NCBI RefSeq assembly: GCF_000269605.1
Contig: NZ_AKCI01000001.1
Location: 1,116,001 to 1,180,000, forward strand
Reading direction: 5' to 3'
Length of the DNA stretch: 64,000 nucleotides
Source: Scardovia wiggsiae F0424
GTDB taxonomy: Bacteria > Actinomycetota > Actinomycetes > Actinomycetales > Bifidobacteriaceae
Of the stretch, positions 1 through 64,000 are shown one piece after another. The notes beneath the pieces were generated by a model. The model saw nothing but the letters and a program-made list of their open reading frames with translations. It searched no databases and was not told the origin of the DNA. The translations under genes and the position numbers were made by a program. Within the stretch, counting starts at the first letter, position 1, and each line of letters starts with the position of its first letter.

Positions 1-3000
1 TTCGGGAAAGGTTCGCCTGTACGGCCGTCAAACAGCTGTGCCTTGCCGTCATCGCCAACAAGATAGTTGCCGTCACGGTCCGGGAGCGTCGTGTGGAGAA
101 GGCCGTGCATGGCATCTGTACGCACACCGTCGAAAACAGGTGTTGCCACATGGCTGTTAGGCCCGCCCTTTTCAGCGCCGGCGGGTATATGCTTCTTCCA
201 TTCAGCTTCCAGATCCGGATCAATACTAATATCCCAGCCGGAATGCGCGATCCATCCAAGATGGAGTTCAAGCACCTGGCCCAGGTTCATTCGGCTCGGC
301 ACACCAAGCGGATTGAGCATAATGTCAATAGGGGTGCCGTCCGCCAGGAACGGCATATCTTCTTCAGGGAGTATGCGGGAGATAACACCTTTATTCCCGT
401 GCCGCCCGGAGAGTTTATCGCCCTGGGTGATCTTACGGTGCTGCGCAACATAAACGCGGATCATCTGGTTGACGCCGGTCGGCAGCTCATCGCCTTCCTC
501 CTCGGCTTCTTCCTTGGTAATCTCTTTAATGGAGATCACAGTACCGCGTTCACCATGAGGCACCCTCAGGGAGGTATCGCGAACTTCGCGGCTCTTCTCG
601 CCAAAGATTGCACGCAGCAGGCGCTCTTCAGGGGTAAGCTCGGTCTCGCCCTTAGGCGTTACTTTGCCTACGAGAATATCGCCGGCCTCGACTTCAGCGC
701 CGATCCTGATGATCCCGCGCTCGTCAAGGTTAGCAACCGCATCCTCAGAAACGTTGGGAAGGTCGCGGGTGATCTCTTCAGCACCAAGCTTGGTTTCGCG
801 GGCATCGATCTCGAACTCTTCAATATGGATCGAGCTCAGCGTATCATCGCGTACCAGACGCTGCGAGATGATCACAGCATCTTCGTAGTTATAACCGTTC
901 CACGGCATAAAAGCAACGAGGAGGTTCTTGCCCAGCGCCATCTCACCCTGGTCAGTAGCAGGGCCGTCAGCAAGCACAGAGCCTTTCTCCACGCGCTCAC
1001 CCTTAGCAACCAGCGGTACCTGGTTGTAGCAGGTCATCTGGTTTGAACGCTGGAACTTGGTCAGCTTGTAGCTTGATGTGGTACCGTCATCATTCATAGT
1101 GCGGACAAGGTCAGCTGCTACATAGGTAACTACGCCGTCCTTATCAGCGATAACAACATCGCCTGAATCTACCGCTGCGCTCCATTCGCCGCCTGTACCG
1201 ACAAGCGGGCGCTCGGATTTCACCAGCGGGACGGCCTGGCGCTGCATGTTGGCACCCATCAGGGCGCGGTGCCCTTCATCATGCTCAAGGAACGGGATCA
1301 GCGAAGACCCTACGGATACCATCTGGCGCGGCGAGACGTCCATATAATCGACCTGGTTTACAGGCACATCTTCTGCTTCAGCGTCATCGTCGCGGACAAG
1401 TGCATTCCTGGTAAGGAAATCGCCGTTGGCGTCAAGTTCCTGGTTAGCCTGGGCAATAACATGCCCATGCTCCTGGTCAGCAGTCATATAGACGACATCA
1501 TTCGTGACATGCCCGTTTTCGACCTTACGGTACGGGGTCTCAATGAAACCGAACGGATTGATGCGCGCAAATGTAGACAGGCATCCGATAAGGCCGATAT
1601 TCGGGCCTTCAGGGGATTCGATAGGGCACATACGCCCGAAATGGGAAGGATGGACATCGCGCACTTCCATAGACGCGCGGTCACGCGACAAACCGCCGGG
1701 GCCGAGGGCGGACAGGCGGCGCTTGTTGGTCACGCTCGCCAGCGGGTTGTTCTGGTCAAGGAACTGCGACAGCTGGGATGTTCCGAAGAACTCTTTGATA
1801 GTTGCAGCTACCGGGCGGATATTCAGAAGGGACTGGGGGGTTATCGCCTCAGGGTCCTGGGTCGTCATACGCTCGCGGGCTACACGTTCCATACGGGACA
1901 GGCCCGTACGCAGCTGTGTCTGGATCAGCTCGCCCACCTGGCGGATACGGCGGTTGCCGAAATTATCAATATCATCCGTATCTACAGCAAGCTCGATATT
2001 CTTGCCGTCACGCCGCCCGGGGAAAGTATCCTTCCCGTCATGCAGGGTCACGAGATATTTCATCGTTGCAAGGATATCTTCGCGGGTAAGGCTGCGGTTC
2101 TGATAATCAGTGTCAAGTCCAAGCTTGCGGTTGATCTTGTACCGCCCAACGCGGGCCAGATCATAACGCTTGTTGTTGAAATAGAAGGACTCCAGAAGAT
2201 TACGCCCGGCTTCAGGGGTAGCTGTGTCCCCCGGGCGGATACGGCGGTAAAGCTCAGTCAGGGCCTGGTCCTGTGTGATCTCAGGCTCCTTGGACAGTGC
2301 CTCCATGACCAGCGGATAATCTTTGAAAGCCTCGGCGATCTCACTGCGGGTCATGCCTATAGCCTGAAGGAAGACTACAGCAGACTGCTTGCGCTTGCGG
2401 TCAATACGGACGCCGAGCACATCACGCTTGTCTATCTCGAACTCGAGCCATGCGCCGCGGCTCGGGATAATCTTCGCATCGAAAACTTCCTTATCCGATG
2501 TCCTGTCAGGGGTACGGCCAAAGTAAACACCCGGGGAACGTACCAGCTGGGATACGATAACGCGCTCGGTCCCACCGATAATAAAGGTGCCGTGCTTGGT
2601 CATCAGCGGGAAATCACCCATAAAAACGGTCTGTGACTTGATCTCGCCAGTATCATAATTCGTGAATTCCGCATTCACATACAGCGGGGCGGAATACGTC
2701 TGATCTTTTTCGCGGCATTCCTGGACAGTGTGGCGCGGCTCTTCAAAATAGGGGTCAGAGAAAGTCAGGGACATAGTCTGGGCAAAGTTTTCGACCGGGG
2801 AAATCTCATCGAAAACTTCCTGCAGGCCGGAGATATGCCCAACGGTATACGTACCGTTTTTCTCATCTTCTTCAACACATTTCTTCCAGCGCTCATTGCC
2901 TACCAGCCAGTCGAAACTGTTCGTCTGCACCCCCAGGAGGTCGGGGACAGAGATAGGTTCGCGGATAGATCCAAAATTAATGCGATCAGTTGCTTTACGG

Positions 3001-3068
3001 AGCTCAATATCATGCTCATCGGCATGGGCAAAAGGAGCCGCAGCACTTTGTTTCTTCTTCGCAGCCAA
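1..3068 (-). CDS. rpoB: DNA-directed RNA polymerase subunit beta (3' part outside the window)
   Basis: Beta subunit of core RNA polymerase; with beta-prime it forms the catalytic cleft. The gene begins at a TTG codon (3066-3068) giving [10 protein letters not shown], preceded by an AAGGA ribosome site about 7 bases upstream; no better ATG is in frame. 1022 codons are present and the frame is open to base 1, where it reads [15 protein letters not shown], so roughly the last 150 residues and rpoC lie outside. The rifamycin pocket reads [15 protein letters not shown] followed by [14 protein letters not shown] (residues 429-458). Residue 448, equivalent to E. coli His526, is Asn; residues matching Asp516 (438) and Ser531 (453) are unchanged. 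A promoter TTGACT-N16-TAGTAT lies about 130 bases upstream. Long plus-strand frames opposite this gene are shadows. Confidence 0.98.
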
Positions 3069-3192
3069 GGATATTCCTTCGTTTACTGTATTTCTGATTA
3101 CCTATTTGCAAACGCAGGCGACGAGCCGCTATATACTTCATCGCGGGCGTAAGCGAGAGTGCCCGCAATATGACACTTCTCAAAACATAACA

Positions 3193-3220
3193 ATACTAGC
3201 AGAGCATGCAGACCAGTCAA
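3193..3220 (-). promoter_or_regulatory. Candidate sigma-70 promoter of rpoB
   Basis: On the minus strand TTGACT (3215-3220) is followed after 16 bases by TAGTAT (3193-3198). This leaves a leader of about 120 bases before the rpoB TTG start. The leader can form a GC hairpin (GCGGGC with GCCCGC). The start point is inferred from the hexamers only. Confidence 0.55.
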
Positions 3221-3285
3221 GATCCCGCGGGGTTTTATGCTCCGGGGAAAAGAGGGCAGCGTAGCCCTGGCTATATATAAACACT

Positions 3286-3319
3286 GCTGTGGACCCCGGC
3301 TGATGCCGCGGCCCACAGC
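3286..3319 (-). terminator. Hairpin after tRNA-Ser, possible terminator
   Basis: An inverted repeat GCTGTGG / CCACAGC (3286-3292 and 3313-3319) with further GC pairing inside it lies just downstream of the tRNA-Ser gene. There is no clear T run after it, so it may be a processing hairpin rather than an intrinsic terminator. Confidence 0.4.
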
Positions 3320-3326
3320 ATACGTG

Positions 3327-3412
3327 CGGATGATGAGAGATTCGAACTCTCGGAGGTATTGAGCCTCACACGATTTCGAGTCGTGCTCCTTCGACCGCTC
3401 GGACAATCATCC
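3327..3412 (-). tRNA. tRNA-Ser, anticodon CGA
   Basis: The minus strand folds as a class II tRNA. The acceptor arms GGATGAT and ATCATCC pair, the anticodon stem is CACGA/TCGTG with loop CTCGAAA (anticodon CGA, reads UCG), there is a long variable arm, and the T arm contains GTTCGAATC. The discriminator is G and a full CCA is not encoded. It lies between the ABC exporter genes and rpoB on the same strand. Confidence 0.95.
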
Positions 3413-3494
3413 AAATACTGCCGCAGCCCCAACGGCTGCACGGCACGACATACTATTATGCCACACCCTCACAACTTCACTGGTCCCCGGAATG

Positions 3495-4250
3495 TCAGTA
3501 CCGCATATTGATCCCTGTTTTTCTGCCGTGCCGGATAATAACGGTAAACAGGGCATATCCGATAAGTATATAGGCAGCACTCTGAGCGGCAGCAGCCAGC
3601 CACTGTGCAGCAGATATGCCGGATGAGAATGATTCCTGCACAAGCTGGTAGCCATACTGGAGCGGCAGTACGCGCCCTATCCAAATTACCGGTGCAGGCA
3701 GGGCATCCAGCGGCACCACTATCCCCGACAGGAACATCAGCACATACGTAAACAGGTCCGAATACGCCTGCGTCCTCGTATAGACCACAGTGAGGGCCGC
3801 AGCAATAAGGGTGAAACCGAACAGACCGCATAAAATAATGATTATCAGCCCGGCACTGCTCCAGTTCAGGCCCATGGGGATACGCAGCACCGCGAACAGC
3901 ACTGCGATAAATACTGCGTCGATCATAACTGAGGCCAGCACCCATGTGAGAGTTTTCACAATAATCTGCCTGAGCAGCGACACAGGCCTGAGCATAAGCT
4001 GGGTGAACGTGCCGTCCTGCTTATCTGTCGAGATCGATATGCTCGCCTCGGTAATCATTGTTGATGCTGAGGCCCACAGGAAATAGCCGGCCCATGCTGC
4101 GGGGTTCGATCTGGCATCTGTCGATAAAGCAAACATGGCTATAAGCATCCCCGTCAGGACAAGGCCGGAAATATAATTGCTCAGATATTTCCTTGTTTCA
4201 CACCCGTAACGGTGGAATTCCGCAGCCAGCAGCAGCGCGAATTTACGCAT
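3495..4250 (-). CDS. ABC-2 type transporter permease
   Basis: Membrane subunit of an ABC exporter, 251 residues with about six hydrophobic segments (for example TGMLIAMFALS near residue 35, GLIIIILCGLFGFTLIAAAL near 135 and SAAYILIGYALFTVIIR near the C-terminus). The charged loop DKQDGTFTQLMLRPVS is typical of ABC-2 permeases. The start ATG overlaps the TAA stop of the ATPase gene by one base, so the two are translationally coupled. The substrate is not evident; drug, lipid or peptide export are all possible. A short GC hairpin (3423-3439) follows the gene but has no T run. Confidence 0.85.
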   Translation of the reverse strand: MRKFALLLAAEFHRYGCETRKYLSNYISGLVLTGMLIAMFALSTDARSNPAAWAGYFLWASASTMITEASISISTDKQDGTFTQLMLRPVSLLRQIIVKTLTWVLASVMIDAVFIAVLFAVLRIPMGLNWSSAGLIIIILCGLFGFTLIAAALTVVYTRTQAYSDLFTYVLMFLSGIVVPLDALPAPVIWIGRVLPLQYGYQLVQESFSSGISAAQWLAAAAQSAAYILIGYALFTVIIRHGRKTGINMRY

Positions 4251-5059
4251 TATCTTCCGTCCTCCCCTTCCATGTCATTGATATTGCCATCATTGTCAAA
4301 AATATCCAGGAGTATCTGTTCAAGCGTCCGTCCCCCGGCTCCCCCGCTGCCGCCGGATACCCCAGAAGGGCTGTGGGTACGGATAAATTCCTGATAGTCC
4401 CCCGACCATCTTACTGTGCCTTGTGAAATCAGGACAATATCATCAGCGAGGTCTTCTATCACCTCAGACTGGTGCGAAGCAATAATGATCCCCACACCAT
4501 GCTGGGCCAGCTGCCTGACAGCCCTCAGGAAATCGCGCTTGGCGACTACGTCCAGCCCAAGTGTAGGTTCATCAAGGATAAGCACCTCAGGCTGCGGGAT
4601 CATGGCAGTGACCAGCGCCAGTTTCTGCTGGGTCCCGCGCGACCAGTCGCCTACAGGCTTATCCATATGCTCTGTCAGTTTCAGGGAATCCATAAGGCTG
4701 ACGGACCGCCCTTTCACTTCCTTATGCGAGAAACCGTACAAAGCGCCCTGGTAGTACAGGTTATCCCAGCCGCTGAGGAACATATATGTCAAAGATGAAT
4801 CTTCAAGTACGCATGACAGATGTGAATACAGGCTGCTCCCCCATTTGTCAAGGGGTTTCCCTTTGAATGCTACCGTCCCCGAGGTGGGGGCTATCAGTCC
4901 GCACATCATGCGCAAGGTTGTGCTTTTACCAGCCCCATTAGGGCCAAGAAGCCCAAGGATGCGCCCCGGGACGATATCCAGATCCATCCCGGAAACTGCA
5001 TAATGTGCGTTGAACTCTTTAGATATAGTGCGCGCACTGAGAACACTGCTGCTGTTCAT
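4250..5059 (-). CDS. ABC transporter ATP-binding protein
   Basis: Nucleotide-binding subunit that powers the downstream permease. Walker A is GPNGAGKST, a variant ABC signature is WSRGTQQKLALV, and Walker B is VLILDEPTLGLD, followed by the H-loop ASHQSEV. The frame is open to 5098, but the upstream ATG has no ribosome site, whereas ATG at 5059 (MNSSSVLSA) follows a GCAGG sequence at suitable distance, so the shorter 269-residue form is preferred. The C-terminus has a Gly/Ser-rich linker (SPSGVSGGSGGAGGR) before a short acidic tail. Order ATPase then permease with one-base overlap indicates one transcript. Confidence 0.9.
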   Translation of the reverse strand: MNSSSVLSARTISKEFNAHYAVSGMDLDIVPGRILGLLGPNGAGKSTTLRMMCGLIAPTSGTVAFKGKPLDKWGSSLYSHLSCVLEDSSLTYMFLSGWDNLYYQGALYGFSHKEVKGRSVSLMDSLKLTEHMDKPVGDWSRGTQQKLALVTAMIPQPEVLILDEPTLGLDVVAKRDFLRAVRQLAQHGVGIIIASHQSEVIEDLADDIVLISQGTVRWSGDYQEFIRTHSPSGVSGGSGGAGGRTLEQILLDIFDNDGNINDMEGEDGR

Positions 5060-5189
5060 ATAACCTGCCCTGTCCTGAATGGACCGCCTGTACTGCATCT
5101 ATAGCGCATGAGCTGTTATGCCGGCACTATTGCCCTATACTTTCCTCCCGCATATCATAAAACGTGCTGTGTACTGCCTCCGGCATCAT

Positions 5190-6182
5190 TCAGGCCAGCG
5201 TGCGCCTGGCCCGGACCGCATCAGCCCTTGCCTTCAGCAGGTTTTCCGCCGGATAGTTCACCCGTTCAAGGGTGAGGCCGCAAGCGGGGGCAGGACCGGT
5301 CGCCCCTTCACGCACAGGATGGGCAAGTTTCTGCCTGAACCATGCCGTATCCTTTTTGCCCATCCCTATCTGGATGCTGGCATTGACCAGCGAACGGACC
5401 ATATTCCGCGCAAAAGCATCGGCAATAACGGTAAATTCAAGCAAACCGGATTCCACCGCCGTAACGGCATACGCGCTGGCCGCCTCCTCTGTGCCTTCTG
5501 CGCCCTTGCCCTCCGGCTCTGAGCCGACAGCCCGTGTCAGGCCCGGCCGGGCCTCTCCATGGTATACGGAATCCGCCAGGACGGCAGGTTTTATACGCTG
5601 CCACACGGCAAATTTGACTTCCCGGATAGTTGTGCCGCCCGGGTTCGGTGAAGCGAAAGAGCCGAAATCATGCAGGCCGACAGCATATCCCATTGCTTTA
5701 TTCATTTTCTTGCTGTCAAGCCTGCAGCGGATCGGCAGGACGAACTTCCGCATCCGGGGGTCATACCGGGACGCGCTGTCTGCCACACGGTATACATATA
5801 CGCGGTCGGAGGCAGAAAACCGCGCATCAAAGCCTTCGGGGGCGGGAGATATTTTCCTGACCGCGATATCAGGCGGAAGTATCCCCTGCAGACGGTATGC
5901 GAGTGCATCCCACGGTGCGTACAGGCTGCGGTCCAGATGCCCAACAGCACGGCCAAGGATATCATCATCAATATCACAGTGGCATACCTGCCCGGATGCA
6001 TGCACCCCGGCATCTGTCCGCCCTGCAACGGTAAGCCCGATACCCGGCTGCCCCGCCCTGTCCAGATGGAGCACTGTATTGACAGCTGTTTCCAGTTCCC
6101 CCTGCACAGTGCGCTGGCCCCGCTGTTTCGCCCACCCATGAAAATCGGTACCGTCATATGCACAATCTATCCGCAGTCTCAT
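5190..6182 (-). CDS. truA: tRNA pseudouridine synthase A
   Basis: Isomerises uridines 38-40 in the anticodon arm of tRNAs. The catalytic aspartate is in AGRTDAGVHASG (Asp57) and the N-terminal CAYDGTDFHGW is typical of the family. At 330 residues it is longer than the usual 250-290; the excess is a Gly/Glu/Ala-rich insert around residues 205-235 (SEPEGKGAEGTEEAA). It follows rplQ, as in many actinobacteria, but a good terminator (6255-6284) separates the two, so it may depend on read-through or its own promoter. Confidence 0.95.
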   Translation of the reverse strand: MRLRIDCAYDGTDFHGWAKQRGQRTVQGELETAVNTVLHLDRAGQPGIGLTVAGRTDAGVHASGQVCHCDIDDDILGRAVGHLDRSLYAPWDALAYRLQGILPPDIAVRKISPAPEGFDARFSASDRVYVYRVADSASRYDPRMRKFVLPIRCRLDSKKMNKAMGYAVGLHDFGSFASPNPGGTTIREVKFAVWQRIKPAVLADSVYHGEARPGLTRAVGSEPEGKGAEGTEEAASAYAVTAVESGLLEFTVIADAFARNMVRSLVNASIQIGMGKKDTAWFRQKLAHPVREGATGPAPACGLTLERVNYPAENLLKARADAVRARRTLA

Positions 6183-6254
6183 ACCCCATATCTTTCCATA
6201 TGCGTCCGAGAATCCCGGGAATACAGCGCAGCCTGGCTCCCGGGTATATATAAC

Positions 6255-6284
6255 AAAAACCCGGGGTATTGATCCCGGGCTTTT
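6255..6284 (-). terminator. Rho-independent terminator after rplQ
   Basis: On the minus strand AAAA-GCCCGGG is followed by an 8-base loop and CCCGGG-TTTTT. The T run (6255-6259 as AAAAA on plus) follows the stem directly. It sits 40 bases after the rplQ stop and ends the alpha operon transcript ahead of truA. Confidence 0.8.
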
Positions 6285-6324
6285 GTTCTAAACCGGTTTT
6301 ATGGCATCCGGCCAGAGAAGGGAT

Positions 6325-7074
6325 TTATTTATTGTCCTTCTTATCAGCCTCGCTGCCAGCATCAGATTTTTCCGTATCCTTTTTAGCCGCAGGTTTTGCA
6401 GCAGGCTTCTTCGCGGAAGCTGCCTTTTTGGCCGCAGGTTTCGCGGCAGACGGTTTTTCGGCAGAAGTTTCCTTCTTAGCTGCATCGTCAGCTTTATCAG
6501 CCTTTTTAGCAGCGGGCTTCTTAGCCGCCGGCTTTGTGCCTGCAGCCTCGGCGGTTTTATCGGACACCTTGGCATCTGCCTTTTCTGCTGCAGAAGTTTC
6601 AGCTCCGGCCTCAGGCCCTTCCTTGGCTTTGTCAGCTTCCCCAGTGTCCTCAGGGAGCTTCGCAGCAGACTTTGCAGCCGCTTCAGCTTCCTTCACCGCA
6701 GCTTTCCTGGCGGATACCGACTCTGTAACAAGCTCAATAACAGCCATCGGGGCTGAGTCTCCCTGGCGCGGAGCAATCTTAATGATGCGGGTGTAACCGC
6801 CTTCACGCTGCTCCATCTGCTGGGCGATCTCAGTGAACAGCTTGTGGACCACTGATTTATTGCGGACAATGCGAAGCACACGGCGGCGCGAATTCAGATC
6901 ACCACGCTTGGCGAAGGTGATAAGGCGTTCCGCAAGCGGACGCAAACGCTTTGCCTTCGGCAGGGTAGTTTTAATCTGGCCGTGTTCATACAGGCTTGTA
7001 GCCATGTTTGCCAGCATCAGGCGTTCATGTGCCGGGCTTGAAGCCAGGCGCGGCCCTTTCTTTGGTTGTGGCAT
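6325..7074 (-). CDS. rplQ: 50S ribosomal protein L17 with long Lys/Ala C-terminal tail
   Basis: L17 lines the polypeptide exit region of the large subunit. Residues 1-120 are a normal L17 ([38 protein letters not shown]). The protein then continues to residue 249 with about 125 residues made almost wholly of Ala, Lys, Glu, Asp and Pro, including histone-H1-like [10 protein letters not shown] and [14 protein letters not shown] runs, and ends in KKDNK. L17 is normally about 120-130 residues, so the gene is doubled in length by a tail. Last gene of the alpha operon, directly after rpoA. Confidence 0.95.
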
Positions 7075-7147
7075 AATTCTCCTTTCCGAGGCAGGTGGGC
7101 ATCAGCCCGAACATCTGCTCGGTTCTTACATTAATGATCTTACGGGT

Positions 7148-8143
7148 TCAGATATCTTCAGGGCTGAAGAAATTGCCGTCGTTAAGATCTATCTGGTCAA
7201 GCCCCAACGGCGACTGCTTCAAAGAAAGCCCCATACTGGTAAGCTTGTCTTTGACCTCGTCAATAGACTTCTGACCGAAATTGCGGATGTCAAGCAGATC
7301 CTGTTCGGAACGTTTGACCAGTTCGCCAATGGTGTGGATGCCTTCACGCTTCAGGCAGTTATAAGAGCGCTGAGTGAGGTTAAGGTCCTCAATAGGGACC
7401 TCCATCTGAGGATCAGCCTCTTCAACCACCGGTGCCGCACCGATTTCAACACCCTCAGCCTGGTTATTAAGCTCATGGAACAGCCCGAACAGCTCAACGA
7501 GCGTAGAACCGGCAGAAGCGACAGCATCACGGGGTGTGATGGCCGGCTTCGTCTCTACATCCACGATGAGCCTGTCAAAATCGGTACGCTGCTCCACACG
7601 GGTAGCCTCTACCTTATAGCTCACCTTAAGCACGGGGGAATAAATGGAATCAACCGGGATACGGCCGATCTCATCGTTTTCCTGCTTATTCATCTGAGCG
7701 GGCACGTATCCGCGGCCACGCTCCACTGTGAACTCAACCTCAAGTTCGCCGTCTTCAGCAAGGGTTGCAATGTGAAGGTCAGGGTTTGCAATCACTACGC
7801 CTGCAGGAGGCGTAATATCTGCCGCTGTCGCTTCGCCCTCGCCGCTTTTGCGGAGATACATAACGACTGGTTCGTCGTATTCAGAGGTGAGTACCAGTTC
7901 TTTAATATTCAAAAGAATTTCAGTAACGTCTTCTTTGACACCCGGCAGAGTTGTAAACTCGTGGAGCGCCCCGGTAAGACGGACTGATGTCACTGCTGCC
8001 CCAGGGATAGAGCTCAAAAGAGTACGGCGCAATGAGTTACCCAGTGTGTACCCAAAGCCCGGCTCCAGCGGCTCAATCGTAAAGCGTGAACGCTGCGGGG
8101 TAATTTGTTCCTCAGTAAGTGACGGACGCTGTGCAATAAGCAC
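7148..8143 (-). CDS. rpoA: DNA-directed RNA polymerase subunit alpha
   Basis: 331 residues. The N-terminal assembly domain ([18 protein letters not shown], residues 31-48) dimerises and nucleates the core enzyme; the C-terminal domain ([18 protein letters not shown], then [16 protein letters not shown]) contacts UP elements and activators. Start is GTG (MLIAQRP) with an AAAGGA ribosome site. An acidic C-terminal end ([13 protein letters not shown]) follows the CTD. Lies between rpsK and rplQ in the alpha operon. Confidence 0.98.
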
Positions 8144-8220
8144 GTTATATCCTTTCAGCTAGATTGGCTGTGCACGTACCAATCAATGCGGGTTGGATGG
8201 TATTTCTACGTCTTAGTGCT

Positions 8221-8619
8221 TCAGACGCGGCGACGCTTCGGAGGGCGAACGCCATTGAATGCCTGAGGTGTACGGTCAGTAATGGAACCGACCTCCAGAC
8301 CTGCAGACTGCAGGGAACGGATCGCGGTTTCACGGCCTGAACCCGGTCCCTTAACGAAAACGTCAACCTTCTTGACGCCATGTTCCTGTGCCTTACGGGC
8401 TGCCGCTTCTGCAGCCATACCCGCTGCGTAAGGCGTAGACTTACGCGAGCCCTTGAAACCTACATCACCGCCGGATGCCCAGGATACAACTGCACCGGAC
8501 GGATCGGTGATAGAGATGATCGTATTGTTAAATGTTGATTTAATATGCGCCTGGCCAACAGGTACCGACTTGCGGTCCTTGCGGCGGGGTTTGCGCGAGG
8601 CTTGCTTTGTAGCTGCCAT
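8221..8619 (-). CDS. rpsK: 30S ribosomal protein S11
   Basis: S11 sits on the platform of the 30S subunit and contacts the E-site mRNA. 132 residues with the family signature [15 protein letters not shown] and C-terminal [20 protein letters not shown]. Preceded by rpsM, followed by rpoA. Length is normal for the family. Confidence 0.98.
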
Positions 8620-8689
8620 TAACCCTCGTTTCCTTTAGCGATTACGTCAGTTATAGTTTTCTATAAACTGCCGGCTCTTAAGCTCCTGC

Positions 8690-9064
8690 TTAAGCAGCCT
8701 TCTTCTTACCTGCAACTGTGCGCTTTGGACCTTTACGGGTACGCGCATTTGTTTTTGTACGCTGGCCGCGTACAGGCAGATGCCTGCGGTGGCGGATACC
8801 TTGATAGCAGTTGATCTGTATCTTACGACGAATATCTGCATCGATTTCACGACGCAGGTCACCCTCAATCTTGTAATTGCCTTCAAGGTAATCACGAAGC
8901 TGAATGAGCTGCTCGTCAGTCAGATCTTTGACGCGGATATCTGGTGAAACACCAGTCGCCTCGAGTGTCTCTTTTGCACGAGTACGCCCTACACCGAAAA
9001 TATAGGTGAGTGCCACTTCGATGCGCTTCTCATTGGGGATGTCGACTCCGGCAAGACGTGCCAT
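8690..9064 (-). CDS. rpsM: 30S ribosomal protein S13
   Basis: S13 is at the head of the 30S subunit and touches the P-site tRNA and the 50S bridge. The frame is open to 9112, but the family start [14 protein letters not shown] is at ATG 9064, giving 124 residues. The C-terminal [21 protein letters not shown] is the basic tail that reaches the decoding site. Confidence 0.97.
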
Positions 9065-9185
9065 TGCGATTCCTTCTGTTCCTACGGAGATCGTGCACCT
9101 AACCGTCCGCATATGCGGCCTAAGTCTCCGTACTTAGGGTTCAGCTTCTGCTGTGGCCAGGTGCCTTACTGTGCCGCTGTGTCTG

Positions 9186-9299
9186 CTAGCCCTGACGCTG
9201 CTTATGACGCGGGTTTTCACAGATCACCATGACGCGGCCGTGGCGGCGGATAACGCGGCATTTCTCGCAGATCCGCTTTACACTTGGACTAACCTTCAT
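9186..9299 (-). CDS. rpmJ: 50S ribosomal protein L36
   Basis: 37-residue zinc-binding ribosomal protein, [19 protein letters not shown] through to a KQRQG end. Zinc ligands are Cys11, Cys14, Cys27 and His32, so this is the zinc-containing (C+) form. It lies between infA and rpsM, the usual place. Confidence 0.96.
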
Positions 9300-9349
9300 G
9301 GCTTTCCTTTTTCTTGTATTACCTGTGTACTGCGTACATGCGTAATAAA

Positions 9350-9568
9350 TTACTTGTATCGGTACGTAATACGTCCACGAGTCAGGTCGTAAGGGCTCAT
9401 TTCCAGCACCACACGATCCTGCGGAAGGATGCGGATATAATTCTTGCGCATCTTTCCGGAAATAGTAGCCAGTACGATGTGCTTGTTCTCAAGTTCCACA
9501 CGGAACATAGCATTCGGCAGAGCCTCAATGACCCGGCCTTCAACCTCAATCACATCATTTTTCGCCAT
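9350..9568 (-). CDS. infA: Translation initiation factor IF-1
   Basis: 72-residue OB-fold protein that binds the A site of the 30S subunit during initiation: [20 protein letters not shown], then [19 protein letters not shown], ending GRITYRYK. First gene of the alpha operon here. A TATACT -10-like hexamer (9629-9634 as AGTATA) about 60 bases upstream suggests its own promoter, though no good -35 was found. Confidence 0.98.
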
Positions 9569-9719
9569 ATATCTCGTTTTCCTCGTTATGAATTACTATG
9601 CGTTCCCTATATGAAAACACACCAAACAAGTATAATAACATAATAAAGCGACGAACTGCATGTTACTGCGATTCGCCGCTGTGCCCAAGCCGGGGATGCC
9701 AGGCTCCGATTATCTGCTA

Positions 9720-10415
9720 TTACTGCGCCGAGGGCGAGGGGGCGGCAGGAGCTGAGGGAGTACCATCCGGAGCTGCAGCTGCAGGGGGATCCCCTGCGCC
9801 AGGGGTATCGGAGGCATCCGGTGTGCTGCCGGTATTGAAGCTGACCTGCGGCACTTCACGGTCCCTGGCCTCAGTAACGGAGAAGCTGTCGGCCTTCTCA
9901 AAATGGAACATCCCGGCAATAATATTGGACGGGAAAACTTCCAGCCGTGTATTGTACTTCATAACAACATCATTATAGAACTGGCGGGCATAAGCAATCT
10001 TCTGCTCAAGCTCGGAAAGCTTGTTCTGCAGGTCAAGGAAATTCTGATTCGCCTTAAGCTCCGGATAATTTTCAGCAGTTGCGAGGACATTGACAATAGC
10101 ACGGCCAAGCGCAGTCTCTGCAGCTGCGCGCTGGTTGACATTGCCGCTGGCCACGGCATCGCGCACGCCCGCCCGCGCCCTGGTCACCTCTTCAAAAACT
10201 GAAGATTCATGTGAAGCATATCCCTGGACAGTTGCAACAAGATTAGGGATCAGATCCGCCCGCTGCTTAAGCTGGACGTCAATCTGGGCCCAGCCATTCT
10301 TTACACGGTTGCGCAGGGCAACAAGGTTATTGTAGCCGCTTATTGCCCACAGGATAATGGCGACCACAATAACCACCACTACAATCCCAATAATTAAGCC
10401 TGTACTCATTATCAC
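9720..10415 (-). CDS. LemA family membrane protein
   Basis: 231 residues: one N-terminal membrane helix (residues 6-26), then the LemA signature GYNNLVALRNRVKNGWAQIDVQLKQR (written here in parts: GYNNLVALRNR, NGWAQIDVQLKQR) and DLIPNLVATVQGYASHE, followed by long amphipathic helices. The last 40 residues are Pro/Ala/Ser-rich. LemA proteins are usually paired with a DUF2207 protein, as here. The start may be GTG at 10415 or ATG at 10409; both have a plausible ribosome site. Function of the family is not settled. Confidence 0.88.
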   Translation of the reverse strand: MIMSTGLIIGIVVVVIVVAIILWAISGYNNLVALRNRVKNGWAQIDVQLKQRADLIPNLVATVQGYASHESSVFEEVTRARAGVRDAVASGNVNQRAAAETALGRAIVNVLATAENYPELKANQNFLDLQNKLSELEQKIAYARQFYNDVVMKYNTRLEVFPSNIIAGMFHFEKADSFSVTEARDREVPQVSFNTGSTPDASDTPGAGDPPAAAAPDGTPSAPAAPSPSAQ

Positions 10416-10477
10416 ACCTATTACCTTTCAATGAGTCGGATTATATTTACCTATAGTACAGCACACCTGCTATCCGG

Positions 10478-12796
10478 TCAGCGGCCGCCGAAGGAACCGC
10501 CGCCTCCGCCGCCTCCGCCGCCTCCGAATCCGCCTCCGCCGGAGAACCCTCCTGAGGACCAGCCGCCTGACCCGAATCCGGAAGACCCTGATCCTGATGT
10601 GCTGTCGATAGTCTGGATAGCATCCGAGATCGTATCCCCTACGCTGCCGAGGCTGTCGCCGAACGCAGAAGCAAAATCGCCGAGGCCGCCGAAACCTGCT
10701 GACCCCAGATCATTAGCGAACCCTGACATATCGGGCGCGCCCTGGCCCCCAAACATTGTGCCGGAAGATCCGCCGCCGTAGTATCCGTACCATGCATACC
10801 CCGGCATCCAGAGCCACCGGGTAGATATCGCGTCCATAGCCGCAGCGTCAGAAAGCTGCCCGGAAGAGGTGAAAGCGCTGATCTCATCGCGCAGCTGCCT
10901 GAGCACTGCCTCAGTCATGCCGAAAGCAGCGGCATAAACGAGATACCTGTCCCACAGGACCATATCTTCAACCGAACGGTCCTTGAAGTTGCTGAAATCG
11001 CGCAGATAATTCCGCAGCCCTTCGATCTGCCTGAGATATCCCTCCCCTTTCTGGGTGGGTTTCCTGATATTCCCGTACTGATATGCGAAAACAGCGAAAA
11101 ACAGCGAGACCATCCCTGCGACAACATAGTAAGCAAATGGAGCGAAAAGCTGTGACAGGACGAATATCTCAATGAACCCGGCCAGGCCGAGTATTATGCA
11201 CAGCGCAGCAAGGCCAGCCGTGCCTCCTGTACTTTTGATCCGTGCGGATGCATACTCCGAAGTCAGCGAAGAATTGAACCGCCTGAGCGTACCGTTATCA
11301 ACATCATGGGCACTGATGGCAGCCTTCAGCTCGCCGCTGGAAAAAGTATCAGTGCGCAGCTTTTTAGATGCCTTATACAGTATTTTCAAAAGGGCATTTT
11401 CTGTTTTGCTCAGGTTAAGGCTTGCCCACGCTGTGCTGTCCGGATCCGTTGCAGCCGGCAGCAGATGGAAAGTAAATGTTCCTTTGGCCGCCGACTTTTC
11501 ATTCCCTGCGAATGCCTGCGCAATATCTGCATTCGATGCCGTGCCCAGATCCAGGTTTGCGTACACTGAGGGAGTCCCAGGGTATACCGCAATAGCCTTC
11601 TTCGATACCAGGGACAGCATCAGGGCTGAGACCTGGCGGCTGCGGGTCTTGCCTTTGGCCGATTCTCCCGTATAGTCTGCAAGGTCATCATAAATACGGG
11701 CTGCCAGGGACGGGCTTACAGGGGGCAGATCACGGTAATAATCCCCTGTCGGCGTATACCTGTTTTTGCGGAACGTAATGAAAGCTGCAATAACACAGGC
11801 GAGTGAGAGGAAAACTGCCAGCACAGCCGCAGCCCCAAGCATAACAAGCGTCAGGACAGCTTCACGCCGCCTGTTCTCGTTATATCTGTTCTCAGAATTA
11901 GTTTCCCTGGAGATAGTCTGCCGGACGGTGCTGCTGTCAGATATGCGCCGGCATTCAGCATGAGGGTTCTGGTACATAGCCACGATATCCAGGTACTGGT
12001 ATGGATGTACATTCTCTGCAGTAAAGACCAGGGAATTGTCTTCACCCCGATGTTTTGCCGATTTGCCTTCAAAATGGTACCACGCCCATGACTTCGCCGT
12101 CCCCTCCGGGAAATAGAAATGCCCCTGCACATGCTTCACGGGAAGGGAGTTCTTATCATCGATAACTGACCACTGGAATTTTGCCGCATCCTTGTACTGG
12201 GAAACTGCGTTTTTGAACGTCATCTCCAGCTTATATGTGTATTCCCCGCTTGTGGTGACCGGTATATTCCAACCCAGTTCTACTTCCGTGGTCAGCGGGG
12301 TGGAGCCCGGTGCGCTTACAGCAGGAGCATCTTCAGACGAATGGTAATCACCGTAGGGGGTCCCGCCGGAGGTAGTTTTTGCGATATACCACGAGTTTGC
12401 AGCCTCACTGTCCCACGTTACGGTGCTGATCCGGTTCGTATCAGTATCTGAATAGGATTTCTCACTGTATACCTTGTTATCGGTAACGCTGCTTACCGAT
12501 ATATCAGTAATATCATTAGCCTGGGTGCTGTCTAATGTGAAGTGCTGGAACAGCTGCCGCCAGGTCCTCCCGCGGTCTTTGAGTTTGACGGTCACATACT
12601 CGGTGACTTTCAGATCGCCGTTCGACTGTATATGCGCCGTATAATCCATATTGGTATAGGTCATATCGCTGTTTGAGGCGCTGGCGCTTCTTGCGCGCAC
12701 AAAAAGGAAGATACACCCGACCAGTGTGACTATTACAGATGCGGCCAGTGCAACAAGTGCTGCTTTCCCTAACCGCCTGCGGCTGACAGCTCCCAT
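10478..12796 (-). CDS. DUF2207 family membrane protein with poly-glycine C-terminus
   Basis: 772 residues. An N-terminal membrane anchor ([20 protein letters not shown]) is followed by an extracytoplasmic beta-rich region ([19 protein letters not shown] onward), a second hydrophobic segment near residue 320 ([20 protein letters not shown]), a cytosolic stretch, and two closely spaced segments near residue 545. It ends in [12 protein letters not shown] and a longer glycine run to SFGGR. This layout is that of the DUF2207/YciQ group found beside LemA. It is co-directional with and 62 bases upstream of the LemA gene. Role unknown; probably envelope-related. Confidence 0.85.
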
Positions 12797-12884
12797 CTTA
12801 GCTCCAATCCTGGTTTACTGTTACTGTAAAATATCCGGTTCCAATATATCACGGACCGTACAGAAGGGGCAGGAAGGATGGCCG

Positions 12885-13448
12885 CTATTTATCAAGCTCG
12901 GTTATGATATCCCTGCTGATGCCGCTGATCTCGCCCACGCCGTCAACTGTGAGCAGGAGCCCGCGCTGGCGGTAGATATCCAGCAGCGGTTCTGTTTCCC
13001 TGGCATATATATCAAGCCTTTTTGCGATGACCTCAGGGGTATCATCTGCACGGCCTTCGATCTCGGCGCGCTTCAGCATACGCTCCATAAGGACATCATG
13101 ATCGGCATTAAGGGCAATGACCCTGTCAAGGGTGATCCCCAGCTCGGAAAGGATGGAATCAAGGGCTTCCACCTGGGCAGCATTACGCGGATATCCGTCG
13201 AGAATCCACCCATGGGAAGCATCATCCTGGGCCAGCCGGTCTTTGATAATGGAATTAGTCACCTCATCGGGGACAAGCTCACCCTTGTCGATATAAAGCT
13301 GTGCCTGCCTGCCCAGCTCAGTCTGGTTTTTAAGGTTATAGCGGAAAATATCCCCTGTTGAAACAGCCGGGATATTGTAGTGCTCTGCAAGCAAAGCCGC
13401 CTGGGTGCCTTTCCCGACGCCCTGGGGGCCCATGATAAGAAGACGCAT
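12885..13448 (-). CDS. adk: Adenylate kinase
   Basis: Converts AMP and ATP to two ADP. The P-loop is GPQGVGKGT (residues 7-15), a slight variant of the usual GPPGAGKGT. Substrate motifs STGDIFRYNL and GWILDGYPRN are intact. It is a short-LID form of 187 residues without zinc cysteines. The frame opens at 13535, but ATG 13448 (MRLLIMGPQG) has a strong GAAAGGAAAA ribosome site and matches the family start. It follows secY, as usual in the spc operon. Confidence 0.97.
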   Translation of the reverse strand: MRLLIMGPQGVGKGTQAALLAEHYNIPAVSTGDIFRYNLKNQTELGRQAQLYIDKGELVPDEVTNSIIKDRLAQDDASHGWILDGYPRNAAQVEALDSILSELGITLDRVIALNADHDVLMERMLKRAEIEGRADDTPEVIAKRLDIYARETEPLLDIYRQRGLLLTVDGVGEISGISRDIITELDK

Positions 13449-13592
13449 AATTTTCCTTTCATTCCTGTGCCGGTACTGGTATGGCACTGCTGTGCACTGC
13501 GGACTTCCGCCGCGCCCATCTGTTATGCCCAGCACGGCATATTGACAAAAGCGGTTTCAGCATGCAGCCAAAACCACTTTCCTGTTCACATC

Positions 13593-14933
13593 TTAATCGT
13601 TCAGTTCAGCTTTTGCACTTTCTTCATCCGCTTTAAGCAGGAACCCTTCATACTGGAACTGCTCTGTCTGGGCAGCCGCCTGGCGGAGTGTATCAAGGCC
13701 GACACCGGCGATAATCAGGATGGTTGTACCTCCGAACGGAAGCCTGGAATTCAGCTGGAGTGCCATGATCAGCACTGTCGGGACCAGGCAGACGAACAGC
13801 AGATAGAATGCGCCTACCGTGTTCAATCTGTCTACCACATACTTCAGATACTGGGATGTGGCCCTGCCTGCGCGGATACCGGGGATGAACCCGCCGTATT
13901 CCTTCATATTGTCAGCAGTCTCATCCGTATTGAAAATAATGCCGGTATAGAAGAAAGTAAAGAATATGATCATCAGCGAGTAAAGGGCAATATACCAGGT
14001 ACTCGTGGTGTTGGCGAAATTGGAATTGACCCACATGACCCACTTTGACTTCGGGTCAAAGAACTGGGCTACCAGCGTCGGGAGAGCCAAAATCGAGGAA
14101 GCGAAAATCGGCGGGATAACACCTGCCATATTCACTTTGATAGGCAGATAGGTGGACGTGCCGCCGTACATTTTCCGTCCGATCATACGCCGCGTGTACT
14201 GTACCGGGATACGGCGCTGCATAAGTTCAACGTAATCTACAAAAATAAGGATAAAGATGATAACGGCTACAACAATGCCGAACTGTACCCACTGCCCCTT
14301 GATGCCGACATTCCACAGCTGCGGCAGGAAGCTGGAGCAGATAGACGTAAAGATCAGGATGGACATGCCGTTGCCGATCCCTTTATCGGTGATGAGCTCC
14401 GCCATCCACATAATAAGGCCTGTTGCACCGGTCATAATAAGGACCATCATGCTGAGATTGCCGATAGACCCGTCCGGGATCACCTGGCGGTTGCAGCGGC
14501 CGGCGAACAGCTGCCCGGAGCGGGCTGTGACCAGGATAGTCGTGGACTGCAGTACAGCAAGCCCGATAGTCAGGTACCGCGTATATTCAGTAAGCTTTGC
14601 CTCCCCTGACTGCCCCTCCTTATGAAGCTCTTCAAAACGCGGTATAACTACGCGCAGCAGCTGGATAACTATTGACGCCGTAATATACGGCATAATGCCC
14701 AGCGCAAAAATAGACAGCTGGAGCAGGGCGCCGCCCGAGAAAAGGTTGACCAGCCCTACGAAATTCTCGGTCGGGTTAGCCTGCTGCAGGGTGGTGCAGG
14801 CCCTTACTGCTGTATAGTCAACGCCTGGAGTAGGTATGGAGGAGCCTATACGGAATATGATGATCAGGAAGATCACGAAAAGGATCTTATTGCGTAATTC
14901 CCTAGTTTTTAATGCCCGAATGAGAGTTCTCAC
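13593..14933 (-). CDS. secY: Protein translocase subunit SecY
   Basis: Central channel of the Sec translocon; 446 residues with ten membrane segments, starting at TM1 (NKILFVIFLIIIFRIGSSIP). The plug region (PFEELHKEGQ-type segment, here RFEELHKEGQSGEAKLTEY), the cytosolic loop VELMQRRIPVQYTRR and PLKVN-like LPIKVNMAGVIPPIFASS are recognisable. Start is GTG at 14933 with an AGGAGG site. It has its own consensus promoter (14990-15018), so it can be expressed independently of the upstream spc genes. Confidence 0.98.
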   Translation of the reverse strand: MRTLIRALKTRELRNKILFVIFLIIIFRIGSSIPTPGVDYTAVRACTTLQQANPTENFVGLVNLFSGGALLQLSIFALGIMPYITASIVIQLLRVVIPRFEELHKEGQSGEAKLTEYTRYLTIGLAVLQSTTILVTARSGQLFAGRCNRQVIPDGSIGNLSMMVLIMTGATGLIMWMAELITDKGIGNGMSILIFTSICSSFLPQLWNVGIKGQWVQFGIVVAVIIFILIFVDYVELMQRRIPVQYTRRMIGRKMYGGTSTYLPIKVNMAGVIPPIFASSILALPTLVAQFFDPKSKWVMWVNSNFANTTSTWYIALYSLMIIFFTFFYTGIIFNTDETADNMKEYGGFIPGIRAGRATSQYLKYVVDRLNTVGAFYLLFVCLVPTVLIMALQLNSRLPFGGTTILIIAGVGLDTLRQAAAQTEQFQYEGFLLKADEESAKAELND

Positions 14934-14989
14934 TTGGCCTCCTCTTAGCTACTGCTTTCTACAGCTTTTCACAAACACACTAGTTGCAC

Positions 14990-15018
14990 ATTATACAAAA
15001 AACATAAGACCCTCTCAA
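14990..15018 (-). promoter_or_regulatory. Consensus promoter of secY-adk inside a terminator stem
   Basis: TTGAGA (15013-15018) and TATAAT (14990-14995) are separated by exactly 17 bases on the minus strand. The -35 hexamer lies in the 3' arm of the hairpin that follows rplO. About 50 bases separate the expected start from the secY GTG codon. Confidence 0.75.
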
Positions 15019-15038
15019 CAACATAGGCATTGAGAGGG
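15010..15038 (-). terminator. Hairpin between rplO and secY
   Basis: A perfect 9-bp inverted repeat CCCTCTCAA / TTGAGAGGG with an 11-base loop. On the minus strand it is followed by TCTTATGTTTTTT, a partial terminator tail. It would end or attenuate the spc transcript 60 bases after rplO, while the same arm supplies the secY promoter -35. Confidence 0.7.
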
Positions 15039-15097
15039 CCAATACTCCTGCTTATACGATATACAGCAAGATTCCCGGCATATTTCTGCGAAGCATC

Positions 15098-15559
15098 TTA
15101 TTCAGCTTCAACAGAACCGCCGGCTGCTTCGATTTTCTTCACAGCGGATGCGGAAGCTCTGACACCCTTGAATGTATAGGCAGCGCTGATATCGCCGGTT
15201 CCGAGAACCTTCACCGGACGGTTCCTGCGCACTGCGCCTTTTTCAACAAGTGCTTCGACAGTGACTTCGCCGCCCTTGGGGAAAAGCTCAGCAACTTTAT
15301 CAAGATTAACGACCTGGAACTCTACCTTGAAAGGGTTCCTGAAGCCGCGCAGCTTGGGAAGGCGCATGTACAGCGGAAGCTGGCCGCCTTCAAAACCTGG
15401 GCGCACCTGATAACGCGCCTTTGTACCCTTGGTACCGCGCCCGGAGGTCTTGCCCTTTGAGCCTTCGCCGCGGCCGACACGTGTGCGGGCTTTTTTCGCA
15501 CCCGGTGCCGGACGCAGGTCATGCATCTGGAGGATATCTACTTCTTGTTCTTTAGCCAT
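15098..15559 (-). CDS. rplO: 50S ribosomal protein L15
   Basis: 153 residues, large-subunit assembly protein. The N-terminal glycine/arginine segment [19 protein letters not shown] and the [18 protein letters not shown] motif identify L15. Two bases separate it from the rpmD stop, and it is the last gene before the secY promoter. Confidence 0.98.
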
Positions 15560-15561
15560 GG

Positions 15562-15753
15562 TTACGCCTCCTCAACTGTTACCAGGTGGGCTACCTTGCT
15601 AATAACACCGCGGACATTAGGATTGTCTTCGCGTACGGTGCTCTGCCCGATCTTATGGAGGCCGAGTGTACGGACACAGTCCTTCTGATACTGCTGAGAA
15701 CCAGCAAGACCCTTTTTCAAAGTAATCTTAATCTGTTTCTTCTTGGTAGGCAT
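15562..15753 (-). CDS. rpmD: 50S ribosomal protein L30
   Basis: 63 residues ([20 protein letters not shown], then [20 protein letters not shown]), the usual small L30. Its ATG overlaps the rpsE stop codon by one base, indicating coupled translation. Confidence 0.97.
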
Positions 15754-16502
15754 TACTCACCGTCCTTCGCTGCTTTTGCCGCCTGGGCTTCCTCACGGGC
15801 TTTGCGCTCTTCGTCGATCCCTGCAGCCTGGTCACGAAGCAGGCGGTCAGGGGCGACTTCCTGAAGGGTCATGTTGCGGCGCGCAGCAACTTCCTGCGGC
15901 TCTTCGAGGTTCTTCAGTGCAGAAACCGTTGCACGGACTGTATTGATAGAATTGCCGGAGCCCATAGTCTTGCTCAGGATATCGGTGATACCTGCGCACT
16001 CAAGGACAGCACGCACTGCACCGCCTGCAATAACACCAGTACCTGGCGCCGCAGGGCGGAGGAGCACAGTACCTGCCGATTCATGCCCGATAATCGGGTG
16101 CGGGATAGTGCCGCGCAGCCGCGGGACTGTGAACATATGCTTTTTAGCCTCAAGCTGCCCCTTAGCAATAGCTGAAGGGACCTCGCGGGACTTCCCGTAG
16201 CCTACGCCAACAGTACCCTTGCCGTCGCCGACAACAACAAGCGCAGCGAAACTCATAGTCCGGCCGCCCTTATTAGTCTTTGACACACGGCGGATAGTAA
16301 CTACGCGGTCCATAAGTTCATCACGGTTATCATCGCGGTCACGTCGCGAGCGGCGTTCACCGCGGCCACGCCCGCCGCGGCGGGATGACCTGCGCTCGCC
16401 TGAAGCCTCTGTGGCCCCATCAGCGGCAGCCGCAGAAGCCTCACCGGTATTGTGTGCGTCCACAACCTCTTCGGTTTCTTTTACAGTCTGATCATCGCTC
16501 AC
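15753..16502 (-). CDS. rpsE: 30S ribosomal protein S5 with acidic/Arg-rich N-terminal extension
   Basis: S5 contributes to decoding accuracy and mRNA unwinding. The core starts near residue 62 ([18 protein letters not shown]) and contains [19 protein letters not shown] and [19 protein letters not shown]. Before it lies an extension of about 60 residues, first acidic ([16 protein letters not shown]) then arginine-rich ([18 protein letters not shown]), which makes the protein 249 residues against the usual 160-220. It overlaps rplR by four bases (ATGA). Confidence 0.96.
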
Positions 16503-16870
16503 AGCTGCAAACCTCCTTCACGGGCGCCGTCCGCAACAGCTGCGACGCGACCATGGTATTTATTTCCGCCACGATCGAAGACTACTGCAGTGATACCTGC
16601 ATCCTTCGCCTTCTTAGCCAGCAATTCGCCAACTTTCTTAGCAGCTTCAGTCTTAGTACCTTTGAATTCGCCGAAATCATTAGCCAGTGTAGACTCGCTT
16701 ACCAGGGTGACCCCTTTGGTATCGTCAACGATCTGTGCGATCATATTGCGGTTCGTACGGGTAACTACAAGACGTGGGCGCTCAGGTGTGCCCGTGATCT
16801 TCTTGCGAAGCCGGGCATGGCGACGCAGGCGGGATATCTTTTTACCTTTACCGATAATAGTGACTGCCAT
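16499..16870 (-). CDS. rplR: 50S ribosomal protein L18
   Basis: 123 residues; binds 5S rRNA with L5 and L25. Motifs [21 protein letters not shown] and [15 protein letters not shown] are typical, and the C-terminal [24 protein letters not shown] is well conserved. One-base overlap with rplF upstream and four-base overlap with rpsE downstream. Confidence 0.98.
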
Positions 16871-17409
16871 TACTTACCAGCCTTTCCTGCCTTGCGGATG
16901 ATGCGTTCATCATCATACTTGATGCCCTTGCCCTTGTACGGTTCAGGGGCACGAAGCTTGCGGATATTCGCAGCAACCTGTCCAACTGCCTGTTTATCAG
17001 TACCCTTAACGATAACCTCATTAGGATTCGGGAGCTCAAATTCTATCCCCTCGGGCGGGTTCACAGTAATAGTATGCGAATAGCCGAGAGAGAACTCGAT
17101 GCCCTTGCCCTTGGCAGCAGCACGGTAACCGGTTCCGACGATCATCAGGCGCTTGCTGAATCCTTCATGAACGCCTTTAACGATGGAAGCGAGGATGGAA
17201 CGGCTCAGGCCGTGCCGTGCACGGGTCGGGCGCTGGTCATCAGCTGCTTCTACAGTGATCTCGCTGCCGTCAATTTTCAGGGTAATGCCTTCGGGAAGAG
17301 TATAGCTGTCTGTCCCCTTAGGGCCTTTGGCAGTAACTACAGTCCCGTCAACCTTTACTTCTACCCCAGCCGGGATGGTGATGGGGAGCTTACCAATATG
17401 TGATGCCAT
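16870..17409 (-). CDS. rplF: 50S ribosomal protein L6
   Basis: 179 residues with two tandem alpha/beta domains near the GTPase centre. [20 protein letters not shown] starts domain 1; the second domain has the signature [19 protein letters not shown] near the C-terminus. Standard length and position in the spc operon. Confidence 0.98.
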
Positions 17410-17421
17410 CTATGCTCCTCC

Positions 17422-17820
17422 TTACCACACGTAGGCAACGATTTCGCCGCCAATGCCCCTGTCGAGGCATTCCTTCTGGGTCATCAGGCCGGCGCTTGTA
17501 GATATGATAGCAATACCAAGGCCTCCGAGAGGCATAGGCAAAGCGTCGGATTTTGCGTAACGGCGCAGGCCGGGCTTGGAAACCCGCTTGATGCCGTTGA
17601 TGCTCTGCTCGCCGCGGGAACCATACTTGAGAGTGATCTCAAGTGTCTGTCCTACGCGCGCTTCCTTAGCTTCGAAGCCTGAAATGTAGCCTTCGCGCTT
17701 AAGGATCTCAGCAATATGTGCCTTGAATTTCGAGTATGGCATGTCCACAGTCTCATGTTTTGCCGCACTCGCATTACGCAGACGTGTAAGCATATCTGCG
17801 ATTGGATCTGTCATTGTCAT
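17422..17820 (-). CDS. rpsH: 30S ribosomal protein S8
   Basis: 132 residues; primary 16S rRNA binder. [20 protein letters not shown] and the C-terminal [18 protein letters not shown] are diagnostic. In other bacteria S8 represses the spc operon by binding near rplE; that was not traced here. Confidence 0.98.
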
Positions 17821-17900
17821 TTGGGCTTATGCCCTTCCTCGCCGTGGTTTCCGCCGCCCGGCACAAACAATGCCTGGCCGCGGACCTTCAGCGTCGATAT

Positions 17901-18086
17901 TTACCAACTGGACTTCGTAACGCCTGGGAGCTCGCCGCGGTGTGCCTTTTCACGCAGGCATACACGGCAGAGGCCGAATTTACGATAAACGGAATGGGGG
18001 CGTCCGCACACCTGGCAGCGCGTGTATCCACGCACAGCGAACTTAGGCTTACGGGCCGCCTTATTCTTCAGAGCGGTTTTTGCCAT
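17901..18086 (-). CDS. rpsN: 30S ribosomal protein S14, zinc-binding type Z
   Basis: 61 residues with a zinc ribbon CQVCGRPH...CRVC (Cys24, Cys27, Cys40, Cys43) and basic N-terminus [19 protein letters not shown]. This is the short C+ form used under zinc sufficiency; the long zinc-free form, if present, is elsewhere. Confidence 0.98.
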
Positions 18087-18087
18087 T

Positions 18088-18657
18088 TTAGTTCTCCTTG
18101 AACGGGAATCCGAGGTGCTTCAGAAGCGACCTGGCTTCCTCATCTTCCTTGGTGTTCGTAACGACTGTAATATCCATACCACGGCGGTGGTCAATGGAAT
18201 CCGGATCGATCTCATGGAACATGGACTGCTCAGTCAACCCGAAATTATAATTCCCGTTGCCGTCAAACTGCTCGCTGCTGATACCGCGGAAATCACGGAT
18301 ACGGGGAAGAGCAAGCGTCAGGAGGCGGTCAAGGAATTCCCACATACGGTCGCCGCGCAAAGTCACGAATGCGCCGATAGCCTGGCCTTCGCGCAGATGG
18401 AACTGTGCGACAGACTTCTTTGCATGCGTTACCTTCGGTTTCTGCCCTGTGATAAGGGTAAGGTCACGGATCGCGCCTTCGATGAGTTTGGAATCGCGGG
18501 CTGCAGCCCCGACCCCCATGGAAACTACGATCTTCTCAAGGCCTGCTACCTGCATGGGGTTGGAGTAATTGAACTCTTTCTCCAGCTCAGGCACGATTTC
18601 CTTGAGATAGCGCTCCTTAAGGCGTGGAACTGCTGGTGCTTCTACTGTAGTGCTCAT
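18088..18657 (-). CDS. rplE: 50S ribosomal protein L5
   Basis: 189 residues; binds 5S rRNA and the P-site tRNA. Motifs [20 protein letters not shown] and [21 protein letters not shown], with C-terminal [20 protein letters not shown]. One base separates it from rpsN, and it overlaps rplX by four bases. Confidence 0.98.
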
Positions 18658-18989
18658 GCCAGCTCCTTACCTGACTTTTTGGCAATGCGCACACGTACGC
18701 GCTTTACCTTACCGTCACGTGCTTCTTCAGTTACCTTGACACCAACGCGGGTAGGCTTGCCGCTTTCAGGGTCAATAACCATCACGTTGGAGCGGTGGAT
18801 AGGAGCCTCAACGGAAATGATCCCGGACTCCTGGCCCTGCTGTGTAGCACGGACATGCTTCTTTACGATTTGAACGCCCTCGACAATAAGCCTGTTATCC
18901 GGCAGTACACGGAGGACTTTGCCTTCAGCACCGCGGTCCTTGCCGCGGATAACCTTCACCTGGTCGTTCTTCTTGATCTTGGCTACCAT
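18654..18989 (-). CDS. rplX: 50S ribosomal protein L24
   Basis: 111 residues, KOW-domain assembly initiator at the exit tunnel: [20 protein letters not shown] is the KOW segment. Its ATG overlaps the stop of rplN by one base. Confidence 0.98.
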
Positions 18990-19357
18990 CAGATCACCTC
19001 CGGAGCAAGAGACACGATCTTCATGAAACGCCTGTCGCGCAATTCACGTCCGACCGGTCCGAAGATACGGGTCCCACGAGGTTCGCGGCCGTTGCCAAGA
19101 ATAACAGCGGCATTCTCATCGAACTTGATATATGAGCCGTCTTTACGACGGTGTTCCTTTACTGTGCGGACGACGACAGCTTTCACCACATCGCCCTTCT
19201 TGACCGACCCGCCAGGGATTGCATCCTTGACGGAAGCGACAATGATGTCGCCGATGCCGGCATAGCGTCGCTTCGATCCGCCGAGCACGCGGATAGCCAG
19301 GATCTCCTTGGCACCCGTGTTGTCGGCAATATGAAGCCGTGATTCTGGTTGAATCAT
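18989..19357 (-). CDS. rplN: 50S ribosomal protein L14
   Basis: 122 residues, forms an inter-subunit bridge with 16S r[23 protein letters not shown] and the C-terminal [20 protein letters not shown] are typical. A perfect 13-bp hairpin (19382-19414) lies just upstream, between rpsQ and this gene, which may set the level of rplN and later genes. Confidence 0.98.
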
Positions 19358-19381
19358 TGATTCTCCTTAGCCGAGCTGGTC

Positions 19382-19414
19382 CTCCTGGTACACCGCTAAG
19401 GGGTGTACCAGGAG
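19382..19414 (-). promoter_or_regulatory. Strong intercistronic hairpin between rpsQ and rplN
   Basis: CTCCTGGTACACC and GGTGTACCAGGAG form a perfect 13-bp stem with a 7-base loop. There is no T run after it, and the rplN ribosome site (AAGGAG) follows about 15 bases later. It is therefore more likely an RNA-processing, stabilising or translation-control structure than a terminator. Confidence 0.75.
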
Positions 19415-19429
19415 CCTTGCCGAACTTAT

Positions 19430-19696
19430 TTACTTAGCACGCTCAACAATAGCGCTGAGACGCCAGCGCTTTGTTTTGCTCAAAGGCCTGGTCTCCATAA
19501 TTGTAACAAGGTCGCCAACATGCGCCTCATTATTCTCATCATGGGCCTTAACACTACGGTTGCTACGCACGACCTTACCATAAAGGGGGTGGGTAGAACG
19601 CTGTTCCAGCGACACGGTTATGGTCTTGTCCATTGCATCGGACACGACATATCCGCGGCGAACTTTGCGCTCATTACGCTCAAGCTTTTCAGCCAT
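19430..19696 (-). CDS. rpsQ: 30S ribosomal protein S17
   Basis: 88 residues, OB-fold protein that binds 16S rRNA early in assembly. Motifs [20 protein letters not shown] and [18 protein letters not shown]. Two bases after rpmC; last gene before the intercistronic hairpin. Confidence 0.98.
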
Positions 19697-19698
19697 AT

Positions 19699-19953
19699 TT
19701 ATTTCTCAGCCTTTCCGCTTGTTTCTTCCGGAGCCTGGGTAATACCAAGCTCACGCTCACGCAAAACCGTATACATGCGAGCAATGTCGGTTTTTACAGC
19801 CCTGATACGTGAGCTGTTCTCGAGCTGACTCGTTGCCTTCTGGAAGCGCAGGTTGAAAAGCTCTTCCTTGGACTTGCTGATGGATTCTTTGATCTCAGCA
19901 TCAGTCTTCTCGTTCAGATTCTTAATACTATAATCAGGAGTACCGATAGCCAT
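19699..19953 (-). CDS. rpmC: 50S ribosomal protein L29
   Basis: 84 residues of coiled-coil type ([20 protein letters not shown], then [20 protein letters not shown]). It sits at the tunnel exit and contacts trigger factor and SRP. Slightly acidic C-terminal extension ([13 protein letters not shown]). One-base overlap with rplP. Confidence 0.97.
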
Positions 19954-20372
19954 TAGTTATTACCGCCTTCACGTGCGATTATCCTGCACTTCATAGGCAG
20001 CTTATCGACTGCCCTGCGAAGCGCTTCGCGTGCTACCTCTTCCGAGACACCCGAAATTTCAAACATAACGCGTCCGGGATGCACATTGGCGATCCAGAAT
20101 TCAGGGGCACCCTTGCCGGACCCCATTCGGGATCCCAGAGGATGCTTGGTGAGCGGACGGTCAGGGAAGATAGTGATCCATACACGGCCGCCGCGCTTGA
20201 TATAACGTGTCATTGCAATACGCGCAGCTTCGATCTGACGGTTGGTCACATATGCAGGAGCAAGAGCCTGGATACCGAAATCACCGAAGTTGATCTCGTT
20301 ACCGCCCTTAGACATGCCACGGCGGCCAGGCCGCTGCTGCTTACGGTACTTTACTCTTTTTGGAATAAGCAT
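19953..20372 (-). CDS. rplP: 50S ribosomal protein L16
   Basis: 139 residues. [20 protein letters not shown] and [20 protein letters not shown] identify L16, which organises the peptidyl transferase centre and A-site tRNA contact. Normal length and place in the S10 operon. Confidence 0.98.
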
Positions 20373-20376
20373 TCGT

Positions 20377-21210
20377 TTACTCCTTTACTTCTGCTTCTTG
20401 GGCGGCAGGAGCCTGCTCGGCAGGCTGTCCGGCCTGCTGCGCCTGAGGCGCTGCACCCTGAGCATTCTGCTGCTGCGGCCTGCCGGCGCCACGGCCGGAG
20501 CGGCGCGGGCGGCCATTGCCGCCGCGGCGGGAACGGTTATTCTGCTGAGCCTGCTGCTCTTCGAATTCACGCTCGGTCATATCGCCCTTGTATATCCATA
20601 CCTTGACGCCAATACGCCCATATGTTGTATGCGCTTCAAAGAAGCCATAATCAATAAGCGCACGCAGGGTCTGCAGAGGGACACGGCCTTCACGGTAGAA
20701 CTCGGAACGGCTCATTTCAGCGCCGCCAAGGCGGCCTGACAGCTTGATGCGGATACCGCGGGCACCCGCACGCATAGCATCCTGCTGGGCCTTGCGCATA
20801 GCACGGCGGAATGTCACTCGGTTAGTAAGCTGCTCAGCGATGCTCTGTGCAACAAGCTGGGCATCGATAGCAGCATTCTTGACTTCGAAGATATTGAGCT
20901 GGACCTGCTTGCCGGTGATCTTCTCCAGCTTGGCGCGGACGCGGTCTGCTTCAGCACCGCGCCGGCCGATAACGATGCCCGGCCGTGCCGTATGGATATC
21001 CACACGGACGCGGTCACGGGTGCGCTCAATGACCACGCGGGATACGCCTGCGCGCTCAAGGTCCTTTTCCATCTCCTTGCGGATCTTGTCATCCTCAAGA
21101 ACGAAATCGCGGTAACGCTCCCCCTTCTTGGTGGAATCGGAGAACCACTTGCTGCGATGCGATTCAGTTACGCCGAGGCGGTAGCCAAACGGGTTAACTT
21201 TTTGTCCCAT
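20377..21210 (-). CDS. rpsC: 30S ribosomal protein S3 with Gln/Arg/Ala-rich tail
   Basis: S3 lies at the mRNA entry channel and has helicase activity. The KH domain contains [20 protein letters not shown]; the C-terminal domain has [20 protein letters not shown] and GVKVWIYKG. From residue 215 the protein carries a low-complexity tail ([20 protein letters not shown], then [16 protein letters not shown]) so it reaches 277 residues, about 60 more than E. coli S3. One-base overlap with rplV. Confidence 0.97.
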
Positions 21211-21569
21211 TACCGGGCTCCTTCCTTGTCGGCGACTACAACCGTAATGTGGCTGGTGCGCTTGTTGATGCGGCCTGCGCGCCCCTGTGCACGGGCACGG
21301 AAACGCTTCAGGGTTACACCCTCATCAACATATGTTTCTTTAACGATCAGTTCATTCTCGCGCAATGGGGTGTTATTCTTATCCGCAAGTACGCGGGCAT
21401 TGGCAACTGCGCTCTCCAGTACCTTGCGTACTGGGACAGATGCATCCTGCGGAGCAAACTTGAGGATAGTAATAGCTTCGGCCGCTTTCTTGCCTCGGAT
21501 GAGGTCGACCATGCGGCGAGCCTTGCGCGGTGTCACACGAACATGACGGGCAATTGCTTTAGCTTCCAT
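21210..21569 (-). CDS. rplV: 50S ribosomal protein L22
   Basis: 119 residues. [21 protein letters not shown] is the conserved start of L22, whose beta-hairpin lines the exit tunnel near the macrolide site ([20 protein letters not shown], then [20 protein letters not shown]). No deletion is visible in the hairpin. Confidence 0.98.
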
Positions 21570-21590
21570 GTGTCTTTACTCTTCCTCGCC

Positions 21591-21869
21591 TTAACGGCGT
21601 GCCTTTTTATCATCTTTCACATGCCCGCGGAAAGTGCGCGTAGGCGCGAACTCCCCAAGCTTGTGACCGACCATTGCTTCTGTTACAAATACCGGGACAT
21701 GAGTACGCCCATTGTGCACAGCAAAAGTGTGCCCAATGAAATCCGGCGTGATCATGGAACGGCGGGACCATGTTTTGATAACATCATGGCTGCCGCTGGC
21801 ATTCTGTGCGTCGACCTTTTTCTGCAAGTGGGCGTCGACGAATGGCCCCTTCTTGATGCTTCGAGTCAT
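21591..21869 (-). CDS. rpsS: 30S ribosomal protein S19
   Basis: 92 residues. [19 protein letters not shown] and the central [19 protein letters not shown] identify S19, a 30S head protein that pairs with S13. Twenty-one bases upstream of rplV. Confidence 0.98.
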
Positions 21870-21884
21870 CTGTACGACACTTCC

Positions 21885-22715
21885 TTACTTGCGATGCTTA
21901 CCAGCTGGACGGCGACGGACAATCATCCTGTTCGAAGCCTTCTTCGGATGGCGGGTACGGACTTCGCCCTTACCCCATGGCGATACTGGCGGTTTGCCGC
22001 CACGTGTACGGCCGCCATGCGGATGGTCAACAGGGTTCATGGATTCACCGCGGGTTATTGGGCGCTTGCCCATCCACCGGGCGCGGCCTGCCTTGCCAAG
22101 CTCAATATTGGCATGGTCGGAATTACCAACTTCGCCAACGGTTGCACGGCACCGGGCATCAACATTGCGGATTTCGCCTGAAGGCATGCGCAGCTGGGCC
22201 AGAGCGCCATCTTTTGCAACGAGCTGGACAGCGGTACCGGCAGAGCGTGCAATCTTAGCACCGCCAAGGGGGCGGAGCTCAATGGCATGGATAACAGTAC
22301 CTGTGGGGATGTTACGCAGAGGCAGGTTGTTGCCGGGCTTGATATCTGCCTGTGCACCTGTCTCAATAACATCTCCCTGCCTCACACCCTGCGGGGCAAT
22401 GATATAGCGCTTCTCGCCATCTGCATAATGCAGGAGCGCGATGCGGGCCGACCTGTTCGGATCATATTCGATCTCAGCAACTTTTGCTGGTACGCCATCT
22501 TTATCCCACCTCTTGAAATCAATAAGGCGGTACTGGCGCTTGTGTCCGCCGCCACGGTGGCGGCTTGTCATACGGCCGTAACTGTTACGGCCGCCGGTCT
22601 TGCTGAGTTTACGCAGCAGAGACTTCTCCGGGGTGGAACGCGTGATCTCTGAAAAATCAGATACAGAAGCGTTGCGGCGCCCTGGGGTTGTTGGCTTATA
22701 TTGACGGATAGCCAT
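21885..22715 (-). CDS. rplB: 50S ribosomal protein L2
   Basis: 276 residues; required for subunit joining and peptidyl transfer. The signature [20 protein letters not shown] holds the conserved histidine near residue 229. The N-terminal [20 protein letters not shown] is typical of the family. Confidence 0.99.
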
Positions 22716-22745
22716 AATTTAGTACCTAACTTTCTCGGCTAACCT

Positions 22746-23042
22746 TTAGTTACCGAAGATATCGATCGTCTGGCCCTCAGCAACAGTAACGATCGCGCGC
22801 TTCTGCGAAGCCCTGCGTCCGAAACCTGTGCGGGTGCGCCTGGTTTTGCCCTGGCGGTTAAGGGTGTTGACGTTGGTTACCTTTACTTTGAATATCTCTT
22901 CGATGGCCTGCTTGATTTCTACCTTATTGGCATTATCAGCGACTACGAAAGTGTACTGGCCACGGTCAGAGTTAGCATAGCTCTTTTCGGAAACTACAGG
23001 CCTGAGGATAACATCATGGGCTGCCCTACGTGTTACTGCCAT
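22746..23042 (-). CDS. rplW: 50S ribosomal protein L23
   Basis: 98 residues; docking site for trigger factor and SRP at the tunnel exit. [20 protein letters not shown] and [20 protein letters not shown] are standard L23 segments. Two bases after rplD. Confidence 0.97.
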
Positions 23043-23044
23043 GG

Positions 23045-23704
23045 TTAAGCCTCCTTACCAGACTTCGTGCCACCGGTGAATGATTCAAGGCCTTCCTTAG
23101 TGAAGACCACATCTTCAGCTGTGACAACATCGTATGTATTCAGCTGGTCGGCGAAAAGCACATGTACTGTAGGCAGATTGCGTACAGACATCCACTCATT
23201 GATATTCTCGCGGCCAAGGACAACTGTAGTGAAACGCTGCGCTACCAGAGGCTCAAGCACAGACAGTGCCGCTTTTGTAGACGGCCTGTCGGCTATCCCA
23301 AAATCGACTACATGCACGCGGCCTGCATTGCAGCGGTCAGACAGTACATAGCGCAAAGCTGCTGCCTTCATCTTCTTGGGGGTACGCTGCGAATAATCGC
23401 GCGGTACCGGCCCATGGACTACCGCACCGCCTGCAAACTGGGGGGCGCGGATGGAACCCTGACGGGCACGGCCTGTACCCTTCTGTTTCCATGGTTTCCT
23501 GCCGCCGCCTGATATGCGGGCACGGTTCTTGACAGCGTGCGTCCCCTGGCGCGCTGCAGCAAGCTGTGCGATAACAACCTGATGCACCAGCGGGACATGG
23601 CTGCGGACTTCGTCCTGCCCAATGCCGAAGAGTTCTGCAGGGACTTTTACGTCGCCTGCGGCCTTGCCCTTGGCACCTGTAACATTCAATGAAACATCTG
23701 CCAT
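23045..23704 (-). CDS. rplD: 50S ribosomal protein L4
   Basis: 219 residues. The basic tunnel loop [20 protein letters not shown] is conserved and shows no macrolide-type deletion. In E. coli L4 autoregulates the S10 operon; no leader was confidently matched here. Two bases after rplC. Confidence 0.98.
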
Positions 23705-23706
23705 GG

Positions 23707-24357
23707 TTACGCTCCCTTCACTGCTGAACGAAGAAGGACAATAGCGCCTTTAGGCCCTGGGATAGCACCCTTGATTGCTACTACGCCATTCTCTGCATCT
23801 GAAGAAACAACTGTGAGGCCCTGGGTCGTATGGGTCACATGCCCCATATGCCCGGCCATGCGCTTGCCCTTAAGGACGCGGCTTGGAGTTGCGCAGGCAC
23901 CAATAGAACCGGGACGGCGCTCATTCTTATGGGAGCCGTGGGTACGGCGGTAGGACTTGAAGCCCCAGCGCTTAATGGTTCCGGCGAAACCCTTCCCCTT
24001 TGTGGTACCGGTGACATCGACGCGGTCACCATCTTTGAAAGTATCTGCTGCTAATTCCTGCCCCGGTTCATAGCTGTCAGCATCCTCTGTGCGGACTTCT
24101 ACGAGATGGCGTCGAGGGGTAACGCCTGCCTTGGCGAAATGGCCGGCAAGCGGCTTTGTCACCTTAGTAGGGTCTATAGCACCGTAGCCGAGCTGGATAG
24201 CTTTATAGCCATCGGTGTCTTCGCTCTTAACAGCTGTAACAACGTTTGTGGCAACATCCACAAGGGTTACCGGGACGAAGAAGCCATTCTCATCCCACAC
24301 CTGCGACATCCCGAGCTTTTTGCCTATGAGCGCAGTACGATTCTGATTTGACGACAT
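23707..24357 (-). CDS. rplC: 50S ribosomal protein L3
   Basis: 216 residues. The N-terminal ALIGKKLGMSQVWDENGFFV and loop segment THGSHKNERRPGSIGACATP belong to L3, whose extension reaches the peptidyl transferase centre. Second gene of the S10 operon. Confidence 0.98.
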   Translation of the reverse strand: MSSNQNRTALIGKKLGMSQVWDENGFFVPVTLVDVATNVVTAVKSEDTDGYKAIQLGYGAIDPTKVTKPLAGHFAKAGVTPRRHLVEVRTEDADSYEPGQELAADTFKDGDRVDVTGTTKGKGFAGTIKRWGFKSYRRTHGSHKNERRPGSIGACATPSRVLKGKRMAGHMGHVTHTTQGLTVVSSDAENGVVAIKGAIPGPKGAIVLLRSAVKGA

Positions 24358-24370
24358 TTCTTCCTCCTCC

Positions 24371-24679
24371 CTACAGCTTTATCTCGATATTAACGTCTGC
24401 CGGCAGATCAAGACGCATGAGTGAATCAACAGCCTTGGGCGTTGGATCCACTATATCAATAAGACGCTTATGCGTACGCATCTCGAAATGCTCGCGAGAA
24501 TCCTTGTACTTATGAGGGGAACGAATTACAACAAAGACGTTCTTCTCGGTAGGAAGAGGCACAGGCCCAACTACTGTTGCGCCAGCGTTCGTAACCGTCT
24601 CGACAATTTTCTTTGCCGACTGGTCAATGACCTCATGGTCATAGGACTTTAGCCTGATGCGGATTTTCTGTCCCGCCAT
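24371..24679 (-). CDS. rpsJ: 30S ribosomal protein S10
   Basis: 102 residues; also the NusE antitermination factor that binds Nus[41 protein letters not shown] and [18 protein letters not shown] are diagnostic. First gene of the S10 operon, with a leader region of 225 bases to adhE. Confidence 0.99.
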
Positions 24680-24904
24680 TGCTGTTCGCCCTTTCTGCGA
24701 TTTGATACATTACCAACCTGTTCCAAAGGGCACCGAGCAAGCTCCCCATACGTGTACGGGCGAGACCACATCAGTGCGCAGTATACAGCCTTGGGCTGCA
24801 GCCGCGCTCGCTTTTCATAATTCAAATATAAACGAGCCTTCAACAGGCAACTTGACTATTTAAGCACACCCTATGGCCAAAACGCCGCTGCGTGTTGCCA
24901 GATA
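24680..24904 (-). promoter_or_regulatory. S10 operon leader and promoter region
   Basis: Spacer between adhE and rpsJ. On the minus strand two promoter-like arrangements occur: TTGAAG-N17-TTATGA about 190 bases from rpsJ, and a TATACT hexamer (GGCTGTATACTGCG) about 105 bases before the start that lacks a -35. Neither is strong. A 100-200 base leader would be long enough for autoregulation, but no known leader fold was identified by eye. No adhE terminator with a T run was seen. Confidence 0.4.
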
Positions 24905-27607
24905 TTATTTACCCTGTTCCCGGGTGCCGTCTGCCTTCCCCGCATCGTGCTCGAGACGGAGCTTATGCCCCTCCTCCCGGGACACACCGTAATAGGCTGC
25001 AATAGAGATATCTTTCATATCTTCGATCAGCGGGATCCTCGGGTTTGCAGGGGTGCACTGGTCCTCATACGCGCGCATGCCGATACGGTCAAGCTCAGAC
25101 CAGAAGAAATCCTCATCGACCCCGCATGACCTGAAGTCATGGTCCATGCCAAGCCTGTTGTCACGGTAGTCTTCAAGGGCTGCTGCAAGGTTTTCAACAC
25201 CTTCCTCAGGCGTATCAGCCTTGAGGCCAAGATATCGGGCAACCTGCTGGTACCGCTCGGGAGCAACGTACTTATTGTACTTCGGCCAGCTGGTGGGCTC
25301 ATCCGGGATGGTGCCGTTGTACCTCACTACATACGGCAGCAGGATAGAGTTAGTGCGGCCGTGGGCGATATGGCACACAGCGCCGATCGTATGGGCCATG
25401 GAATGGCACATGCCCAGGAATGCAGAACCGAATGCCATGCCTGCCATCGTCGCCGCATTATGCACGTGCTCCTGGGCATCAGGGGCCGAAGTGCCTTCGT
25501 TGACCGCCATGGAAAGGTTATCCCACAGCAGTTTCATACCGTGCAGAGCCATAGCATCGGTGAAATCATTTGCATAGCACGACACGAAAGCTTCCAGGCA
25601 GTGTGTCATGGCGTCAAAGCCGGAATCGGAAGCTACCCGCCGCGGCTGGGTACGGGCAAGTACAGGATCGACTACAGCCACCGACGGTGTCAATGCATAA
25701 TCAGTGATTGGGTACTTGAACCCTGTTTCCTGGTCAGTAATCACTGCGTAAGGGGTAACTTCCGACCCTGTCCCCGAGGTTGTCGGGATGCACACGAGCT
25801 TGGCTTTATGCCCAAGTTCAGGCAGGCGGAATGCACGTTTACGGATATCGAAGAATTTTTCACGGATATCGCGGAACTCAATTTCCGGATGCTCATACAG
25901 AAGCCACATGATCTTGGCAGCATCCATCGGGGAGCCGCCGCCGATAGCGATAATCGTATCCGGATGGAAATCTTCACGCATCATTTGCGCGCCGCGTTCA
26001 ACGGTCTGTACCGAAGGCTCAGACTCCACATAATCAATGATCCGCCATTCGACTTTGTTCAGCCGCAGCTGCAGCTGATGGATCGCCTTGTCGATAATCC
26101 CCAGCTGAAGGATCGTTTTATCGCACACAAAGCATACGCGGTTCACACCCACCATGTCGCGCAGGTAGCGGATAGCATTTGGCTCGAAATAGGTTTTCGG
26201 CGGGACTTTGAACCACTGCATATTATTGTTCCTTCGTGCAATACGCTTGATATTGATCAGATTGACAGCCTGGACATTCCCTGATACGGAATTGCGCCCG
26301 TACGACCCGCAGCCCAGCGTCAGCGACGGCGCAATAGCATTATAGATATCACCGATACCGCCCAGCGAAGCCGGGGAATTCCAGATAATCCGGCAGGCAT
26401 GCATCCGCAGCCCGTACTCATCGACCAGCGCCTCATTATTTGTATGGATGGCTGCCGTATGCCCGGTACCGTAAACAAGCATCTGCTCGCACATGCCGAA
26501 CGCCTGGTTTTTATCCTTTGCCTTCAGCAGCGCATGCACAGGGCAGAGCTTCTCAAGGGTCAGAGGCTCATTGAGCCCGACCTCTCTGCACTCTGCCACA
26601 AGGATAACTGCATCATCGGGGATAGAGAATCCTGCCTGCTGCGCGATCCACTGGGGGGATTTTCCGGGGACAGCAGAGTTCAGCTGCGGCTTGGGCGCAT
26701 CCTTGCCTGCATATGCTGTAACGCCGAACATGTACTGTTCAAGTTTTGCCTTTTCTTCTGCATTGACGAAATAAGCTTTACGGCGCTTCATCTCTTTAGC
26801 CAGAGAAGGGTAGATATCTTTATGCGCAATAATAGCCTGTTCAGTTGCGCAGATCATACCGTAATCAAAATGCTTGGAAAGGACCAGATCGTTGACGGCG
26901 CGCTCCACATCAACATCATTATCCACATAAGCCGGGGCATTGCCTGCACCCACGCCAAGAGCCGGTTTGCCGGAAGTATATGCAGCATGGACCATTCCGG
27001 GGCCGCCCGTAGCAAGGATCGTGGCCACACCGGGATGCTTCATCAGGGCGCCGGTAGCTTCAATGGAGGGGTGTTCGATCCACTGGATACAGTTTTCGGG
27101 GGCACCTGCAGCAACTGCCGCATCACGGACTATCCGGGCGGCTTCCGCCGAGCATTTCTGAGCGTAAGGATGGAACCCGAATACGATCGGGCAGCGCGTT
27201 TTCAAAGCGATCAGCGACTTAAAGATCACTGTTGACGTCGGGTTTGTCACAGGGGTCACGCCGGCAACTACGCCAACAGGCTCTGCAACTTCCGTAATGC
27301 CGTCAACATCATTCTCACTGATCACGCCTACTGTGCGCTGGTTCATCATATGATGGGTCACATGCTCGCAGGCGAAAATATTCTTCGTTGCCTTGTCTTC
27401 AATAAGCCCTCGCCCTGTTTCCTCAACCGCCATCTGCGCAAGGGCAAGATGGGCGCTGAGGGCCTCAATAGAAGCCTTGCCGACAATGTAATCAATCTTT
27501 TCCTGATCATAGCTGCTGTATTCATCCAAAGCCGTGAGCGCTTTAGCTACAAGGGTATCGACCTCTTTTTCAGCGTCGCTTACCGCAGTACTTTCTGCTG
27601 TTGCCAC
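24905..27607 (-). CDS. adhE: Bifunctional acetaldehyde-CoA/alcohol dehydrogenase
   Basis: Reduces acetyl-CoA to acetaldehyde and then ethanol, regenerating NAD+ in fermentation. The N-terminal aldehyde dehydrogenase half has the catalytic cysteine in GMICATEQAIIAHKD; the C-terminal iron-dependent alcohol dehydrogenase half has GGGSPMDAAKIMW and metal histidines in CHSMAHTIGAVCHIAHG. The frame opens at 27682, but a GTG at 27607 (MATAESTAVSDAEKEV) with GAAGGAA seven bases upstream fits the family start and gives 900 residues, normal for AdhE spirosome-forming enzymes. A 9-bp palindromic operator lies about 85 bases upstream (27694-27717), compatible with redox control. Confidence 0.97.
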   Translation of the reverse strand: MATAESTAVSDAEKEVDTLVAKALTALDEYSSYDQEKIDYIVGKASIEALSAHLALAQMAVEETGRGLIEDKATKNIFACEHVTHHMMNQRTVGVISENDVDGITEVAEPVGVVAGVTPVTNPTSTVIFKSLIALKTRCPIVFGFHPYAQKCSAEAARIVRDAAVAAGAPENCIQWIEHPSIEATGALMKHPGVATILATGGPGMVHAAYTSGKPALGVGAGNAPAYVDNDVDVERAVNDLVLSKHFDYGMICATEQAIIAHKDIYPSLAKEMKRRKAYFVNAEEKAKLEQYMFGVTAYAGKDAPKPQLNSAVPGKSPQWIAQQAGFSIPDDAVILVAECREVGLNEPLTLEKLCPVHALLKAKDKNQAFGMCEQMLVYGTGHTAAIHTNNEALVDEYGLRMHACRIIWNSPASLGGIGDIYNAIAPSLTLGCGSYGRNSVSGNVQAVNLINIKRIARRNNNMQWFKVPPKTYFEPNAIRYLRDMVGVNRVCFVCDKTILQLGIIDKAIHQLQLRLNKVEWRIIDYVESEPSVQTVERGAQMMREDFHPDTIIAIGGGSPMDAAKIMWLLYEHPEIEFRDIREKFFDIRKRAFRLPELGHKAKLVCIPTTSGTGSEVTPYAVITDQETGFKYPITDYALTPSVAVVDPVLARTQPRRVASDSGFDAMTHCLEAFVSCYANDFTDAMALHGMKLLWDNLSMAVNEGTSAPDAQEHVHNAATMAGMAFGSAFLGMCHSMAHTIGAVCHIAHGRTNSILLPYVVRYNGTIPDEPTSWPKYNKYVAPERYQQVARYLGLKADTPEEGVENLAAALEDYRDNRLGMDHDFRSCGVDEDFFWSELDRIGMRAYEDQCTPANPRIPLIEDMKDISIAAYYGVSREEGHKLRLEHDAGKADGTREQGK

Positions 27608-27693
27608 TAGAGTTCCTTCCGTCAGGCCGTATATGCCGCGCAAGTTCTTCAGCAAACCTGCTGCATCCTGGCCACACCTCAATAAAAATGTGT

Positions 27694-27717
27694 CTTATGT
27701 GAATTACATCACATAAG
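27694..27717. promoter_or_regulatory. Rex/CRP-like palindromic operator upstream of adhE
   Basis: A perfect inverted repeat CTTATGTGA-N6-TCACATAAG. The core TGTGA-N6-TCACA fits the binding pattern of the NADH-sensing repressor Rex (TTGTGA-N6-TCACAA) and also CRP/FNR-type sites. adhE is a recurrent Rex target in other Gram-positive bacteria, so Rex is preferred, but this is inference. Confidence 0.65.
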
Positions 27718-27949
27718 CTAGATAAATTCCCTGCACCGTGTTGTGCATTCCGGCGCCGCACCCCCACTCTCCATAACCGGGCTGCAGGCCGGCCCCAGCA
27801 GCAGCCCAAAACTTCACCGCGCATGCATGCGGCCCGGTCCCCATAGAGTGGTACCGGGCCACATGCATTAAGCGTATCACGGCCGCATACCGCAGCCTCA
27901 ATACATAAGGCTGTTCTCAAACTCCGGCATGCCTGGCCAGTACGGAGGA

Positions 27950-28960
27950 TCAGTGCTTGAGATCAATGACCATACGGCCGCGGATCTTACCCTCAAGCAT
28001 TTCATCGAAAATATCATTGATATCTTCCATACTGCGAGGGGTGCACTGTGGGACAACCTTCCCTTCAGCCCCGAACTGGAAAGCCTCTTCCAGGTCTTTG
28101 CGGGTGCCGACGAGGGACCCGACCACACGGATCCCGTCAAGTACGAGGCGCGGGATGCTCAGATCCATTGATTCGCTCGGCAGCCCTACAGCTGCGACCG
28201 TGCCCCCTGCGCGTACAGCGCCAACAGCAGCATTGAAAGCAGCCTTGCTCACCGCAGTAACAACCGCAGCATGGGCGCCGCCAACCTTCTCCTGGACGAA
28301 TGCGGCAACATCCGTATCAAGCGGGTTCACGCACAGGTCTGCGCCATATTCACGGGCAAAATCAAGCTGGCCTTCATTAACATCTACTGCAATAACATGG
28401 GCCTCAAATACATTCTTGGCATACTGCAGAGCAAGGTTCCCAAGCCCGCCCAGGCCGGAGATCAGAAGCCATTCGCCCGGATGGACGCCGGATTCCTTGA
28501 TAGCCTTATACGTAGTCACGCCTGCGCAGGTGATTGAGCTGGCAGGCATAGGGTCAAGCCCTTCAGGGACTTTCACAGCGTAATCTGCAGTGACGATGCA
28601 CTGCTGAGCCATGCCGCCGTCAGCAGTGTACCCGGCGTTCTTTACTTCACGGCACAGCGTTTCCCGGCCCGTCGTGCAGTATTCACAGTGCCCGCAGCCC
28701 TCGAAGAACCATGCAACCGACGCACGGTCGCCGGGCTTCAGGGTAGTCACCCCTTCGGCAACCTCACGGACGATTCCAATGCCTTCATGCCCCAGTACAA
28801 CGCCGGTCTTATCGCCGAAATCCTGATTCTTAACGTGAAGGTCCGTATGGCACACACCGCAGCATTCCATGTCAAGAAGCGCTTCACCATACCTCAGCGG
28901 GCGCAGTTCCTTTTCTACAACCTTTGCCTTTTTATCTTCAGTAGCAACTATTGCTTTCAT
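27950..28960 (-). CDS. adhP: Zinc-dependent alcohol dehydrogenase
   Basis: Medium-chain dehydrogenase of the AdhP type, interconverting ethanol and acetaldehyde with NAD(H). Catalytic zinc ligands CGVCHTDLH and GHEGIG, structural zinc cluster [16 protein letters not shown], and the Rossmann motif [15 protein letters not shown] are all intact. ATG 28960 ([19 protein letters not shown]) matches the family start, giving 336 residues; the open frame extends 12 codons further without support. A TATAAT hexamer lies about 90 bases upstream, and the leader can pair GTCTTTC with GAAAGAC (29021-29043). It precedes adhE in the same direction with about 340 bases between them. Confidence 0.95.
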
Positions 28961-29160
28961 ATGGAAACCCCTTTGTTCTTGGGCAGCCGACCCCATATTG
29001 TCCAGCTGCCGGTATTCGGCGTCTTTCCTTTTAGTTGAAAGACCTTTTAATTATATAACTTTACAGTGAAGAGTGTGATGATATGCCGTGTTGCATATGG
29101 GCGGCACGCCGCGGTGCAGATATACCGGCATGCGGGCTGCCTGCAGCAGCTGCAGTACAG

Positions 29161-29195
29161 CAAAAGGCCCCGGAGAACAAAATCTCCGGGGCCTT
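29161..29195 (-). terminator. Terminator of the rplM-rpsI operon
   Basis: A perfect 13-bp stem (AAGGCCCCGGAGA with TCTCCGGGGCCTT) and 6-base loop, followed on the minus strand by TTTTG. It lies 50 bases after the rpsI stop. Confidence 0.8.
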
Positions 29196-29244
29196 CCGTA
29201 CCCTTTCGCCGGCAGCATGCAACAGGCCGGCGGGAAGGGCAGCC

Positions 29245-29730
29245 TTAACGCTTTGAGTACTGTGAAGCCTTACGGGCCTTATGCAGGCCAGCCTTCTTAC
29301 GCTCAACGATGCGGGCATCGCGGGTCAGGAACCCTGCCTTCTTCAAGGCAGCACGGTTCGCATCCCTGTCAATAGCATTGAGTGCACGGGCCACACCCAG
29401 GCGGACTGCACCGGCCTGGCCTGTGACACCGCCGCCGTCAACACGCACCTTAACATCGAACTTGCCTTCCAGCTTGAGAAGCACGATAGGCGAGTTGACT
29501 TCACGCTGCTGCAGGCGGCTTGGGAAATACTCTTCAAGGGTACGCCCATTGATAGTCCACTTGCCTGTGCCCGGAAGGAGGCGCACACGCGCAACAGCCT
29601 CCTTGCGCCGCCCCGTGCCGTAGCCTGGAGCAACAGCAGAAGTGCCTGTTCCGGCACCCTGGTTCGTTTCAGAAGTAAATACTGTGGTTTCCCCGGTTTC
29701 GGTAACCGTGGAGTTTTCATTATCAGCCAT
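29245..29730 (-). CDS. rpsI: 30S ribosomal protein S9
   Basis: 161 residues. The core starts near residue 37 ([20 protein letters not shown]) and ends in the basic tail [17 protein letters not shown] that touches P-site tRNA. The first 35 residues are an acidic Thr/Glu-rich extension ([17 protein letters not shown]). Twenty-two bases after rplM. Confidence 0.98.
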
Positions 29731-29752
29731 AAGTTGATTCTCCTTTCGGTTA

Positions 29753-30202
29753 CTACTTAGCCTGCTGTGAGACCTGTTCGATCTCGTAGGCTACTGGCTT
29801 GTTGGATGTATGAGGATGTTCAGCACCGCGGTAAACACGAAGGCGGGTGAGCTGGGCACGGCTGAGCTTGTTCTTCGGCATCATTCCCTTAACCGCAGCT
29901 GTAACAATGCGCGCAGGGTTGCTTTTCAGAAGTTCCGCGTATGAATCCGCACGGAGCCCTGACGGAAAGCCTGAATGATGGTACAGGTTCTTATCAAGTT
30001 TGCCTCCGCTCAGGGATATCTTCTCAGCGTTAATAACAATAACAAAATTGCCTGAATCCGCATGTGGTGCGAAAGACGGCTTGTTCTTGCCGCGCAGCAA
30101 ATTGGCAACTGCTACGGAAAGACGGCCGAGGACCACGTCAGTAGCGTCTACGACGTACCACTCATGGCTCAGATCGGCTGGTTTAGGTGAAAATGTTTTC
30201 AC
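29753..30202 (-). CDS. rplM: 50S ribosomal protein L13
   Basis: 149 residues from a GTG start ([20 protein letters not shown]), chosen because it matches the family N-terminus and follows AAAGG; the longer frame to 30244 is not supported. Motif [20 protein letters not shown] is characteristic. Its promoter (30359-30387) gives a leader of about 150 bases, long enough for L13 autoregulation as seen elsewhere, though no fold was matched. Confidence 0.97.
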
Positions 30203-30358
30203 GGTACGACCTTTTCTTTTTATTGTGTTCCAGGCGCAGCGCACACAGCATACTTATATACCGCTATTGCGATGCACCATTTACTGTGGGCTCCCTGAAA
30301 GTCCTTATGCGAGTGGGAAGCGCTTTGAAGGACCCCGAAGGGAACACAACAATCGTCT

Positions 30359-30387
30359 ATGATAACGCGGCAGGCAGACTAACGCAA
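30359..30387 (-). promoter_or_regulatory. Promoter of rplM-rpsI
   Basis: TTGCGT (30382-30387) and TATCAT (30359-30364) with a 17-base spacer on the minus strand. The -35 hexamer begins within the last bases of the malQ terminator, so the two elements share sequence. Confidence 0.6.
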
Positions 30388-30412
30388 ACCGGGGTATATG
30401 TGTACCCCGGTT
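30387..30412 (-). terminator. Terminator after malQ
   Basis: A 10-bp stem AACCGGGGTA / TACCCCGGTT with 6-base loop, followed on the minus strand by TTGCGTTAG. The tail is short and overlaps the rplM -35 box. Confidence 0.65.
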
Positions 30413-30434
30413 CTGCGCGCACGGCCTGCTTCAC

Positions 30435-32636
30435 TTATTTCCTGCCGTTCATAACATCCGCAAGCGAACGGGTCCGCTGCAGATCGAACAGGTCATTGAG
30501 ATACACGGCATGCCCGCTGCTGTCTGCCAGAGGCACACGCCAGTTGGGATACTCATTATCCGTACCCGGCTGGTTCTGCGCGCGTCTCTCCCCTACTGCA
30601 TCCACAAGGGCTGCCGCTTTCAGCTTTGACGGCGAATCCAGCAGGGCACGGTGCAGCGCCTCTACGACCTGCTGTTCGTATACCTTTATATCCTGCGCAT
30701 ACGCTTTGTCAAGATAGCCGTTCTCAACAAGCATGCTGATCACCTGCTTCTGCTCATATTTAGCGCTGGCAAGGAAATGCTCGGGAGGCACTGCGAGAAG
30801 CCCCAGCCGCTCCCGGATTTTGGCATGCTCGAAAGCAAGATACCCGGCAGTCGGAGGCATATCATGGGTAGTCACACTGGCAAGTGCCATTTCGCGCCAC
30901 TGCCGGGGAGGTACGAATTCTCCGTCATACTGCTGATACCATTCGATAACGCATCCCATAAGGCCATGGGTTTTCAGGGAATCCGCCACATAGTCCGGCA
31001 CAACCCCCAGATCTTCGCCCACAACTGTACCGTTCACCCGGCTGGCTTCAAGCGCCAGGATGCCCAGCATAACAGAGGAATCATACTGCACGTATGTGCC
31101 TTTATCCGCTGTGTTCCCCTCAGGGATCCACCACAGGCGGAAAAGCCCAAGGATATGGTCTATGCGGACGGCGCCGGCTTTGGCAAACATCCCCGCAACC
31201 ATATTGCGGTATGTGGAGTAACCGGTCTCCTCAAGATGCACCGGGTTGAATGGCGGCTGGCTCCAGTTCTGCCCCTGCTGGTTGAACATATCCGGCGGCG
31301 CACCGACAGTAACGCCCCTGGCAAAACGCTCCGGGTTCCACCATACTTCAGCGCCCTGGGAATGCACACCTACAGCCATGTCGCTCATAATGCCGATCTT
31401 CATCCCGGCCCTGAGCGATGCCTTCTGGGCTTCTGCCAGCTGCTGCGTAGCGATCCATTCCAGCCACATGTAGAATTCAAGCGTATCTGCATATTTTTCG
31501 CACAGTTCTTTGATTTCAGGGGAATCTTTGCTGTACTTTTTCTCCCAGCAGCCGGGATCATCCTCGACAGCGCCCCACTTGTCGTAGGCTAGGCACCATA
31601 TTGCATATGCCCTGAGATCCTCGCCTTCATTGGCGCAGTACTGCGTGAACTGCTCCTGGCGGGCCTTGGAACGCGGCGCTTCAAATATTTTCCATAATGC
31701 CGGACGCTTCAGCCTCCACATCGCATCACGGTCGATCCGGTTGGGATCCTCGTTGAGTTTACGGGCCTGCATATGCAGCTTTTCCACTTCATCGGCATCA
31801 GGGCCGGGCAGTGCCGCATACTCTTCAATATTTTCAGGACGGATATATGTAAAGTTGATATACCGCCGGGAAACAGGCAGATACGGGGAAGGCGTAAGCG
31901 GAGCAACAGGCTCTGCAGCATGGACAGGGTTGATAAGGATAAAATCAGCACCGGTCTTGCTTTTTGCAGCTGCGAGCATATCGCGCAGATCAGCGAAATC
32001 ACCAACCCCCCATGAATCCCTGGAGCGCACTGAATACAGCTGCGCCATCCAACCCCACAGGCTTCCGTCTTTCAGAGGGCCAATAAGGTCGATCTTTTCC
32101 GGGACACTGATCAGATGGGAATCGATAGTTTTCCTGCCCACAGTTATATGGAGCGTATGATATCCCAGGGGGAGCACGGCAGGGACTACGGCATATGATG
32201 TATCAATGAGTTCGCCATCGATCATCCTAGGCTCATCTTCAGGGCTGTATCCCTCTTCGAGAGCAAGCGGTTTGCCGCCGTTGAACTGCGTACCGTCTTC
32301 CAGCGTGACCGTAGCCTTAGGGAGCCTTGTGCTGCCATGGTGCAGTTTGACTTTGCTGTCCACACCCTGCACATGCAGGACCGTTGGCCTGACAAGCTGG
32401 AGATGTTTGGTACGCCGCTTCTTTTCAAGGGCTTTCAGTGCCTTTGCATCGTCTGACGCATCTACATTGAGCGCCTTGAGTACGGCAATAAGCACCTCAT
32501 CGCCTATTTCATAGAATTCGCCGTCCTGGCCGGTGTACGCCGTTGCAACACCGTATTCGTGGGCGAGCTGGATAAGCGTACGGCCACTTCGCTCGTCACT
32601 TTCCTTCATGAGTTTTGTATTTTTTTTAGTCGCCAT
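30435..32636 (-). CDS. malQ: 4-alpha-glucanotransferase (amylomaltase, GH77)
   Basis: Transfers maltodextrin chains and releases glucose in maltose and glycogen metabolism; cytoplasmic. Catalytic residues are all present: nucleophile Asp494 in VRIDHILGLFRLWW, acid/base Glu541 in GEDLG, and Asp592 in TTHDMPPTAGYL. The first 180 residues form the N-terminal beta domain common to the longer actinobacterial MalQ proteins; 733 residues is normal for that group. A weak promoter (TTGTGG-N17-TATTAG) lies about 50-80 bases upstream. It is flanked by ribosomal and hypothetical genes, not by other sugar genes. Confidence 0.96.
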   Translation of the reverse strand: MATKKNTKLMKESDERSGRTLIQLAHEYGVATAYTGQDGEFYEIGDEVLIAVLKALNVDASDDAKALKALEKKRRTKHLQLVRPTVLHVQGVDSKVKLHHGSTRLPKATVTLEDGTQFNGGKPLALEEGYSPEDEPRMIDGELIDTSYAVVPAVLPLGYHTLHITVGRKTIDSHLISVPEKIDLIGPLKDGSLWGWMAQLYSVRSRDSWGVGDFADLRDMLAAAKSKTGADFILINPVHAAEPVAPLTPSPYLPVSRRYINFTYIRPENIEEYAALPGPDADEVEKLHMQARKLNEDPNRIDRDAMWRLKRPALWKIFEAPRSKARQEQFTQYCANEGEDLRAYAIWCLAYDKWGAVEDDPGCWEKKYSKDSPEIKELCEKYADTLEFYMWLEWIATQQLAEAQKASLRAGMKIGIMSDMAVGVHSQGAEVWWNPERFARGVTVGAPPDMFNQQGQNWSQPPFNPVHLEETGYSTYRNMVAGMFAKAGAVRIDHILGLFRLWWIPEGNTADKGTYVQYDSSVMLGILALEASRVNGTVVGEDLGVVPDYVADSLKTHGLMGCVIEWYQQYDGEFVPPRQWREMALASVTTHDMPPTAGYLAFEHAKIRERLGLLAVPPEHFLASAKYEQKQVISMLVENGYLDKAYAQDIKVYEQQVVEALHRALLDSPSKLKAAALVDAVGERRAQNQPGTDNEYPNWRVPLADSSGHAVYLNDLFDLQRTRSLADVMNGRK

Positions 32637-32727
32637 ATCTTAAGAATAACCCACTTCACCACAGCGACATGCGCACGTTCTAATAATGTTCAATAAGTTT
32701 TGCCACAATTAGAGCCCGTACAAACTA

Positions 32728-33318
32728 TCAGGACAGCCTTTTCTGTGCTGCATGGCTGACATCATCGTTCCCGTCATGCGCAAGCGCCCGGACCAGCGTA
32801 TCCGGGGCATTCGGGTTCAGCGCAACAGCCCTGCGCACCATAGCGGAAAGGATAGCATTATCTTCCGAGCCCTCTTCCGCCCCTAAAGTGCCCAGATACT
32901 CAAGCACTTCAGGGTCAGTACGCGGATCCTGCGCACCTTCAAGCCTCATTTTCCATGATGTCTGGGGATTCAGCAATGCCGCCCTGCGGACACTGGCATC
33001 GTCATCTTTTGTCAGCCGCCCTGCAAGCCAGTCTTTGACATTGCGGTTGGCCGCAACAGCTGCGCGGACCTGCGGTTCCGGATCGCCGGACAGTTTGACC
33101 AGGATATTCGGGAATGGCATGGCCTCAGCCAGGAAAGCCCGGTCTTCAACAGGCGTATGGAGGTTGCCTGCCACAGCCTCCAGCAACGCAGTGGCTCTGG
33201 AAAAGGCGGCCCCGTCGTCCCTGCCGGGCAGCGGCATACGTGCCCGCCTGCTCAGCTCCTGCGAATCATCAGAATGCCGCAGCCTTTCATATGTTACCGT
33301 TAAAGTTTCCTGCTCCAT
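32728..33318 (-). CDS. LRV/HEAT-like repeat protein of unknown function
   Basis: 196 residues with short helical repeats of the leucine-rich-variant type: FLAEAMPFPNILVKLSGDPE, VRAAVAANRNVKDWLAGRLT, VRRAALLNPQTSWKMRLEGA, and VRRAVALNPNAPDTLVRALA. Each has the A-x-N-P/x-N-x pattern. No cysteines and no membrane segment, so probably a soluble scaffold. A strong GGAGGCC site precedes the ATG. Partner unknown. Confidence 0.75.
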   Translation of the reverse strand: MEQETLTVTYERLRHSDDSQELSRRARMPLPGRDDGAAFSRATALLEAVAGNLHTPVEDRAFLAEAMPFPNILVKLSGDPEPQVRAAVAANRNVKDWLAGRLTKDDDASVRRAALLNPQTSWKMRLEGAQDPRTDPEVLEYLGTLGAEEGSEDNAILSAMVRRAVALNPNAPDTLVRALAHDGNDDVSHAAQKRLS

Positions 33319-33350
33319 ATGGCCTCCATCTAATACTGCCCATTATAACG

Positions 33351-34052
33351 TTACGCAGGTAGTGTTATGCTGGCAACGCCTGCGCCGGAAGTTCCGGGCT
33401 CAGACTTGCCGGAAGCTTTAACGGGGACTGTGATATAGCTTTCCTCAAGGGTATCAAGCGTTACAGCATGGCGGAACGCAGAATCAATACATCTGCTGAA
33501 TTCTTCCGTCCGGTCAGATGCAACAGCAAAAACCATGCGCACCTTCTCAGTGAACCTTTCTTCCCGCACGATCCCGCCGGACTGCGTGATACAGTGCTTA
33601 AGCTGGCTATAGGAGGGATAATCTATAACTGTTCCATAAACGGCTGCAGGTACCAGCTTCGCAAGCTCGGCCCCTGCCACAGCAGCGGATGCGGCAGAAG
33701 AATATGCCCTGATAAGCCCGCCGGAACCGAGAAGGATCCTTCCGAAATACCGGGTGACAGCAATAACGCACCCCGTAAGGCCTGACTGCCGGAGCACATT
33801 GAGCACAGGCCGGCCCGCAGTACCGGCAGGCTCGCCGTCGTCGCTCATCCGCTCGTGCGCCTGGCTGCTGTCCCCAACGACCGCGGCATATGCAACATGA
33901 CGTGCTTTAGGGTTCCGGGACCGGACTGACTGCACAAAATCAAGCGCCTCTTCCAGCGAACCGGCATGGCATGCCTCACCGATAAACTCCGACTTTTTCT
34001 CGGAGTATGTGCCTCTTGCGGGGTCTTCAGGAGCGTTCAGGACTGTCTGCAT
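33351..34052 (-). CDS. YigZ/IMPACT family protein
   Basis: N-terminal UPF0029 (IMPACT) domain with SEKKSEFIGEACHAGSLEEA, ARHVAYAAVVGD, DDGEPAGTAGRPVLNVL and VTRYFGRILLGSGGLIRAY; C-terminal DUF1949-like domain. IMPACT-type proteins bind GCN1-like factors in eukaryotes; the bacterial role is uncertain. A GTG four codons upstream (34064) is the alternative start. It overlaps the end of the DUF2974 gene by about 26 bases, so the two are co-transcribed. Confidence 0.88.
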   Translation of the reverse strand: MQTVLNAPEDPARGTYSEKKSEFIGEACHAGSLEEALDFVQSVRSRNPKARHVAYAAVVGDSSQAHERMSDDGEPAGTAGRPVLNVLRQSGLTGCVIAVTRYFGRILLGSGGLIRAYSSAASAAVAGAELAKLVPAAVYGTVIDYPSYSQLKHCITQSGGIVREERFTEKVRMVFAVASDRTEEFSRCIDSAFRHAVTLDTLEESYITVPVKASGKSEPGTSGAGVASITLPA

Positions 34053-35508
34053 TCTTATCAGCACCTGATTTGCCGGATCCGCTGTCTGCCCCGTTCCTGC
34101 CTCGGAGGGAAGCCAGTGCAGAAGGCACAGCCGGAGGGATAAGAGGTGACATCAGCGAGCCGATCATTGACGGGACAAGCAGCCCCATCAGATCCCTTAC
34201 TATCGCAAAAATCACCGACCTGTCCCGGGGATCGGTATTCCTTACTGCAGTATATATTTTGGGCCACGCATGCGAAAAATCGCTGCTCAGCTCATTAAGG
34301 TTCTCATACCCGCCGGCACGGATTGCCTCATAAACGCTGCCTACCACCAGCTTGCGGCGGTCCAGCGGGATCTTTTCCAGCCATTGGCTGATGGAAGAAT
34401 TGATCGATACGGCTGCAGGGTCTGTACTCTCCGCATACTCAAAATCGCCGTCAACAACATTCCAGCTCATACAGTAATGCTGCCGGATCCCGCTGACGCT
34501 GCACTTCACAACGGAGTAAGGGGCTTCGGGATTAAGGAGCTGGCCTACCACAGTAAATTCCGGACAGCTTTTATCCTCTTTCCCCTTGATTTCAGCCCAC
34601 CCTGGATTCCTGAAAAAACTGTCCTGGAACCCCGGGCCATCATGGGAATACACTGCCACTATCCTCTGCCTGATCCCGGGATCTGCGAGGGTACTTGAGT
34701 ATACCGCCAGATTCCCTCCTTTGGAATGCCCGCCGACGCGCAGAGGCCGCCCTGACTGTGCGGCAACAGCTTCAAGATACTCATATGCTTCAGTCTGGGA
34801 GGGGATAACGGCATGATACGTCATCTCGAAGTCTTCCTTCCACCCCAGGATATTTGCCTCTGTACCGCGGAATGCAATATATTCCGTACCGTCGGGGAGG
34901 AGGAAGGTCACAGCGCCGAACTGCTGTTCTTCGCCGTTGACAGAATTCTGGTTCTGGATATACTGCCCTACCTGGATGCCGCGATACCGCGGGGATTCAC
35001 ATACTGCGCGCAGAAGCTGGAGGTCCTCATTATCAGGGCCGGCATCATCAAACATTTCAGTATAATCTTCAGCCCGCAGAACATCAGCGAGGGGTATAAA
35101 ACGCTCGGCATCTCCGCGATATGAAGGCCCGGCCAGTCCATCGCCGCGCCCATCTGTACCGGATCTGCTGCCGTGCACCAGAGCCTTCAGCCATGCAGCA
35201 GCCTTCTTTCCCTGACGGACGAACCAGTTGCCGCGGGCCTCAATACGTGCTTCGGCATCAGCAGACGGACGGCCTGACGGGCCCGCATAGGATGGCTCCA
35301 TATCATCCGTATCATCTGAGAGGGCGGCTTCATCCTTTCCGGGCTTTGCGTATGCTGCGCCGCTGAACCGGGGAAGGTACAGACGCGGGACATCCCCCTT
35401 CATATGCACATATGCCAGGCTTGACAGGACGAGGGAATCTACCCTTGAGAAGGGGCGCGCATCGAAAGTATCAAACATCGTCTGCGCATAAGTAAGGATA
35501 TTTGGCAT
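34027..35508 (-). CDS. DUF2974 (Mbeg1-like) alpha/beta-hydrolase
   Basis: 493 residues. The lipase-type nucleophile elbow VGGHSKGGNLAVYSS places Ser262 as nucleophile; FRGTEANILGWKEDF before it and AVYSHDGPGFQDSF after it fit the DUF2974 fold. The N-terminal TYAQTMFDTFDARPFSRVDS is typical of the family. A charged, low-complexity insert lies at residues 55-125, and the C-terminus ends in a membrane-prone stretch (MGLLVPSMIGSLMSPLIP) and polar tail. Predicted cytoplasmic lipase/esterase; substrate unknown. GGAGACGGT precedes the ATG. Confidence 0.85.
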   Translation of the reverse strand: MPNILTYAQTMFDTFDARPFSRVDSLVLSSLAYVHMKGDVPRLYLPRFSGAAYAKPGKDEAALSDDTDDMEPSYAGPSGRPSADAEARIEARGNWFVRQGKKAAAWLKALVHGSRSGTDGRGDGLAGPSYRGDAERFIPLADVLRAEDYTEMFDDAGPDNEDLQLLRAVCESPRYRGIQVGQYIQNQNSVNGEEQQFGAVTFLLPDGTEYIAFRGTEANILGWKEDFEMTYHAVIPSQTEAYEYLEAVAAQSGRPLRVGGHSKGGNLAVYSSTLADPGIRQRIVAVYSHDGPGFQDSFFRNPGWAEIKGKEDKSCPEFTVVGQLLNPEAPYSVVKCSVSGIRQHYCMSWNVVDGDFEYAESTDPAAVSINSSISQWLEKIPLDRRKLVVGSVYEAIRAGGYENLNELSSDFSHAWPKIYTAVRNTDPRDRSVIFAIVRDLMGLLVPSMIGSLMSPLIPPAVPSALASLRGRNGADSGSGKSGADKNADSPERS

Positions 35509-35588
35509 ACCGTCTCCATAGCCCTGCTGTCTTCTGCCATCAGCTTCCTTTTATCTGCCTGCACGGCCATCCGCTAATTTTCGAGAGT

Positions 35589-35795
35589 TTACTTGAGTTT
35601 TTCAGTAATACTGTCAATAACAGAATCAGCCCGGTCGGGCAAAATATCCTTTGCCTTCCGGGCCAGCCCCTCAACATCGGCATTTTTCACAGCTTCCCTG
35701 GCTTTATCGGCCAGTTCGCCTGCATTGGCATTGCCAAGATCAATACCGGTAAGCTTTTCAGCCTGCTCTTTCATTGAACCTAAAATATCGTCCAT
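35589..35795 (-). CDS. Small amphipathic helical protein
   Basis: 68 residues from ATG 35795 (MDDILGSMKEQAEKLTGIDL) with AAGGA just upstream; the frame continues upstream to 36005, but that part has no conserved features. The protein is almost all charged helix (ADKAREAVKNADVEGLARKA) and ends ITEKLK. It resembles in composition the small actinobacterial antitoxin-like proteins of the Rv0909 type, but no partner toxin is adjacent, so no function is assigned. Confidence 0.65.
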   Translation of the reverse strand: MDDILGSMKEQAEKLTGIDLGNANAGELADKAREAVKNADVEGLARKAKDILPDRADSVIDSITEKLK

Positions 35796-35943
35796 CATTT
35801 CCTTACTGTTTTCTGTTATAAAGGTGTTTCTGCTATAGATATGCTTTCTGCGCGGGATGATGCCCAGCCCCAAGAGGCACAGCGTAAGCCTTCCCTGCGC
35901 AAAGAGCTGATTCAAGTATTGTATCAGCTGCACGCCACAGGTG

Positions 35944-37026
35944 CTATGCAATAAAAACGGCAGCAGGTTTGGCAGTATGATGTTTCCACGGCTCCACAAG
36001 CGCAATAAGTTCGTGCGAACCGGTGTTGACAGCCGCTGTCAGAGACGTAATATGCGCAGGAAGCATTCCTCCGTGACGGAGTATTTCGGTATCGGCATCA
36101 GATACTGCCAATACAGGCATCGCCAGTGCAGCCGCTTCAGCGGGGGAATACAGGCAGTGCTGAAGCTTACGCTGCACATTGTCAGGGAAAGCTGCCCTGT
36201 TCCGGACCGCCGTGCCTCCATCGCGTGCCGCAAAAACCTGTTTTTCAGCTACAGCAGGGACGGCAGGCCTCACAGGCTGGTTTGCCTGCGCGGCATCCAG
36301 CGCAAATTTCCCGACCCGTATGCGCCTCAGCATAGTCAGATGGGCGCCGTTACTGAGGATCGCGCCCAGATCGCGGGCGACAGCACGGATATATGTCCCT
36401 GAAGAGCATGTGATATGGGCGTGGATATCTATTACAGCCCCGGCAGAGCCGGCAGTGCTGCGGGAGCCATCAGGACTGCTGCTGTCATCCTGCCGGATCT
36501 CCCGGCGCACAATACTGTCAACTGTAAAATCAGATACAGTGACTGTGCGTGCAGCCAGCTCGGCCGGTTTGCCTTCACGGGCCAGATCATAAGCACGCCT
36601 TCCGTTGACTTTCACCGCAGAAAATGCGCTGGGAACCTGCCTGATAGTCCCTGTCAGGCTGCGGGCAGCAGCGTATATCTGCCCGTCCGAAACAGCTGAC
36701 GTATCATATTCCCGGGTAATACTGCCTTCAGCATCGTCAGTCGCTGTGGACTGCCCCAGCCGGATCACTGTTTCATACGTTTTATCAGCACCAGTGATCA
36801 CATTGAGCAGGCGGGTTGCCTTACCGAAACCAATAACAAGGGCGCCGGTAGCCATGGGGTCAAGAGTGCCCGCATGCCCCACCTTTTTCATATGGAGCAG
36901 CTTACGGGCAGCCGCAACAACATCATGGCTGGTGACACCCTGCGGTTTGTCAACAACGAAAACACCGGAAGAAGGGATGCTGTCCGCAGGCTCCGCTGCA
37001 GCATCAGTGGTCAAAACCGCTGCCAT
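35944..37026 (-). CDS. truB: tRNA pseudouridine synthase B
   Basis: Makes pseudouridine 55 in the T loop of tRNAs. Catalytic Asp56 lies in VGHAGTLDPMATG, and the N-terminal SGVFVVDKPQGVTSHDVV is typical. Residues AVKVNGRRAYDLAREG and GTYIRAVARDLGAIL belong to the core; a Ser/Gly-rich insert (QDDSSSPDGSRSTAGSAG) interrupts it near residue 195. The start is uncertain: ATG 37026 overlaps rbfA by 23 bases and gives 360 residues, but the ribosome site is poor and a nearby TTG is possible. The frame itself continues to 37197 inside rbfA. Confidence 0.93.
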   Translation of the reverse strand: MAAVLTTDAAAEPADSIPSSGVFVVDKPQGVTSHDVVAAARKLLHMKKVGHAGTLDPMATGALVIGFGKATRLLNVITGADKTYETVIRLGQSTATDDAEGSITREYDTSAVSDGQIYAAARSLTGTIRQVPSAFSAVKVNGRRAYDLAREGKPAELAARTVTVSDFTVDSIVRREIRQDDSSSPDGSRSTAGSAGAVIDIHAHITCSSGTYIRAVARDLGAILSNGAHLTMLRRIRVGKFALDAAQANQPVRPAVPAVAEKQVFAARDGGTAVRNRAAFPDNVQRKLQHCLYSPAEAAALAMPVLAVSDADTEILRHGGMLPAHITSLTAAVNTGSHELIALVEPWKHHTAKPAAVFIA

Positions 37027-37495
37027 CCTGCACTGTTTCATCCCCGTCCGGCCCGTTATCAGTACTGCCGTGCCTGTAGGGGTCTTCCTCGCCTGCATAG
37101 CGGGCATTTTCACGCAGCCTGGCAAGCTGCTCGTCACGATGGCGGGCAGCAACCATAATATCTTCAACGGCGGTTGCATGGGCAGGGACTTCATCATACA
37201 CGAATTCCAGCTGGGGGGTCAGGCGCAGCCCTGTTGAACGCCCGACCAGCGTCCGCAGATGGCCTGTTGCCTGCCGGAGGGCCTGCGCCGCACGTTTGCG
37301 TTCGCCGTGGGCATGCCCCGGGTCTCCAAGCTGCGTCCAGAAAATACGCGCGATCTGCATATCGTTCGTTACACGGACTTCTGTAACAGTAACGCTTTTC
37401 AGGCGCGGGTCATGCAGGCCGGTAGACAGCGCTGTAGCAATAACACGCTGGATAACGGCTGCAATACGCGCTGAACGGGGATTGGTTTTTGCCAT
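37004..37495 (-). CDS. rbfA: Ribosome-binding factor A
   Basis: 163 residues, KH-like 30S maturation factor. ARIAAVIQRVIATALSTGLH and TVTEVRVTNDMQIARIFWTQ are typical, with LRLTPQLEFVYDEVPAHA at the end of the core. An acidic tail follows (YRHGSTDNGPDGDETVQDG). ATG overlaps the infB stop by one base. Confidence 0.95.
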   Translation of the reverse strand: MAKTNPRSARIAAVIQRVIATALSTGLHDPRLKSVTVTEVRVTNDMQIARIFWTQLGDPGHAHGERKRAAQALRQATGHLRTLVGRSTGLRLTPQLEFVYDEVPAHATAVEDIMVAARHRDEQLARLRENARYAGEEDPYRHGSTDNGPDGDETVQDGSGFDH

Positions 37496-40356
37496 TACTG
37501 CCGCTCAACTTCCCGCATCTCGAAGGTCTCAATAATATCGCCGATCTCGATATCGTTGAACGACCCGAGATTGATACCGGCCTCATACCCTTCAGAGACT
37601 TCCTGCACATCATCCTTGAAACGGCGCAGGCTGGCGATCTCAAGGTCATTGACTGTGACGATCCCGCTGCGCATAATGCGTGCCTTCGTGCCGCGCTTGA
37701 CTGTCCCATCCTCCACCATAACGCCGGCAATATTGCCGAACTTGGACGAACGGAATATTTCGCGGATCTCGCTGTGCGAAGTGACTGCCTCTTCATACTC
37801 AGGCTTGAGCATGCCTTTAAGGGATGCTTCGATCTCTTCAATAGCCTGGTAGATCACAGAGTAGTACCGGATGTCAACACCCTCATACTCAGCAAGGTCA
37901 GCGACCTGCCTGCTCGGGCGCACATTGAAACCGATGATAACAGCCTTATCGACAGTCGCCAGATTGACATCATTCTGAGTGATGGCGCCGACCCCGCGGT
38001 GTATGACCTGGATGCCCACTTCATCAGAGACTTCAATCTTCATCAGGGAGTCTTCCAGTGCTTCCACGGAACCTGAGGAATCGCCCTTGATAATAACGTT
38101 GAGCATATCGATTTCAGATTTGGCAAACTGCTCTTTGAGGTTCTCAAGGGATACGCGCTTATGGCGCCGGGCCAGCTGTGCCGCACGCTCCGCAGCTTCA
38201 CGCTTTTCAGCGATCTGACGGGCAGAACGGTCATCCGGAGCGACCAGGAATACATCGCCGGCTGACGGTACGGAAGTAAGGCCGAGCACCGCTACAGGCA
38301 TCGACGGCTCTGCATCCTTCACATTACCGCCATTCTCATCAAGCATCGCGCGCACGCGGCCGTATGAAGTGCCTGCAACAATAGCATCGCCGACATGAAG
38401 TGTACCCTGCTGGACCAGGACGGTAGCAACTGCGCCGCGCCCCTTGTCAAGCCTTGCTTCCACTGTTGCACCGCGCGCATCGGTATCCGGGTTGGCCCGC
38501 AGGTCAAGGGTTGCGTCGGCCGTAAGGAGCACAGCCTCAAGCAGCTTATCGATATTGGTGCCCTGCTTCGCGGATATATCAACGAACATGGTATCGCCGC
38601 CGTACTCTTCAGGTACGAGTCCGTACTCAGTGAGCTGCCCGCGGACTTTATCAGGATTGGCGCCCTCAACATCAATCTTATTGACTGCTACCACAATAGG
38701 CACATGTGCTGCCTGCGCATGGTTGATAGCTTCCACTGTCTGAGGCATCACACCGTCATCGGCTGCTACCACGAGGATCGCAACATCTGTGAGTTCCGCA
38801 CCGCGGGCACGCATGGCGGTAAACGCTTCATGGCCCGGGGTATCAAGGAAAGTGATGCGGCGGTCTATATCATTGAGCTCAACATGTATCTGATATGCGC
38901 CAATGCGCTGCGTGATGCCGCCAGCCTCATGGCTTGACACATTCGTCTGCCGGATCGTATCCAGAAGCCGCGTTTTACCATGGTCAACATGCCCCATAAC
39001 AGTTACGACCGGAGGCCGCGGGACAAGGTCTTCCTCGTCCTCTTCCTGGTCAAGGTCAATATCGAACTGCTGCAGGAGGGCCTTATCCTCTTCTTCGGCA
39101 GACACTATCTGGATATCCCAGCCGATCTCCTCCCCAAGGATCTTGAAGGTAGATTCGTCAAGGGACTGCGTAGCTGTAGCCATTTCCCCCAGATGGAACA
39201 GGACGGTGACCAGTGATGCCGTAGCTACATTGATCTTGTCTGCCAGATCAGACAGCGTAGCACCCTGTTGGAGGCGGACTGCCTGCCCGTTGCCGGAGGG
39301 GATGCGTACACCGCCGATAACGGGTGCCTGCATCTCTTCGTATTCCTGGCGCTGGCGCTGGCGCGCCGCCTTGCGGGCTTTTGAGGATTTCCCGCCCTGG
39401 CGTCCGAAAGCGCCGGCGGTACCGCCGCGCCCGCGGCCGCGCCCGGCAGGCCCGCGTGAAGGCATGCCTGCACCTGGCCCGTTCTGCGGCCTCTGACCAT
39501 TCATGCCTGCGGCGCCGAAACGGCCTGGCCGCGAAGAGCTGCCGGTGCTGTATCCTGCACCCTGTGACGGGCGCCCGCCGCGGGAATTCCGCGGCTGCCC
39601 GGACCGTGCACCGGAACGCCCCTGCTGCGAGCCGTTGCGGCCGGGCTGCTGGCCGGGGCGCCCGCGCCCTCCGCGGCCTTCTGCCCCGGATGCCCCCGGG
39701 CGGTTCATCGGATGCGGCCGCGGGATATCCCCCGGAGTGGGGGCACCCATATGCTGCCTGCTCATAAACGGATTATTCCCGGGGCGGGGGGCTCCCGGTT
39801 TACGCTGATGCGGCGTCGGGACAGGTACGCCTGCTGCAGCCGGGGCACCCTTCGCATCACGCGGGTCCTTCCCCGGGGCATTCTGTTTCTTTCCTGGAGT
39901 ACCCGGCTTACGGGACGAAGGTGCCGGGCTGCCGCTGGCTGCCGCCTGCGTCCTGCCGGTACCCTTCTCCGGGCTGTCACCATCTTGCGCACTGCCGGCA
40001 GGCCCTGGCGCAGCCTTCCCGGCAGCAGCAGAAACATCCCTTGAGGTCCCGGGCTTTGCAGCGCCTGGCTGGGCCGCCGACGGACTGCTGCTGCCCTTCG
40101 CAGCCTTTCCAGCATCTCTGCCTGCACTGCTGCCGGGCTTCCCCGCCTGATGCCTGTCAGCCTGCGAAGGGGCACCTTTGGATCCGGTGCCCTGCCCTGC
40201 CGCTGCAAACGCATTGCGTATCTTGCGGGCGACCGGAGGCTCAACTGTTGATGAAGCTGATTTGACGAACTCGCCCATTTCCTTGAGCTTATTCAAAACG
40301 TCTTTGCTACCTATGCCAAGTTCCTTGGCTAAATCGTACACGCGTGCTTTAGGCAC
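37495..40356 (-). CDS. infB: Translation initiation factor IF-2
   Basis: GTPase that recruits fMet-tRNA to the 30S subunit. 953 residues from a GTG ([13 protein letters not shown]) with AGGAG upstream. Residues 1-50 form the first IF2_N domain; 50-330 are a Pro/Gly/Arg/Ala low-complexity linker (for example [18 protein letters not shown]); 360-420 the second IF2_N; the G domain starts with GHVDHGKT (455-462), with DTPGHEAF and NKID following. The C-terminal domains II-IV are complete. A possible promoter TTTACC-N17-GATACT lies 140 bases upstream. Confidence 0.98.
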
Positions 40357-40703
40357 TCATATCTCCTATCTATGGCCGCGCGCACGTTGGCACGGCTTAT
40401 ATGATACGGGTTGTCGATTTCCGTCTCATCGTGCGACCATATCTTTTTACCTTAACTTTCTGGCGCTTTAGCCTTACCAGAGTTTAACTCTACAGTATCC
40501 CATAGATGAAAACTACGGTAAACCATGCGTACTGTACCCTATGATGCCGCCAGGGGGATACCTGTCTGTCGCTGCACCGGTCCGCAGAGCCGCAAGCCAT
40601 GGAGGAGTACAGGATGCGCAGGGCCATCGGCCGCACAGAACGGTGCAAAGCATCCTGGATGAAACCCAACGTCAACGGGGGATCCGGCGATATCTCCGCC
40701 TAT
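40357..40703 (-). other. Gap between nusA and infB: infB promoter region, no recognisable gene
   Basis: In many actinobacteria a ylxR (DUF448) gene sits here. No RTCxGC motif is found in any frame; a short minus-strand frame with DALHRSVRPMALRIL faintly recalls the C-terminus of that family but is not convincing. A promoter-like TTTACC (40517-40522) and GATACT (40494-40499), 17 bases apart on the minus strand, is the clearest signal. Confidence 0.45.
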
Positions 40704-41924
40704 CTACTCCGCAGGCGCCTCCTCAGCGGCCGAAGCTGCAGCCGCCTTATTGCCCGGAGCCTCGCCAGCAGGAGGGTTACCGGTTCCCTCCTGAGCAGCT
40801 TCAGATACGGGGCCGCCCTCATTCCCTGAGACAGAAGCAGAAGCATCAGCCTCTCCGTTTTCTGCGGCGGCAGGGGTGGCCTCACCAGCCTCTGTGTTCT
40901 CACCGCTTTCACTGCTTTTCTGGGCTGCAGCCTCATACGATTCCACACCGATCTTCCATCCCGTCAGTTTTGCTGCCAGGCGGGCATTCTGTCCTTCTTT
41001 GCCGATAGCGAGCGAAAGCTGGTCATTATGGATAAGGGCAACGGCTGTCTTAGTCTTCTCACTGACCACAGTGATCCGTACCGCGTGGGCCGGAGAAAGT
41101 GCAGCCCCGACGAATTTTGCGGGGTCTTCGGACCAGTCAACGATATCTATCTTTTCCTCACCGAGATTTTCCATAACAGCACGCACCCTTTGTCCGGCAG
41201 GCCCGATCAGCGAGCCTTTCGGATTCACGCCCTGTGCATTCGCCCGGACAGCAATCTTAGTACGCTCCCCCGCTTCGCGGGCAATAGACATGATCTGCAC
41301 TGCACCCGTAACAAGTTCAGGCACTTCACGCTCAAAAAGCCGGCGGACCAGCTCCGGATGCGAGCGGGATACGATGATCTCCGGCCCCTTAAGCCCGCGG
41401 TTCACACTGACGACATAGACGCGGACACGCTCCCCGTGCCGGAACCTTTCTCCGGGCACCTGCTCACGGCGGGGAAGGATAGCTTCCACATCACCTACTG
41501 CAATATGCAGATTACCGCGGTCACTGCTGTCCTGCTGGACTACCCCTGTGATCAGCTTGCCCTTCTGCCCGGCAAAGGCGCCAAAAATCTTATCATCTGC
41601 AGCTTTACGGAAAAGCGCCGTGATCACCTGGCGGGCAATATAAGCTGCCTGCCTGCCAAAATCGCTCGGGGTATCATCATACTCATCGCTGAGTTTCGGG
41701 ACCGGATGAGGGTCAGCTTCGGTAGGCTCCTGAGGGATCTCGTTCTGCGCCCAAATCGTGAATGATCCGCCGCGTTCATCAAGTTCTACGCGGGCGTGCT
41801 TTGCTGCATGAGGCGTTTTTAAGTATGCAAGCCTCAGCGCTTCTGCCAGCGAAGCATCAAGACGCTCTGCGTCGATGCCCTGCTCTGCAGCGACACGGTG
41901 CATACCTGCGATATCAAGGTTCAT
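40704..41924 (-). CDS. nusA: Transcription termination/antitermination factor NusA
   Basis: 406 residues. N-terminal RNA polymerase-binding domain (MNLDIAGMHRVAAEQGIDAE), S1 domain with LITGVVQQDSSDRGNLHIAV, then two KH domains (KGPEIIVSRSHPELVRRLFE, and GPAGQRVRAVMENLGEEKID). The C-terminal 75 residues are acidic Ala/Glu/Gly-rich low complexity. ATG 41924 has a GAGGG site; the longer frame to 41948 is less likely. The usual upstream rimP gene is absent; tuf lies upstream instead. Confidence 0.97.
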   Translation of the reverse strand: MNLDIAGMHRVAAEQGIDAERLDASLAEALRLAYLKTPHAAKHARVELDERGGSFTIWAQNEIPQEPTEADPHPVPKLSDEYDDTPSDFGRQAAYIARQVITALFRKAADDKIFGAFAGQKGKLITGVVQQDSSDRGNLHIAVGDVEAILPRREQVPGERFRHGERVRVYVVSVNRGLKGPEIIVSRSHPELVRRLFEREVPELVTGAVQIMSIAREAGERTKIAVRANAQGVNPKGSLIGPAGQRVRAVMENLGEEKIDIVDWSEDPAKFVGAALSPAHAVRITVVSEKTKTAVALIHNDQLSLAIGKEGQNARLAAKLTGWKIGVESYEAAAQKSSESGENTEAGEATPAAAENGEADASASVSGNEGGPVSEAAQEGTGNPPAGEAPGNKAAAASAAEEAPAE

Positions 41925-42045
41925 AATCGATCCCTCTTTCACTTTCATTACACGTATTTAGTTGTTCTTAAGTTTTCTGCCCTCAGCCCCGGACACCTCA
42001 CATCTGACGATGTGCAGGCGGCCCGGAACGCCTGGTGCTGTTGAA

Positions 42046-42054
42046 ATTGTAGCA
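42046..42054 (-). promoter_or_regulatory. Extended -10 promoter candidate for nusA
   Basis: On the minus strand TGC-TACAAT (an extended -10) lies about 120 bases before the nusA start and after the tuf terminator. No good -35 is present. Confidence 0.4.
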
Positions 42055-42147
42055 ATTCAAGCAGACAGCCTTTGCCGGAAATAGCCTTACAGGAACCTGA
42101 AAAGGCAGGAGGAAATGTCCGGCATCTGTGACGGCCTCGGGGAACAG

Positions 42148-42178
42148 GAAGGCCCGTACCTTTGAGGTACGGGCCTTC
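42148..42178 (-). terminator. Terminator after tuf
   Basis: A perfect 13-bp stem GAAGGCCCGTACC / GGTACGGGCCTTC with a 5-base loop, 27 bases after the tuf stop. On the minus strand it is followed only by CTGTTCC, on the plus strand by TTTACC, so it could act in both directions. Confidence 0.75.
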
Positions 42179-42204
42179 TTTACCTGTTAAAAGTGTAAAT
42201 AATC

Positions 42205-43404
42205 CTACTCAAGGATCTTGGTTACACGGCCGGAACCAACAGTACGGCCACCTTCACGGACTGCGAAGGTAAGGCCCTCTTCCATAGCGATTGGCTGGAG
42301 GAGCTGTACAGTGAAGGTTGCGTGGTCACCAGGCTGGACCATCTCAACGCCGTCAGGCAGGGAGATGATACCGGTCACGTCAGTTGTACGGAAGTAGAAC
42401 TGAGGACGGTAGTTGGAGAAGAATGGCGTATGACGGCCGCCTTCATCCTTGGTCAGAACGTAAACTTCGCCCTCGAACTTGGTATGGGGGGTTACGCTGC
42501 CTGGAGCTGCGACAACCTGGCCACGTTCGACATCTTCACGGCCGAGTCCACGGAGAAGAAGACCGGTGTTATCGCCGGCCTCAGCTTCGTCCATCTGCTT
42601 GTGGAAGGTCTCGATAGAAGTTACAGTCGTGGTCTGGGTGTCGCGAAGTCCAACGATCTCGACAGGTGTGTTGACCGCCAGACGGCCACGCTCTACACGG
42701 CCGGTAACGACAGTACCGCGGCCGGAGATAGTGAATACATCTTCGATAGGCATAAGGAATGGCTTATCAAGATCGTGGACCGGCGTCGGGATGTACTCGT
42801 CAACAGTGTCCATGAGCTCTTTAACAGTCTTGGCCCACTTGTCATGGTCCGGAGCATCATCATGGAGTGCACCGTATGCAGAAGTACGGATGATCGGGGC
42901 ATCGCGGTCGAAGCCGTTCTCATCAAGGAGATCACGGACTTCTTCTTCAACGAGCTCAATAAGCTCATCATCTTCTACCATATCGCACTTGTTGAGTGCA
43001 ACGAGGATCTTCGGCACGCCGACCTGCTTGGCGAGCAGTACATGCTCGCGGGTCTGTGCCATAGGGCCGTCGGTTGCAGCCACAACGAGGATAGCGCCGT
43101 CCATCTGGGCAGCACCGGTGATCATGTTCTTCACATAATCAGCGTGGCCTGGAGCGTCAACGTGTGCATAGTGGCGCTTCTCAGTCTGATACTCGATGTG
43201 AGCAATGTTAATAGTGATACCGCGCTCTTTTTCTTCAGGGGCGGCGTCGATCTGATCAAAGTCATACTTAGGGTTCAGATCTGGGTACTCTTCATGAAGT
43301 ACCTTGGAAATAGCCGCCGTAAGGGTCGTCTTACCGTGATCAACGTGACCAATGGTACCGATGTTGACGTGCGGCTTAGTGCGTTCGTACTTGGCCTTTG
43401 CCAT
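42205..43404 (-). CDS. tuf: Elongation factor Tu
   Basis: 399 residues; delivers aminoacyl-tRNA to the A site. GTP-binding motifs are GHVDHGKT (19-26), DAPGHADY and NKCD. The C-terminal [20 protein letters not shown] is the standard end. Only one tuf copy is seen here. A promoter (43489-43517) and strong terminator flank it, so it can be transcribed alone as well as with the str operon. Confidence 0.99.
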
Positions 43405-43488
43405 AAATTGTCCTCCTGGACGTCTCGTAGTTTATCCTGCTGCCTTTTCAAGCATTGCTGCCTCTCAGGCTCGCAGGCCACTCGCTAC

Positions 43489-43517
43489 ATATTACCTGTT
43501 TTTGGGTTAGTTGTCAC
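43489..43517 (-). promoter_or_regulatory. tuf promoter
   Basis: GTGACA (43512-43517) and TAATAT (43489-43494) with 17-base spacer on the minus strand, leaving a leader of about 78 bases before the tuf ATG. Confidence 0.6.
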
Positions 43518-43617
43518 TTCGTGTCCCCGACCCGAGCAAACATAACTATCTTAATGTTTGCATAAGACCAAGTGGGTGCGAAGCGTTTCACATTTTTTTG
43601 GATGTGCTGCTGTCCCG

Positions 43618-43669
43618 GCCTGCCGGTCCTGTGCAGCAGGGCAGGCTCTGCTGCACAGGACCGGCAGGC
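43618..43669 (-). terminator. 22-bp hairpin after fusA
   Basis: Two perfectly complementary 22-base arms (43618-43639 and 43648-43669) with an 8-base loop, starting 16 bases after the fusA stop. No T run follows on either strand. It may terminate, or protect and separate the rpsL-rpsG-fusA message from tuf. Confidence 0.75.
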
Positions 43670-43684
43670 TGCAGCTGAGAGAGG

Positions 43685-45817
43685 CTATTCGCCTCTCTGC
43701 GCCTTGATGATCTCTTCGGAGACCGACTTCGGGACCTCAGCATAAGAATCCATCTGCATGCTGTATACTGCACGGCCCTGTGTCCGTGAGCGGAGATCGC
43801 CGATATACCCGAACATCTCAGACAGCGGGACTTTGGCATCCACGACCTTGACACCTGTGGCGTCGGTCATGGACAGGATGTTCCCGCGCCGGGAATTCAG
43901 ATCGCCGATCACATCGCCCATATACTCTTCAGGGGTACGCACCTCAACAGCCATAATAGGCTCAAGGATAACAGGGCTTGCCTTAGGGGCGCCTTCCTTG
44001 AAAGCCATGGAACCGGCAATCTTGAAGGCCATTTCCGAAGAATCGACCTCGTGCATCTGGCCGTCAATAAGCTCGGCACGCACGCCAACTACAGGATAGC
44101 CGGCAAGGATACCGGATTCCATAGCTTCCTGGATGCCGGCATCTACAGAGGGTATGAACTCCTTGCTGATATGGCCGCCAGTGACCTGGTTGTCGAACTC
44201 GTAATTGCTGCCTTCAGCCGTATCCAGAGGAAGAAGGTTGATAAGCACCTTGGCGAACTGGCCGGAACCGCCGGTCTGCTTCTTATGGGTGTATTCAACA
44301 TTCATCACAGGCTTGCGGATCGTCTCGCGGTAGGAGACCTGCGGGTTGCCGACGTTGCACTCAACATGGAACTCGCGGCGCATGCGGTCAATAAGGATGT
44401 CGAGCTGGAGCTCGCCCATGCCCGCAATAAGCGTCTGGCCTGATTCTTCGTCAGTTGTCACCTGGAAGGTAGGATCTTCATCAGACAGACGCTGCAGGGC
44501 AATGCCCATCTTCTCCTGATCGGCCTTGGTCTTAGGCTCGACTGCCACCTGGATAACAGGCTCCGGGAAGCTCATAGATTCAAGAACCACAGGGTTCTTT
44601 TCATCGCAGAGCGTATCACCGGTAGTGATGTTCTTCAGGCCGATAAATGCGTAAATGTTACCGGCAGAAGCCACATCTACAGGCTCTTCCTTATTGGAAT
44701 GCATCTGGAACAGCTTGCCTACGCGCTCACGCTTGTCTTTGGTGGCGTTAAGAATGCTGTCGCCGGGATGGATCTCACCGGAATATACGCGCACATAGAC
44801 AAGCTTGCCGTAGAACGGATGCGCGGCTATCTTGAAAGCAAGTGCGGCAAACGGCTCATCCGCGCTGGGCTTGCGGTCGATCTCAATAGCCTCATCGTGG
44901 ATATCATACCCCTTGATTGCGGGGACATCTTCAGGACTCGGCAGGAAGTCCACAACGCCGTCAAGCATTGGCTGGACACCCTTATCCTTGAACGCCGAAC
45001 CGCAATATACCGGATAGGCTTCTGAACGGACCGTGAGTTCACGGATACCGGAACGGATCTCTTCCTCGGTAAGCTCACCGGCTTCGAGATACTTCTCCAT
45101 CAGGGCATCATTGGCTTCAGCCGCCGATTCCATGAGTTCTGTACGGTACTCTTCAGCACGGTCCCTGAGCTCTTCAGGGATATCTACAGTGTCGTAGTGT
45201 GCGCCCAAGTCAGAGGTATCGTTCCACACATAAGCGACCATGCGGACCAGATCGACAACACCAGTAAAGGTATTCTCTGCGCCGATAGGCAGCTGCATGA
45301 CAAGCGGCTTGGCTTTAAGCTTTTCCTTGATGGTATCTACTGAATAATAGAAATCTGCACCAAGCTTATCCATCTTATTGATGAAGCAGATACGGGGAAC
45401 ATTGTATTTATCAGCCTGGCGCCACACAGTTTCAGACTGCGGCTCCACGCCTTCCTTACCATCGAAGACTGCTACTGCACCGTCAAGGACGCGCAGCGAA
45501 CGCTCCACCTCAGCAGTGAAGTCCACGTGCCCCGGAGTATCAATGATGTTGATCTGATAGCTGTCCTTCGTATCATGTGACTGGCGGTTCCAGAAACAGG
45601 TGATAGCAGCGGAAGTAATAGTGATGCCGCGCTCCTTTTCCTGATCCATCCAGTCCATAGTCGAGGCGCCATCATGGGTTTCACCGATCTTGTAATTCAC
45701 GCCGGTGTAATACAGTATTCGCTCAGTTGTCGTCGTTTTACCGGCATCAATGTGAGCCATGATACCGATATTGCGCACATGGGCGAGATCTTTAAGCACT
45801 CCTTGTGCTTCTGCCAT
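43685..45817 (-). CDS. fusA: Elongation factor G
   Basis: 710 residues; GTPase driving translocation and, with RRF, recycling. G1 AHIDAGKT (residues 21-28), switch [23 protein letters not shown], and the domain IV tip [17 protein letters not shown] are present. The switch [21 protein letters not shown] is intact. Third gene of the str operon, 71 bases after rpsG. Confidence 0.99.
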
Positions 45818-45888
45818 ATTTACCTAACTTTCGTAAAACTTTTAGCTGGGATCTGCTGCAGGCCTGTATCCCAGGCCCGCAGGCATAA

Positions 45889-46359
45889 CTACCAGCGGTA
45901 GTGGGCGAAGGCCTTGTTGGCCTCAGCCATCTTGTGGGTATCTTCGCGGCGCTTCACCGATGCGCCAAGCCCGTTGGACGCATCCATGATCTCATTAGCC
46001 AGACGCTCGGCCATGGTCTTTTCGCGGCGTGCGCGGGAGAAGTCCGTGAGCCAGCGGAGGGCAAGCGTATTAGCGCGTGCAGGCTTGACTTCCACAGGCA
46101 CCTGGTACGTTGCGCCGCCAACACGGCGGGAACGGACTTCAAGGCTTGGGCGGATGTTGTCAAGCGCGCGCTTGAGCACGGCAACAGGTTCCTGGTCGGT
46201 TTTCTCCTTTACCTGTTCCAGGGCAGTATACACAATGTTTTCAGCGATGGATTTCTTGCCGTCAAGAAGAATTTTATTGATAAGCTGAGCTACTACTGTC
46301 GAACCGTAGATAGGATCTGGCAGGAGCTGGCGCTTTTTTGCGGGTCCTTTACGTGACAT
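45889..46359 (-). CDS. rpsG: 30S ribosomal protein S7
   Basis: 156 residues; primary binder of the 16S 3' domain and part of the E site. [20 protein letters not shown] and [20 protein letters not shown] are typical. Two bases after rpsL. Confidence 0.99.
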
Positions 46360-46361
46360 AT

Positions 46362-46733
46362 TTACTTAGCCCTCTTTGCTCCGTACAGGGAACGCCCCTG
46401 CTTGCGGTCTTTTACACCCTGGGTATCAAGGGCGCCACGCACAATGTGGTAGCGCACGCCAGGAAGGTCCTTTACACGGCCGCCACGCACAAGCACGATG
46501 GAGTGCTCCTGCAGGTTGTGGCCTTCGCCTGGGATATACGCGGTAACTTCCACGCCAGAGCTCAGGCGCACACGGGCGACCTTACGCAAAGCCGAATTCG
46601 GCTTCTTTGGGGTCGTGGTATACACACGGGTGCACACGCCGCGGCGCAGCGGGCTGCCCTTTAATGCCAAAACCTTTGATTTTTTCGGTTTCGGCTTGCG
46701 TCCTTTGCGGACCAGCTGTTCTATGGTAGGCAA
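46362..46733 (-). CDS. rpsL: 30S ribosomal protein S12
   Basis: 123 residues from a TTG start at 46733 ([20 protein letters not shown]) preceded by GGAGAAAACAG; the longer open frame upstream is unsupported. The streptomycin-determining loops are wild type: [13 protein letters not shown] and [13 protein letters not shown]. First gene of the str operon. Confidence 0.98.
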
Positions 46734-47103
46734 CTGTTTTCTCCGATTTCTAAATTCATTCTTTCGCGTGGCCGCCACACTGCAGCACACACATATAATA
46801 AAACCGCACTCCTGGACTGGATCAGCCCAGACATATGCGGCCTTCAAATCATACGTGAAAGCCACAGTCCACCGGCCCGATGGCCCCCGCCCCTCAGCAC
46901 ACACCTGTTGCCAGGCTGCTTCATCAGGCCAGGGGATGCCCCGCTGCCGCATACCTTAACATAGGCATGCCAGCGGCACACACAAAAAGTAACTATATGA
47001 CAGTCCTGAGACAAGCTGTAAACCAGCAGCCGGCCTTTACCTCTCAATCATCCAAGCCGCATGCAGGACTTCCTGCACACGCCGGCGCCCTGCAGCCCCT
47101 GCG
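46734..47103 (-). other. Spacer between atpC and rpsL with possible rpsL promoters
   Basis: No credible gene. On the minus strand a TTGTGT (46980-46985) and TATGTT (46958-46963), 16 bases apart, could start a leader of about 220 bases; a nearer TATTAT (46795-46800) has no good -35. A small palindrome TGCAGGA-CT-TCCTGCA lies close to the atpC end, without a T run. Confidence 0.45.
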
Positions 47104-47393
47104 CTATGCAGCGGCGCTTTCGTCGTCTGTGCTGTGTTCCACAGCAACAGTGAGGCGGTTATCATCGAAAGATACGAAACCGTCCCGGACTGTAAAACGG
47201 TGGCTTTTCCCGTCAGTATCAGTGACGGTGATCGGACCGTCGCTCAGGATCGACAGGATAGGCTCATGGTTAGGGAGTATGCCCATACCGCCGCTTGTGG
47301 CGGGCAGCGACACATACGTAGCGTCCCCCGACCATACAGGATGGTCGGAAGCCGCTATATTCACCCTGATCACAGGTTCAGTGCTGCTGGCCA

Positions 47394-47394
<1 letters not shown>
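47104..47394 (-). CDS. atpC: ATP synthase F1 epsilon subunit
   Basis: 96 residues, the beta-sandwich domain only (VRVNIAASDHPVWSGDATYV, GGMGILPNHEPILSILSDGP, VRDGFVSFDDNRLTVAVEHS). The usual C-terminal helical hairpin is absent, as in several actinobacteria with short epsilon, so inhibition by the extended helix is not expected. One-base overlap with atpD. Confidence 0.95.
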
Positions 47395-49893
<2,499 letters not shown>

Positions 49894-49895
49894 AC

Positions 49896-51611
49896 TTATT
49901 CAGCTTTCCTGCCGGGCTTGCCTTCTCTGCCTCTGCGCCGTGAATTACGGCTATCGCCGCCATCAGCAGGGTCAGTCCTGTCAGAAGTGCGGCGGGCAGA
50001 AATCACTTCCTGCTCGACTTCGGTCGGTTCAGCAGCCGCAGCTTTCATATTGACCAGCGGTGTCCCGTCATGCCTGACATAAGTCTTGCGGAAAGCCTCA
50101 ACCGCATCGTCAAGCTTCTTTTCTGTTTCATCAGTAAAGTCGCCGGTTTCGCGGATAACTTTCAGGATATCGGTATTGTGGTCAACATAATCAAGCAGCC
50201 CGCGTTCAAACGGGAGGACATCAGAAAGGTCAAGGTCATCAAGCTTCCCATGTGTGCCGGTCCAGATGGAGACTACTTCCTGCTCGGAGGAGAACGGCGA
50301 GAACTGAGGCTGCTTCAGCAGCTCCATAAGCCGGGCGCCTCGTGTCAGCTGGGCTTTCGAAGCAGCATCCAGGTCAGACGCGAACATTGCGAATGATTCC
50401 AGCGAACGGTACTGCGCAAGCGATATCTTCAGGGTACCGGAGACTTTCTTCAAAGCCTTGGTCTGCGCCGCGCCGCCTACACGCGAGACAGAAATACCTA
50501 CATCCACTGCAGGGCGCTGGTTAGCGTTGAACAGATCGGACTGGAGGAATATCTGCCCATCCGTAATGGAAATAACGTTCGTCGGGATATAGGCGGATAC
50601 ATCATTAGCCTTGGTCTCTATGATAGGAAGCCCTGTCATGGAGCCGCCGCCCAGATCGTCCGACAGCCGCGCGCAGCGTTCCAGAAGGCGCGAATGCAGG
50701 TAGAACACATCACCGGGGTAAGCCTCGCGCCCCGGCGGACGGCGCAGGAGCAGGGAGATCGAACGGTATGCCTCAGCCTGCTTGCTCAGGTCATCGAATA
50801 CGATAAGCACGTGTTTGCCGTTATACATCCAATGCTGGCCGATAGCTGATCCGGTATACGGCGCAATATATTTGAAACCTGCCGAATCAGAAGCGGGGGA
50901 AGCTACGATAGTCGTATATTCCATGGCGCCGGCATCTTCCAGCGAAGCGCGCACAGCAGCGATCGTAGAGCCTTTCTGGCCAATAGCCACATAAATGCAG
51001 CGCACCTGTTTCAACGGGTCGCCTGACTCCCAGTTCTTCTTCTGGTTGATGATGGTATCGATCGCTATAGCAGTCTTACCGGTCTGGCGGTCCCCGATAA
51101 TGAGCTGGCGCTGGCCGCGCCCTACAGGCGTCATGGCGTCAATAGCCTTGATGCCTGTTTCCATAGGCTGGTCAACAGGGTGGCGGTGCATTACATCAGG
51201 TGCCTGCGCCTCAAGGATCCTGCGGCCTTCAGATTTGATCTCGCCAAGCCCGTCGATAGGATGCCCGAGCGGATCAACAACGCGTCCAAGGTACCCGTCG
51301 CCAACAGGCACGGAAAGCACCTCCCCTGTCCTGCGCACCTCCTGGCCTTCCTCAATGCCTGCAAATTCGCCCAGGATCACTACGCCGATCTCGCGTGCGT
51401 CAAGGTTGAATGCCAGCCCGAGAGTGCCGTCTTCAAAAGTGAGAAGCTCATTTGCCATACATCCCGGCAAACCTTCTACCTGGGCAATACCATCGCCGGC
51501 AGTTTTGACATAGCCGACCTCCTGGGTCGGAGCTGCCGAAGGCGTGTACGATTCGACAAAATCGTCAAGCGCCTGGCGTATCGCAGCGGGATCGATGGTT
51601 AATTCTGCCAT
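49896..51611 (-). CDS. atpA: ATP synthase F1 alpha subunit
   Basis: 571 residues, regulatory nucleotide-binding subunit: P-loop GDRQTGKT (173-180), [20 protein letters not shown] and the arginine-finger segment [27 protein letters not shown]. The last 50 residues are a charged extension ([15 protein letters not shown]), reminiscent of the C-terminal extension of mycobacterial alpha that limits ATPase activity. Confidence 0.98.
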
Positions 51612-51626
51612 TGATCACTCCTTTTC

Positions 51627-52442
51627 TTACAGCACCTGCTGCAAATGATGCAGCTGTGCCACAACTGTTGTATCTGTCACTTCTGCCCCAACCTGGATGC
51701 GCAGGCCGCCGATAACGGTTTCGTCTACTACCGAATTGATGTGGACAGGGTGATCAAGTTTGAGTGTATAGAGGTTCGTAATACGTTCTGTCTGTTCTGC
51801 GGACAGCGGCACTGCAGAGGTCACTGTAACGACTTCTTCGCCGCTGTGCTCGGATATCTTGTTGATCAGCCAGGACAGGGTTGACAGGAAACGGCGGTTT
51901 CTCAGGTCGCGGGTGGAGTGCTCAGCGAGTTTCATGGTGATCGGGTCAAGGCTGTTTCCGCGCAGGAGCGTCCGCAGGCATTCCACACGTTTCCCTGCAG
52001 ATGTATAGGTATCAGACAGATAGGAACGGACGGCTGTAAGGTTCAGCACAGCCGAATGGATCTTCGCCAGTTCCATCGCAACTGTGCTTGTTTTGCCTTC
52101 CGCATCAGCCTGATACAGGATAGCGTCAATCGCCAGATCCTCAACACCGTTGGAGATGTCATAAACACGGCTCCACTGGCACGCTACAAGCGCATCCAGG
52201 ATCTCCAGCGTTACCGGCTGCACCTTGCCGGCCACAATCACGCGCAGAAGCTTCTGCTTATCAGAAGCGGGACGGGACGGATCAGTCAGCGCACGCTCAA
52301 GCTTGCCGTTCGCGTCAAGCACCGAAGAGAAACCGAAAAGCTCGTCAGAAACCTTCCCGGCATTGGCCCCTGCAGCTTTGAGCACCGGTGCAAACCGTTC
52401 CCGCACCTCATGGTCAGCTGCTAATGACATTTCCCCGTGCAT
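51627..52442 (-). CDS. atpH: ATP synthase F1 delta subunit
   Basis: 271 residues, links the peripheral stalk to F1. SSVLDANGKLERALTDPSRP and the C-terminal VHINSVVDETVIGGLRIQVG are typical of delta. About 90 residues longer than the E. coli protein, as in other actinobacteria where delta carries an extended N-terminal part. A strong AGGAGGTGA site precedes the ATG. Confidence 0.97.
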   Translation of the reverse strand: MHGEMSLAADHEVRERFAPVLKAAGANAGKVSDELFGFSSVLDANGKLERALTDPSRPASDKQKLLRVIVAGKVQPVTLEILDALVACQWSRVYDISNGVEDLAIDAILYQADAEGKTSTVAMELAKIHSAVLNLTAVRSYLSDTYTSAGKRVECLRTLLRGNSLDPITMKLAEHSTRDLRNRRFLSTLSWLINKISEHSGEEVVTVTSAVPLSAEQTERITNLYTLKLDHPVHINSVVDETVIGGLRIQVGAEVTDTTVVAQLHHLQQVL

Positions 52443-52514
52443 GCGTCACCTCCTTACCTTATCCGCAATACTCACTTGCACTTCCTTGAGTCCAATTCCT
52501 GTGCCCGGCCCGTC

Positions 52515-53054
52515 TTACTCAGCGTGATCTGCCTTATCTGTTTTTTCCATTGAAGAGATCATGCTGTCGATCATGGAATCCTGCACATCACCCTTCTGCA
52601 GCTTAGTGTCGAGTATCTTTCCGGCGAGGGCCGTAGCAATAGCGCCGACCTCGCTTTTCAGGCTGACCAGTGCCTGCTGCTGCTGGGATTCAATAGATCT
52701 CTGAGCATTATCGGCTATCTGCTGTGCCTCAGATTCAGCACGCGAACGCGCATCTGCAATGATATTCGTTGCTTCAGCGCGCGCATTATCGCGGATCTTG
52801 GAAGCTTCTACCCTGGCGTTCTTCAACTGGCCTTCATATTTTTCCTTAGCTGCCTGGGCGTCTTTATTCGCCTGCTCAGCCTTGGCAATATTGCCTTCGA
52901 TCCTGGATGCACGCTCGTCAAAGATCTTCTTGAACCGCGGCATGAAAAATATGAAGAAGAAAACACCAAGGATAATGAGGACTACAAGTGACCAGAACAT
53001 GTCATACGTTTTCGGCAGGAATAGTTCGATGCCGTCAGCAGCCATAGTAATCAC
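52515..53054 (-). CDS. atpF: ATP synthase Fo b subunit
   Basis: 179 residues: one N-terminal membrane helix (MFWSLVVLIILGVFFFIFFM) and a long charged coiled coil (residues 35-150, KAEQANKDAQAAKEKYEGQL, ARAEATNIIADARSRAESEA) forming the stator stalk. A single b gene, unlike the b/b-delta fusion of mycobacteria. Confidence 0.97.
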   Translation of the reverse strand: MITMAADGIELFLPKTYDMFWSLVVLIILGVFFFIFFMPRFKKIFDERASRIEGNIAKAEQANKDAQAAKEKYEGQLKNARVEASKIRDNARAEATNIIADARSRAESEAQQIADNAQRSIESQQQQALVSLKSEVGAIATALAGKILDTKLQKGDVQDSMIDSMISSMEKTDKADHAE

Positions 53055-53135
53055 TGTTTACCTCCTTTACCTTTACTGTAGATCTTCGTTCCTATGCTTG
53101 CTATTGCCTGTTCCCCGTGGTTGGGGGAACGAGGG

Positions 53136-53366
53136 CTACCTGGCCATCATGAAGGCCACGAACCCCAGCAGGCCAAGGACTTCGACCACAGCGAAGCCGA
53201 TGAAAACAAGCATATTGATCTTGCCGCTGGCCTCAGGCTGGCGGGCGATGGATTCCATAGCCTTGCCGAAAATCATACCCAGACCGATACTTGGGCCGAG
53301 TACTGCCATACCATAGCCGAATACGCTGAAGTTACCGGCAATTGCTGCGAGTGTCACGAGATTCAT
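53136..53366 (-). CDS. atpE: ATP synthase Fo c subunit
   Basis: 76-residue hairpin of two membrane helices. The polar loop is ARQP (41-44) and the proton-carrying residue is Glu62 in GFAVVEVLGLLGF. No sodium-type Gln/Ser-Thr pair is evident, so proton coupling is expected. It is preceded by a structured 286-base leader and a GGAGG site. Confidence 0.97.
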   Translation of the reverse strand: MNLVTLAAIAGNFSVFGYGMAVLGPSIGLGMIFGKAMESIARQPEASGKINMLVFIGFAVVEVLGLLGFVAFMMAR

Positions 53367-53652
53367 TTTTCCTCCTTATTGCGACTGTCGCTTTAAGTTT
53401 CCAATCGGATACCCTGCAAGTCCGCTGCTATGGCCAGCAGCCTCCCTGCGGGTATTCCAATCTTAAGTTTCCTTAAGTCTGCTGTTTCTGCTTTCTGCTG
53501 TTATCTGTACTTGTTTACTTATTTTCTGTTTTCTGTTGCTACGCGATTTCTCGCTGTTTCCTATCCTAGTACCCGTTTAGTACCTGGGCACCTTCCGGGT
53601 GCCGTATCCCCGACAGTACCGCCGGTATCCGCACCAACCGCGCCCATCAGGA
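53367..53652 (-). promoter_or_regulatory. Structured purine-rich leader between atpB and atpE
   Basis: In mRNA sense the order is: a GGCACC-N5-GGTGCC hairpin about 50 bases after the atpB stop, about 90 bases almost without U and very rich in A/G/C (repeated AACAGAAA-type units), then two direct copies of a GATTGGAA/GGAAACTTAA unit flanking a nested hairpin (GGATACCC with GGGTATTCC; inner GCTGC with GCAGC), and the GGAGG site. No ORF. Confidence 0.55.
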
Positions 53653-54492
53653 TCACTCAGTTTCCGGGAAGCTTGAATTGATATACACCGTGGTAAGTAT
53701 CGCAAAGACGAATGCCTGCAGTAGCGCCACGAATATTTCAAACGCTGTCAGAGCAAATCCGCCGAGGAACCATGCCGCGCCAACGAGCTTGATCGGGCCT
53801 GCTGACGTTACCAGATAGAACTGTGTAAGCGCAAAACATATAGCCACAACCAGATGCCCGGAAACCATATTGGCGAAAAGCCGCAGGGTCAGGGACAACG
53901 GACGGAACACCAGGAGCTCAAGCAGCTGGATCGGCGCAAGGATGATGTATACCGGCCAGGGTACGCCCGGGGGGAACATCTCATTACGCAGGAATTTAAG
54001 TATCCCCTGCTCCTTATGGGCCGTCCAGAAATAGTTGACAAGGGTAGCGATCGAGAACATCAGCGGCATAGCTATTGTTGCCGTGGCTGCAATATTAGCC
54101 CCCGGTATGACCCCGCACAGATTGAAGCATGCAATAGTAAGGAAAAGCGATGCTACAAACGGAGTATACTGTTTGCCGCGCAGCTCCCCCATCACCTGAT
54201 ATGTGATATTGTTCTGTACGAATTCAAGGACCCCTTCAACTGCCGACTGCCACCTGCCGGGGATGAGCTTTGCCCTGGCAGCCGTTATGCCAAGCACGAT
54301 CACGATAAGCGCGGTCATGATAAGGCGGACCATGATGATCCGGTTCATGGCAAAAATAGTGCCGGGGAAAAGGTTAACTTCAGGAAGGAAATCTTCCAGG
54401 CCCGGTATTTCAGGCTGAGCAGCAGCTAAAGTGACGGATGACTGGGCCGCCGCATAAGTGCCGAGGATCCCTATCCCCAGAGAACCAGCCAT
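53653..54492 (-). CDS. atpB: ATP synthase Fo a subunit
   Basis: 279 residues with five to six membrane helices. The essential arginine is in the helix LELLVFRPLSLTLRLFANMV (NMVSGHL follows), and the N-terminal part holds FAMNRIIMVRLIMTALIVIV. First gene of the atp operon; no atpI precedes it. Confidence 0.98.
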   Translation of the reverse strand: MAGSLGIGILGTYAAAQSSVTLAAAQPEIPGLEDFLPEVNLFPGTIFAMNRIIMVRLIMTALIVIVLGITAARAKLIPGRWQSAVEGVLEFVQNNITYQVMGELRGKQYTPFVASLFLTIACFNLCGVIPGANIAATATIAMPLMFSIATLVNYFWTAHKEQGILKFLRNEMFPPGVPWPVYIILAPIQLLELLVFRPLSLTLRLFANMVSGHLVVAICFALTQFYLVTSAGPIKLVGAAWFLGGFALTAFEIFVALLQAFVFAILTTVYINSSFPETE

Positions 54493-54832
54493 ATATCGCC
54501 TCCTTATTGCAAACTTGACTAACTATAGCCCAAAATCCCTAAAAAGGTAATTCAGGTGTTTGCCCAGCGTTTCGCACGCAGGTGCAGAACTGCCGATGCG
54601 GGGCAAAGACACAGCGTATCAGTACAAGGTGCACACAGCACAGCATTTTCGCTGAGTTTCGTACCAGGCTGCCGTCAGATGCGATGCAGGGCATGCTGCA
54701 GAAGGTATTCCGCGCTTCTATTGCTTATTATAGCTCGCACCTTGGCCGAATGCAGCCCCGCGGGCGCGACACGCGGCTTGACAAATCCCCATATCCCACT
54801 AAGGTGGTAGGAGCTGTTTTTAAAACAGCCGA
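54493..54832. promoter_or_regulatory. Divergent promoter region of the atp operon and tRNA-fMet
   Basis: 340 bases without a gene. Minus strand: TTACCT-N17-TATAGT with the -10 at 54522-54527, about 30 bases before atpB. Plus strand: TTGACA (54778-54783) with a weaker TAAGGT (54800-54805) 16 bases on, for the tRNA. A perfect palindrome GCTGTTTT-T-AAAACAGC (54813-54829) ends four bases before the tRNA and may guide 5' processing. Confidence 0.5.
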
Positions 54833-54909
54833 CGCGGGGTGGAGCAGCTCGGTAGCTCGCTGGGCTCATAACCCAGAGGTCCAAGGTTCAAATCCTTGCC
54901 CCGCTACCA
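54833..54909 (+). tRNA. Initiator tRNA-fMet, anticodon CAT
   Basis: 77 bases with encoded CCA. The acceptor has a mismatched first pair (C1 opposite T72), the three G:C pairs GGG/CCC in the anticodon stem (CTGGGCTCATAACCCAG) mark the initiator, and the T arm contains GGTTCAAATCC. Anticodon CAT is at 54867-54869. A short terminator-like stem GCCGCTGC / GCAGCGGC with TTTTCT (54912-54948) follows. Confidence 0.97.
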
Positions 54910-55147
54910 GTGCCGCTGCATCCACACGGAAAAACGCAGCGGCCTTTTCTATATCATCCAAAGTCCACGCGGTTCGTCCAGAAATTTTTTGGGATAACGT
55001 AGGCTGAGCAATGCCTAGAGCATTCGCAAGATCCTTCTGATGCACATCATTCAAGACCATTCCGATCTTAATATTGCTGCTTACAATCTTTTGCAATGAT
55101 CTGTGCGTATCTTTAGCTCGCAATAGCGTTGTATCTATTTCAGTCAT
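54866..55147 (-). CDS. XRE-type HTH regulator whose 3' end is antisense tRNA-fMet
   Basis: 93 residues with a helix-turn-helix HQKDLANALGIAQPTLSQKI (residues 36-55), likely a small DNA-binding repressor. The family fold ends near FFRVDAAALVAG; the remaining GQGFEPWTSGL is read from the complement of the tRNA-fMet 3' half, and the TGA stop is the complement of anticodon-loop bases (54866-54868). No ribosome site precedes the ATG, while TA-rich -10-like hexamers end 5-12 bases upstream, so the mRNA may be leaderless. It also reads across the tRNA terminator. Low GC and a paralogue divergent to it (55237) point to horizontal origin. Confidence 0.7.
   Translation of the reverse strand: MTEIDTTLLRAKDTHRSLQKIVSSNIKIGMVLNDVHQKDLANALGIAQPTLSQKISGRTAWTLDDIEKAAAFFRVDAAALVAGQGFEPWTSGL
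54912..54948 (+). terminator. Terminator of tRNA-fMet
   Basis: Stem GCCGCTGC / GCAGCGGC with a 16-base loop followed by CTTTTCT on the plus strand. It lies inside the antisense HTH reading frame. Confidence 0.6.
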
Positions 55148-55376
55148 ACTATAAAATATAGCATATACCTATATACAAATAGCTCAACACACCATTATAT
55201 TGCTTTAATCTATATTTCATATTACACTATATAGCTATGAGCAATATTCTAAAGCTAGAAGCGATAATAGGTCGCAGAATTGCAGGCGAAATGGCGATGA
55301 ATGATATTAATCAGGCTCATGTTGCTGAAATACTACATATTTCTCAGCCTACGTTATCCCAAAAAATTTCTGGACG
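54975..55376. repeat. Perfect 34-bp inverted repeat within two HTH genes
   Basis: The 34 bases at 54975-55008 are the exact reverse complement of 55343-55376. Each copy encodes QPTLSQKISGR, the recognition helix, in its own gene. Outside the repeat the two genes are clearly diverged. Confidence 0.9.
55200..55237 (+). promoter_or_regulatory. Leaderless promoter of the rightward HTH gene
   Basis: TTGCTT (55200-55205) and TACACT (55223-55228) are 17 bases apart. The ATG lies eight bases after the -10, so transcription should begin at or within two bases of the start codon; no ribosome site exists. Confidence 0.6.
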
Positions 55377-55461
55377 TATTCGTTTTTCTGCTCAAGAGAT
55401 CGCAATTCTTTCTGATCTTTTTGATGTTTCTGCTGATTTTTTGCTCGGCAAAAGTGACTAG
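55237..55461 (+). CDS. Small XRE-type HTH regulator
   Basis: 74 residues: INQAHVAEILHISQPTLSQK is the helix-turn-helix, followed by SGRIRFSAQEIAILSDLFDV and an end FLLGKSD typical of XRE domains (VSADFLLG). It faces the other HTH gene across 89 AT-rich bases, like a Cro/CI-type pair, and shares the recognition helix with it down to the nucleotide level. Expected to bind the same operator. Probably accessory (GC much lower than the core genes). Confidence 0.8.
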   Translation: MSNILKLEAIIGRRIAGEMAMNDINQAHVAEILHISQPTLSQKISGRIRFSAQEIAILSDLFDVSADFLLGKSD

Positions 55462-55615
55462 TAATGCTGTTTAAGAAAGGAGCTGCCTATGGTGTGATTT
55501 TTGGGCTGAATGTGAAGATGCCCCAGCCTGAGATATTGGGGCTGGGGCTGTGCAACTGTTCCTGTTATTACTAAAGAGGATGAGGGTTTATAGCAATTCT
55601 AGAAAGGAGTCGCAC
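55462..55615 (+). other. Spacer with hairpin after the HTH gene
   Basis: A strong AAGAAAGGAG site is followed by ATG GTG TGA, so only a three-codon frame. Then CCCCAGCC / GGCTGGGG (55521-55528 and 55540-55547) forms a hairpin that may end the HTH transcript. A second AGAAAGGAG site leads into the next small ORF. Confidence 0.4.
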
Positions 55616-55771
55616 GTGTATTTGGTTTTTCACGGTTTGCAAGAAACCGCTGTTTTTATTATAGCAGTCTGCCGTTTTACAGGTAGTCACAGGTTGGAGG
55701 CCGGTGTGTCGGACGAAAACTTGCGGCGTAGGAGATGTTATGCGAATGCATCCGTCTTTCTTAGGGAATAG
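55616..55771 (+). CDS. Short ORF of unknown function
   Basis: 51 residues from GTG 55616 with an excellent AGAAAGGAG site seven bases upstream: VYLVFHGLQETAVFIIAVCR, then a basic part ending ASVFLRE. No family is recognised. It could be the decayed end of a larger gene or a real small protein. Confidence 0.3.
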   Translation: MYLVFHGLQETAVFIIAVCRFTGSHRLEAGVSDENLRRRRCYANASVFLRE

Positions 55772-55783
55772 GAGCGTGGAGGG

Positions 55784-55924
55784 CTAATGGGTGCGGAGAG
55801 TGTTCTCAATGTGGCGGGCTGTGGCTGCAAGGTTGTGTGAGACTCCAGCAACAACACCGTATGCGCGGTTGGTGTTGATTGCTTTGGCGGATCGGGCGCG
55901 TACGGATGAGTCACGTTGTTGCAT
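55784..55924 (-). CDS. Short basic ORF of unknown function
   Basis: 46 residues: MQQRDSSVRARSAKAINTNR, AYGVVAGVSHNLAATARHIE, NTLRTH. Composition is protein-like, but the ribosome site is poor and a stop codon lies three codons upstream. A perfect palindrome (55939-55956) sits 15 bases before its start, where an operator would be. Could be a fragment of a mobile-element gene. Confidence 0.3.
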   Translation of the reverse strand: MQQRDSSVRARSAKAINTNRAYGVVAGVSHNLAATARHIENTLRTH

Positions 55925-55938
55925 CCCTGGATTCTAGG

Positions 55939-55956
55939 AGTGCAACAGGTTGCACT
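55939..55956. promoter_or_regulatory. Operator-like palindrome
   Basis: AGTGCAAC-AG-GTTGCACT, a perfect 8-bp inverted repeat with a two-base centre, in the AT-rich accessory stretch. The symmetric form suggests a dimeric DNA-binding protein site. Confidence 0.4.
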
Positions 55957-56138
55957 GCTATAAGGAAACATAAGAATAACATAATACCCCTCTTCCCCTT
56001 CGGGGATATTCCCTCCACAGGGGGGGACACCCACATCCGATAGATGAGGATAATAGGTTTGAAGATGAGGTGTTGTGGAAGGAAATGAGATGGACTTTGA
56101 TAAAAACTCTAATAATAATACGTATGTAATACATGTAT

Positions 56139-56179
56139 ATTACAATAGTATTGCGATTGTAATGCAATCGTGGTACACT
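56139..56179 (+). promoter_or_regulatory. Promoter and operator of the toxin/antitoxin-like pair
   Basis: TTGCGA (56151-56156) and TACACT (56174-56179) with a 17-base spacer. Within the spacer lies CGATTG-N5-CAATCG (56154-56170), and overlapping it ATTACAAT / ATTGTAAT (56139-56146, 56156-56163). Such symmetric repeats across a promoter fit autorepression by a ribbon-helix-helix dimer. Confidence 0.6.
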
Positions 56180-56233
56180 CACCTTTATGTTCATACCACA
56201 GATACAACAGAACAGTGATACCAAGGGATTATC

Positions 56234-56539
56234 GTGAGAATCATCGTGTTAGACACGATACAAGAACGTCATCCCCACATCAGCAAAAAGGATGTGATCA
56301 GCGCGTTCCATAGTGTCTATATAACAGTCCAACGCGAAGATACCAATGGATCAGAAACACCATGGATCGCTATAGGGCTAGACGCTCACGGTAGAGACAT
56401 GGAAATATGTTACGTGCAGAAAAATTCCACAATCATTATCTACCACGCCCTCACCCCGGTCACAAAAAAGATGCTTAACGAAATCAACTACTTAAAACAG
56501 AAAGGACACTACTATGAACGACCAAGAAATACTACATAA
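56234..56539 (+). CDS. Toxin-like small protein upstream of an RHH antitoxin
   Basis: 101 residues from GTG 56234 with AAGGGA six bases upstream. RIIVLDTIQERHPHISKKDV, WIAIGLDAHGRDMEICYVQK and IIYHALTPVTKKMLNEINYL resemble in layout small RelE/BrnT-fold toxins (conserved GxDxxGR-x-ME and a C-terminal HALTP), but no exact family can be named. It overlaps the following RHH gene by 26 bases. The pair shares one promoter. No catalytic residue can be proved from sequence alone. Confidence 0.6.
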   Translation: MRIIVLDTIQERHPHISKKDVISAFHSVYITVQREDTNGSETPWIAIGLDAHGRDMEICYVQKNSTIIIYHALTPVTKKMLNEINYLKQKGHYYERPRNTT

Positions 56540-56786
56540 GTACGGATTAAGCGACGAATGGGTCGAAAAGGATAGCGCCCGAGTAGAAGATGAAACCCAG
56601 TCAGATAATCTCACCGGTGTTTACTACTATGGGCTGCCACCCGAGCACAGGGAAAACGATGAACTGGTCACTCTCAGCGTACGTATCCCGCACAGCCTCA
56701 TGGAAGCAGCTACACAAGAGGCAAAAAAGTATCATTTAACCCGCAGCGAATACGTACGTCGCGCCCTCATCCAAGCCCAAGGATAG
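56514..56786 (+). CDS. Ribbon-helix-helix (CopG-like) antitoxin candidate
   Basis: 90 residues. The C-terminal part DELVTLSVRIPHSLMEAATQ and KYHLTRSEYVRRALIQAQG is a ribbon-helix-helix DNA-binding domain; the N-terminal 50 residues are acidic (EWVEKDSARVEDETQSDNLT) and would be the toxin-binding arm. The arm is N-terminal and the DNA-binding domain C-terminal, the reverse of many CopG/ParD antitoxins. Likely autorepressor of the operon through the palindrome upstream. Confidence 0.7.
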   Translation: MNDQEILHKYGLSDEWVEKDSARVEDETQSDNLTGVYYYGLPPEHRENDELVTLSVRIPHSLMEAATQEAKKYHLTRSEYVRRALIQAQG

Positions 56787-56807
56787 CCCAGAACCGCTTC
56801 AGCTTTC

Positions 56808-56855
56808 TGTGTGGGGTAGGGTGCCACGATGTTTCATGGCACCCTACCCCACACA
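56808..56855 (+). terminator. Perfect 19-bp hairpin after the RHH gene
   Basis: Arms 56808-56826 and 56837-56855 are fully complementary with a 10-base loop, 20 bases after the RHH stop. No T run on either side. Likely ends the toxin/antitoxin transcript or stabilises its 3' end. Confidence 0.65.
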
Positions 56856-56859
56856 TGTA

Positions 56860-57382
56860 TAAGTACGTATAGAAGAAAGGTTAAGAGAAAAGAAGAAAAA
56901 GAACCCACTAATACCTTTTCCATCAATGGCGATGAATCATCCATCGCCATTATAAAGAGCACGATCTTGAACCCACCAATCTCCTTCTGCACACGCAAAT
57001 AACCGCCACTGCGTCATAAGCCAAAGGCACAAACTATTAGCTTCTCCGAAATCACAGCCGATGCGGCAAGCCTTCCTGTTACCTGAATGAATACAGCAAA
57101 AAAATCATGGATCCTATTCCGGCAAGGTACCGGACATTTCAGCGAAGTCCTTCAGCAGCCTGTTTCAGATCCGAATAAACGCCCGGAAGCAGACTTGCCG
57201 GAAAGGCCATAAGCGGAGCAATATCCCGGCAGAATCACACTCATGTAGTACACTTGCAGGCAGACGGGTCCCACTGTATGCAGCACAACATCTGCACGTG
57301 TCCGCAAAACCATAATGCCGATATCAGCTTTTGATATTGCATTTAAACAGAAAAACAGAACTGACTAAGAGGAAGGCGTCAT
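56860..57382. other. Gene-poor stretch with a possible gene remnant
   Basis: A hairpin AATGGCGATG / CATCGCCATT (56925-56951) and a longer inverted repeat TTCCGGCAAG / CTTGCCGGAA (57117-57126, 57194-57203). On the minus strand about 56938-57105 is open and reads CDFGEANSLCLWLMTQWRLF then ACAEGDWWVQDRALYNGDG to a stop, which looks like the end of a protein without its start. Nothing else is recognised. Confidence 0.35.
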
Positions 57383-58105
57383 ATGATTGACAGCTCACAG
57401 CAGAACACACCTATACAGCCTGAGCAGCAGGACGGGCAGCAGTACAACGGAGACGACGGCCAATTCAGCCAGCCCACATATGCTGTGCCGCAGCCGGGGC
57501 AGGGTTCTCCCTCCCCCGCCCAGCCTTATGCAAATCAGCCTTCCCTAGGCCAGCTCTACCCCAATCAGCCATATTCCGGCCAGCAATCCCAGCCCGCTCA
57601 GGCGCAGCCTTCTGCTGCCTATCCTGCCCAGCCGACAGGCCCTTATTCCGGTGCGGCAGGCGGACCTGCGGGAGCAGATATGGTCTACTGGGAGGCGAAA
57701 GGGTACTATTACGCCAACAATAAGTTCCCCGCATCGCCGGCGGCATTCGCCGTTATCGGCTCCACCCTCCTTGTCACCAAGGCAAACTATTTCCTTATCG
57801 CTATGGGCCAGACGTTCGGCCTGCTCGGCGCTTTATTTCATCATGCCGCAGCGGGAGCTGTAAAAACTGCTGCGGATCCGGAGAAAATCATCCTCTCCGC
57901 TCCGGCCCAGAATATCCACAGTATTACCGTGCAGTCAAGCTTCACTAAGTCACCCGGCTTGCTGGTTACTCTGACGGATGGCTTCACTTTCCATATCGGT
58001 TCGAATTACCTGCTTTTCGGCGGCGCAAAAAGGGCACTTGCGGCCGTCCGCGACCCGCTCAGCGCAGCCAATCCTAACATCATTTTCAGTGATGGGAAGA
58101 ATTAA
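57383..58105 (+). CDS. Protein with Pro/Gln-rich N-terminus and PH-like C-terminal domain, function unknown
   Basis: 240 residues. Residues 1-95 are disordered and repetitive in Gln, Pro, Tyr and Ser (YPNQPYSGQQSQPAQAQPSA), a pattern common in actinobacterial envelope-associated proteins. Residues 100-240 form an ordered domain (YYYANNKFPASPAAFAVIGS, YFLIAMGQTFGLLGALFHHA, FTKSPGLLVTLTDGFTFHIG) resembling a PH/GRAM-like beta fold with one hydrophobic stretch. GAGGAAGG site before ATG. Converges with the next gene. Confidence 0.65.
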   Translation: MIDSSQQNTPIQPEQQDGQQYNGDDGQFSQPTYAVPQPGQGSPSPAQPYANQPSLGQLYPNQPYSGQQSQPAQAQPSAAYPAQPTGPYSGAAGGPAGADMVYWEAKGYYYANNKFPASPAAFAVIGSTLLVTKANYFLIAMGQTFGLLGALFHHAAAGAVKTAADPEKIILSAPAQNIHSITVQSSFTKSPGLLVTLTDGFTFHIGSNYLLFGGAKRALAAVRDPLSAANPNIIFSDGKN

Positions 58106-58153
58106 ACATAGATTAAGCACAGACACCCTATTAAAAGGGAATAGCGAGAATTA

Positions 58154-58200
58154 CAGAGGCTGTACTGGATATCCGATATATGTTCCTGGTATAGCCTCTG
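58154..58200. terminator. Hairpin between convergent genes
   Basis: A 12-bp stem with one G:U pair (58154-58165 with 58189-58200) and a 23-base loop, lying between the ends of the genes at 57383 and 58236. Could terminate from either side. Confidence 0.5.
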
Positions 58201-58235
58201 CGCTCTGCCGGCTAATATAAATATAGCAGGATACG

Positions 58236-59261
58236 TTACCGCTTAAAATCATTGCCTGCCTGATGTGAATATTGCTGATAATCACCATCGCCCTGCGCGC
58301 CGGCATCCGCATCCTGCCCGTCTATATCCGGCATATCCGGCAGACCCTCCGCAGAATCGCTGCCTTCAAAAAACTGAGCCGCCGTCCTGCCGGATCCATC
58401 TGTTGTTTCGGTCCGCGTCCAGCTGGATGTGTGCCCGTCCGCATCAACGGAATAATGTGTCGTGGTGGTACGGCTGACCGTCCCGTCGCCGCCGGGGGTT
58501 CCATAACTTCCGTCTGTACCGGCGTCTGCAGTATCTGCACGGAACGCATCCTCATCATCCCCATCATCTGCATCATCATCCTCATCGTCAGCACTGCTGC
58601 CGGGACTATCGCCCATACTTGCGGGATCCCCATATTCATACCTGTTTTTCCTGAAAAATGCGATCCACAGGAGGATAGCGATAATAACTACCCCTGTAAG
58701 CAGGAAGGAAAAGTCCCAGGAGCGCCTGATACCCGCTATAATCAGCCCGCCTCCTCTATATGTTACAAACAGAAAACGGGACAGCGCATAAACCATACCG
58801 CCCGCAATAATAACGGCACCTGCCAGTGCCACCCAGCTCTGGACTATGCGCTTGCCCGGCCTGGTATACGGCTCATTCTGCCGGCGCAGGAGGATGTGCC
58901 TAGTGAGTTCCGAGTTGAACTGGCAGGCTCCCTCAAAAAGACACAGCACAACAACGAAAAATATAAACATCCCCCCTTCCAGGTTTTTGACTGAATCATA
59001 CAGCGCCTTCATGGGGAAGAAGCCGAGAAAGCAAAGGACAGCGGGAAAAGCAGTGCAGTATCTGCGTATACGGATAAGGGAATCAAGATTCTCCTGCCGG
59101 TCCGACACTATTGCTGCAATCTTCTGCGAGATCCAGCCGAAAAAGACTATCAGGGCTATGATCACTGCTATCCAGAAGAAATTAAGCCCTCCACCAAATA
59201 CACGGTGGAAAAAGGAAGAAAGCCCGTCCCCCTGGCCTGCTGAGGCAATACTAAAACTCAT
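58236..59261 (-). CDS. Multi-pass membrane protein with acidic C-terminal tail, function unknown
   Basis: 341 residues from ATG 59261 (MSFSIASAGQGDGLSSFFHR), which follows AGAAGGG; the open frame to 59366 lacks support. About five membrane segments: FFWIAVIIALIVFFGWI, TAFPAVLCFLGFFPM, GGMFIFFVVVLCLFEGAC, WVALAGAVIIAGGMVYAL, FSFLLTGVVIIAILLWIAFF. The last 110 residues are strongly acidic and Gly/Ser/Asp-rich (SSADDEDDDADDGDDEDAFR) and should be cytosolic or extracellular and disordered. No domain is recognised. Confidence 0.7.
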   Translation of the reverse strand: MSFSIASAGQGDGLSSFFHRVFGGGLNFFWIAVIIALIVFFGWISQKIAAIVSDRQENLDSLIRIRRYCTAFPAVLCFLGFFPMKALYDSVKNLEGGMFIFFVVVLCLFEGACQFNSELTRHILLRRQNEPYTRPGKRIVQSWVALAGAVIIAGGMVYALSRFLFVTYRGGGLIIAGIRRSWDFSFLLTGVVIIAILLWIAFFRKNRYEYGDPASMGDSPGSSADDEDDDADDGDDEDAFRADTADAGTDGSYGTPGGDGTVSRTTTTHYSVDADGHTSSWTRTETTDGSGRTAAQFFEGSDSAEGLPDMPDIDGQDADAGAQGDGDYQQYSHQAGNDFKR

Positions 59262-59407
59262 ATCATATTCCCTTCTTTCGTGTGCTGCCGGTAAAATCCG
59301 AAGCCGGCGCCTGCAATCTGCCTGCAGCCTGCCTGTACCGCTGCAGACAGCACCACCGTACAGCAAAGCGGCGCACCCGGCAGAGCAGTGCCAGCCGCGG
59401 CCTGTAC

Positions 59408-60367
59408 TTACAGCGTTATTTTAACACCGCGGTCAGCCAGCTTTTTGAAATTCACATCGTTACCGGGGATAGATACTACCTGTCCGATAAGCCGCGCTTT
59501 CTTCTGCTCGTCCGAGCTGACTTCATCCGGAGTAAAGCTTTCGAGGATAGAGAGCAGCTCAGGATAGTATACTGAATCTTCCGCATACTTCCAGAAATAA
59601 TCTGCATTCGCGGCATGGCGGTAATGCCATGGCTTATGGAACAGGTTGTAGTGGATGATCTTAGGGTGGTCGGACCCTGCAGTGCCGTCGGTCATCATAG
59701 TATTCCATTCGCGCGCAAGCAGAAGGATCCTGCCGCGGCAGATCACATTGAGGTAATCCTGATCTACCGCAGCACATTCTACATGGTATTTTCTGAGCAG
59801 CCTTACAAAATGTTCGGTAAAATGTTCTTCCCGCATCGCCTTAAGGTTCATCAGGAGCATCCCTGAATTAATATAATCCCTGACAGGCATTCCAAGCGCA
59901 TTTTCAACATAATCTGTTGTTTCTTTATTTGCTGACATGAATACATCATGCACGCCTGCCACCAGGTTATCCCCCAGGTCATATGAATACAGTTCTGCCA
60001 CATCAGTATTTATTACGGTATCAGAGTCAAGATAAATGGCTTTATCGATATCGGGGAACATCTCCGGGATAAACAGGCGGAAATAGATAGTCATCGTTAT
60101 GTAGTCCGCACGGAGCATGTTCTTGTCATCGCTTACGGAGTCAATATAATCAGCATCCATAGGGTACAGTTCAATACTCACGTTGCCGGTAGCCATGTTG
60201 GTGAGATTGGTTTTCGATTCTTCGCTCAAGCCTTTGCCGACAATAATAATGCGATACTGTGTATTGCCTGAAATATCCGTATGGCTGATAAGCGAAGTTA
60301 AGGCTACTGACAGGAATGGGACGTAGCCTTCGTCGGCAGTGAAAAATACCGGGACTGTTTTTTGCAT
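59408..60367 (-). CDS. Glycosyltransferase family 8 protein
   Basis: 319 residues. The GT8 signature DKAIYLDSDTVINTDVAELY contains the metal-binding Asp114-Ser-Asp116; INSGMLLMNLKAMRE and DQDYLNVICRGRILLLAREW are the acceptor and second conserved blocks, and KIIHYNLFHKPWHY gives the distal histidine. Such enzymes transfer glucose or galactose from nucleotide sugars to lipopolysaccharide, teichoic acid or glycoprotein acceptors. No membrane segment, so cytosolic face. GAGGTACTTCT precedes the ATG. Neighbouring adhesin is a possible but unproved acceptor. Confidence 0.9.
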   Translation of the reverse strand: MQKTVPVFFTADEGYVPFLSVALTSLISHTDISGNTQYRIIIVGKGLSEESKTNLTNMATGNVSIELYPMDADYIDSVSDDKNMLRADYITMTIYFRLFIPEMFPDIDKAIYLDSDTVINTDVAELYSYDLGDNLVAGVHDVFMSANKETTDYVENALGMPVRDYINSGMLLMNLKAMREEHFTEHFVRLLRKYHVECAAVDQDYLNVICRGRILLLAREWNTMMTDGTAGSDHPKIIHYNLFHKPWHYRHAANADYFWKYAEDSVYYPELLSILESFTPDEVSSDEQKKARLIGQVVSIPGNDVNFKKLADRGVKITL

Positions 60368-60636
60368 AGAAGTACCTCATGCGTTGAATTATCGTCCTGC
60401 GAGGAGGCGCCAAGCCTCCTTCTCCAGGCATTACCAATACACCAGCATAGAGCACGCCGCCAACAAAAACAGACGGCGGCAAGGCGGACGGAAAGCCAGT
60501 CAGGCATTAACGCTGCCGGCGGTAAAACACGCAGGTACACATATGATTTGAGGCCCGGACGAAGTGACGCCCGGGCCTCAAATCTGCAGAGCCAGAGTTG
60601 CAGGAAAGTATTGCTGGCCTCACATATCGCTATCCG
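60368..60636. other. Spacer between the adhesin and the glycosyltransferase
   Basis: Holds a terminator (60546-60583) and one copy of a 14-base direct repeat GGTAAAACACGCAG (60521-60534) whose second copy lies beyond the adhesin at 63936-63949. No gene is seen. Confidence 0.5.
60546..60583 (-). terminator. Terminator of the adhesin gene
   Basis: A 13-bp perfect stem ATTTGAGGCCCGG / CCGGGCCTCAAAT with a 12-base loop, 54 bases after the adhesin stop. The A/T base pairs at the stem foot serve as a short U run on the minus strand. Confidence 0.7.
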
Positions 60637-63534
60637 CTACCCTGCGTATGCTTCCTTCCCGCCTTTGCGGCGCAATGCGAGTATAATCCCCGCAGCAAGA
60701 AGGGCTGTTCCTGCGATTGTTATGGCCCATAGGCCTGTGCCTGTCCTGGCCAGATGTGGTTTCTTCGGGGCTGGAGGCACTGTTGGAGGAGTAACCGGAG
60801 GCGTTGGAGGCACCACCGGGGTATGCGTATTCGTTACCGTAAACCCGGAAGCCATATCACCGGAGATCGTCGACGTATACCCGTGCGGAACGCTGGTTTC
60901 CTTCACCGTATAAGTAATGGCTTTGCCTGAAGCATTCTTATCCAAACCACCCCAGGTATGCTTCCAGCTGTTAGCCGCATCCAACGTGACCGGATCACCG
61001 GAAGCCTTCCCATCCGCATACAGCTGCACAGACACAGAAGACGGACGCGACCCATCCTTATTATCCTGGTCTTTCCACTTTTTCTCCACGGAAACAGAGG
61101 TTTTCTCTGTCTTGTGGGTATTAGTGATAGCCGTACCATCAATCGTGGTCTTATACCCCTCAACAGGCTGTTCAGACACCGTATAGGTTATCTTCTTACC
61201 ATCCTTAAACTGCGGAATGCCTTCAAACGAATACTTCCAGCCATTAGCAGCAGTAACCGTCTTACTCTGGATCTTCTCACCATCAGCCAGAAGATCCACC
61301 GTGATAGACTTCGGCCGCACACCATCCTGGTCATCATTATCATCCCAAGCCTTCACACCACAAACAGCAGTCACTCCCGGCGTGTGCTTATTAGTAATAG
61401 TGAATCCGGAAGCAGCATCACCTGAAGTCTCGGAAGTATACCCTTCAGGGATGCTGACTTCCTTCACTGTATAAACAATAGCCTTACCGGCAGCATTCCT
61501 ATCCAGATCAGACCAGGTGTGCTTCCAACTGTTAGCAGCATCCAACGTGACCGGATCACCCGAAACCTTCCCATTAGCATACAACTGCACAGACACAGAA
61601 GACGGACGCACACCATCCTGATTGCTGGCATCACTCCACTTCTTTTCCACAGAAACAGAAGTCTTCTCCACTTTATGGGTATTCGTAATAGTGAATCCGG
61701 AAACAGCATCACCTGAAGTCTCAGAAACATACCCGTCAGGGACATTGACTTCCTTCACCGTATAAACAATAGCCTTACCGGCAGCATTCTTTGCCAGATC
61801 AGACCAGGTGTGCTTCCAGCTGTTAGCAGCATCCAACGTGACCGGATCACCCGAAACCTTCCCATTAGCATACAACTGCACAGACACAGAAGACGGACGC
61901 ACACCATCCTGATTGCTGGCATCACTCCACTTCTTTTCCACAGAAACAGAAGTCTTCTCCACTTTATGGGTGTTGGTAATATTGCTCCCGTCAACCGCAG
62001 AAGTATAGCCATCTACTGGTTCTTCAGCGACTGTATAGGCGATCTTCTTGCCGCCCTTGGACTCAGGAAGGTTCCCGAAAGAGTACTTCCACCCGTCTGC
62101 AGCAGTCACCGTCTTACTCTGGATTTTTACACCATCAGCCAGAAGATCCACTGTGATAGCCGCGGGACGCTTTCCGTCCTGGTCATTACTGTCATCCCAT
62201 TTTTTCTCGCCGGACACTGATATCAGCTTTGTATTGACGGCATTCTTAACAACAGCCTTTGCATTGTTATTGAGGTCATCCGCTGTTACTTTTATAGGGG
62301 TGGTATCCAGCTGATACCCGGCTGGAGCTGTGACCTCAGTGATCGTATAGTCGTCACGGAGCAGGTTGCCGATGTGGCCGTTACCGGAAGCATCTGTTGT
62401 GATAGTGCCCACAACTTCTTTCGACCTGTCACGCACGACTTTGAATACAGCACCGGCAAGTGCAGCACCGTTATCATCCTGCTTATGGACCCCTACGGAA
62501 TAGTTATATCCATTGGCTTCCCCCGATGCGGACTGCCAGATGAAGTTATTCGTTGACTTTTGTGTTTCGTTCAGCCCGACAGCCGTTTCCGATGCACTGT
62601 TCCTGAACGCCTCATGGTTGACAGGGTGATGTCCGATTTTGGCCTTATAGGAGATAAGGAACCCTTCGCCCTTGACATCGCCGAGGCTGATAGTGAATTG
62701 CGTATTGTCGGCATTGAAATTGATTTTCGCAGAGCTGGTTACATCCGTAGCATCCTTTATCTCCCACTGGTTCCTCTCATTCCTGATGAACCTGCCTTTC
62801 CTGATGTGGAAGCTTTCCGGGTCAAAAGTCATGTCGGGAGTAGCAGCAGTATCTGAAAGGACAACATTCTTCAGAGTCTCGCCTATAGCATTGATACGGA
62901 CCCAATAATTGATTGCATCTGTATTTGCATCGGTGACCCAGCCCCATTTTGCGAGCCTTTCCTGCGGATGGTCGCCCCTGGGGCCTGTGAAATGGATCTT
63001 GCCGCCGTTGACGGGGATGCTTGTTTCGCCGACCTGTATACGGAAGGGGATGTCTGTTTGTGTATGTACTTTAGCGCTGTCTACTACAAATGCCGCAGTA
63101 ATTTTCCCAGTGATATCAGAATTCTTTTCTACATAGTCTGTATATGTCAGGACCAGCTTCTTCAAAGTGCTGTCTATAACTGCATGCGCAACCACTTTCC
63201 CGTCTGCGGAATATACATCGAATGCAGATGATGTTGAAAAACGCAGCTGCTCAGGCAATGAAACCATACTGGTATCCCCTGTATGGATCTTGTTATTGGG
63301 CAGCTTGAAGTCAAGATTAAGCGAGTACGGATCAGGGGTAAGCTGTGTTGCCTCGTTGCCCTTGGAATCTGTAATCGATACTTTAGTAACTATATTGTCA
63401 GATATCACTGCTGCTGAAGCCGCAGTTTTCGGCAGGAGTGAAAGCATCATAGCGAGAGCTATCAATACTCCCCAGGCCAATGCGGACATATGTTTCAGCC
63501 CGCTGAACTGTTTTTTCTCCCCGGTAGGGCTCAT
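60637..63534 (-). CDS. Cell-wall-anchored adhesin with SpaA and five Cna-B domains, LARTG sorting signal
   Basis: 965 residues. Signal peptide residues 1-41 (ALAWGVLIALAMMLSLLPKT, cut near ASAA). Residues 45-335 are two immunoglobulin-like ligand-binding domains of the Cna/collagen-binding type (FTGPRGDHPQERLAKWGWVT, NYWVRINAIGETLKNVVLSD). A SpaA-type domain follows (346-431, GAALAGAVFKVVRDRSKEVV). Then five Cna-B repeats at about 437-523, 527-620, 624-717, 720-806 and 810-903. Repeats 2 and 3 are almost identical, also in DNA, with a 291-bp period. A proline spacer (VVPPTPPVTPPTVPPAP), LARTG (928-932), a membrane helix and a KGGKEAYAG tail end the protein. LAxTG is the motif preferred by class E sortases; no sortase gene is in the window. 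AGAAAGG site before ATG. Confidence 0.93.
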   Translation of the reverse strand: MSPTGEKKQFSGLKHMSALAWGVLIALAMMLSLLPKTAASAAVISDNIVTKVSITDSKGNEATQLTPDPYSLNLDFKLPNNKIHTGDTSMVSLPEQLRFSTSSAFDVYSADGKVVAHAVIDSTLKKLVLTYTDYVEKNSDITGKITAAFVVDSAKVHTQTDIPFRIQVGETSIPVNGGKIHFTGPRGDHPQERLAKWGWVTDANTDAINYWVRINAIGETLKNVVLSDTAATPDMTFDPESFHIRKGRFIRNERNQWEIKDATDVTSSAKINFNADNTQFTISLGDVKGEGFLISYKAKIGHHPVNHEAFRNSASETAVGLNETQKSTNNFIWQSASGEANGYNYSVGVHKQDDNGAALAGAVFKVVRDRSKEVVGTITTDASGNGHIGNLLRDDYTITEVTAPAGYQLDTTPIKVTADDLNNNAKAVVKNAVNTKLISVSGEKKWDDSNDQDGKRPAAITVDLLADGVKIQSKTVTAADGWKYSFGNLPESKGGKKIAYTVAEEPVDGYTSAVDGSNITNTHKVEKTSVSVEKKWSDASNQDGVRPSSVSVQLYANGKVSGDPVTLDAANSWKHTWSDLAKNAAGKAIVYTVKEVNVPDGYVSETSGDAVSGFTITNTHKVEKTSVSVEKKWSDASNQDGVRPSSVSVQLYANGKVSGDPVTLDAANSWKHTWSDLDRNAAGKAIVYTVKEVSIPEGYTSETSGDAASGFTITNKHTPGVTAVCGVKAWDDNDDQDGVRPKSITVDLLADGEKIQSKTVTAANGWKYSFEGIPQFKDGKKITYTVSEQPVEGYKTTIDGTAITNTHKTEKTSVSVEKKWKDQDNKDGSRPSSVSVQLYADGKASGDPVTLDAANSWKHTWGGLDKNASGKAITYTVKETSVPHGYTSTISGDMASGFTVTNTHTPVVPPTPPVTPPTVPPAPKKPHLARTGTGLWAITIAGTALLAAGIILALRRKGGKEAYAG
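61511..61990 (-). repeat. Tandem 291-bp near-identical repeats encoding Cna-B domains 2 and 3
   Basis: The sequence beginning GACCAGGTGTGCTTCCA (plus strand) at 61511 recurs at 61802, with only scattered differences over about 190 bases. The period is 291 bp, exactly 97 codons, so repeat number can change without a frameshift. Confidence 0.85.
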
Positions 63535-64000
63535 TTCACAAGACCTTTCTTAGTAATTTATCTCTTTGCTTATTAATTTTTATTAATATTATTTTCAGCA
63601 AATTTATAAATTTTATTGTTATTTTATTTAGTTATTTTCTGTCATCCTGTGCATCACACTTCCGCCTGTAACGCGACGGCAAGTAAGAAACAGCGGCAAC
63701 AGAGACACTTCACCTCACGAACCCGAAGTTGGAGGGGAAGGTACTGCTTAGCCATCTTCACAGTGGAAGAATATAGCTCTTACAGACCAGTATCCCTAAA
63801 TATTAATTTGTGACTAGCTTATTTTCCTCTTATCCCCAGACTACGACACTCCCAGACCAATCCGGTATTTTCCCAGTAATCTCACGGGATAAACCGGTAA
63901 AATGATCAGCTTTTTAGCTATGCATGCATGCTGGTGGTAAAACACGCAGATATGAAAAGAGAAATGGCAGAAAATCGCAGAAGTCGGTTTTGTATCTGCG
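63535..64000 (-). promoter_or_regulatory. Upstream region of the adhesin gene
   Basis: About 90 bases (63550-63640) are nearly pure A/T, with several TATAAA- and TTAATA-like hexamers, in front of the adhesin start. This is a possible promoter and a likely target for an AT-binding silencer such as Lsr2. The rest (63641-64000) has no credible gene; it holds the second GGTAAAACACGCAG copy (63936-63949). Confidence 0.45.

Follow-up and report, generated by a model that had tools for sequence, protein, structure and literature searches.

A short two-gene unit on the chromosome of Scardovia wiggsiae F0424 raised the question of whether it constitutes a toxin-antitoxin operon and, if so, to which family its toxin belongs. 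The unit lies in a 64,000-nt stretch of contig NZ_AKCI01000001.1 (positions 1,116,001 to 1,180,000), referred to here as the window, and all coordinates below are those of the window. An earlier note had described it as a toxin/antitoxin-like module with an operator buried in its promoter. The two co-directional ORFs were confirmed at the positions given there, and the locus comprises the following features:

56125-56170, no strand assigned: candidate operator array of three overlapping inverted repeats on TGTAAT/ATTACA half-sites
56125-56144, no strand assigned: inverted repeat 1, TGTAATACATGTATATTACA, missed by the earlier note
56139-56163, no strand assigned: inverted repeat 2, 10-bp arms with 1 mismatch
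56154-56170, no strand assigned: inverted repeat 3, CGATTGTAATGCAATCG, within the -35/-10 spacer
56151-56179, plus strand: tentative promoter TTGCGA-17-(TGG)TACACT, 8/12 consensus matches
56223-56227, plus strand: candidate ribosome-binding site AAGGG, 6 nt 5' of the GTG start, read from the sequence
56234-56539, plus strand: putative toxin gene, GTG start, 101 aa, predicted RelE/BrnT (BECR) fold, relative of Mycobacterium tuberculosis RelS
56514-56517, plus strand: ATGA, in most relatives the 4-nt stop/start overlap; the toxin frame of the window pair is offset at this point and does not end there
56514-56786, plus strand: putative antitoxin gene, ATG start, 90 aa, predicted helical N-terminal arm and C-terminal ribbon-helix-helix (RHH) domain
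56808-56826/56837-56855, plus strand: perfect 19-bp hairpin, 10-nt loop, no T-run

The first protein had been called RelE/BrnT-like, and a structure prediction with no toxin-like fold had been named as a finding that would speak against the module. The AlphaFold model of the protein (pLDDT 89.5, pTM 0.80) has the BECR fold. Its best solved structural match was 7vd7 (VIA Z 7.7, rmsd 3.6 over 85), followed by BrnT 3u97 (VIA Z 6.3, rmsd 2.6 over 71); M. tuberculosis RelE1 was matched with VIA Z 5.0. BrnT, RelE, MqsR, YoeB and HigB were all among the matches, every Z being below 8. Foldseek of the same model gave no match below E 0.001, so that, with VIA Z below 8, the fold match alone is moderate. 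When the 51-row family profile was compared with solved proteins, chain C of 9SDC, RelS, was matched at E 1.6e-6, and it was the sole significant match, the next one having E 1.2. RelS was not among the fold matches; the fold library ends in April 2026 and the RelS paper dates from June 2026. The assignment to the BECR fold is firm because the structure matches agree with the profile match to RelS; the model predicts the RelE/BrnT (BECR) ribonuclease-toxin fold with good confidence. The proposed likeness was therefore upheld by both kinds of search, the profile leading to RelS and the structure to toxins of the RelE/BrnT superfamily. A single-sequence PDB search with the relative L095 gave only a lectin repeat match, which was discarded.

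The sole Pfam match of the window toxin was BrnT (PF04365), with E 0.1 and 13.3 bits versus a gathering cut-off of 34.5, and this model touched just 2 of the 51 family members. NCBIfam and PADLOC gave no match for the toxin, and PHROGs returned an unknown family only (E 0.0023). Weak similarity to DUF4258 (PF14076) was seen in 2/51 members (best E 0.0013, below the cut-off) and also in RelS-like relatives; DUF4258 is listed among the BECR toxin families as antitoxin-first (A/T) (PMC11980606), in contrast to the toxin-first order of the window pair. Matches of 9/51 members to PF18993 (Rv0078B-related antitoxin, best E 0.0099) were taken as chance, being weak and of opposite role, and so were the weak DUF433 matches of family members. 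The toxin belongs to an unnamed actinobacterial family without a model in Pfam, NCBIfam, PHROG or PADLOC; the literature search found no paper describing the family and no experiment on any member.

RelS-RelI (Rv2663-Rv2664, PDB 9SDC) is a newly described system of M. tuberculosis, in which RelS is a proven toxin of RNase T1/RelE-like fold that cleaves 16S rRNA in the anti-Shine-Dalgarno region; its residues K9, H10 and H64 are critical, and it is neutralised by an N-terminal helix of the antitoxin placed over the catalytic residues (PMC13284704). The window pair shares with it the toxin-first order and a small BECR-fold toxin. In the toxin family G48, R54, E57, H71, A72, T74 and P75 are invariant (51/51), K or R occupies position 78 in 51/51, and H13 and R12 are found in 49/51 and 47/51 members, respectively. 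The window toxin keeps R12-H13, R54, E57, H71 and K78/K79. RelS H64 aligns with the invariant H71, and K9-H10 corresponds to R12-H13, offset by one residue; KHG as in RelS is present in the relatives L092, L093 and L095. RelS R69 and BrnT R72 (BrnT toxicity resides in K16, H17 and R72, as cited in PMC13284704) are not matched in the gapless alignment, where 50/51 family members have P at the position. The window toxin is also longer than RelS, and its model has an extra C-terminal helix that BrnT is said to lack (PMC13284704). Two of its residues are unusual: T8, where 41 of the 42 rows not gapped at this position have R, and V76, where P stands in 50/51. Since the PF04365 score fell short, the toxin was not filed as a BrnT member, and since the antitoxin differs, the pair was not filed as RelS-RelI; within the RelE/BECR superfamily the toxin was classed as related to RelS and BrnT.

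The second protein proved to be built as previously described, with the RHH domain at about residues 52-87, modelled with matches to Arc, CopG and FitA, and two predicted helices before it (residues 3-9 and 14-25). E25 of this arm is invariant (46/46). The C-terminal position of the DNA-binding domain, which had been singled out, is real but not unusual, as BrnA likewise has a C-terminal RHH and in brnTA, too, the toxin gene comes first (PMC11980606); BrnT-BrnA of Brucella abortus (PF04365, 3U97) thus resembles the window pair in gene order, RelE-like toxin fold and antitoxin build. Residues 2-24 of RelI are needed for binding and neutralisation of RelS (PMC13284704), and by this analogy the N-terminal arm of the window antitoxin may be its neutraliser as well. 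RelI itself, unlike the RHH antitoxin, is an HTH/ClpC2-like protein for which no DNA binding is known; a RelI-type partner was looked for at the window locus and an RHH protein was found instead. No inverted repeats were found upstream of RelS-RelI, whereas the window family has a conserved operator motif.

The promoter, previously termed a consensus one, turned out to be weak. Its -35 box TTGCGA (56151-56156) and -10 box TACACT (56174-56179) are 17 bp apart, and the TG of an extended -10 helps; a scan for consensus promoters requiring 9/12 matches did not list it and detected no promoter excess in the region. The assignment is tentative because 8/12 is below the scan cut-off. The palindrome reported between the two boxes does lie in the spacer. 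The operator suggested on this basis was retained in that the repeats overlap the promoter and the half-site is conserved, but the array does not begin at 56139; it starts upstream, at 56125.

The half-site TGTAATAC (at least 7/8 matching) occurs 4 times in the 130-bp leader of the window pair versus 0.59 expected, and 63 times versus 6.7 expected over the 50 leaders of RHH-bearing pairs. It is present as TGTAATAC/GTATTACA in 36/50 of these pairs, the other 14 being without a recognisable half-site. In a split-half test the motif derived from one random half was reproduced in the other (15-18/25 versus about 3 expected). Leaders of pairs whose antitoxin is devoid of RHH had the half-site in 0 of 11 distinct cases; 12 were counted, L019 and L052 being one locus. 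The association of half-site with RHH gave a Fisher p of 1e-5, to be read as about two events because the RHH-less set consists, on the tree, of one clade and B. indicum. A perfect TGTAATAC-N0-4-GTATTACA site is found nowhere in the genome, which makes the operator of the window pair an imperfect one. Taken at sequence level, these data suggest that the operon is probably autorepressed through the RHH domain.

Relatives of the toxin were found in 63 genome contigs, all of Actinomycetota, in Bifidobacterium, Gardnerella, Galliscardovia, Coriobacteriia, Actinomycetaceae and Propionibacteriaceae; within Bifidobacteriaceae they occur in 52/189 genomes and 7/16 genera. In the loci inspected (genome contigs and family loci) an antitoxin ORF stands directly downstream of the toxin gene. 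Among 100 toxin matches in the 189 Bifidobacteriaceae genomes 69 were followed directly by an antitoxin-profile match, and of the remaining 31 many were in genomes carrying the RHH-less type of partner. Eight of the 50 best antitoxin matches were solitary, with no toxin match adjoining the RHH homologue. The same seven Bifidobacterium plasmids were recovered with either the toxin or the antitoxin as query. On pBC1-type plasmids of 2.5-3.7 kb the pair adjoins replication genes, and pBBKW-2, the NBRC 114494 plasmid and pBC1 (L032, L033 and L034) carry little besides these and the pair; it is also present on B. longum plasmids of ~170-198 kb. The toxin ORF of pBC1 lies at the record end and is absent from the gene table. 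The pBC1 "CopG family regulator" and the RHH genes of the B. longum megaplasmids encode homologues of the window antitoxin (40-42 % identical), plasmid-borne rather than chromosomal, with a toxin homologue directly upstream. On one B. longum megaplasmid (L031, 4267-6148) the pair directly precedes a HipA-domain gene, and the two may be toxin-antitoxin systems in tandem.

Homologues of the first gene without any RHH partner had been named as evidence against the module, and they do occur, in one bifidobacterial clade (L014, L022, L024-L028, L052, L067, L072, L083) and in B. indicum (L070), which looks like a separate decay. Antitoxins of the clade keep the N-terminal arm, carry another C-terminus instead of the RHH and are not preceded by an operator half-site. 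With the arm kept and the operator missing, these partners speak for an antitoxin in two parts and not against the system. The weaker Actinomycetota profile matches resemble RelS, with KHG/RHG near the start and VIHAM..R near the end. Among these distant relatives, few in number and judged by eye, most readable partners are RHH proteins and just one (L132) is of HTH type, RelI-like in kind; an RHH partner may thus be the usual one, with RelI as an alternative.

The 26-base overlap of the two genes reported before was confirmed (56514-56539). About 36 of 61 relative loci, read off by hand, use the 4-nt ATGA overlap, and in the window the toxin frame runs several more codons past it, which adds a tail of ~10 residues beyond the usual end. 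From the sequence the overlap probably arose when the toxin frame slipped by one base close to its 3' end, with ATGA left as a relic junction, and would not be a family feature. The last ~10 residues were modelled with low confidence (pLDDT 40-59), lie outside the folded core and are probably disordered. The perfect 19-bp hairpin said to close the unit was also verified; its 84-nt stretch folds with -44.7 kcal/mol, and no T-run follows it. It is single-copy in the genome, so a dispersed repeat was rejected. An analogous 17-bp hairpin is found 3' of the pBC1 antitoxin gene, and for a bifidobacterial megaplasmid stem-loops without a U-tract have been reported to terminate moderately transcribed units (PMC10832533). 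The window hairpin is probably a transcription terminator.

The pair is flanked by a small Cro-type gene (55237-55461) and a gene at 57383, with an ATP synthase operon and tRNA-Met nearby. It was not found in the two other species of the genus, in which the flanking ATP synthase genes and a gene of the 59408 type are present; being without a counterpart in both sister species examined, it was regarded as accessory on this chromosome. A phage origin was rejected, as no phage protein was matched and all DNA matches listed were to the tRNA-Met stretch. Several other features of the surroundings were recorded. A Cro/C1-type ORF (54866-55147, minus strand) runs antisense into the 3' part of the tRNA-Met gene (54833-54909, plus strand), its C-terminus GQGFEPWTSGL being read from the complement of the tRNA gene, and a sister-species relative (L109) aligns with it through this end. 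A 38-bp inverted repeat (97 %; 54975-55012 and 55339-55376) is common to the two small HTH genes on opposite strands and covers the recognition-helix codons (QPTLSQKISGR) of both, which suggests duplicated or recombining regulators. At 60637-63534 (minus strand) a 965-aa surface protein could be read by eye; it contains repeats of a Cna-B-like module, some of them almost the same in sequence, and has a LARTG-type sortase motif at its C-terminus.

The conserved pairing, the BECR fold and the operator half-site that tracks the RHH domain together indicate that the window pair is very probably a genuine, and probably a functional, type II toxin-antitoxin operon, its toxicity and target being deduced. 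It consists of two small, adjacent, co-directional and overlapping genes conserved as a pair; its antitoxin is an RHH protein, and the promoter contains operator-like repeats to which binding is predicted. The earlier reading as a toxin/antitoxin-like module thus gains from the fold, the RelS profile match and the downstream antitoxin ORF in the loci inspected. What we infer for the pair, that is toxicity, RNase activity, target, neutralisation, repression and biological role, can be outlined as follows. The toxin, a BECR-fold (RelE/BrnT/RelS-like) protein, would most likely be a translation-blocking ribonuclease. The helical arm of the antitoxin is predicted to run over the toxin's basic active site (R12, H13, H71, K78), with E25 as the likely acidic contact. 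The C-terminal RHH dimer would repress the operon by binding to the promoter-overlapping TGTAATAC/GTATTACA half-sites, and the hairpin would end the transcript. On plasmids the pair would probably serve as a post-segregational stability module; on this chromosome it is accessory.

Two views of the target can be held with similar reserve. The toxin may possibly act as RelS does and cut the 3' end (anti-Shine-Dalgarno region) of 16S rRNA, considering the significant profile score and the correspondence of the critical H64 and K9-H10 with H71 and R12-H13; however, R69 is not conserved, the RH motif is shifted by one residue against KH, and RelE-superfamily toxins of one fold differ in targets (mRNA, rRNA). 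The pair could equally be an ordinary BrnTA, an mRNA-degrading BrnT with its BrnA, too diverged for the Pfam model. The gene order, the C-terminal RHH, the Pfam match and the second-ranking 3u97 suit this reading, but the score far below the cut-off, the few members touched by the model and the much stronger RelS profile match make it a tentative one.

An inactive, decayed remnant is improbable: T8 and V76 are unusual and the toxin frame reads through the relic ATGA, but neither frame is interrupted, the catalytic-type residues persist, the operator and ribosome-binding sites show no damage, and the tail that differs falls outside the folded core. It is very improbable that the RHH protein is instead a CopG-like plasmid copy-number or partition regulator with an accessory small protein and no toxin-antitoxin pair. 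A CopG-family annotation is given to the RHH protein, encoded near the replication gene, on pBC1-type plasmids, but the upstream protein has a toxin fold with a conserved basic/His site, the pair resides on chromosomes of many genera, and the RHH-less partners retain the arm.

For the genuine toxin-antitoxin operon favoured here, a wider and rather doubtful proposal is that the family joins the 16S rRNA-cutting RelS group with BrnA-like RHH antitoxins, and that one bifidobacterial lineage dropped RHH and operator together and kept the neutralising arm. If true, this lineage would be a natural uncoupling of antitoxicity from autorepression. The RHH-less clade lends itself to a comparison that shows what autorepression contributes. 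The family brings RelS, hitherto known together with RelI, close to a group in which most antitoxins are RHH proteins. The family, without a library model or a paper found, is yet recurrent in Bifidobacteriaceae and Coriobacteriia. The pBC1 replicon is used for vectors, and for this and other Bifidobacterium plasmids the results suggest what their "hypothetical protein + CopG" pairs may do.
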